From Gammaproteobacteria bacterium (GTDB lineage Bacteria; Pseudomonadota; Gammaproteobacteria; GRL18), in assembly GCA_027012135.1 (NCBI GenBank), contig JALUZF010000069.1:1-36092 (forward strand): DNA of 36,092 bases, in the 5' to 3' direction. Positions 1 to 36,092 of this stretch are shown one piece after another. How positions within the stretch are numbered: the stretch's first letter is position 1; every line of letters starts with the position of its first letter. The notes beneath the pieces are model-generated. The model saw only the letters and a program-made list of their open reading frames with translations. It was not told the DNA's origin and did not search any database. The position numbers and the translations under genes are program-made.

Positions 1-99
1 ATTAAAACTTGCGCTTCAATTATCGCTTCGCTTTTAAGTCGTTGTTTTATCAACCGTTTTCTGAACTTTTTCGCCAGAACACCGTTGAGTGAGTGGTGT

Positions 100-127
100 A
101 TTATACGCACTGATTACAGAACGTCAA
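100..127 (-). promoter_or_regulatory. strong stable-RNA-type promoter reading out of the left edge
   Basis: On the minus strand a TTGACG -35 box (122-127) is followed after 16 bases by a perfect TATAAT -10 box (100-105). The sequence upstream of the -35 box is A-rich (about 128-160), like an UP element. No open reading frame starts between the promoter and the window edge; about 95 bases of leader-like sequence follow. It lies after the tRNA-Met terminator, so it is a separate unit. I infer an rRNA or tRNA operon just outside the window; the RNA itself is not visible. Confidence 0.6.
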
Positions 128-207
128 CACTTTTCTCATTTTTTTTACTTTCTTTTTCTGACTGACTTTTAATCGATACGCAATCGATATATCAGCCTTA
201 AGAGAGT

Positions 208-255
208 AAAAAGGGAATGAATAATGTTCTGAATTACTTTGAGCATTATTCATTC
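208..255 (-). terminator. rho-independent terminator of tRNA-Met
   Basis: A perfect 12-bp inverted repeat (215-226 with 244-255, arm GAATGAATAATG) has a 17-base loop and, read on the minus strand, is followed by CCCTTTTT (208-215). It begins 9 bases after the tRNA 3' end, so it most likely ends the single-tRNA transcript and separates it from the downstream stable-RNA promoter. Confidence 0.8.
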
Positions 256-264
256 TCCTGAATA

Positions 265-341
265 TGGTAGCTATGAGTGGACTTGAACCACCGACCCCAG
301 CATTATGAATGCTGTGCTCTAACCAGCTGAGCTACATAGCC
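265..341 (-). tRNA. tRNA-Met (anticodon CAT)
   Basis: The minus strand folds as a full cloverleaf: acceptor stem GGCTATG pairing with CATAGCT, a D-arm with AGCTCAGCTGGTTAGAGC, anticodon loop with CAT at 305-307, T-arm with GGTTCAAGTCC, and an encoded CCA at 265-267. The regular acceptor 1-72 pair and overall sequence fit elongator methionine tRNA. A tRNA-Ile with lysidine-modified CAT is the usual alternative for a CAT anticodon, but the sequence looks like elongator Met. Confidence 0.93.
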
Positions 342-371
342 ATCATCTCTTCTTCCTGAAGAGAGGCGCAC

Positions 372-399
372 ATTTTACTTTATCCCCATTATTTGTCAA
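372..399 (-). promoter_or_regulatory. sigma70 promoter of tRNA-Met
   Basis: Minus-strand TTGACA (394-399), a 16-base spacer and TAAAAT (372-377) sit about 30 bases upstream of the tRNA 5' end. The discriminator is GC-rich (GTGCGCC), as is usual for promoters under stringent control. A short hairpin (CTCTTC/GAAGAG) lies in the leader between promoter and tRNA. Confidence 0.7.
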
Positions 400-424
400 C
401 TGGATGATCCGTTTTTTCAGATCT

Positions 425-2443
425 TTATATCGTATATTCTGATAAGGATGGGTAAAGCAAGTTGATGTCAGATACAGCCAGTCCTTTTTGTTCGGGTGAA
501 TAGCGGCTATATTGTGCTAACAGTACTGGATCCCTTACCCCGATAATAGATATTAGTTCAGAAAGACGAATCCCCTGCCTGACCAGATACATAATGTAGC
601 TATGTAGGAGTGTGTCTTCTGTAATACGTTCAGGATCCATACCTGCATCTACAATACTATAAGTCAGAATTGCTTTAAGGGTTTTCTCTGTAACTGAATC
701 CTTGCCATTATTCCATGCAGGAATAATATCAGACTGTTTAAACCAATGTTTTAATGCCGGCTGCAGCACCACGGTACGGTTTTCAGCTCCTCTTACAGTG
801 ATGGTATTTTCTGTAAAATTAATATCATCCTGCTTTAAGTTTACAATCTCCTGCAAACTTAGTCCGCTCAGCAATAATGCAATAATCTGCCGGCCCTTTA
901 AATCCGCTGTTTGCAGCAGATTAGTAATTTCTGAACTGCTCAGTTCTTCAGGCAGTGATTGTTCAAGGCTTTTTATTTCTTCCTGTTCCAGTGTTTGAGG
1001 AGAATTATAGGCTACTGAGTCCCTGACATTATTGATAATACCCGGCGGAGTGTTATACATATTAACCCCTGAAATAGAGACAGTGGGAGTGTCCGACTCT
1101 TTTCTCGTTAAAAATTCAATGATCCAGACAAAAAACAAGCCCAATACAAATGAACCGGCAAGAGAAATCAGTGCATCTCTGGTGTATTCAGGCCTTATAG
1201 GTTCATGAGCCAGAAATGCCCGTTCAATCACTTTAACCTGTGGAAAATTTTCTGCCTGTTTAGCTTCAATCTGTACTAATCTTTCATTAGCAAGCCGCTG
1301 TAGTTTCTGCAAACCTTCCAGAGCATTTAATAATGACTCATATTCTGCAAATTTTGAGCTGAATTCTGTGGCTTCCTGTTTGTGCAGCTCAAGTTGTCGG
1401 GTTATTTCCTCCAGAGCCTGTGTGGCAGCATTATATTCCTGTTCTGCATTATTCAGGACAATAACCTGTCCATAATCTCTTTTTTGCCGAATTTCCCGTT
1501 CTAGCTCTTTAATTTGCCCAGGCAGTACGTTCATATTCGGATATAAAGCCAGGTAACTACGGGTATATTTTCGATCGAATGCAGCCAGTTTTTCTTTAAG
1601 TTTCTGTAAACGCAGCTCCAGGACCTGCATGCCCCGCTTATCTTCATCCGGTATAATAATTTTACCTTCACTGATTGCCTTTTTTACCGCATCAAGGTGA
1701 GCTTTAGCCCTGATTTTATCTTCAGTCATCTGATTAAATGAATGATTTAATGCCTTAAATCGTGCCAGTGACTGGTTTTCAAATACATTTTTTCGGTCCA
1801 GTGACGTTATATTATTATGACTTCTAAATTGTTCCAGGTCTGCTCTTTTAAGAACGATTTGCTGCTCCAGTCCAGCCAGTTCTTCCTGTAATGCTTTTAT
1901 TGTTGTTCCTGTCGTGTGTCGAATATCCTCTGCTCTTTTTTCCAGGTATACATCAATCCAGGTATTAACCAGGTTCATGATAATCTTCGGAGAGTTACCG
2001 ACTGCAGAGAGTTCTACCAGGTTGGTTTCCGGAACAGCCTGAACATTCAGCATATTGCGAATATCTGAAACCGTTAAGCTGCTCAGTAATTTCTGCTCAT
2101 CTGGTGACAGTATTTCAGATTTAACCTGATTTAATCGCTGGAGGATTTCTTCTAATATCATATTTCCAGTCAGCAGCTGTTTCTGTATTGCCACATGCTG
2201 GATATCGGCATCATCACTTTGTCGATCAATTGCCGTTGGTGCTACCGTTAATAATGTAGCATAACTTTTATAAACAGCAGGGCGGCCGTAGACATAAGTG
2301 AGACTGATACCCAGACTGATCAGAAATACCAGCATAAAGACAAGGAGTCTGCGGGAGCGGTACCAGGGAGGAGTGTTAATGCTAGTATTCTGGCTATACT
2401 GCTGGCCGGAAAACATATCAATTTGAGGCTGGGTATTATTCAT
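425..2443 (-). CDS. Wzz/GumC-like polysaccharide chain-length protein fused to a degenerate tyrosine-recombinase-like domain
   Basis: The 672-residue protein has the polysaccharide co-polymerase layout: a short cytoplasmic N-terminus, a membrane segment (about 33-53), a Wzz-type periplasmic region with long coiled coils (about 175-400), and a second membrane segment (about 422-445). No BY-kinase Walker motifs follow. Instead, after a linker, residues about 498-650 resemble the catalytic fold of tyrosine recombinases: LLLSGLSLQEIVNLKQDDI corresponds to the box-I helix, TLLHSYIMYLVRQGI to the HxxR helix, and AQYSRY to the tyrosine region. The expected catalytic residues are mostly absent: box-I Arg is Ser529, the HxxR Arg is Leu613 and its His is Asp610, and the later His/Trp is Val636. 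I infer a cytosolic DNA-binding or protein-interaction module rather than an active recombinase. The recombinase assignment is from pattern only. The gene stands alone between ychF and tRNA-Met, with no glycosyltransferases nearby. Confidence 0.8.
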   Translation of the reverse strand: MNNTQPQIDMFSGQQYSQNTSINTPPWYRSRRLLVFMLVFLISLGISLTYVYGRPAVYKSYATLLTVAPTAIDRQSDDADIQHVAIQKQLLTGNMILEEILQRLNQVKSEILSPDEQKLLSSLTVSDIRNMLNVQAVPETNLVELSAVGNSPKIIMNLVNTWIDVYLEKRAEDIRHTTGTTIKALQEELAGLEQQIVLKRADLEQFRSHNNITSLDRKNVFENQSLARFKALNHSFNQMTEDKIRAKAHLDAVKKAISEGKIIIPDEDKRGMQVLELRLQKLKEKLAAFDRKYTRSYLALYPNMNVLPGQIKELEREIRQKRDYGQVIVLNNAEQEYNAATQALEEITRQLELHKQEATEFSSKFAEYESLLNALEGLQKLQRLANERLVQIEAKQAENFPQVKVIERAFLAHEPIRPEYTRDALISLAGSFVLGLFFVWIIEFLTRKESDTPTVSISGVNMYNTPPGIINNVRDSVAYNSPQTLEQEEIKSLEQSLPEELSSSEITNLLQTADLKGRQIIALLLSGLSLQEIVNLKQDDINFTENTITVRGAENRTVVLQPALKHWFKQSDIIPAWNNGKDSVTEKTLKAILTYSIVDAGMDPERITEDTLLHSYIMYLVRQGIRLSELISIIGVRDPVLLAQYSRYSPEQKGLAVSDINLLYPSLSEYTI

Positions 2444-2581
2444 AATCTATAGGCGCTTATTATTCATCCTGAATCATAATGACTCCAAACACTATAGATA
2501 TTGAACTATAAACGCTAACAACACAATAACAAGTTTCAAAAAGTATTAATATTTTGTATTGTCAGCCAGGGGCCTGATTAT

Positions 2582-3673
2582 TTAGACATTAAAGCGGAAG
2601 TGCAGAACATCGCCATCCTGAACGACATAGTCTTTGCCTTCTATGCGCAACTTGCCTTTTTCTTTGGCTCCTGCTTCGCCCTGATATTTAATAAAATCAT
2701 CGTAGGCAATCACTTCTGCACGGATAAAGCCCCGCTCAAAATCAGTGTGTATGACAGCAGCGGCTTTTGGTGCTGTAGCGCCCACTGGAATTGTCCAGGC
2801 ACGAACTTCTTTTACTCCGGCGGTAAAATAGGTTTGCAGGTTAAGCAGTTTATAACCTGCCCGAATCACCCGGTTTAAGCCCGGTTCTTCCAGCCCCAGA
2901 TCATCCAGGAATTCTTTAAGTTCTTCTTCATCCAGTTCCACCATTTCAGCTTCAATGGCTGCGCATACACTGACCACACCCGAGCCTTCCCTGTCGGCAT
3001 AAGCCTGAACCTGTTCCAGATAGGGGTTGTTTTCAAAACCGTCTTCATTGACATTGGCAATGTAAACCGTGGGTTTTAAGGTCAGTAATTGCAGATCGCG
3101 GATTTCTTTTTTTTCATCATCACTGAGATCCAGGGTTCTTGCCGTTTCACCTTTTTCCAGATGATCTTTGATCTTTTCCAGCAGGTTTTTTCGGGCCAGA
3201 GCTTCTTTATTGCCGCTTTTAGAATTTTTGACGGCTTTAAGGTGGGCTTTTTCCACACTTTCAAGATCCGCCAGAGTCAGTTCGGTATTGATAATTTCAA
3301 TATCATCAATGGGATCAATTTTTCCGGAGACATGGACGATATCATCATTTTCAAAACAGCGTACCACATGGGCAATGGCATCGGTTTCCCGGATATTGGC
3401 CAGAAATTTATTACCCAGTCCTTCACCTTTTGAAGCGCCTTCCACCAGGCCGGCAATATCAACAAATTCCATAGAAGTCGGGACTATCCGTTCCGGTTTG
3501 ACAATATCGGCCAGGGCATTTAGACGCGGATCCGGCATGGGTACTATACCCACATTAGGTTCTATGGTACAGAACGGGTAGTTTTCGGCCTGTATTCCGG
3601 CTTTGGTCAAGGCATTGAAAAGAGTTGATTTACCTACATTAGGCAGGCCAACGATTCCACATTTAAATCCCAT
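2582..3673 (-). CDS. ychF: redox-regulated ribosome-associated ATPase YchF (OLA1 family)
   Basis: The 363-residue product has the Obg-family P-loop GLPNVGKST at residues 9-17, the NVNE motif in place of the GTPase NKxD (which gives the family its ATP preference), a central coiled-coil insert (about 130-200) and a C-terminal TGS domain ending in the conserved [13 protein letters not shown]. Length matches E. coli YchF. It binds ribosomes and is tied to stress responses and translation control. The pth-ychF pair is the usual gammaproteobacterial order; here they are about 80 bases apart with a palindromic repeat between them. ATG start with coding evidence directly from residue 1. Confidence 0.97.
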
Positions 3674-3695
3674 GTTTTATCTCGTTTTGTATGTG

Positions 3696-3728
3696 CCCTC
3701 ACCCTGGCCCTCTCCCATGGGGAGAGGG
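3696..3728. repeat. palindromic intergenic repeat, copy 1
   Basis: CACCCTGGCCCTCTCCC followed by ATGG and GGAGAGGG forms a hairpin-capable palindrome in the pth-ychF gap. The same core recurs at 5188, 22129 and (diverged) 24905, always between genes. It looks like a REP-type element. Confidence 0.7.
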
Positions 3729-3750
3729 ATAAAGCAAGGGACTGAATTAG

Positions 3751-4332
3751 TTATTTTGCATGTAGCTGGTTCATAGCTTTTTGCATATCACCGCTGATGA
3801 TCAGCTCCAGAGCATCCATTGTTTTATCGATTGCTGATTCTATCAGCTGTTTTTCACTGGCCGGCGTTTTTCCCAGTACATAACCAACCACCTGCTCCTT
3901 AGAGCCGGGGTGTCCGATCCCCAGGCGCAGGCGATAAAAATCTTTACTGCCTAGCTGGTTAATAGTATCACGTAAGCCATTATGCCCGCCATGGCCACCA
4001 CCCTGCTTTAATCTGGCCGTACCGGGCGACAGATCAAGTTCATCATGCACAACCAGGATCTGTTCCGGTTTGATTTTATAAAACTGCGCCAGCCGTGCTA
4101 TGGACTGACCACTGCGGTTCATAAAATTCATAGGCTTAATTAACCATACGCTATCAGCACCCAGATTAACTTTGGCTGCTTCAGCAAAAAACTTGCTTTC
4201 TTTTTTCAGAGATAAATTGTATTGATACACTAAATGATCAATAAACCAGAAGCCGGCATTATGGCGGGTATTTTCGTATTCGTTACCGGGGTTACCCAAG
4301 CCTGCAATGATCTGAATTGTATTATTAGGCAT
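3751..4332 (-). CDS. pth: peptidyl-tRNA hydrolase
   Basis: The 193-residue enzyme hydrolyses peptidyl-tRNA released from stalled ribosomes, recycling tRNA. The family signature is intact: GLGNPGNEYENTRHNAGF near the N-terminus (Asn14 and catalytic His24), KPMNFMNRSGQ (about 66-76) and the VVHDELDL segment with Asp97. Length and all motifs match E. coli Pth. It follows rplY on the same strand with a 75-base gap that contains an inverted repeat, and precedes ychF, the conserved arrangement in this class. Confidence 0.97.
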   Translation of the reverse strand: MPNNTIQIIAGLGNPGNEYENTRHNAGFWFIDHLVYQYNLSLKKESKFFAEAAKVNLGADSVWLIKPMNFMNRSGQSIARLAQFYKIKPEQILVVHDELDLSPGTARLKQGGGHGGHNGLRDTINQLGSKDFYRLRLGIGHPGSKEQVVGYVLGKTPASEKQLIESAIDKTMDALELIISGDMQKAMNQLHAK

Positions 4333-4358
4333 GGTAATAAGATTATGGTATGAGAAAT

Positions 4359-4393
4359 ACCACCAGGAGCTTTATAACAAAGCACCTGGTGGT
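4359..4393 (-). terminator. inverted repeat between rplY and pth, possible weak terminator or attenuator
   Basis: ACCACCAGG (4359-4367) pairs perfectly with CCTGGTGGT (4385-4393) across a 17-base loop. On the minus strand it follows rplY by 14 bases. The tail is ATTTCTCAT, not a clean T-run, so partial termination or mRNA 3'-end protection is more likely than full termination. Confidence 0.4.
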
Positions 4394-4407
4394 GTTATAG
4401 CGGAAGC

Positions 4408-5055
4408 TTATTCTTCTTCGCTTTCGTCAGCTGCAGCTGCAGCTTCTTCTTCGCCTTCTTCTTCAGCTTTATCACCACGTGGTGTGTGAATAGAAGCAAT
4501 CGCCTGGTCATGGCCTTCACCCTGAGACATAGCAACACTGGTAACACCTTCAGGCAGTTTCAGATCAGTGATGTGAATAGATTCACCAGTGTCCAGATCA
4601 GTCATATCGACTTCAATGTATTCTGGTAAATCTTTTGCCAGACAGGCAACTTCAATTTCTGTCATCAGGTGAGCAATCAGACCACCGGCTTTAACACCTG
4701 CACAAACTTCTTCGTTGATGAAGTGTAGTGGTACATTCACGTGCAGAGACTGAGTGGCATCAAAACGCTGAAAGTCAGCGTGCATAATCTGAACTTTAGC
4801 CGGGTGACGCTGCAAATCCTTGATAATCACTTTTTCGGTTTCACCGTCTTTAACATTAATAGTCAGGATGTGAGAGAAGAACGCTTCGTCTTCTACCGAA
4901 TGCAGAATGTCATCATGTCTGATGGCCAGCATGGTAGGCTCTTTGCCCGCACCATAGATAATTGCAGGTACCTTACCGGCATGACGCAGGCGGCGGCTCG
5001 CACCCTTCCCCGTGTCAGCTCGAAGTTCTGCAGCAAGAGTAAATGTTGCACTCAT
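4408..5055 (-). CDS. rplY: 50S ribosomal protein L25, long (Ctc/TL5) form
   Basis: The 215-residue protein binds 5S rRNA. Residues about 1-95 are the L25 domain (RKDTGKG-type start, [14 protein letters not shown]), and the rest is the TL5/Ctc C-terminal domain, ending in an acidic Glu/Ala/Asp tail. This two-domain form is about twice the length of E. coli L25 and is common outside the enterics. ATG start has a TTGGAGAAAC Shine-Dalgarno region. A strong hairpin-plus-T-run lies directly upstream, separating it from prs. Confidence 0.96.
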
Positions 5056-5066
5056 GTTGTTTCTCC

Positions 5067-5127
5067 AAAATTAAAAAATAAAAAGCCAGCTATGTGAATG
5101 GGTTGATAGCCATTTACGTAGCTGACT
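5067..5127 (-). terminator. rho-independent terminator between prs and rplY
   Basis: On the minus strand AGTCAGCTACGTAAATGG pairs with a near-perfect complement ending in AGCTGGCT (hairpin 5084-5127), followed by TTTTTATTTTTTAATTTT (5067-5083). It ends only a dozen bases before the rplY start codon, so it could end the prs transcript or act as a leader attenuator for rplY-pth-ychF. A second small hairpin (CCTGTCAT/ATGACAGG, 5134-5157) lies just upstream. Confidence 0.7.
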
Positions 5128-5187
5128 GTAGATCCTGTCATCGCGACCAATGACAGGGCGGTAATGGGATGAGTCCCAAAATTTGTT

Positions 5188-5218
5188 CCCTCACCCTGGC
5201 CCTCTCCCAGAGAGGCCG
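5188..5218. repeat. palindromic intergenic repeat, copy 2
   Basis: The CACCCTGGCCCTCTCCC core is identical to copy 1; the returning arm is partly degenerate (AGAGAGGCC). It lies just after the prs stop codon in the prs-rplY gap. Confidence 0.65.
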
Positions 5219-5231
5219 GAGTGAAGATTAA

Positions 5232-6185
5232 TTAGTCCATATAGAGCGAACTGACCGATTCTTCACGGTTAATGCGCATCATGGTTTCGCCTAGAATCAT
5301 GGCGCTGCTTAGCTGGCGGATTTTAGTACATTTTTCGGCTTCCGGTTTCAGCGGAATAGTGTCTGTAACCACCAGGTGATCCAGTTCCGAAGCATTGAGG
5401 TTATCAATGGCCGGGCCGGATAATACCGGGTGGGTAATATAAGCCATAACCTTGGATGCCCCGTGCTCTTTCAGAGCGGCAGCGGCTTTACACAGGGTAC
5501 CGGCCGTATCCACCAGATCATCAACCAGCAGGCAGGAACGTCCTTCAACGTCCCCGATAATATTCATTACTTTGGCCACATTGGCCTTGGGGCGGCGTTT
5601 ATCAATAATCGCCAGATCCGCATCATCCAGTCGCTTGGCCAGTGCTCTGGCACGAACTACACCACCGACATCCGGTGACACCACCATCAGGTCAGGGTAT
5701 TTCTGACGCCAGATATCACCCAGTAAAATAGGTGAGGCATAAACATTGTCCACCGGTATATCAAAAAAGCCCTGGATCTGATCGGCATGTAAATCAACGG
5801 TCAGTACCCGGTTGATTCCGACACCGGAAATCATATTGGCCACCACCTTAGCGGTAATGGCGACCCTGGCTGAACGCGGCCGCCGATCCTGGCGGGCATA
5901 ACCAAAATACGGCACTACCGCAGTAATACGCCGTGCTGATGCCCTGCGTATGGCATCACCCATGACCATCAGTTCCATCAGGTGATCATTGGCAGGCTGA
6001 CAGGTTGGCTGGACAATAAATACGTCTTTTCCACGTACATTCTCCATCAGTTCAACCATGATTTCACTGTCACTGAACTTATCGACATAAGCCTTACCCA
6101 AAGGTATGTTCAGATGCCTGCAAATATCTTTTGCCAGTTTCGGGTTCGCATTTCCCGAAAAAACCATCATGTCTGAGTCGGACAC
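5232..6185 (-). CDS. prs: ribose-phosphate pyrophosphokinase (PRPP synthetase)
   Basis: The 317-residue class I enzyme makes phosphoribosyl pyrophosphate from ribose 5-phosphate and ATP for purine, pyrimidine, His, Trp and NAD synthesis. Visible signatures are [27 protein letters not shown] (about 97-102), [11 protein letters not shown] (about 131-141) and the PRPP loop [10 protein letters not shown] (221-230). Length matches E. coli Prs. It lies downstream of tRNA-Gln, its usual neighbour, and has its own likely -10 box upstream. Confidence 0.97.
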
Positions 6186-6218
6186 CTTCTGTTCCTCAGT
6201 GGAAATTAAGTTGCCGTT

Positions 6219-6224
6219 ATTGTA
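6219..6224 (-). promoter_or_regulatory. possible -10 box of the prs promoter
   Basis: Minus-strand TACAAT, preceded by an AT-rich stretch, lies 34 bases before the prs start codon. I do not see a good -35 hexamer at the right distance. The upstream 240 bases hold three short copies of a GCTAAAGGCTT-like motif and no gene. Confidence 0.3.
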
Positions 6225-6427
6225 GCAAATTTAATCTTAAAAGCCTTTAACTCGATAAAAAAAGCCTTTAGCTCAAAAAAATAGCCTTAATTTAAAACGC
6301 TTTTTATATTCGTTCCTGGTATTTCTGTGGGGTTATTTATTAAGTTGAGAAGCCTTTAGCCTGTATGGCCTTAGCAGACCCTGGCCAACAAAAAATTTGT
6401 CCGTTAAATTTTCTGTTCTTAAAGAAG

Positions 6428-6502
6428 TGGCTGGGCCGGCAGGATTCGAACCTGCGCATGCCAGGATCAAAACCTGGTGCCTTACCGCTTGGCGACGGCC
6501 CA
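6428..6502 (-). tRNA. tRNA-Gln (anticodon TTG)
   Basis: The minus strand gives a full cloverleaf with acceptor stem TGGGCCG/CGGCCCA, a seven-base anticodon loop TTTTGAT carrying TTG (6468-6470), a T-arm with GGTTCGAATCC and an encoded CCA. The unpaired-type U1 start is characteristic of bacterial tRNA-Gln. The position between ispE and prs is a conserved gammaproteobacterial arrangement. Confidence 0.95.
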
Positions 6503-6515
6503 ACAATAACCGAGC

Positions 6516-6543
6516 ATAATATGTTTTCGATTTTAATCGTCAC
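6516..6543 (-). promoter_or_regulatory. promoter of tRNA-Gln
   Basis: Minus-strand GTGACG (6538-6543), a 16-base spacer and TATTAT (6516-6521) precede the tRNA by 13 bases, with a GC-containing discriminator (GCTCGG). The architecture copies that of the tRNA-Met promoter at 372-399. Confidence 0.6.
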
Positions 6544-6683
6544 ATATCAGGTAGTCAACTTAGTGATAGAACCCGCATAGATACTAAATTCTATATAAAA
6601 ATGACGCCTTGCCAAAAAGGTGGGTGGATTATACGCTGAAATTTTTTATTTGTCACACCTAAAATTAATTTTTTTTATAATTT

Positions 6684-6837
6684 TTCAGTATACCTGACCG
6701 TGACTGGCTGCAGTACCTTATTTCCGGGGTTTTGAAAACATGGATGTTTTCACAAAGCAATACATGGATGTACTTGAGCGTCCCCGGAAATAAGGTACTG
6801 CAGCCAGTCACTCTAAGACATTCCAATGTATACTGAA
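6684..6837. repeat. 154-bp nested inverted-repeat element downstream of ispE
   Basis: A perfect 30-bp inverted repeat (6700-6729 with 6782-6811) is enclosed by a second perfect 10-bp pair TTCAGTATAC/GTATACTGAA (6684-6693, 6828-6837). The 52-bp interior holds two smaller palindromes with the shared core ACATGGATGT (6734-6751 and 6761-6772). It lies 15 bases after the ispE stop codon and fills most of the ispE to tRNA-Gln gap. No coding signal fits it. It could be a non-autonomous mobile element or a REP/BIME-like cluster, and its transcript would form a very stable stem at the ispE mRNA 3' end. The remainder of the gap (about 6544-6683) shows nothing recognisable. Confidence 0.85.
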
Positions 6838-6851
6838 TAATTATATGTTTC

Positions 6852-7682
6852 TTAATTTTGTGAATATAAAGGAGAAATATTACATCCCCGGGCATAAAAG
6901 CCGTCTATTTGATCAGGCTTCTTCTGTAAAATTTCCTGCGCCTGGGCTTCTGATTTTACCGGGGCAAAAACACAGGCACCTGTGCCGGTCATTCTGGCTG
7001 GTGCGAACTGAGACAGCCATTGAATGGCATCATTCACTTCAGGATATTGCTGGCAGACCACGTCTTCGCAGACATTAATCCCTTCACCTGCCTGAAAACG
7101 GTTAATATCCAGCGGTAAACAGTCTCTTTTTAAATTATCTGAGGAAAATATTTTTGCTGTAGAAACTGAAACTCCGGGGATCAATATTACATACCAGGGT
7201 TCATCAAGCTGTACAGGAGATAAATTTTCACCGACGCCTTCAGCCCAGGCCGCATAACCATGGACAAAAATGGGGACATCGGCCCCCAGTACAAGCCCAA
7301 GGTGAGCCAGTTCATCCTTATCAAGGTTTATATTCCAGAGCTGGTTCAGTGCCGCCAGGGCAGTGGCTGCATCACTGCTGCCGCCGCCCAGACCACCGCC
7401 CATGGGCAGTTTTTTTCTGATACAGATATTAACTCCTTTGGGATGACTGGATTTCTGCTGTAATAATCGGGCGGCTTTTACCACCAGGTTATCTTTATCG
7501 GCCACACCAGCTAGCGGGGTTTCAAGTACAATTTCGCTATCATCACGCACTTCAAAACTGAGTTCATCGGCATAATCAAGAAACTGGAAAACGGTCTGCA
7601 GTTCATGATAGCCATCTTCTCTCTGACCGGTAATATGTAAGAAACGGTTAATTTTAGCCGGTGCCAGCCATATTTTTTTCAA
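6852..7682 (-). CDS. ispE: 4-diphosphocytidyl-2-C-methyl-D-erythritol kinase
   Basis: GHMP kinase of the MEP isoprenoid pathway; it phosphorylates CDP-ME at the 2-hydroxyl. The N-terminal APAKINRFLHITGQREDGYH, the glycine-rich ATP loop LPMGGGLGGGSSDAA and the C-terminal MTGTGACVFA are all present. I place the start at TTG 7682: it has an AGCAGGA Shine-Dalgarno 9 bases upstream, gives 276 residues (E. coli has 283) and begins 35 bases after the lolB stop. An in-frame ATG at 7757 would add 25 residues unlike the family and overlap lolB. It is cotranscribed with lolB and the TPR lipoprotein gene. Confidence 0.95.
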   Translation of the reverse strand: MKKIWLAPAKINRFLHITGQREDGYHELQTVFQFLDYADELSFEVRDDSEIVLETPLAGVADKDNLVVKAARLLQQKSSHPKGVNICIRKKLPMGGGLGGGSSDAATALAALNQLWNINLDKDELAHLGLVLGADVPIFVHGYAAWAEGVGENLSPVQLDEPWYVILIPGVSVSTAKIFSSDNLKRDCLPLDINRFQAGEGINVCEDVVCQQYPEVNDAIQWLSQFAPARMTGTGACVFAPVKSEAQAQEILQKKPDQIDGFYARGCNISPLYSQN

Positions 7683-7717
7683 GGGTGTTGTTCCTGCTTG
7701 TTTTTTCTGATAATAGT

Positions 7718-8365
7718 TCAGTTTGACAGCTGCAGAGAGTGTTGCGCCAGCAGCCACTGGCTGATAATAATTTTAATTTTCAGATCGTCCCGGGTAATAA
7801 CCAGCTTTTTAGGTAATACTTTTTTTTTAGCTGTAGCACTATTAGCTGTAGCACTTTCAGCCACGGGCATCCATCGAGAGTATTGAATATGCCAGCCCTG
7901 CTGGTCAATTGCCTGGATTTGAGCTGTTTTATTATACTGAATTTTTACCGTCGCTGAAGGTTCTGGTTGACCGTGCAGCCAGTAGTGCAGGGATGATACC
8001 GGGAAAATCCAGCCGGTTTCCTGTAAAATCAGCTGTTCCAGATCGTCACCTTTTTTGGCTACCGAGGGCGTGTTTAAGCGTACATCGGAACCGGTCTGGC
8101 TGACCTGTAACCGGGTTTCCCCCAGGGGACCGGTAAAGCGGATTTGAAAATCATTGCCCTGCTGTATCCAGCTAAAACGGGCGTACCAGTTTTCTTCACC
8201 ACGGATCACGCTGATACGGCCATTGGCTGTCCAGGCCTGTGGAATGGTTGTCTCATGAACCGGTAAATTCCCGGTTTGTGATGTTTCAAGCATGCTGCAG
8301 GCTGGAAGGCTAAGCAGTAAAAGCAGCAACAGGGTGCTACTGCCGTACTGTCTATACTGGAGCAT
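7718..8365 (-). CDS. lolB: outer-membrane lipoprotein insertion protein LolB
   Basis: The 215-residue protein has a lipoprotein signal peptide (poly-Leu core, lipobox LPAC with Cys23) and the LolB body: AWTANGRISVIRGEENWYARFSWIQQGNDFQIRFTG-type beta strands and the GETRLQVSQ segment. LolB receives lipoproteins from LolA and places them in the outer membrane. The lolB-ispE order is conserved in gammaproteobacteria. The C-terminus carries a lysine-rich stretch (about 175-190) that is longer than in E. coli. Confidence 0.93.
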   Translation of the reverse strand: MLQYRQYGSSTLLLLLLLSLPACSMLETSQTGNLPVHETTIPQAWTANGRISVIRGEENWYARFSWIQQGNDFQIRFTGPLGETRLQVSQTGSDVRLNTPSVAKKGDDLEQLILQETGWIFPVSSLHYWLHGQPEPSATVKIQYNKTAQIQAIDQQGWHIQYSRWMPVAESATANSATAKKKVLPKKLVITRDDLKIKIIISQWLLAQHSLQLSN

Positions 8366-8378
8366 TAATGGCTGGCCT

Positions 8379-10184
8379 TTATTTCAGGTAACGGCGGGTA
8401 GTACCCACCAGAACTTCATGTTGGGGGTGTTTTTTCAGGGCTTTGTGCCAGATAGCACGGGCCTGTTCCGTTTTACCCAGTACCCAGAGTACTTCACCAT
8501 AGTGAGCGGCAATTTCAGGGTCATTGTCCTTATCATAGGCTTTTTTAAGATAGCTCAGAGCTTCCTCATTACGCCCCAGTTTATGCAGCACCCAGCCCAT
8601 ACTGTCCAGAGTTGCAATGTCTTCAGGATCAATTTTCAAAGCCCGCTCTATGTACTGCAGGGCTTCCTGGTAACGATCAGTACGATCCGCCAGGGTATAA
8701 CCCAGGGCATTGAGTGCCTGATTGTCTTTGGGGTTTTCGGCCAGAATGGCATGTAAATCTTTTTCCAGTAAATCAATACGGTCAAATTTTTCGGCCAGCA
8801 TGGCCCGGCCGTAAAGCAGGTCATGGTTATTGGGCGCGATTGTTAATGCCTGGGTATAAATCTCATAGGCTTTTTTATAGTTTTTGGCCTGGGCATAAAC
8901 TTCAGCTTTAATCTGCAGGATTTCCAGACTCTGTTTGCTGTTGCCGGCCTGTGAATGATCCAGCAATTTAAAGGCCTGATCAAATTTTTCCTGCTGGGAA
9001 TAAACAATAGCCAGTCCCAGGTAAGCTTCAAAAGTATAACGGCCCTGTTTAACCCGCTTAAACCAGGTTTCAGCTTCAGCGTAGTTTTCCCGGCTGGCTT
9101 CCAGTTGAGCAATAAAGTAAGCGGCTTCACTGGCATACAGGCGGTACTTATACAGCCGTTCCAGATACTTTTTTGCATCATCCAGTTGGTTGATTTCAAT
9201 GGCCAGCAGGCTGATAGCAAAAATCACTTCCGGGTTAATATCCATACTGGCCAGACGTTTAATTTGCCTATCGGCTTTTTTAACCTGCTTCTGAGCCACC
9301 AGCATACGCACCAGTTCCAGCCTCAGATTAATATTATTAGGCTGTTTTTTCAGCAGTTTTTCCAGCAAGGCAATGGCTTCCTGCGGACGGTGCTGTTTTT
9401 TCAGCAACTGAATTTTAAGCATGCTGGCTTCCAGGTAATCCGGATTTATTGCCAGGGCTTCATTCAGATGATGCTCGGCACCGGCATTATCACCCAGCTT
9501 AAAGGATAATTTGGCCTGGTTCAGTTTAACAATTGCACTGTCTTCATGGCCCTTGGCCAGTTCGGCAAACAATGATGTCAGCCGTGCAGGTTCTTTTATA
9601 GTATCCAGTAAACCCACTGCCCGCTGAAAACCTTCATTAAAATTACGGCTCCTGGCAATGATTTTTTTCAGGTACCTGAGGGCTTCCTGATCCTGTTTTC
9701 GGTTTATCAGCGAAGATGCATAAATCTGCAGCACATCAATATTATCCGGCTGCAATTCTGACCAGAGCTTAACGGCCTTAAAGGTTTGTTCATCATTTTT
9801 GGAAAACAGGGTTACCCGGGTGGCCTTTTTGGCCAGACGGCTGTCACGGGTCTTTTTGGCCGCTTCGTAGTATTTTTTAAAGGCCAGATCATAATCGTTG
9901 CGCTGCAGCGCCATTTCTGCCAGCAACAGATCATAAAGCAGTTTTGAGTCCAGTTCTGTACCTGGAATATTATCAGCGGTGGACTTATGGCCAGGGGAAG
10001 TTTCCTTAGCACTGGTTTCTGCAGCCTGTTTGTTTGGATTAGCAGATGCTGCTGTGCTCTCTGTTTTATCTGCTACGGATGCACAGCCGGAGGCAAGTAC
10101 AATAAAAGATAAGACGAATGGCCAGAACAGTGTGTTTGGAACAGTAAGTTTTCTGGTAATTATTTTAAACAACTTATTAAACAA
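8379..10184 (-). CDS. TPR-repeat outer-membrane lipoprotein
   Basis: The 601-residue protein begins with a basic segment, a hydrophobic stretch and a lipobox LASGC (Cys34), then a low-complexity linker, then tetratricopeptide repeats over about residues 65-590 (for example ALNALGYTLADRTDRYQEAL and LDSMGWVLHKLGRNEEALSY). Homologues sit upstream of lolB in pseudomonads and other gammaproteobacteria; their exact role is unknown, but TPR lipoproteins usually scaffold envelope complexes. No ATG is usable: the start is TTG at 10184 with AAGGAT upstream. The lolB start lies 13 bases after its stop, so the three genes form an operon. Confidence 0.88.
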   Translation of the reverse strand: MFNKLFKIITRKLTVPNTLFWPFVLSFIVLASGCASVADKTESTAASANPNKQAAETSAKETSPGHKSTADNIPGTELDSKLLYDLLLAEMALQRNDYDLAFKKYYEAAKKTRDSRLAKKATRVTLFSKNDEQTFKAVKLWSELQPDNIDVLQIYASSLINRKQDQEALRYLKKIIARSRNFNEGFQRAVGLLDTIKEPARLTSLFAELAKGHEDSAIVKLNQAKLSFKLGDNAGAEHHLNEALAINPDYLEASMLKIQLLKKQHRPQEAIALLEKLLKKQPNNINLRLELVRMLVAQKQVKKADRQIKRLASMDINPEVIFAISLLAIEINQLDDAKKYLERLYKYRLYASEAAYFIAQLEASRENYAEAETWFKRVKQGRYTFEAYLGLAIVYSQQEKFDQAFKLLDHSQAGNSKQSLEILQIKAEVYAQAKNYKKAYEIYTQALTIAPNNHDLLYGRAMLAEKFDRIDLLEKDLHAILAENPKDNQALNALGYTLADRTDRYQEALQYIERALKIDPEDIATLDSMGWVLHKLGRNEEALSYLKKAYDKDNDPEIAAHYGEVLWVLGKTEQARAIWHKALKKHPQHEVLVGTTRRYLK

Positions 10185-10570
10185 AAGAGTTAGATCCTTA
10201 ATTTATTCTACTAAACATTACTAACATGAGGCATTGGACTGGTTCGTATAAGACTAATTTTAAGCATATAAGTTCCAGTTGGTTCCTGCCCCTGATTCAT
10301 TTAACAAGTTTATACCACAATCATGCCAAATTTGACCAAAATTTTATATTAAAATGCAAGATTGCTTGAGTTTTGGGTGAAATTTACGCAAAATGCCCTG
10401 TTTATATCAGATAATTAGAGAATCCTTTTAAAGCCAGTTTTTTATAACCCGTTTTATAACTGGTTTTCAGGAACAGGTTTTATAAGAATATTTTTTTAAG
10501 AACGCTGTTTTCAGGAACACCTGAAAACAGCGTTCAAAACAATGCACTAAGGTTTACCAGATAGATTTCT
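10185..10570. other. 386-bp divergent intergenic region between the TPR lipoprotein gene and hemA
   Basis: No gene is seen. The hemA-proximal half is repetitive: several TTTTATAA copies (10440-10490), two copies of TTTTCAGGAACA (about 10464 and 10509) and a perfect hairpin at 10500-10535. It must contain promoters for both directions, but I do not see a convincing -35/-10 pair. Confidence 0.6.
10500..10535. repeat. perfect 16-bp hairpin in the hemA leader
   Basis: GAACGCTGTTTTCAGG (10500-10515) pairs without mismatch with 10520-10535 across a four-base AACA loop. It ends 35 bases before the hemA ATG. There is no T-run on either side, so it is not an ordinary terminator; a leader RNA structure, a protein-binding palindrome or a REP-like element are the options. 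Confidence 0.8.
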
Positions 10571-11848
10571 ATGTCGCTGCTTGCACTTGGTATTAATCAC
10601 AAAACGGCTCCAGTCAAAATCAGGGAACAGCTTTCTTTTGCCCCTGATACTATACCTATGGCTTTAAAAGACCTGACTGATCAAGATGCCGTTAATGAAG
10701 CCGTGATTTTATCCACCTGTAACCGTACTGAACTCTACTGCCAGCTCAACTGTAATGATGGTGAATCGGAAGCAGCCATTGATGCCCTGATCACCTGGCT
10801 GAAAAAGCACCATGACCTGGAAGATACGGATATCACAGAATACCTGTATCTGCACCCTGAAAAAGAGGCCGTGCGCCATATGCTGCGCGTTGCCAGCGGC
10901 CTGGACTCCCTGGTACTGGGTGAGCCGCAGATTCTGGGCCAGCTAAAAACAGCTTTTTCTGTGGCCAAAGAAAGCGGCACCATCGGCCAGTTTCTGCACA
11001 AATTATTCCAGCATACCTTCAGCTGTGCCAAGCAGGTACGTACCGATACTGCCATTGGCGCCAGCCCGGTTTCCGTGGCATTTGCTTCGGTCAGCCTGGC
11101 CAAACAGATTTTCAGTGATTTTCAGCATCATACTGCGTTGCTCATTGGTGCCGGCGAAACTATTGAACTGGTTGCACGGCATCTGAACGAGTCCGGTATT
11201 GGCCGTATTATTATTGCTAACCGGACCGTCGAAAAAGCCCATACCCTGGCCCAGGAATTTAACGGCTATGCCATTTCACTCAGCGAACTGCCTAATCACC
11301 TGGCGGAAGCGGATATTGTTATCTCTTCTACTGCCAGTCAGCTGCCTATCCTGGGTAAAGGTGCTGTGGAATCTGCCATTAAGGCACGTAAACATGCCCC
11401 TATTTTTATGGTCGATATTGCCGTGCCTCGGGATATTGAAGAAGAAGTCAGTGAGCTGGAAGACGTGTTTTTATATACCGTGGATGATCTCAAGGAGATC
11501 ATTGATGAGGGCCTGAAATCCCGCCAGGAAGCCGCACTCAAGGCAGAAGAAATTATTGATGTGGAAGTCAGCCATTTTATGAACTGGCTGCGTTCCCTGG
11601 ACTCCATTGCCATTATGAGGGAATTTCGGGAACACGCTGAAGACATACGGGATAAGGCCGTTGCCAATGCCCTGAAACAGCTTAGAAACGGCAAAGAAGC
11701 CGAACTGGTTATAAAAGAACTGGCACGCCAGCTGACCAATAAACTGATCCATAAGCCGAGTATTCAGATCAAACAGGCCGGTATGGATGACCGTAATGAG
11801 CTTATTGATGCGGCCATTGAACTGTTTGATCTGCCCCGGAACCGTTAG
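10571..11848 (+). CDS. hemA: glutamyl-tRNA reductase
   Basis: First step of C5-pathway tetrapyrrole synthesis: NADPH reduction of glutamyl-tRNA to glutamate-1-semialdehyde. The 425-residue protein has the LALGINHKTAPVKIRE start, catalytic Cys50 in STCNRTELYC, the LDSLVLGEPQILGQ segment, a Rossmann domain (LLIGAGETIELVARHL) and the C-terminal dimerisation helix. Length matches the family. The upstream Shine-Dalgarno is weak. It leads a hemA-prfA-prmC block, the standard gammaproteobacterial arrangement, divergent from the lolB operon. Confidence 0.97.
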   Translation: MSLLALGINHKTAPVKIREQLSFAPDTIPMALKDLTDQDAVNEAVILSTCNRTELYCQLNCNDGESEAAIDALITWLKKHHDLEDTDITEYLYLHPEKEAVRHMLRVASGLDSLVLGEPQILGQLKTAFSVAKESGTIGQFLHKLFQHTFSCAKQVRTDTAIGASPVSVAFASVSLAKQIFSDFQHHTALLIGAGETIELVARHLNESGIGRIIIANRTVEKAHTLAQEFNGYAISLSELPNHLAEADIVISSTASQLPILGKGAVESAIKARKHAPIFMVDIAVPRDIEEEVSELEDVFLYTVDDLKEIIDEGLKSRQEAALKAEEIIDVEVSHFMNWLRSLDSIAIMREFREHAEDIRDKAVANALKQLRNGKEAELVIKELARQLTNKLIHKPSIQIKQAGMDDRNELIDAAIELFDLPRNR

Positions 11849-11919
11849 CTGCTCCAGCCTACTAATTGACTACTCCCTGTTCCCCAGAACCTGAACCATC
11901 TATTTTATAAGAGTAAGCA

Positions 11920-13005
11920 GTGAAAGCATCCATTATAAGCAAACTTGAAACCCTGTCCGAACGGCATGAAGAGATATCCCTGCTGTTATCCCAGCCTGAG
12001 GTTATGAATGATCAGAACCGTTTTCGCGAACTGTCCAAAGAATATGCAGAACTCAGCCCGGTAGTGGAAAAATTCAGCCAGTACCAGGAAGCCGCAGACA
12101 CCATAGAGTCTGCTACGGAAATGCTGGATGACAGTGATCCGGAAATGAAAGCCATGGCAGAAGAAGAAATACAGGAGGCCCGACAGCTTCAGAAGCAATT
12201 ATCCACCGATTTACAGAAAATGCTGCTGCCCAAAGATCCTAATGATGACCATAATATTTACCTGGAGATCCGGGCCGGTACCGGCGGTGATGAGGCCGCC
12301 ATTTTTTCCGGTGATTTATTTAAAATGTACAGCCGCTATGCTGAGACTCAGAGCTGGACTGTAGAAGTCATGTCGGAAAACCCCGGTGATCATGGCGGTT
12401 ATAAGGAAATTGTTGCACGTGTCGTTGGCCATGGTGCCTTCTCCAAGCTAAAATTTGAATCCGGTGCCCATCGGGTACAGCGGGTGCCGGAAACCGAATC
12501 CCAGGGCCGGGTACATACCTCTGCCTGTACGGTGGCCATTATTCCGGAAGTGGATGAAGTGGAAGCTATTGATATTAACCCCAAGGATTTACGCATTGAT
12601 ACCTTCCGCGCATCCGGTGCCGGGGGTCAGCACGTCAATAAAACCGATTCGGCCATCCGCATTACCCACCTGCCCACCGGGGTGGTAGTAGAGTGTCAGG
12701 AAGAACGCTCACAGCATAAAAACAAGGCCAAAGCCATGTCCATGCTGTCCTCCCGCCTGCTGGCCGCAGAGCAGGAAAAACAGCAGTCTGAACAGGCCGC
12801 AGATCGCAAATTGCAGGTAGGCAGCGGAGACCGCTCTGAACGTATCCGAACCTATAATTATCCACAGGGCCGGGTCACTGATCACCGCATCAATCTGACG
12901 CTCTATAAGCTCGAAGAAGTAATGAATGGCGATCTGGGCGCAATTATTGACCCATTACTGAGCGAATATCAGGCCGAACTGCTGGCATCCATGTCAGAAG
13001 ATTAA
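11920..13005 (+). CDS. prfA: peptide chain release factor 1
   Basis: RF1 ends translation at UAA and UAG. The 361-residue protein has the GGQ catalytic motif at 235-237 (in [16 protein letters not shown]) and the codon-reading PxT tripeptide as PET (190-192; PxT distinguishes RF1 from RF2). The Gln of GGQ is the target of PrmC, encoded next. The start is GTG at 11920; there is no ATG before the conserved helix. The 71-base gap from hemA shows no terminator. Confidence 0.97.
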
Positions 13006-13013
13006 AGCTGTTT

Positions 13014-13898
13014 ATGGAAAAACTGACTGTTCAGCAAGCCATTAAACTGGGGATGGAGCAACTGCAGCAGGCCAGGCTGGACAGTAATACTCTGAAGCTG
13101 GATTGTGAAATTTTATTACTGGATGCTCTAAATCATAGCTCTGCCCCCAATTTTAAACAAAAAAAAACCAAAACCTGGCTGCTGACCTGGCCTGAACAGG
13201 TACTTTCCAGTGCTCAGATACAGCATTACCTGGATAATCTTAAGCAAAGAGCTCAGGGCAGACCCGTTGCCTATATCACCGGCATTAAAGATTTCTGGGA
13301 TTTTAGTCTAAAAGTCAGCCCGGACACCCTTATTCCCCGACCGGAAACCGAATTACTGGTAGAATGTGCCTTGGACAAACTGCCTTTAAAAACACCTTTA
13401 AAGGTACTGGATCTGGGTACCGGTAGCGGTGCCATCGCCCTGGCTATTGCTTCGGAACGCCCGGATACTGAAATATTGGCAAGCGATGCTTGTGCACAGG
13501 CCCTGGAAGTGGCTCGCTGCAATGCCGAAAGCTTAAAACTGCCTGATATTCAGCTTTGTCTCTCAGACTGGTTTAAAAACATTCCTGAGTACCAGTTTGA
13601 TCTGATAGTTTCCAACCCGCCTTATATAGCCCCTGATGATCCTTTACTTGAAACTAATGTACAACGCTTTGAACCACAAAGCGCCCTGCTGGCTGCTGAA
13701 AACGGGCTGGAAGCTATCAGGCAGATCATTAGCGGCAGTCGTAACTATCTTAAACCTGGAGGTTGGTTAATGCTGGAGCATGGTTATAATCAGGCAGAAG
13801 CTGTTCAGGGGTTATTGAAACAGTATGGGTTTAAAAATATACAGACGGTAAAAGATCTGAATCGGCTGGATAGAGTTAATATGGGGCAGATTCTGTAG
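13014..13898 (+). CDS. prmC: release factor glutamine N5-methyltransferase PrmC (HemK)
   Basis: Methylates the GGQ glutamine of RF1 and RF2. The 294-residue enzyme has an N-terminal helical RF-binding domain and a class I SAM methyltransferase domain with VLDLGTGSGAIAL (131-143) and the NPPY active-site tetrapeptide (201-204). The gene starts 9 bases after the prfA stop, so the two are translationally close. A lysine-rich insert at about 48-54 (KQKKTKTW) slightly lengthens the N-terminal domain compared with E. coli. Confidence 0.96.
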   Translation: MEKLTVQQAIKLGMEQLQQARLDSNTLKLDCEILLLDALNHSSAPNFKQKKTKTWLLTWPEQVLSSAQIQHYLDNLKQRAQGRPVAYITGIKDFWDFSLKVSPDTLIPRPETELLVECALDKLPLKTPLKVLDLGTGSGAIALAIASERPDTEILASDACAQALEVARCNAESLKLPDIQLCLSDWFKNIPEYQFDLIVSNPPYIAPDDPLLETNVQRFEPQSALLAAENGLEAIRQIISGSRNYLKPGGWLMLEHGYNQAEAVQGLLKQYGFKNIQTVKDLNRLDRVNMGQIL

Positions 13899-13920
13899 CG
13901 TTCAGCGTTCAGAAAGAACG
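13899..13920. repeat. short GTTCAGC repeat after prmC
   Basis: Directly after the prmC stop codon lie nearly two units of the GTTCAGC heptamer (13900-13912), the last overlapping a CGTTC/GAACG hairpin. The same heptamer forms a large array at 17551-17660, so this looks like a minimal copy of the same repeat. The rest of the gap to 14103 holds a GGAGTACTCC palindrome (13961-13970) and no gene. Confidence 0.6.
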
Positions 13921-14103
13921 TGGTAGCTTTTGGTGTTTTTTCTACCCGCTTGTTTACCTAGGAGTACTCCTTAGTTTATAAGGGTTATTTGCTATGTGTT
14001 TTCCAGCTGATAAATCATAAAATGAAGTAAGGGCTTTTCTGGTTGTGGCTAGAAAAGCATAAAAATAAAAAAATTCTGTCTGAGTGTTTTCTGAGGGGGA
14101 AAT

Positions 14104-14520
14104 ATGCATCACCAGCTTATTAAGCACCGTGAAATTCACTTCTGTGCTATTCATTCTAATCCTGAGCAGGCTCATGCGGCGGTCTTTTCTGTTAATGATC
14201 TGCCCGGCGTACTGATGTCTCATGCCCTGAGTCATCAGTGCATTAAAATCGCCTATGATTTAAATCGTATTACTCTGGCTGAAATCGAGAGTATTCTGCA
14301 AAATGAGGGTTTTCACCTGGACAATTCTATTCTGGCCAAAATAAAACGCAGTATTGTTTTTTATTGTGAGGAAGCCTCCCGCGAAAATAACAAGCAGGAG
14401 CGTCAGATTGAGGAAGTACATAATAAACATAAAAGTGATGTGGTTTATTTGACTACCCGGAAGAAGAAACTGTGTGACTGTAGAGATCAGCGGCCGGAAT
14501 CGTGGAGGCAGTATTTGTAG
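14104..14520 (+). CDS. conserved small protein of unknown function
   Basis: A 138-residue soluble protein. It has a good Shine-Dalgarno (GAGGGGGAA) just before its ATG. The central part (about 45-90: IKIAYDLNRITLAEIE, then EGFHLDNSILAKIKR) has the strand-helix spacing of ferredoxin-like or HMA-like folds, and I recall similar unnamed proteins in other gammaproteobacteria, but there is no CxxC metal motif in the expected loop. The N-terminus is His-rich (MHHQLIKHREIHFC), and the C-terminus is basic with a CDC motif (124-126). Metal or heme-related function is only a guess. It stands alone between prmC and the convergent moaE. Confidence 0.7.
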   Translation: MHHQLIKHREIHFCAIHSNPEQAHAAVFSVNDLPGVLMSHALSHQCIKIAYDLNRITLAEIESILQNEGFHLDNSILAKIKRSIVFYCEEASRENNKQERQIEEVHNKHKSDVVYLTTRKKKLCDCRDQRPESWRQYL

Positions 14521-14536
14521 TGTTAAGAATAAGAGC

Positions 14537-14980
14537 TTAATAGCCCTTTGTGTTTTTTTCTACCCAGCGTTTTTTTCCAGTGTTTAGTTGTTCTTTTTTC
14601 CAGAAAGGGGCTCTGGATTTCAGGTCTTCCATGATTTCGCGGCAGGCTTCGAAGGCCTGTTTGCGGTGGGCGGTCCATACGGCGACCAGTACAATGGGGT
14701 CGTTGGGGTTTATTTTGCCTACCCGGTGTACGACCAGTGAATCCAGTAAACCGTAGTCGGCGGTGGCCTGGGTACAGATTTTTTCCAGGTGTTTTTCAGT
14801 CATGCCGGGGTAGTGTTCCAGGAACATCTGTGAAATATTGTCTCCTTCATTAAAATCCCGCATGGTGCCCACAAAAACGGCTGTTGCACCATATTTGCCG
14901 TCCAGTTCGGACATTTTCTGCTGGTAATCTTCCAGTAACTGCCAGGGGTTAAAGGCTTCAGGGAGAATAACTACACTCAT
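14537..14980 (-). CDS. moaE: molybdopterin synthase catalytic subunit MoaE
   Basis: The 147-residue subunit converts cyclic pyranopterin monophosphate to molybdopterin using the MoaD thiocarboxylate. Family features are GATAVFVGTMRDFNEGD, LEHYPGM, VHRVGKINPNDPIVLVAV and the active-site lysine region PFWKKE. Its Shine-Dalgarno GGAGG is built from the last codons (Gly-Gly) of moaD, and its ATG lies 2 bases after the moaD stop, so the two are translationally coupled and made in step. Confidence 0.96.
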   Translation of the reverse strand: MSVVILPEAFNPWQLLEDYQQKMSELDGKYGATAVFVGTMRDFNEGDNISQMFLEHYPGMTEKHLEKICTQATADYGLLDSLVVHRVGKINPNDPIVLVAVWTAHRKQAFEACREIMEDLKSRAPFWKKEQLNTGKKRWVEKNTKGY

Positions 14981-14982
14981 GC

Positions 14983-15228
14983 TTAACCTCCGGTAACCGG
15001 TGGGAAAAAGGCCACTTCATCACCGTCTTTTACTGATGTTGTGCCGTCCACATAGTCCATATTAACAGCCACCAGCACATTGACCGGGCGCTCTTTACCC
15101 GCGGCACAATAGTTCCAGATATCATCGACAGTTTTAATATTATGCTGCTGAATTATTGGAGCATCCAGCTCTCTGTCATCCCCCATTAGATCCCGCATAC
15201 TGGCAAAAAATTTAACGGCTATACCCAC
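14983..15228 (-). CDS. moaD: molybdopterin synthase sulfur carrier subunit MoaD
   Basis: An 81-residue ubiquitin-like protein ending in the required Gly-Gly (FFPPVTGG), which becomes adenylated and thiocarboxylated by MoeB. The N-terminal AVKFFASMRDLMG is typical. The start is GTG at 15228 with a weak Shine-Dalgarno. It is the first gene of the moaD-moaE pair, divergent from moaC. No moaA or moaB is in the window. Confidence 0.94.
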   Translation of the reverse strand: MGIAVKFFASMRDLMGDDRELDAPIIQQHNIKTVDDIWNYCAAGKERPVNVLVAVNMDYVDGTTSVKDGDEVAFFPPVTGG

Positions 15229-15431
15229 AATACTTACAATGACCTCATCTAATGTAACTAAAAAGTTAAGTAAAAAAGGGATATTCCTTAGTCACTTTTG
15301 TATAATCTTATAGTAATATACCGAAATAAGTATATCTTATAAAGCAGAATCATCACTAAAATATTATTAATATTTTAAGAGTTTTTCGGGTGTATATATT
15401 ATAACTAATAATAAAACAACACATTAAACAC
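15229..15431. promoter_or_regulatory. AT-rich divergent promoter region between moaD and moaC
   Basis: The 203-base gap is clearly AT-rich. A TATAAT at 15301-15306 (plus strand) may be a -10 box, without a clear -35. AAAATATTATTAATATTTT (15358-15376) is a perfect 9-bp palindrome around one base and could be an operator. I see no molybdenum-cofactor riboswitch structure or clear FNR/ModE site. Confidence 0.4.
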
Positions 15432-15911
15432 ATGAGCAAACTAACACATTTTAATAATAAGGGCGAAGCCCATATGGTGGATGTCGGAGCCAAGGACATT
15501 ACCCATCGCCGTGCAGTGACTTCCGGTGATATCACCATGGAACCGGAAACCCTGGCCTTAATTGTGCAGGGTAATCATAAAAAAGGGGATGTCCTGGGTA
15601 TTGCCCGTATTGCCGGCATTATGGCGGCCAAACAAACCGCAAATTTAATCCCCTTATGCCACCCGCTAGCTTTAACTCATGTGGATCTGGAACTGGACGT
15701 TATTGAAGACAAACATAAGGTGATTTGTACCTGTACCGTAGAAACCGATGGTAAAACCGGGGTTGAAATGGAAGCACTTACTGCCACACAGATTGCCCTG
15801 TTAACGATTTATGATATGTGCAAGGCCGTGGATCGGGGTATGGTCATGGGCAATGTCCGCCTGCTGGAAAAAGCCGGTGGAAAATCCGGTCATTGGGTCA
15901 GTGAAGGATGA
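15432..15911 (+). CDS. moaC: cyclic pyranopterin monophosphate synthase MoaC
   Basis: Acts after MoaA to form cPMP, the first stable molybdopterin precursor. The 159-residue protein has the family hallmarks [53 protein letters not shown] and a C-terminal KAGGKSGHW. Length equals E. coli MoaC. The ATG is followed at once by conserved sequence. Its stop overlaps the next gene start in an ATGA. Confidence 0.97.
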
Positions 15912-16399
15912 ATGCACAGGTAAAGCCAATGTCCACTATGGAAAAAACCACTTTACTGTTTGAAACGCATCCCGTTTCAAAAAAACAGGCGCGCTTTGAT
16001 GACAATGGTCACTCTGCCTGGCTATATGTCACTAACCCTGACAGCCCGGTCGTTACGGCTGACTGCTGGATTTACAACCGGATTACAGCACCACAGGAAT
16101 CTGAAATTCGCAAATATCGGACCTCATCACCTCCCGCCGTAGCCAGTTATGCTCATCCACATGCCGAATTTACGCCGCTGCAGTCAGACATTTTTGAATT
16201 TAAATGGAGTCATGACGGTCGCTCAGTCGCGGTATTAATTAACGGTATTCCCTTTGGTTTTATCCCGCCTGGTGTTCAGCGGGGCTATAGTAAGCATTTA
16301 ATGAAAACGGGGCCGTGGGGACATAAGTGGGATGAAAAACTGTACCAGGTATTGTTTGATGAGTCTGGGTGGAGTGAGAGTATTTCTACATTTTATTAG
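15908..16399 (+). CDS. unknown protein translationally coupled to moaC
   Basis: A 163-residue soluble protein with no motif I recognise. It overlaps moaC by four bases (ATGA), so it is probably translated by re-initiation and may act in or around molybdopterin supply. The sequence is aromatic- and proline-rich ([50 protein letters not shown]), with a HPHAEF segment and one Cys at about 43. Met8 or Met11 are alternative starts. It does not look like MoaB, MogA or MobA. Confidence 0.75.
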
Positions 16400-16447
16400 C
16401 ATTCAGCTAATAGTATAGTTTTACTTTTTTTCTGGCTAATCATTTTT

Positions 16448-17539
16448 TTAGCCATCCTGCAGCAGGCGTTTCAGATCTATAATGGCTGCATTAGCACGTG
16501 ATATATATGAGGCCATAACCAGGGAATGGTTGGCGGTCAAACCAAAGCCTCTGCCGTTAAGAATGACAGGGCTGAATATTGGCTCCTGAGTGGATTCCAG
16601 TTCACGAATGATCTGGCGCAGACTGACCAGAGCATTTTTCTTTTTCAGTACGCCCTGAAAGTCATATTCTATAGCATGCAGTAAATTGACCAGAGCCCAG
16701 CTGGTGCCGCGGGCCTCATAAAAGACATCATCAATTTTTGTCCACGGAGTTTTAACCATCAGCTTTTCCGGTTCATAGGTAGCCTGCTGGGCCTGGGCTT
16801 CACCGGCCAGATTGGTATTAATACGTTCCTGGCCAACACTGGCACTTAAACGCTGGGATAAACTGCCCAGACGCTTTTCAACCACCTGTAGCCAGTCTAC
16901 CAGGTTATCTGCCCGGGCAAAAAACTGGGCCTGCTGCTGTTTTTTATCCAGCAGACGGGTCAGATAATCCATTAAATAATTACTCCCCTCCCGGTATTTA
17001 CTTTCAGCAGCCGGCCAGAGCCATTTGGTTGAATCGTTATTAAAGGCCGGTTCGGCCATGGACAGAGCTTTGTCCTCTCTGGAAGTGGATTGAGCCATAC
17101 TGAAATCATTTCGCAATACCCTGGTTACATCGCGGATCTGCACCAGTACACCGTATTCCCAGTTAGGCATATTATCCAGAAAAATTCCCGGCGGAGTAAC
17201 ATCGTTACTCAGGTAGCCGCCGGGTTTATCCAGAAGCATTCGAGTAATATTAATTATCGTTGCAGTGGTGGTTGCCCCGACGACCTTTTTAAAAGCGGTG
17301 CCTTTTTCTTCATTAATCTGTTCAATCAGTTGATCGGTCGCGGCATTGACATCAAGTAAATCGGGCTCCCGGCTCCATAAAAAAGCCAGCACCAGCCAGA
17401 CCACTAATGCGGTACTGATCAGTAGACCAATTGACCAGATAATACCTTTTTCCTTCAGGGTTCGGATGTGGTAAAGCTTGATCAGGCGGAGGAAAAATTG
17501 CTGGATGGAGTCGTAGATGTCGAAAAACAGATTAAGCAT
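16448..17539 (-). CDS. DUF2333 family inner-membrane protein
   Basis: The 363-residue protein has a cytoplasmic N-terminus, one membrane segment (about 32-55, WSIGLLISTALVVWLVLAFLW) and a periplasmic body that I recognise as DUF2333 from segments such as PGGYLSNDVTPPGIFLDNMPNWEYGV and the C-terminal GRGFGLTANHSLVMASYISRANAAI. Function is unknown; the family is widespread in gammaproteobacteria. The ATG has AGGA 7 bases upstream, and that Shine-Dalgarno directly abuts a heptamer tandem array. It is downstream of thiC on the same strand. Confidence 0.88.
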   Translation of the reverse strand: MLNLFFDIYDSIQQFFLRLIKLYHIRTLKEKGIIWSIGLLISTALVVWLVLAFLWSREPDLLDVNAATDQLIEQINEEKGTAFKKVVGATTTATIINITRMLLDKPGGYLSNDVTPPGIFLDNMPNWEYGVLVQIRDVTRVLRNDFSMAQSTSREDKALSMAEPAFNNDSTKWLWPAAESKYREGSNYLMDYLTRLLDKKQQQAQFFARADNLVDWLQVVEKRLGSLSQRLSASVGQERINTNLAGEAQAQQATYEPEKLMVKTPWTKIDDVFYEARGTSWALVNLLHAIEYDFQGVLKKKNALVSLRQIIRELESTQEPIFSPVILNGRGFGLTANHSLVMASYISRANAAIIDLKRLLQDG

Positions 17540-17550
17540 AGGGATATCCT

Positions 17551-17660
17551 GTTCAGCGTTCAGCGTTCAGCGTTCAGCGTTCAGCGTTCAGCGTTCAGCG
17601 TTCAGCGTTCAGCGTTCAGCGTTCAGCGTTCAGCGTTCAGCGTTCAGCGTTCAGCGTTCA
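17551..17660. repeat. GTTCAGC heptanucleotide tandem array (15.7 copies)
   Basis: Fifteen perfect GTTCAGC units plus GTTCA run without a mismatch for 110 bases. The array is enclosed by an exact 11-bp inverted repeat, TCCTGTTCAGC at 17547-17557 and GCTGAACAGGA at 17670-17680. It occupies the 5' region of the DUF2333 gene, ending one base before its Shine-Dalgarno AGGA. In the gene's direction every frame meets TGA within 21 bases, so it is not coding. Perfect short tandem repeats change length by slippage, making this a possible phase-variable or tuning element. Confidence 0.95.
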
Positions 17661-17675
17661 AAAGTTTATGCTGAA

Positions 17676-17714
17676 CAGGAGCCGGAGTCAAACTTTATTA
17701 TGACCTGGCTCCTG
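17676..17714 (-). terminator. hairpin after thiC, possible terminator
   Basis: CAGGAGCC (17676-17683) pairs with GGCTCCTG (17707-17714), with TCA/TGA extending the stem inside. On the minus strand it starts 21 bases after the thiC stop. No T-run follows, so strength is uncertain. Its right part partly duplicates itself (CTCCTGCTCCTG). Confidence 0.35.
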
Positions 17715-17735
17715 CTCCTGCCATAGGGTTAAAGA

Positions 17736-19768
<2,033 letters not shown>

Positions 19769-19894
19769 GCGGAAAAAACCTAAAACAGCTTCTGAAAGTA
19801 ACGGATTTTTATTTAAATTTCAAGGAAAAGAATAAAGTGTAAGCTATTAGTGAGTTTCAGGATGCGGGCATCCTGCCCGTATTTCCTGGGGAGC

Positions 19895-21160
19895 TTACAG
19901 GGCTTCCAGTTTTCTCATACCTGCTGGCAGTAATTTAAGTTCTACCAGGGCAGTAATTAAAACTGCAAAAAAAGAAGCATCTTCATAGAGCATCTGGTAG
20001 TACTGAATTTTCATAGTCAGGGCACTGCCAAACACAATGGCCAGAAAAGCCATAATGGAACCTACAGCCAGGGTAGAAACACCGGTGATCCCCTGCCCAA
20101 TAGTACAGCCCATTGCCAGAACACCGCCAAAGCCCATCAGTATACCGCCAATTACATGGGTCAGAAAATCCTTAAAATTAACAAACCATTCAATTCTAAA
20201 ACTTCGGCTGATTAAGGCCCAGAGGAAGGAGCCTAAAATCACACCAAATACCGCGACAATACCAAAGGTCAGCAGAGCTGAATTTAAGCCGTTGCTGACA
20301 TAACCAAGGGTCTGGCCAATTGGATTAATAAAGGTAAAGGACTGGGGTGACAGGGGAGCACCCTGGGCCGGCTTGCCTTCTTCAGACTCACTGATCATAT
20401 CCCAGTTTTCATAGTATTCCACCAGGGAGTACTGAGTTTCTTCATCAGGGACATCCACCATCACTGTACTGCTCAGATACCAGCCGGCCAGTACCGCCAG
20501 CCCCACAATAAGCCCGCCCAGCCAGTAGTCAGAACTGGACCAGAAATGCTTGCTTTTTACAATATAAATCAACAGCAGAGCCGCCAGAATACCACCGATA
20601 ATCAGCCGTGTTCCTACCGGATTATCACTATTAATCAGAGAGCCCAGATCCTGGTTAGTATCCAGGGAAATCGCCAGAGGGCGTATCCAGTCATAAAACA
20701 GCACGGAAAACAGTGTTTTGTCAGAACCGGGGAACGGGTTGGTCATATAGTAGGCAATAACGGCAATAATAATAAACACCAAAATGGATTTAATATTACC
20801 ACCACCAATGCGGATCAGTGTTTTATTACCGCAGCCGCTGGCCAGGGTCATACCGATACCAAACAGAAAGCCACCGAGAATATTTTCAGCCCAGACCAGC
20901 TGACTGCTGCGATAAGGAGGAAAACTGCTGTCCGCATTAAGCAGTCCTGCCGATTCCAGAATAATTAAACCAGTCATGGCCACGGCAATGGCCAGCAGCC
21001 AGGAGCGAAAACGACTGTAGTCACCCATATTCACCATGTCAGAAACGGCACCCATGGTACAGAAATTGGTCTTATTGACTACAGCCCCCATAATGAGAGC
21101 GACAATAAAGACGCCCCACAGGAGTGTCGACTGTGCAGCCGAGAATGATTCAAACAACAT
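19895..21160 (-). CDS. YeeE/YedE family permease (thiosulfate/sulfur-compound transporter)
   Basis: A 421-residue polytopic inner-membrane protein with about ten hydrophobic segments in two halves. Each half carries family cysteine motifs: NFCTMGAVSD (Cys34), ASGCGNKTLIR (Cys110) and AMGCTIGQGITG (Cys352). In characterised members (TsuA) such cysteines pass thiosulfate; other members serve selenium or sulfur trafficking. A long soluble loop (about 232-275) is unusual and acidic. It lies upstream of the thiC riboswitch on the same strand, with an imperfect hairpin (19861-19882) between them. The substrate is inferred from family only. Confidence 0.9.
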   Translation of the reverse strand: MLFESFSAAQSTLLWGVFIVALIMGAVVNKTNFCTMGAVSDMVNMGDYSRFRSWLLAIAVAMTGLIILESAGLLNADSSFPPYRSSQLVWAENILGGFLFGIGMTLASGCGNKTLIRIGGGNIKSILVFIIIAVIAYYMTNPFPGSDKTLFSVLFYDWIRPLAISLDTNQDLGSLINSDNPVGTRLIIGGILAALLLIYIVKSKHFWSSSDYWLGGLIVGLAVLAGWYLSSTVMVDVPDEETQYSLVEYYENWDMISESEEGKPAQGAPLSPQSFTFINPIGQTLGYVSNGLNSALLTFGIVAVFGVILGSFLWALISRSFRIEWFVNFKDFLTHVIGGILMGFGGVLAMGCTIGQGITGVSTLAVGSIMAFLAIVFGSALTMKIQYYQMLYEDASFFAVLITALVELKLLPAGMRKLEAL

Positions 21161-21446
21161 TGTTTTTCCCTCTATAATTACAAAAAGTTTTTATTTGCAA
21201 GCTCAGCGAACTATTGCTCGCTATTAATCTTTATTTATATCTACCTGGTAAAACTGACTAGCAAAACTAATGCCACTTTATAAACCACTGTAATATCAAT
21301 ACATTATAACTATTTAAGTATTTTATAACTATGCAATATGCATCTGCTTATTGCACTTTACAATTTTGGATTTAAAGCGCCATTTGCTCTATAATCCTAA
21401 GTTAATATTAACCATTTCAGCAAGACATCAAAAAAGGCAATACAGA

Positions 21447-22109
21447 ATGATGGAAATGAACTTTGAAACCGCTCGCCACAATATGATTGAACAGCAAATC
21501 AGGCCCTGGAATGTTATTGATCCCGTCGCTCTGGATGCACTGGAAACGATTCCAAGAGAAAATTTTGTGGCCAATGAGCTAAAAGAAGCTGCCTTTTCTG
21601 ATGTGGAATTACCCATTGGCCATGGTCAGCTTATGCTGGCACCAAAAATTGAGGCAAAGATTCTGCAGGCGGTTCAGGTTAAAGAAACCGATAAGGTACT
21701 GGAAATCGGTACCGGCAGCGGCTACCTGACGGCACTGCTGGCACATCTTGCAGATACCGTTATCACAGTTGAGCTGTATGAAGACTTAAGCGAACTGGCC
21801 AGAAAGCGCCTAGAAGCCGAAGGCATTAAAAACGTCAGGTTTGTGGTTGCGGATGCGGCTAATGGTTATACCGGCGGCAGCCCTTATGATGTAATAGTAA
21901 TAACCGGTTCAGTACCTGAATTGCCGGAAGGCTTTAAGCAGGGCCTGAAAATTGGGGGCCGTCTGTTTGCGGTCACTGGAGAGTCTCCGGTTATGGAAGC
22001 AACATTGATCACCCGGGTATCCGAAAAGCAGTTTTCTGAGCAGTATTTGTTTGAAACTGACCTGCAACCGCTGGAACATGTGAATAAAAAGTCCAGGTTT
22101 GTTTTTTAG
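21447..22109 (+). CDS. protein-L-isoaspartate O-methyltransferase-like protein (Pcm2 type)
   Basis: A 220-residue class I SAM methyltransferase of the PCMT family, with RHNMIEQQIRPWNVID, IPRENFV, LPIGHGQ and SAM motif VLEIGTGSGYLTALLAHL. I chose ATG 21447 because AAAGG lies 9 bases upstream; the open frame extends to 21351 but without family similarity. The loop after the GQ that carries TIS in true PIMTs (GQTISQP in E. coli) reads GQLMLAP, so repair activity is doubtful. Paralogs of this kind often sit near tolC or waaA in gammaproteobacteria; here waaA is one gene away, but no tolC is present. Confidence 0.88.
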   Translation: MMEMNFETARHNMIEQQIRPWNVIDPVALDALETIPRENFVANELKEAAFSDVELPIGHGQLMLAPKIEAKILQAVQVKETDKVLEIGTGSGYLTALLAHLADTVITVELYEDLSELARKRLEAEGIKNVRFVVADAANGYTGGSPYDVIVITGSVPELPEGFKQGLKIGGRLFAVTGESPVMEATLITRVSEKQFSEQYLFETDLQPLEHVNKKSRFVF

Positions 22110-22128
22110 TCTTTCCCTTCATTCATAT

Positions 22129-22166
22129 CCCTCACCCTGGCCCTCTCCCAGAGGGAGGGAGAGGGA
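22129..22166. repeat. palindromic intergenic repeat, copy 3
   Basis: The same CACCCTGGCCCTCTCCC core is followed by AGAGGGAGGGAGAGGGA, giving the most complete palindrome of the four copies. It lies between the Pcm-like gene and the hemerythrin gene. Confidence 0.7.
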
Positions 22167-22200
22167 ATGATTACAAATTCAAAATAAGGGTTATGTGATT

Positions 22201-22764
22201 ATGCTGCAAATTAATCAGCTGAGTAATAAAGGCAAAAAAACTAACGACAGCCCGACTTTTGAGCAGCCGCTATCCTTATTGCGCAGTTGTCACGACAAGA
22301 TCATTCATTTTTCTTCTTCCCTTTATAAACTTAGCCAGGCACTGCATAAAGACGGCTGGACACCACAACTGGAAACTTCTGCCGATCAAATTCGCCATTA
22401 TTTTAATGTTGCCGGGCCGGAACATCATAAGGATGAGGAAGAACACCTGTTTCCTGCTGTTATTGCCCTGGATCCTGAATGTACTCAGGCTCAGTCCATG
22501 GAGTTGATTACTCTGATAAACACCATGATCAAAGAACATGTAGAATCCGATCTGCTGTGGGAAGAACTTGATAAGATGCTGGCAGAACGCACTGCAGAAT
22601 TTAATACCCTGGAACAAATGGCACAGCAGTTTGCCCGGAGCATGAGCGAGCACGCCCGAATTGAGAATGAGCAGATTTTTCCCTATGCTGAACAGCATAT
22701 CAGTGAGGATTTGTTCAAGGAAATGGGACAAGCAATTGCTAAAAGGCGGGGGGTTAAGCTATAA
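22201..22764 (+). CDS. hemerythrin HHE-domain protein
   Basis: A 187-residue four-helix protein with the di-iron ligand pattern of hemerythrins: SCHDKIIHF, then PEHHKDEEEHLFPAV, IKEHVESDLLWEEL and SEHARIENEQIFPYAE. Likely roles are binding oxygen or nitric oxide, or iron-linked stress protection. I prefer ATG 22201 to GTG 22195 because the AAGGG Shine-Dalgarno (22187-22190) is 10 bases from the former and only 4 from the latter. The gene ends 11 bases before the convergent waaA stop. Confidence 0.9.
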   Translation: MLQINQLSNKGKKTNDSPTFEQPLSLLRSCHDKIIHFSSSLYKLSQALHKDGWTPQLETSADQIRHYFNVAGPEHHKDEEEHLFPAVIALDPECTQAQSMELITLINTMIKEHVESDLLWEELDKMLAERTAEFNTLEQMAQQFARSMSEHARIENEQIFPYAEQHISEDLFKEMGQAIAKRRGVKL

Positions 22765-22775
22765 ATAAATCGTAT

Positions 22776-24110
22776 TCACTTGTTGTCGAAATACGGCTTA
22801 ATTAAAGCCATAATTTTATCCAGTGCTCCGGCATTCTGCTCAATAAGCTGATGGGCTTTTTCTGCCAAGCCGTTTCGTTCTTCTTTATCACTTAACAGGC
22901 TATCGAGTACCTGTTCCAGTTCTGTAGTATCCTGCACCTGCCTTGCGGCCTGGTATTGTAAAAAAAGCTCATTAATGGCATAAAAATTAAAAATATGCGG
23001 ACCATATACAATAGGTAATTCCAGGGCAGCCGGTTCCAGAATATTATGCCCACCCACCGGCACCAGTGTCCCTCCCATAAATACCAGGTCTGAACAGGCA
23101 AAATAGTGCATCATTTCACCCATACTGTCTCCCAGTAAAATATCCGGGCTTATAGTTTGCTCTATGGCAGAGGCACTTGCTATTTCAGTACGTTTAATAG
23201 TTGTTAGTCCCATGGCATTTTCACTGAGCATCTGATAAACAGACTGAAAGCGTTCCGGGTGCCGGGGCACCACAAGCAGTACCAGTTCAGGGTGCTTTAC
23301 TCTGAGATTCTGAAAAATTTCCAGGATCTGTTTATCTTCCCCCTTATGGGTACTGGCAGCTACCAGAACCATTTTAGTTTGCCAGTGCAATTGCCAGCGT
23401 AAAGCCTGCCCTGCAGCAAGATCTTCAGGCTGGACTTTAATATCAAACTTGATACTGCCGGTAATATGCAGAGTATTTTCATCTGCACCCAGCTCTTTCA
23501 GCCGACCGGCATCCAGTACATCCTGGGCTGCAATACCGGTAAATTTCTGCAGGGTATTTTTAGTTAACCGGCCGAAACGGGCATAGCCTTTAGCTGAACG
23601 GGCAGACATACGGGCATTTAACAGCCACACGGGCAATTTTCGTCGCTCACATTCCAGCAGCAAATTGGGCCAGATTTCTGTTTCCATTATCAGACCCAGG
23701 GACGGGTTTGTCCTGTTTAGAAAACGGCGTATCGAACCGGGCAAGTCATAAGGCAGGTAACAGTGAAAGATGCGTTGCTGTGCTATTTCCTGTGCAAAGG
23801 TTTTTAAAATCTGGGCAGAGCCGGTGGTGGTGGTACAGGTGATCACCAGAGGATAATCAGGATAGTCTTCCAGTAGTTTATTAATCAAAGGCCGGGTGGC
23901 CAGAAACTCACCCACTGATACGGTATGGATCCAGACGGGCTGTCTGACCAGAGCAAATAGCGGCTGAGTAAAAATACCCAGGCGTTCAGCCAGACGCAAG
24001 GGCTGGCGCAGGGTTTTATAATCTGCGCTTTTTTGGTGTTTGAGTAACAGGCGTAGAAATAATAAGGGTGTCAGCAGGTAGTACAGGCTGGAGTATAAAA
24101 AGCGTTGCAT
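22776..24110 (-). CDS. waaA: 3-deoxy-D-manno-octulosonic acid (Kdo) transferase
   Basis: Transfers Kdo from CMP-Kdo to lipid IVA at the inner membrane. The 444-residue GT-B protein has an N-terminal membrane anchor (YLLTPLLFLRLLL), WIHTVSVGEFLATRPL with the catalytic Glu, TCTTTTGSAQ, METEIWPNLL, LLNARMSARSAKGYARF and the C-terminal GGTLVPVGGHNILEPAAL. Length fits the family. It starts 2 bases after the aldo/keto reductase gene stop, so the two are cotranscribed. Confidence 0.97.
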   Translation of the reverse strand: MQRFLYSSLYYLLTPLLFLRLLLKHQKSADYKTLRQPLRLAERLGIFTQPLFALVRQPVWIHTVSVGEFLATRPLINKLLEDYPDYPLVITCTTTTGSAQILKTFAQEIAQQRIFHCYLPYDLPGSIRRFLNRTNPSLGLIMETEIWPNLLLECERRKLPVWLLNARMSARSAKGYARFGRLTKNTLQKFTGIAAQDVLDAGRLKELGADENTLHITGSIKFDIKVQPEDLAAGQALRWQLHWQTKMVLVAASTHKGEDKQILEIFQNLRVKHPELVLLVVPRHPERFQSVYQMLSENAMGLTTIKRTEIASASAIEQTISPDILLGDSMGEMMHYFACSDLVFMGGTLVPVGGHNILEPAALELPIVYGPHIFNFYAINELFLQYQAARQVQDTTELEQVLDSLLSDKEERNGLAEKAHQLIEQNAGALDKIMALIKPYFDNK

Positions 24111-24112
24111 AA

Positions 24113-24892
24113 TTAGTCTGTCAGTTGAGCGACTAACTGGGCATTTTGTTTTAAGTGCTCGGGATTAATCGTACCGGCTATCAGACAACTGACTGCTGGA
24201 TGCGAAAAAACATAGCGGATGGCTTCATCAATTCCGGCACCACCGGCCTTGCTGTCTGCATGGCCGCTTTGCAGTCCCTTTTTGATCACCACCCCCTTAT
24301 TGAGTTCCAGCGCCCTGTCCAGTACCGGATCATCGGTATGATCGCTGGTATTACGGGTGGCCATAACCACATCAGTATTTTCTACTGTCCATAAACCGCC
24401 TTCTGTGGTTTTGGTGGACAGACCCACGGCACGAATTAAACCTTCCTGTTTTAACTGCATCAGGGTGGCAACGGCATCCTGTTCAATGACCTGCTGATCA
24501 TTGCCGTCAGAATGCACCAGTACCACATCCAGATAATCAGTATTGAGTTTTCTCAAACTGTTTTCTATGGTGGTTCGGGTCGCTCTGGCAGAAAAGTCAA
24601 AGTGAGACTGACCATTAATAAATGACTCCCCGACCTTGGAGACAATGACCCAGTCCTGACGCCGGGTCAGCAACTGCCCCAGACGTTCTTCACTATTACC
24701 ATAGGCCGGTGCGGTATCCAGCAGGTTAATACCCAGATCCCTGGCCAGGGCTAATAACTCCACAACTGCCTTATCATCGGGTATCTTAAACGCCCAGGGG
24801 TATTTTACCTGCTGATCCCGACCGAATTTTACCGTACCCAGCCCCAGAGGGCTGACCGGTATGCCGGTTTGTCCCAGTTCTTTTAATTGCAT
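24113..24892 (-). CDS. aldo/keto reductase
   Basis: A 259-residue TIM-barrel NADPH-dependent oxidoreductase. The catalytic tetrad is visible: Asp and Tyr in NLLDTAPAYGNSEERLG, Lys in WVIVSKVGE, His in DVVLVHSDGND. The substrate is unknown. It is a short member (typical AKRs are about 280-330 residues). It lies between an FAD oxidoreductase gene and waaA on the same strand, so a role in sugar or envelope metabolism is possible but unproved. Confidence 0.9.
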   Translation of the reverse strand: MQLKELGQTGIPVSPLGLGTVKFGRDQQVKYPWAFKIPDDKAVVELLALARDLGINLLDTAPAYGNSEERLGQLLTRRQDWVIVSKVGESFINGQSHFDFSARATRTTIENSLRKLNTDYLDVVLVHSDGNDQQVIEQDAVATLMQLKQEGLIRAVGLSTKTTEGGLWTVENTDVVMATRNTSDHTDDPVLDRALELNKGVVIKKGLQSGHADSKAGGAGIDEAIRYVFSHPAVSCLIAGTINPEHLKQNAQLVAQLTD

Positions 24893-24904
24893 CTTCTAGA
24901 TTTA

Positions 24905-24939
24905 CCCTCATCCTGTCCTTCTCCCAGAGAGAGAAGGAA
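24905..24939. repeat. palindromic intergenic repeat, diverged copy 4
   Basis: CATCCTGTCCTTCTCCC with returning arm GAGAGAAGGAA matches the other three copies with a few substitutions, compensated in the stem. It lies between the FAD oxidoreductase and aldo/keto reductase genes. Confidence 0.55.
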
Positions 24940-24955
24940 CGAATTTATATTCTGG

Positions 24956-26173
24956 CTATGTTAACCATTTCTGTGTTTTTTCCCAGGGCAGTTCTGAGGT
25001 TCTGGCCGGCTTACCCAGGATGTTTATTTGCTGACCATTATCAGGGATACCCCGTTGCTTCAATTGGTCTAAAATTTTATCCGTCATTAACGGTGTCATG
25101 GCCAGCTTTACCGGCCAGGCCGTTATAATATTATCCTGAGTGAATACTGCGGGTTCGGCCGGGCGGCTACCGTCAGGCATTTCAGGTTCGGCACGGTCAA
25201 TGGCCAGTACTGACCATTCACAGGCAGAGAAATCCATCCAGGGCATCAGTTTATGCAGCTCTTTTTTAGCGGCTCTAATCTGTTCTTTATCTGACCGCCC
25301 CACACCCTGCTCAGCTATTTCCCCGCCCAGATACCAGACCATTTGTCCCTTTCCCAGAGCATGGGACGTAATAGTCATTTTAGGCAGGGCACTTGCGCCC
25401 AGACAATGGGCATAGAGTCGGGGTAAAACCGATTCTGATGCCTTAAGCATGGGCATTAACAGGGGGCGCCGCTGCATTTTTGGCTTATCCATTCCCAGTG
25501 TATTTAATAAGGTTTCATTACCGGCACCGGCTGTCAGAATCAATGTCCCGGTACAGAGTTCAGCTCGACCTTTATCATCTTCAATACAGTATTTACCACC
25601 CGTATTTTTACGGATTGTTTTAACCCTGAGCTGTAAAATCCTGTCTGCATACTGTGTTCTAATGGCTTCCAGCACGGTTTTAATATCCAGTACCGGCTCA
25701 TCCAGCTGATAGACTTCGCCCTGAAAATCTTGCCTGTTAAAAGGCGGCATATAATCGGCCGGCTTTAGATGCTGCATACGGCTGCTCATAACCTTGCTGG
25801 CAAAAAATCCGGTCAGCCGGGAAGCCAGGCTGTTATTAGACCACAGGTATTGATGATCAGAGAGTTTAGCCACCCGACTTAGATCCACTTCGCCCTGTCC
25901 CTGCAGACAGGCCTTCCAGCGCTGCGGCATCTGGCCAATGGACTGCGCTGAATGAGTCAGCTTACCGGTCAGTGCGTATTTGGTACCACCGTGAATAATC
26001 CCCTGAGAAGCCCCGGTCTGCACACAGCCCAGACTGTCAGCCTCCAGCAAAACGGCCTGATAACCATCTCTGACTAAACGCGCAAGCGTCCACAGACCTG
26101 CTATGCCGCCGCCAATAATGGTAATATCAACAGACTGATCACTCATCTGAGAATATTGCCTGTTAACATACAC
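24956..26173 (-). CDS. FAD-dependent oxidoreductase (DAO / glycerol-3-phosphate dehydrogenase-like)
   Basis: The 405-residue protein begins with an FAD-binding Rossmann motif (ITIIGGGIAGLWTLARL, about 17-33), followed by the GASQGIIHGGTKYAL segment typical of GlpA/GlpD and DAO-fold enzymes, and LILTAGAGNETLL (about 211-223), the second dinucleotide contact. Substrate is unknown. ATG 26173 has GAGAAG a few bases upstream; Met10 (26146) is an alternative that starts nearer the Rossmann strand. It lies downstream of hldE and upstream of the aldo/keto reductase gene and waaA. Confidence 0.87.
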   Translation of the reverse strand: MYVNRQYSQMSDQSVDITIIGGGIAGLWTLARLVRDGYQAVLLEADSLGCVQTGASQGIIHGGTKYALTGKLTHSAQSIGQMPQRWKACLQGQGEVDLSRVAKLSDHQYLWSNNSLASRLTGFFASKVMSSRMQHLKPADYMPPFNRQDFQGEVYQLDEPVLDIKTVLEAIRTQYADRILQLRVKTIRKNTGGKYCIEDDKGRAELCTGTLILTAGAGNETLLNTLGMDKPKMQRRPLLMPMLKASESVLPRLYAHCLGASALPKMTITSHALGKGQMVWYLGGEIAEQGVGRSDKEQIRAAKKELHKLMPWMDFSACEWSVLAIDRAEPEMPDGSRPAEPAVFTQDNIITAWPVKLAMTPLMTDKILDQLKQRGIPDNGQQINILGKPARTSELPWEKTQKWLT

Positions 26174-26245
26174 TTCTCACTAAAACCTGAACACTGCAAG
26201 AGTATCTGGACATGGAGCCTGGATACGGTAATATATGCACACCAC

Positions 26246-27700
26246 TCATTCAGCATCTTTATTTTCAACCGAATCATCTGCCGCACGAATAGAACGTATT
26301 AGACCGGTGGTGGAACAATTATCCACATATTCCATAACCAGAACTTCACCACCCTGACCCCGTACACACTCTCCGCCTGGGATATCATCGGGATTATTAT
26401 CCCCACCCTTAACCAGCACCGAGGGCGATACCTCGCAAATCAGACGGGTGGGGGTATTTTCATAAAACGGTACCACCCAGTCTACACAACTCAGACCGGC
26501 CAGCACCTGCATACGCCGCTGCATAGTATTAACCGGACGCTCCGGCCCTTTAATGCGTTTTACCGAATCATCATCATTGACTGCCACCACCAGCCGGTCA
26601 CCCAGTTTTTTAGCCTGCTCCAGGTAAGTGACATGACCGGCATGCAGAATATCAAAACAGCCGTTAGTCATAATCACCTTTTCACCATGATTTTTAGCAT
26701 CCCGCACCAGTTCCACCAGGCGTTGCTCTGTCACTATTCCCTGCTCTACATCACTGAGCTGACGCATGGCAGTACGTAATTCATGTACAGTGACAGTGGC
26801 CGTACCCACCTTACCCACGACCACGCTGGCCGCCAGATTAGCGAGCCTGGTAGCATCAACCAGAGAAAGGCCGACGGCTAGCGAAGCCGCCAAGGTGGCA
26901 ATGACCGTATCACCGGCTCCGGTTACATCAAACACATCTCTGGCACGGGTAGGCAGATGTACAGGATTTTGCCCCGACTGAACCAGGGTCATGCCTTTTT
27001 CACTGCGGGTAATTAACAGCGCATTCAGTTCCAGCTGCTGACGTAATTGTTCTGCTTTTTCCAGTAGTTGTGCATCATTTTCACAATGCCCCACTATGGC
27101 TTCAAATTCTGATAAATTGGGCGTCAGTAAGCTCGCACCTCTGTAAATTGAAAAATCATGGCCCTTAGGGTCAATAATGACCTGTTTACCCTCAGCTCTG
27201 GCCAGAGAGATCAGTTCGGGCAGTTCCCGCAGAGTACCTTTTTGATAATCAGAGAACAGCACTACATCATAGTCAGGCAGTTGTTCCTGAAATGCACTGG
27301 ATAAAGACTCACAGCTATCGGCATGAAAACCATCTTCAAAATCAAGCCGGATTAACTGCTGATGACGACTGAGAATGCGTAACTTGGTAATAGTGGTACA
27401 GTTTTCCAGTTCCACAAAACGACAATCCACGCCCTGATGCATTAACCGTTGTTTTAATATTCTGGCCGGTTCATCCTGTCCGGTTAAACCCACCAGTGCT
27501 GGATGACCATTTAATGCCGCAATATTAAGCGCCACATTACCCGCACCGCCTGGACGTTCTTCTGACTCTTCAATTTTAACCACCGGTACCGGTGCTTCGG
27601 GAGAAATTCGGGAAGTTGGCCCATGCCAGTAGCGGTCCAGCATTAAATCCCCAACAACAAGGATTCTAGCCTGAGAGAAATCAGGGATGGTTATTTGCAT
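26246..27700 (-). CDS. hldE: bifunctional heptose-7-phosphate kinase / heptose-1-phosphate adenylyltransferase
   Basis: Makes ADP-D-glycero-beta-D-manno-heptose precursor for the LPS inner core. Residues about 1-320 are a ribokinase-type kinase (VVGDLMLDRYWHGPTSRISPEAPVPV, RPGGAGNVALN, and the anion-hole motif DVTGAGDTVIA). Residues about 340-484 are a nucleotidyltransferase with MTNGCFDILHAGHV (HxGH) and ending in the EYVDNCSTTGLI segment. Both domains look complete; length 484 compares with 477 in E. coli. Its presence, with WaaP, shows a heptose-containing core. Confidence 0.97.
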   Translation of the reverse strand: MQITIPDFSQARILVVGDLMLDRYWHGPTSRISPEAPVPVVKIEESEERPGGAGNVALNIAALNGHPALVGLTGQDEPARILKQRLMHQGVDCRFVELENCTTITKLRILSRHQQLIRLDFEDGFHADSCESLSSAFQEQLPDYDVVLFSDYQKGTLRELPELISLARAEGKQVIIDPKGHDFSIYRGASLLTPNLSEFEAIVGHCENDAQLLEKAEQLRQQLELNALLITRSEKGMTLVQSGQNPVHLPTRARDVFDVTGAGDTVIATLAASLAVGLSLVDATRLANLAASVVVGKVGTATVTVHELRTAMRQLSDVEQGIVTEQRLVELVRDAKNHGEKVIMTNGCFDILHAGHVTYLEQAKKLGDRLVVAVNDDDSVKRIKGPERPVNTMQRRMQVLAGLSCVDWVVPFYENTPTRLICEVSPSVLVKGGDNNPDDIPGGECVRGQGGEVLVMEYVDNCSTTGLIRSIRAADDSVENKDAE

Positions 27701-27912
27701 ATATTTTGTTCTTTTATACTTTTATAGTCTGGCCCGTCCGGAATGACTCTATACCTGTATTGCATCTGCAATCCCCTCTAAAGAAGGATGCTGAAGCCAG
27801 ACAAATGGATAGACACTAATCTGTTGCTCTATGGTATCATATCAGCTTGTTTTAAGCGTAGTTAAACCATCTATTGTACAATCAACAGCTTTTTTTACAA
27901 AAAAAATAACAT

Positions 27913-28866
27913 ATGAGCACTGAGGATTTTTCCTGGCAGGATTATCTTGCCCCAAAATACTGGCCATCCTGGCTGGGTCTGGGGAGTATGAGGGTTCTGG
28001 CCATACTACCGTATCGCACTCAGCTGTTTATTGGGCGTCAATTAGGTAACTTATTTGCCCGCTTATCCCCTTATCGCCGGGAAATTGTACAAACCAATAT
28101 CCAGCTTTGCTTCCCAGAACTCACCGCTGACGAGCAGCAAAAACTTATCAGGGATCATTTTCATTCTATTGGTATCAGTATTGCCGAAACTGCCCTGGCC
28201 TGGTGGGGTAAAGATGAAAGACTAAAAAAAATGCTCACAGTTAAGGGCTATGAGCATGTAGAAAAAGCTTTACAGGAAAGAACCGGGGCTATTTTACTGG
28301 GCGCTCATTATACCACCACTGAAATAGCCGGCCGCATGATAAATATTGACCATAAACTGGCCGTCAGCTATCAGAAAATGCGCAACCCGATTTTTAATCA
28401 CATGACGCTTAAAGGCCGTGAAAAATGTATGGATCGGGTATTTGGTCGCGATGAAATTCGTGCCACTTTTCGCTACGTTAAACAGAATCACTTAATGTGG
28501 ATTGCTGTGGATCAGGATGCCGGAATCGAAAACAGCCTGTTTATCCCTTTTTTCGGTACCCAGGCCGCCAGCCAGACCGTGGCTTCACGTATGGCCAAAG
28601 TGACTAAAGCTCCGGTGATCCCTTATATTTCCAGAAGACTGGATAATGCCAGGGGCTATGTGATTGAATTTTTACCGCCTCTGGAGAATTTTCCAGGGGA
28701 TTCACTGGAAGAAGACACCCTGCGCACCAACCAGATCCTGGAGAAATTTATCCGCCAGGCACCGGAACAATACTTATGGGTACACCGCCGTTTTAAAACC
28801 CGTCCTAAGGGTGAGCCGAAACTGTATCGAAAAAAACCCAGACGAGCCAGAAGAAATAAAAAATAA
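27913..28866 (+). CDS. lpxL: lipid A late acyltransferase (LpxL/HtrB type)
   Basis: A 317-residue inner-membrane acyltransferase that adds a secondary acyl chain to Kdo2-lipid IVA. The catalytic HX4E motif is His132-Glu137 (AHYTTTE), followed by KLAVSYQKMRNP, DQDAGIENSLFIPFFG and the C-terminal YLWVHRRFKTRP, all standard in LpxL. The C-terminal tail is very basic. It is divergent from hldE across a 212-base gap and is followed 16 bases later by a second acyltransferase gene. Confidence 0.94.
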   Translation: MSTEDFSWQDYLAPKYWPSWLGLGSMRVLAILPYRTQLFIGRQLGNLFARLSPYRREIVQTNIQLCFPELTADEQQKLIRDHFHSIGISIAETALAWWGKDERLKKMLTVKGYEHVEKALQERTGAILLGAHYTTTEIAGRMINIDHKLAVSYQKMRNPIFNHMTLKGREKCMDRVFGRDEIRATFRYVKQNHLMWIAVDQDAGIENSLFIPFFGTQAASQTVASRMAKVTKAPVIPYISRRLDNARGYVIEFLPPLENFPGDSLEEDTLRTNQILEKFIRQAPEQYLWVHRRFKTRPKGEPKLYRKKPRRARRNKK

Positions 28867-28882
28867 CATGGCTGTTCAATAA

Positions 28883-29764
28883 ATGACCAAAAGCACTCTA
28901 TTAATCGGCAGTTTAAAAATCCTGTCCTGGCTTCCTTTACCTGTTGTTCATGGCCTGGGCATAATCACAGGCTCCCTGCTCTACTGGATCCCCAATAAAA
29001 CCCGGCGGGTTGCTGAAAAAAACCTGCAGCTCTGCTTTCCCCAACAGTCTGTACAGCAGCGTAAACAATTACTACACCAGAGCATGATTGAAAGCAGCAA
29101 AACCATGCTGGAAATGGGCGCCATGTGGTTCTGGCCGGTAGAACGCCTGTGGAAACTGGATAAAGGTGTTATCGGCCGGGAAAATATTGAGAAAATTCGT
29201 GCTGAGGGGCGGGGGGTTATTGCCCTGACCCCGCACCTGGGGCAATGGGAATTTTTGGGTATGCTGGCACAGAGTATTGCCCCCATGACCAGTTTATACC
29301 GTCCACCGAGAATGCAGAAATTTGATCAGTTTTTAAAATCAGCCCGTAAACGTCTGGGCAATACTCTGGCCCCCACGACTGCATCCGGGGTAAAAATGAT
29401 TTTTTCCTGTCTAAAAAAAGGCGAGATGGCCGGTATTTTACCGGATCAGGATCCCGGCAACAGCGGCGTATTTGCCCCTTTTTTTGGCATCGAGGCTAAT
29501 ACCATGACGCTGATAAATAAGCTGGCAGGTCGCAGTCATGCCGGAATTGTTATTGCTTATGCTGAACGGCTACCCTGGGGAAAGGGTTTTATAACTCATA
29601 TTCACCCGGTTAAAAGCGCAGACATTCTGAATGACGACCCGGTAAAAGCCGCAACCGCCCTTAATCAGGCCATTGAAAAATGTGTCCTTGAACAGCCCTC
29701 TCAATATCAGTGGATTTATAAACGCTTTAAAAAACGTCCTGCAGGCACTGCCAAACTGTATTAA
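28883..29764 (+). CDS. second LpxL/LpxM-type acyltransferase
   Basis: A 293-residue protein of the same family as the preceding one, with a catalytic HX4E motif at His118-Glu123 (PHLGQWE), TSLYRPPRMQKF, LPDQDPGNSGVFAPFFG and the C-terminal YQWIYKRFKKRP. It is more diverged and shorter, so it probably adds a second secondary acyl chain, or acts on a different acceptor; LpxM and general lysophospholipid acyltransferase are both possible. Cotranscribed with lpxL and the InaA-like kinase gene. Confidence 0.9.
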   Translation: MTKSTLLIGSLKILSWLPLPVVHGLGIITGSLLYWIPNKTRRVAEKNLQLCFPQQSVQQRKQLLHQSMIESSKTMLEMGAMWFWPVERLWKLDKGVIGRENIEKIRAEGRGVIALTPHLGQWEFLGMLAQSIAPMTSLYRPPRMQKFDQFLKSARKRLGNTLAPTTASGVKMIFSCLKKGEMAGILPDQDPGNSGVFAPFFGIEANTMTLINKLAGRSHAGIVIAYAERLPWGKGFITHIHPVKSADILNDDPVKAATALNQAIEKCVLEQPSQYQWIYKRFKKRPAGTAKLY

Positions 29765-29790
29765 ACCTTAAATAACGTTACAATAACTGA

Positions 29791-30561
29791 ATGAAATATC
29801 ATCTTTTTGCAGATAACAATACTGAACAGCTGTTTAAACTGAATGATCTGGCCTCATTTTCCGAACTCTGGGAACTGCAGGCTGAGTGGTTTGAGGAGCC
29901 TAATCAACGGCGTAACGGCTGGAGCGGCGTAATTAAATACACCTTAAAAGATACCCAGGGCACAGAAATACCGGTGTTTATCAAGCGTCAGCAGAACCAT
30001 AATCATAAAACCCTGCTGCACCCTCTAAAAGGTGTTCCGACTTTTCGGCGTGAATATTTTAATATCTTACGACTGCAGAAGAAATCCGTGCCTACTATTG
30101 AACCGCTATACTATGGCGAACAACAGATTAATGGCGATGCCCAGAGCATACTCATTACCCGCTCCCTGGAAGGCTATATCAGTTTTGAGGAATTATTTGC
30201 TCTGGATGAGTTACCTGCTACTGATATTATGTATAAAATCATGCAGACTGCGGGACAGACTGTACGTATGATGCACAATGCCAATTATCGCCACGGGGCG
30301 TTATTTCCAAAACATTTTTTTACCCGTTATAGCAAGACAGATGTTGATGTGCGGCTGATTGACCTTGAAAAACTGAAATGGCTTCCCTTTAAAAGCCGCC
30401 TGAGTTTTAATGATCTGTCCCGAGTGATCCGCAGAAGACCGGCCGGTTCGAGGAAAGAGTTCGATATTCTGATAGATGCTTATCTGAAATATGGTGAAGA
30501 TTTAAGCAATACGGCATTGGCCAGAAAGTTACATGCGCTAAGTAAACGGATTAATCATTAA
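29791..30561 (+). CDS. InaA/LPS-kinase-family protein
   Basis: A 256-residue protein with a protein-kinase-like fold of the InaA/Kdo-heptose kinase family: ATP-binding Lys65 (VFIKRQ), Glu88 in FRREYF, a catalytic loop HGALFPKHFF (168-177) and the metal-binding Asp191 (LIDLEKL). The catalytic loop has no HxD aspartate; HGxLxPKH is typical of the InaA branch. It likely acts on LPS core sugar. Last gene of the lpxL run; its 3' end overlaps that of the convergent msbA by 11 bases. Confidence 0.85.
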   Translation: MKYHLFADNNTEQLFKLNDLASFSELWELQAEWFEEPNQRRNGWSGVIKYTLKDTQGTEIPVFIKRQQNHNHKTLLHPLKGVPTFRREYFNILRLQKKSVPTIEPLYYGEQQINGDAQSILITRSLEGYISFEELFALDELPATDIMYKIMQTAGQTVRMMHNANYRHGALFPKHFFTRYSKTDVDVRLIDLEKLKWLPFKSRLSFNDLSRVIRRRPAGSRKEFDILIDAYLKYGEDLSNTALARKLHALSKRINH

Positions 30562-32287
30562 ACTGCTGGCTGTGCAGTTGTTTATAGGTCTCACCTTTGG
30601 CCATAAGCTCGCTATGGCTGCCCTGCTCAATAATTTCTCCATGATCCATAACTACAATTTTATCCACGTGTTCAATAGTGGATAAACGGTGTGCTATTAC
30701 AATAGTAGTCCGGCCTTTGGTCACATTTTTCAGTGCATCCTGAATTTTCCGTTCCGACTCTGTATCCAGTGCCGATGTGGCCTCATCCAGAATTAATATC
30801 GGCGCATCTTTTAACAGTGCTCTGGCAATGGCCAGGCGTTGTCGCTGTCCTCCGGACAATAAGGTACCGTCCTCACCTACCTGGGTATCCAGCCCCTGCT
30901 CCTGCTCATCGATAAACTCCATGGCATGTGCCAGGGTGGCAGCCTGAATGATATCTTCCCGACTGGACTGACTCAGTGAGCCATAGGCAATATTCTTTTC
31001 TATGGTATCGTTAAACAGGGTTACCTGTTGTGTCACCAGGGCTATCTGATCACGCAGATTACTTAAACGATACTCATTCAGCGGCTTGCCATCAAGCAAT
31101 ATTTCACCATCAGGCACTTCATAAAAACGCAGTACCAGGTTGGCCAGGGTGGATTTTCCACTGCCTGAATGCCCAACCAGGGCAACGCTCTGACCCGGTT
31201 CAATGGTCAGGTTAATATTTTTCAGGATCGGTTTTTCAGTGTCCGGGTAATGAAAATTCAGGTTTTTAAATTCCAGCCTGCCTTTTACCCTGTCAACTTG
31301 CAGGGTACCGGTATCCTGTTCTTCATGTTCATCCAGGATCTCAAAAATACTTTCTGCAGCGGCCACTCCGCGCTGGATAATGGCATTGACCTCACTTAAC
31401 TGACGAATGGGCTTGGGCAGTAACCCTGCGGCCGTCATATAAGTAATAAAATCTTTGGGTTCCATATCTCCAATAAAGGACAGAGCCACAAAAACCAGCG
31501 ATGCCAGGGCAAAAGCCACAATCATCTGCAGTACCGGTGTATTAATAGCTGAAGTCATAATTAACTTCATATTCTGGGTAAAATTATTTTTATTAACCTT
31601 ATGAAAACGTTTTTTCTCAAAGTCCTGCCCGGCAAAACTCTTGACTTCTTTATAGCCGTTAATAGCTTCCGAGGAAACATGAGTTAAATCCCCCATGGAA
31701 ACCTGGATTTTTTTACTTAATTTTTTAAAACGCTTACTGGCAAAACTGACAATAAAGGCAATCAGCGGAGCTACTGCAACAAAAGCCAGGGATAATTCCC
31801 AGTTCAGGTAAAACAGATAGCCCAGCAGGGCGATTACAGCAATTCCTTCACGTATCAGAACCTTAATAGCATCGGTTGCAGCACGGGTGACCATGGTGAT
31901 ATTAAAGGTAATTAACGAAATCAGGTGACCGGAAGTATTTTTTTCGTAGAAGCGATTAGGCAGGTAAACCAGTTTATCAAACACGGCATTGCGCAGTTCA
32001 CGCACAATAGAAAAAGCCACCCTGGCCAGAAAATAATTACCCACAAAACTGCCAAGACCACGCATCAGGTAAATACCCAGCAAGGATAAGGGAATTAGAT
32101 AGACAGCCTGCGGATCACGGGTATACACTGCATCAGCCAGCCAGCCAGCCATAGTTGCCAGCAAAGGTTGAGAACTGGAATACAGAACATAGCCGACAAT
32201 ACTCAGGGCAAAAAGCTGCCAGTATGATTTCATGTACGCCAGCAGACGCAAATATACCTGCAGCCCTGATTGCTTCTCTTTACTCAC
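30551..32287 (-). CDS. msbA: lipid A flippase MsbA (ABC exporter)
   Basis: A 578-residue half-transporter that flips lipid A-core across the inner membrane and works as a homodimer. Six membrane segments lie in about 1-310, and the nucleotide-binding domain in about 335-578 with Walker A GHSGSGKST, Q-loop LVTQQVTLF, signature LSGGQRQRLA and Walker B ILILDEATSALD. Length fits E. coli MsbA (582). GTG start at 32287 with TAGGTAGG upstream. Other lipid exporters share these motifs, but the LPS context supports MsbA. Confidence 0.94.
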   Translation of the reverse strand: MSKEKQSGLQVYLRLLAYMKSYWQLFALSIVGYVLYSSSQPLLATMAGWLADAVYTRDPQAVYLIPLSLLGIYLMRGLGSFVGNYFLARVAFSIVRELRNAVFDKLVYLPNRFYEKNTSGHLISLITFNITMVTRAATDAIKVLIREGIAVIALLGYLFYLNWELSLAFVAVAPLIAFIVSFASKRFKKLSKKIQVSMGDLTHVSSEAINGYKEVKSFAGQDFEKKRFHKVNKNNFTQNMKLIMTSAINTPVLQMIVAFALASLVFVALSFIGDMEPKDFITYMTAAGLLPKPIRQLSEVNAIIQRGVAAAESIFEILDEHEEQDTGTLQVDRVKGRLEFKNLNFHYPDTEKPILKNINLTIEPGQSVALVGHSGSGKSTLANLVLRFYEVPDGEILLDGKPLNEYRLSNLRDQIALVTQQVTLFNDTIEKNIAYGSLSQSSREDIIQAATLAHAMEFIDEQEQGLDTQVGEDGTLLSGGQRQRLAIARALLKDAPILILDEATSALDTESERKIQDALKNVTKGRTTIVIAHRLSTIEHVDKIVVMDHGEIIEQGSHSELMAKGETYKQLHSQQFND

Positions 32288-32415
32288 AACCTACCTAATC
32301 TATATTCTGAAAAATTCATATAATAACACAGTATTATAATTCTCGATATTGTGCCTATTTAGGCTGAAAATGTTTTATACTGGTAGTCAGGAAAAAAGAT
32401 GACAGGAGGCATTTT

Positions 32416-32784
32416 ATGAACTGGCTTTTTGGAAAAAAGAAAACTCATTCAAAACTTAAATCACGGACCCCTCTGACACGTAAAGACAAATTGCTCAAGT
32501 TAGCACAATCAAATGCCTATTATTCCGTCAGTATTACCCGGGCAGGTTGTCAGGCTTCCTCACTGCTTATCAATAAAAGTTTCTCTTTTCAGGATGCACC
32601 GACTCTACCTTTAGCCAATTGCAGTGCTGAAAAATGTACCTGTGAATACCTTGGTCTCCTGAACAGGCGGAAATATCAACGCAGAATAAAAGAACGCCGA
32701 CAGTCTTTACGAATGGGGGGTGAAGACAGAAGAGAAACTGGAAGGCGCAAGGATGAAGCCCTGTGGAATAGTTATAGTATCTAA
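32416..32784 (+). CDS. small basic Cys-containing protein of unknown function
   Basis: A 122-residue protein with an ideal Shine-Dalgarno (AGGAGG) 7 bases before its ATG. It has Cys45, Cys69, Cys74 and Cys76 (NCSAEKCTCEY) and a very basic C-terminal half (RRKYQRRIKERRQ, then EDRRETGRRKD). The Cys cluster plus DRR repeats resembles small unnamed proteobacterial proteins I have seen, without known function. Metal or nucleic-acid binding is possible. Its TAA and the TAG of the convergent kinase gene share bases (CTAA at 32781-32784). Divergent from msbA. Confidence 0.75.
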   Translation: MNWLFGKKKTHSKLKSRTPLTRKDKLLKLAQSNAYYSVSITRAGCQASSLLINKSFSFQDAPTLPLANCSAEKCTCEYLGLLNRRKYQRRIKERRQSLRMGGEDRRETGRRKDEALWNSYSI

Positions 32785-34301
32785 ATCCCCATGTTTTGTA
32801 ATAACTCTGTTACCAGTTCTGAGAACTGTCTATGCACTGTTGAAGATTCAGGCCAGTTTTTTATAAAGCGTTTTAAATCCCGCCTGAAGGCTTTTTTAAA
32901 CGGCCGCTCATTACTATGAAACTGCATGGCATCCAGATCAATTAACGTTAAACCATTTTCTGTCAGCAGAATATTATTGGCTTTTAAATCCCCATGGGAC
33001 ATTCTGGATAATATCATTGCCATAAATAACTGTTCAAAGTCCTGCAGGGTGTTTTTACTCAAACTTTCCTGCTCACTTAGTACCGACAGAGCATCAGGAG
33101 CGGGTTCATATTCGCTGAGATAAAAGGCTTTACCTCTGAACCAGCCACAACGCTGCTCAATTACGGCAATCGGTTTGGGAGTTTTAATCCCCAGAACATG
33201 TAACTGGTGAGCATTCTGCCAGGTTTTCCAGGCTCTGCTTGGCCGCCAGAAGCGGCTGAGCCGATGACGGAAATTTTTAATATTGTAGCGTTTAATAACT
33301 ACTTTCTGCTCAGCATACTCAGCCAGTGCTACAGTAGCCGTATTACCATCTTTTAGACGCTCTGATGATTCAGTTAACTCATCCAGGCGCCTGTAAAAGC
33401 TCAACCAGGGGCCGGAAGAATAATCACGCTGCACAACTTCTAGTAACGACCAGGATTTTTCATAACGAAACTCACTGCAGTTCCTGGCGGCCTTCTGCAA
33501 ATATTTTCTAATCCGCCAGCGGCGCCATTTTTGAATATGCCGTTCAATCTGTTTTTGGCTAATGGTAAATTTATGAGCAGTCTGCTGCTGATAAGTATAA
33601 AGAAATGTTTCCAGAAACTGATCATAAACAATAGGTAATTGTGATAGCACATCGGCCAGGTTTTTATGGATCTGGCTCATTTGTTTTCTGACCGATGAAT
33701 TCAGTTCGGATACATCACCGCAGTCCAGGGTATAAATTTTTCCGTTTTCCTGATACACCAGAAAATTATTCAGGTGCAGGTCGATTTGCTGTACATAGGA
33801 ATTATGCATTGCGGCAACCAGTATCATTAACTGTTTAATATAATGCTCTGATTTTTCATCCGGTTTAAATGATATAACATCTTCCAGAGTAGTCTGAGTC
33901 TGGATCTGTTCATACAGCACACAATAGGCTTTATGAGTTTTGTCAACGTTAGTAAAACTGCCATATGACAGTCTCTGTGGTATTAATATCCCGGTTTTTT
34001 TTAAAAGTTCATAGCCTGTTATTTCATTGTTAAAATCATTTTCTGCTTTATCAGGATGAAAAAATATTTTAACAATAATGCTTTTATTGCCCTGTAGTTC
34101 AGAAGCATCCATTAACGCCTGACAGACAATACGTCTCTGCGGTAGCAGCCTGAGAACTTTAGTACAGTTAAGGACTTTAGTACAGTTAAGGTCTTCTGTA
34201 TATTTTATCTGGAAAGGAACAGGCAGGGTTCTTCCCATCTGAAACAGCAGGGAGGGGTCCAGTACAATAAGCTGACGACCGTTTATTTTATTCTCGTTCA
34301 T
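32781..34301 (-). CDS. double LPS-kinase-like protein (two tandem kinase domains)
   Basis: A 506-residue protein made of two kinase-like halves. Half one (about 20-245) has Lys78 (IIVKIFF), Glu93, catalytic loop QQIDLHLNNF (Asp174, Asn179) and Asp193 (LDCGD). Half two (about 290-506) has Lys337 (VVIKRYN), loop MSHGDLKANNILL (His436, Asp438, Asn443) and Asp455 (LIDLD). Both retain the residues expected for catalysis, so two phosphotransfers or one active plus one regulatory half are possible. Relatives are the Kdo/heptose kinases (WaaP, InaA). It overlaps the upstream kinase gene by 14 bases. Confidence 0.82.
   Translation of the reverse strand: MNENKINGRQLIVLDPSLLFQMGRTLPVPFQIKYTEDLNCTKVLNCTKVLRLLPQRRIVCQALMDASELQGNKSIIVKIFFHPDKAENDFNNEITGYELLKKTGILIPQRLSYGSFTNVDKTHKAYCVLYEQIQTQTTLEDVISFKPDEKSEHYIKQLMILVAAMHNSYVQQIDLHLNNFLVYQENGKIYTLDCGDVSELNSSVRKQMSQIHKNLADVLSQLPIVYDQFLETFLYTYQQQTAHKFTISQKQIERHIQKWRRWRIRKYLQKAARNCSEFRYEKSWSLLEVVQRDYSSGPWLSFYRRLDELTESSERLKDGNTATVALAEYAEQKVVIKRYNIKNFRHRLSRFWRPSRAWKTWQNAHQLHVLGIKTPKPIAVIEQRCGWFRGKAFYLSEYEPAPDALSVLSEQESLSKNTLQDFEQLFMAMILSRMSHGDLKANNILLTENGLTLIDLDAMQFHSNERPFKKAFRRDLKRFIKNWPESSTVHRQFSELVTELLQNMGI
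34156..34191. repeat. in-frame 18-bp tandem duplication
   Basis: ACTTTAGTACAGTTAAGG occurs twice in direct succession inside the double-kinase gene, adding a repeated LNCTKV hexapeptide near residues 38-50. The copies are identical, which points to a recent slippage event; it keeps the frame and lies outside the kinase motifs. Confidence 0.9.
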
Positions 34302-35049
34302 GGAAGAACTGTAAAACTTTTCTGATTTGTTTTTTATGCTGTTGGTTTAACTTTTTACATTGAGCATAATCTTTATAGAAGGCTAATCTCTGCGTTCGAC
34401 TTAGTTCATATTTCGCACGTTTATCCAGACAGGCCAGATCCTTAATAATACGATAAGCTAAAAAAGGTCGAATCCATTTCATTCCGGCTGGACAGTCAAT
34501 CAGGTATATGTATGGATAGTCAGACTTTATATCCACCATAATATTGCGCCATTTAAGATCATTATGGGCAAAATGATGAGCATGCAGTTTGCGGGTAATT
34601 TCCGCCAGCTGGTGACTGACCTGAGACAACCATTTTTTATGTTTTAAACGTTCCGGCATATTATCAGCTATATGCACCAGGTCGAAACAGTTGCTCAGTT
34701 CTTCGGTGATAAGAATACCCCGTTGCACAACAATCCCTTTACGCTCTTCACCATAAGCAACCAGGGGGGCGGCCGGTATCCCTATTTTTTTAAACCAGAG
34801 CAGGTTCTTCCACTCCATTTTAACTTTGCTGAAACTGATGAAACGCGGCACTACCCGTTTAAAACGGGCATATTTTTTCAGGTAGAAGTTTTTATTATCC
34901 AGAGTGATTTTAAAAACCTTACCCTCAATATACTGTCCTTTAAAATTATAAACCTCATTAAAATCCTTTAACTGCTCGGCCACTTTTGTACCCTGATATT
35001 CAGGAACAATATGCCATTGCAGCCGTTTTGAAAACAGGGATTTAAACAT
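34288..35049 (-). CDS. LPS core kinase-like protein (WaaP/Kdo kinase family)
   Basis: A 253-residue protein with a kinase-like fold: Lys58 (FYLKKYAR), Glu79 (VKMEWKNLL), catalytic loop HAHHFAHNDLKWRNIM (Asp164, Asn169) and metal-binding Asp185 (YLIDCPAG). All key residues are present. The WRNI after the catalytic Asp and the GIPAAPLVAYGEER stretch fit LPS heptose/Kdo kinases. It starts 11 bases after the methyltransferase gene stop, and overlaps the double-kinase gene by 14 bases, so these form one operon. Confidence 0.85.
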   Translation of the reverse strand: MFKSLFSKRLQWHIVPEYQGTKVAEQLKDFNEVYNFKGQYIEGKVFKITLDNKNFYLKKYARFKRVVPRFISFSKVKMEWKNLLWFKKIGIPAAPLVAYGEERKGIVVQRGILITEELSNCFDLVHIADNMPERLKHKKWLSQVSHQLAEITRKLHAHHFAHNDLKWRNIMVDIKSDYPYIYLIDCPAGMKWIRPFLAYRIIKDLACLDKRAKYELSRTQRLAFYKDYAQCKKLNQQHKKQIRKVLQFFHERE

Positions 35050-35060
35050 GCCCGGAATAA

Positions 35061-35699
35061 TTATGCTTTAGGTTTAAACACAGCCAGGTGCAGGGTATGC
35101 AAAATCGGAGTCTGGGCAAAGTCCTTAACCAGCTCATAACCCGCCTGCTCAAAATACCCTTTTATTTCATTTAAGGGCGTTGTTTCCTGGCTGGATTTTC
35201 TACCGCCGAGCATTACCCGTAATTTACGCTTCCACGAGGTTACCGATACCGGAGACAGGTATGAGATCAATACATACTGATTGGAAATACGGGTCAGCTC
35301 ATTAATAAGATGCTGGCGGGCTTCAGGGGTTAACAGGTGGTGGAAAAAACGGAAACACAGAACCGCATCAAACTCACCATCCTGAAACGGCGTATGCTTA
35401 AGGTTGGCTTCCATTAAGGTGCATTGAATATTATCCTGTTCTGCCAGTTCCTTAGCCTTGATAATTGCCGCTTCACCCGCATCCACACCGGTAGCATCAT
35501 AGCCCATCTGGGCCAGCAAAAATGTAGCACGACCTATACCGCAGGGGGCATCAAGTACCTTTTTAACATTTTTAAGACTTGAAAATGCTTTTTTTACCAG
35601 GTCCATTTCTGCCCGATGCTTGGCCGCTCTGCGAGTTGTATAATCCTCGGCTTTATCCATTGTTGACTTAATTCGAGCGTCATTAAAACCACTTGTCAT
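35061..35699 (-). CDS. class I SAM-dependent methyltransferase
   Basis: A 212-residue methyltransferase of the type-11/UbiE-like group: SAM motif VLDAPCGIGRATFLLAQ (about 49-65), acidic loop TGVDAGEAAI, and FDAVLCFRFFHHL after strand 4. The substrate is not evident. Set between waaP and the other kinase genes in one operon, it probably modifies LPS core or acts with the kinases, but general small-molecule methylation cannot be ruled out. Confidence 0.88.
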   Translation of the reverse strand: MTSGFNDARIKSTMDKAEDYTTRRAAKHRAEMDLVKKAFSSLKNVKKVLDAPCGIGRATFLLAQMGYDATGVDAGEAAIIKAKELAEQDNIQCTLMEANLKHTPFQDGEFDAVLCFRFFHHLLTPEARQHLINELTRISNQYVLISYLSPVSVTSWKRKLRVMLGGRKSSQETTPLNEIKGYFEQAGYELVKDFAQTPILHTLHLAVFKPKA

Positions 35700-35726
35700 A
35701 TATTTTTCCTGTTTTTTTTAACTACA

Positions 35727-35749
35727 ATTATTCGATTTTAACGAATAAT
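35727..35749. repeat. inverted repeat between waaP and the methyltransferase gene
   Basis: ATTATTCG pairs perfectly with CGAATAAT across a seven-base AT loop, in a 59-base gap. No T-run follows on either strand; it may be an operator or a mild attenuator. Confidence 0.4.
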
Positions 35750-35758
35750 ATTATGTTG

Positions 35759-36091
35759 CTAGATCAAATCACCTTTACGCTGTTTTCGATCCATTAATTT
35801 ATCTGCTCGTCTGCTGACCTGCTGCCAGAATTCAGTATTCTTTAAACAGTGTCGCAGGGAGTTATCCTGATACACCCTGACAAAACGCAATACGTCCCGT
35901 TTTGTCAGGCCAATATTCATGGCTGAAAAGTATAAGCTGGCAATATCTTTTATTCGCCAGCGTTGCGGTGTAACGCTTCTTAACTGTGCCCGGTGTAAAT
36001 CAATTAAAGAGACTTTCAAATTTTCAACTGCTATCTGCCCGTCTTTTTCCGGCAGCGGTAAAGCCAGTAAAAAGTGACAGATATAATAGTC
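35759..36091 (-). CDS. waaP: LPS core heptose(I) kinase WaaP, C-terminal part (cut by window edge)
   Basis: The last 110 codons of a gene whose 5' end lies beyond the right edge. The visible part starts at the catalytic Asp of the HRDCYICHF motif (here DYYICHFLLALPLPE), then LIDLHRAQLRSVTPQRWRIKDIASLYFSAMN-type sequence and GLTKRDVLRFVRVY, closely matching the C-terminus of E. coli WaaP (RfaP). WaaP phosphorylates HepI of the inner core, essential for outer-membrane stability in several species. An in-frame TTG at 36019 is not a real start, because conserved coding sequence continues upstream. Confidence 0.92.
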   Translation of the reverse strand, partial: DYYICHFLLALPLPEKDGQIAVENLKVSLIDLHRAQLRSVTPQRWRIKDIASLYFSAMNIGLTKRDVLRFVRVYQDNSLRHCLKNTEFWQQVSRRADKLMDRKQRKGDLI

Positions 36092-36092
36092 C

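Follow-up and report, generated by a model that had tools for sequence, protein, structure and literature searches.

We report a gene that joins a polysaccharide co-polymerase (PCP) of the chain-length-determinant type to the catalytic domain of a tyrosine recombinase, found in a window of 36,092 nucleotides (the whole stretch of DNA analysed; contig JALUZF010000069.1 of assembly GCA_027012135.1, Gammaproteobacteria bacterium). Profile searches, structure prediction and comparison of 70 proteins bearing the domain, the window's included, established that the two parts are fused, that the second has the recombinase fold, that no family member keeps the full catalytic set and that purifying selection acts on the domain. 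The fusion is best read as a variant of PCP-2 whose cytosolic scaffold would be a pseudo-recombinase in place of a tyrosine kinase or pseudokinase.

Gene and protein layout

The fusion gene lies on the minus strand at 425-2443 and encodes, from an ATG start, a product of 672 amino acids with the following parts.

425..2443, minus strand: whole gene, PCP/pseudo-tyrosine-recombinase fusion (open reading frame and NCBIfam matches; same layout in 70 family members)
2291..2347, minus strand: transmembrane (TM) helix 1, residues 33-51 (hydropathy; predicted helix 31-53 in the full-length model)
1175..2290, minus strand: periplasmic PCP domain with long coiled-coil helices, residues 52-423 (TIGR03007 match; model; Foldseek matches to Wzc/WzzE/KpsE)
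1118..1174, minus strand: TM helix 2, residues 424-442, followed by EFLTRKE on the cytosolic side (hydropathy and model)
962..1102, minus strand: disordered linker, residues 448-494 (pLDDT below 50; least constrained part)
494..955, minus strand: pseudo-tyrosine-recombinase domain, residues 497-650, with S529, no Lys, D610, L613 and V636 as dead positions and Y645 retained (profiles, structure model, family alignment)
428..493, minus strand: C-terminal tail, residues 651-672 (near-invariant Pro665, 97% in the family alignment)

The N terminus is predicted to be cytosolic from the Arg-rich WYRSRR before TM helix 1 (positive-inside rule); the membrane topology as a whole is likewise a prediction, and PCP-type oligomerisation of the fusion is presumed.

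The N-terminal half was assigned with NCBIfam profiles to the XrtA chain-length determinant (TIGR03007, E 1.4e-13, residues 35-390), the nearest curated PCP family and one matched by 67/67 family members, with a score for the window protein of 49.9 bits against a cut-off of 278.9. Wzz (PF02706) scored 15.9 against a cut-off of 25.5 bits, and 7/67 family members attained E 1e-3 with it. Hydropathy, the full-length model (pLDDT 82, with the PCP part confident) and Foldseek agreed on two TM helices either side of a large periplasmic coiled-coil domain; in Foldseek the N-terminal part of the model matched Wzc/WzzE/KpsE, with the PCP-2a protein Wzc the best full-length match. By its modelled structure, the window protein is thus a distant member of the PCP-2/Wzz-GNVR group. 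It falls outside TIGR03007 itself, both by its sub-cut-off score and by its orphan position, and this genome has a genuine TIGR03007 protein encoded within its XrtA cluster.

The C-terminal half matched XerA_Arch (NF040815, E 2.7e-14, residues 488-639; NCBIfam profiles), the match beginning at the catalytic part of the model (positions 84-245 of 263), and phmmer against PDB sequences returned an Xer recombinase (E 9.3e-7). A domain model of residues 485-672, built by AlphaFold2 with 67 family members, scored a mean pLDDT of 90.9, and its elements run helix/beta-hairpin/helix as in the catalytic domain of a recombinase. Its best Foldseek match was XerA (5hxy, E 7.7e-7), and VIA-align gave Z 16.1 over 162 residues to the archaeal Xer protein 4a8e and also listed MrpR/YopR and SroF. 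The core-binding (SAM-like) domain is absent; what precedes the catalytic-type domain is a TM helix and then the disordered linker. The fold is that of a tyrosine recombinase and not of a tyrosine kinase, so the protein carries neither a BY-kinase nor a BY-pseudokinase. A sequence-only reading of the window had described a Wzz/GumC-type chain-length protein with a catalytically dead tyrosine-recombinase-like domain, had placed a phage-integrase catalytic fold at about residues 498-650 and had proposed profile searches and structure prediction of the C-terminal region as a check; both parts of the fusion are borne out, and these searches recovered the recombinase fold rather than an unrelated domain.

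Lost active site and selection

Catalytic positions were mapped by alignment to Escherichia coli XerD across the 70 domain-bearing proteins. XerD R148, H244, R247, H270 and Y279 correspond to window Ser529, Asp610, Leu613, Val636 and Tyr645. Arg148 (Arg I) is substituted in 70/70 (T 39, S 20, D 7, N 2, K 1, E 1), as is His244 (the His of HxxR), and the beta-hairpin Lys (XerD K172) is missing in 70/70, the window protein included. Arg247 (Arg II) is retained in 59/70, His270 in 10/70 and Tyr279 in 61/70. The R-K-H-R-(H/W)-Y active site of a tyrosine recombinase is therefore not found in this family, and the loss of Arg I, Lys and His throughout means that the domain, as judged from the alignment, should not recombine DNA. 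All five residues had been paired correctly with their catalytic counterparts before any alignment, the first four as losses and Tyr645 as the possible nucleophile, though the lost Lys had gone unnoted; Leu613, however, is unusual, being one of eleven departures from the Arg that most members keep. As in MrpR and SroF, the result is a recombinase fold with a lost active site.

Six residues outside the former active site, by contrast, are invariant in the 70 members: G527, R556, Y616, L620, Q623 and G635. Median pairwise dN/dS rose from 0.081 in the PCP part through 0.144 in the domain to 0.243 in the linker (447-492). Judged from these sequences, the domain is catalytically dead, yet maintained by purifying selection.

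Family and distribution

A search of genome contigs with the single protein gave no match, and a search with the family alignment gave 74 loci from named genomes. The 70 proteins with the domain share the same two-part layout, so the proposed search for homologues so built returned a family with common losses and common invariant residues. Hosts include Methylococcaceae (among them mussel and snail symbionts), Nitrosomonas, Nitrosospira/Nitrosovibrio (Nitrosomonadaceae), Thiohalocapsa, Sedimenticola-like bacteria and others. In an even sample across the phylum, the domain occurred in 3/398 genomes (the window's own among the 3), each time inside a frame of ~670 amino acids. The fusion is present in 47/120 genomes of the N. 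europaea family, always as a single copy. This family was recognised as that of N. europaea by the exosortase coordinates, which agree between G531 and G570, the genome to which L093 belongs. In the window's order the fusion occurs in 7/24 genomes. A link to methane oxidation was not seen in that order, pmoA being found in 1/24 genomes; the single pmoA above the curated cut-off (L106, G018:C272:2012-2722; none in the other 23 genomes) points to a bin of mixed origin or else to an unusual methane oxidiser. Relatives of the fusion were not found in viral contigs or plasmids, nor relatives of the C-terminal domain in phages, and hence no present-day phage source was found.

In the tree (L034, L035, L037-L039, L043-L047, L050, L051, L068, L081, L086, L090, L094 against L030-L033, L054, L072), fusions from Nitrosospira/Nitrosovibrio group with those of Methylobacter (support 97/99), and the Nitrosomonas sequences lie elsewhere. 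This placement suggests that the fusion reached ammonia oxidisers at least twice, independently, with an apparent transfer of the gene between them and methane oxidisers. Candidatus Litorirhabdus singularis (L082:10001-11470) encodes a PCP of the same subfamily (490 amino acids, profile E 4e-154) without the recombinase domain; a split-off domain was looked for near it and not found. This PCP sits near the base of the tree on a long branch, and the tree does not root the fusion event: on these sequences the domain was either added to an existing PCP or lost in Litorirhabdus. One Nitrosomonas copy (G513:C110:84732-86627) contains a single internal TAG stop. A contig labelled Candidatus Polarisedimenticolaceae (Acidobacteriota; L070) carries a fusion very near the Sedimenticola-like copies, with shared neighbour genes, and is probably mislabelled or transferred.

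Genomic context and exosortase association

Gene-neighbourhood comparison of the family loci found no conserved polysaccharide operon or neighbours around the fusion, which is thus an orphan gene. In methanotroph loci L032, L053, L054, L087 and L092, a glycosyltransferase-like gene (cluster c30) lies directly downstream in the same orientation, and in most of them a membrane-protein-like gene (c15) comes next. At the sites checked for a locus without the fusion, contigs of close relatives end beside ychF.

Polysaccharide-export proteins and an exosortase were present in 12/12 genomes checked. Among the 120 N. europaea-family genomes, a long, high-scoring EpsH exosortase (E 1e-44 or better, mostly ~530 amino acids) occurred in 47/47 with the fusion versus 1/73 without it, many of the 73 having a shorter exosortase (Fisher p 8e-33, a value that ignores shared ancestry, to which the co-occurrence may partly be due). 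Fusion and high-scoring EpsH are both present or both absent save in G512, a genome 80% complete. No such association is seen in the window's own family, where the long EpsH occurs in 3/7 genomes with the fusion and 10/17 without. The length of EpsH, together with the exosortase A with EpsI domain of the window genome, suggests that the long EpsH corresponds to exosortase A, which belongs to the EPS/PEP-CTERM system described by Haft et al. (PMC1569441).

The window genome holds a complete exosortase-A (XrtA) cluster elsewhere, with its own PCP (TIGR03007, 559 bits; no recombinase domain, unlike the fusion), a tyrosine autokinase and an export protein. We considered the fusion as a missing member of this cluster and rejected the idea because the cluster already has its TIGR03007 PCP; with ~20% identity between the two over the aligned stretch, the fusion is a second, different PCP.

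Proposed role and alternatives

Kinases and pseudokinases are the known answers for cytosolic control of PCPs, and the tyrosine kinase of Wzc controls PCP assembly and disassembly. Wzc (PCP-2a) resembles the fusion in its two TM helices, periplasmic coiled-coil domain and C-terminal cytosolic domain, the last being a BY-kinase on the same polypeptide in Wzc and a tyrosine-recombinase fold here. A dead cytosolic module serving a PCP has parallels in EcpK/EpsV and in PCP-2 proteins with fused BY pseudokinases: EcpK, a BY pseudokinase, is required for EPS in Myxococcus and was proposed to scaffold the assembly cycles of its PCP, EpsV, without phosphorylation (PMC12004946). The folds are unrelated, and EcpK, which belongs to the kinase family, is a protein in its own right. 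By analogy with the EcpK proposal, the pseudo-recombinase is probably an interaction module controlling PCP assembly. The PCP part would be anchored in the inner membrane by its two helices, and the subunits would presumably oligomerise into a periplasmic cage that helps to polymerise and export surface polysaccharide. The cytosolic end, a recombinase catalytic domain without DNA chemistry and now a putative pseudoenzyme, would hang on a flexible linker under each subunit as a protein-protein scaffold, among PCP subunits or with a cytosolic partner, and may so control PCP assembly and disassembly. In favour of this scaffold role count the profile and model assignments of both halves, the dead but constrained domain and its acidity, its constant fusion in one frame, the EpsH co-occurrence in the N. 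europaea family, the export proteins and exosortase of the 12 genomes checked, and the EcpK precedent. Against it stand the orphan position of the gene, the PCP and autokinase that the XrtA cluster already possesses, the missing EpsH association in the window's own family, and the Arg II and Tyr still common in the family.

With XerA/XerC/XerD and integron integrases the domain shares catalytic-domain fold and sequence profile; it differs in its destroyed active site, its missing core-binding domain, its fusion to a membrane protein and its acidity. In almost every member the domain is acidic (median pI 4.83, net charge -6.8), compared with net charges of +8.9 for an archaeal Xer domain and -0.8 for E. 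coli XerD. The core-binding domain closes the recombinase clamp on DNA. Acidity and the absence of that half together argue against DNA tethering, and on these grounds binding or regulation of proteins is the favoured role for the modelled domain; the mild charge of XerD means that acidity by itself is no proof against DNA binding. A membrane DNA tether or membrane-bound transcription regulator, with sequence-specific DNA binding retained and polysaccharide assembly or envelope position coupled to the chromosome, seems unlikely. The domain's fold is that of the phage repressors MrpR/YopR (SPbeta) and SroF (phi3T), and most members keep Arg II and Tyr. MrpR has lost recombinase activity and still binds DNA as a repressor, its fold reused for regulation (PMC10516654), so DNA binding by the fusion domain is disfavoured only. 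These repressors, however, are soluble DNA-binding proteins without a PCP fusion, MrpR consists of core-binding plus catalytic domain, and the fusion has neither that clamp-completing N-terminal domain nor, in any member, three of the active-site residues. The narrower proposal of a specific DNA binder acting as a membrane-anchored one-component regulator, tying the polysaccharide machine to chromosome or promoters, is a shade less likely again.

About as doubtful as the DNA tether is a sensory role, in which the domain would bind a small molecule or signalling protein and switch the PCP, ligand-gated rather than as a constitutive scaffold: the family-specific conserved residues do gather on the helix that follows the former HxxR (Y616, L620 and Q623 invariant, Y619 and R626 near-invariant), but no conserved signalling gene was found in the neighbourhood. 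That the recombinase domain is an accidental acquisition, tolerated as an idle tail, is improbable. The Litorirhabdus PCP, which stops soon after TM helix 2, indicates that such a PCP can exist without it, and the PCP part evolves more slowly than the domain; the invariant residues, a dN/dS below that of the linker, and retention in different classes, even where the gene has apparently moved from one lineage to another, speak against an idle passenger. Conservation of the pairing in methane- and ammonia-oxidising bacteria suggests instead that the dead domain has probably been put to new use in assembly or control and did not arise as a single chance event. An artefact, either similarity by chance or two genes joined through a frameshift, is hardly credible: the window protein does fall under Pfam's gathering thresholds for Wzz and for Phage_integrase, where Pfam makes the same two assignments as NCBIfam, but 70 members in single open frames with the same layout, profile E-values to 1e-14, a confident model and a strong structural match rule it out. 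Contamination of the bin was also rejected, hemA on the same contig being 99% identical to that of same-genus genomes.

We found no Pfam or NCBIfam model covering the whole fusion, and no paper describing a PCP-recombinase fusion in the open-access literature. To our knowledge, reuses of a dead recombinase fold are few and have so far been phage repressors, to which the fusion adds a membrane-protein case. For the control of PCPs from the cytosol, this family suggests a third kind of module, unrelated to kinases and pseudokinases; as some of its hosts are available as pure cultures (Nitrosomonas europaea, Nitrosospira, Methylotuvimicrobium buryatense), genetic tests of its role are practical.
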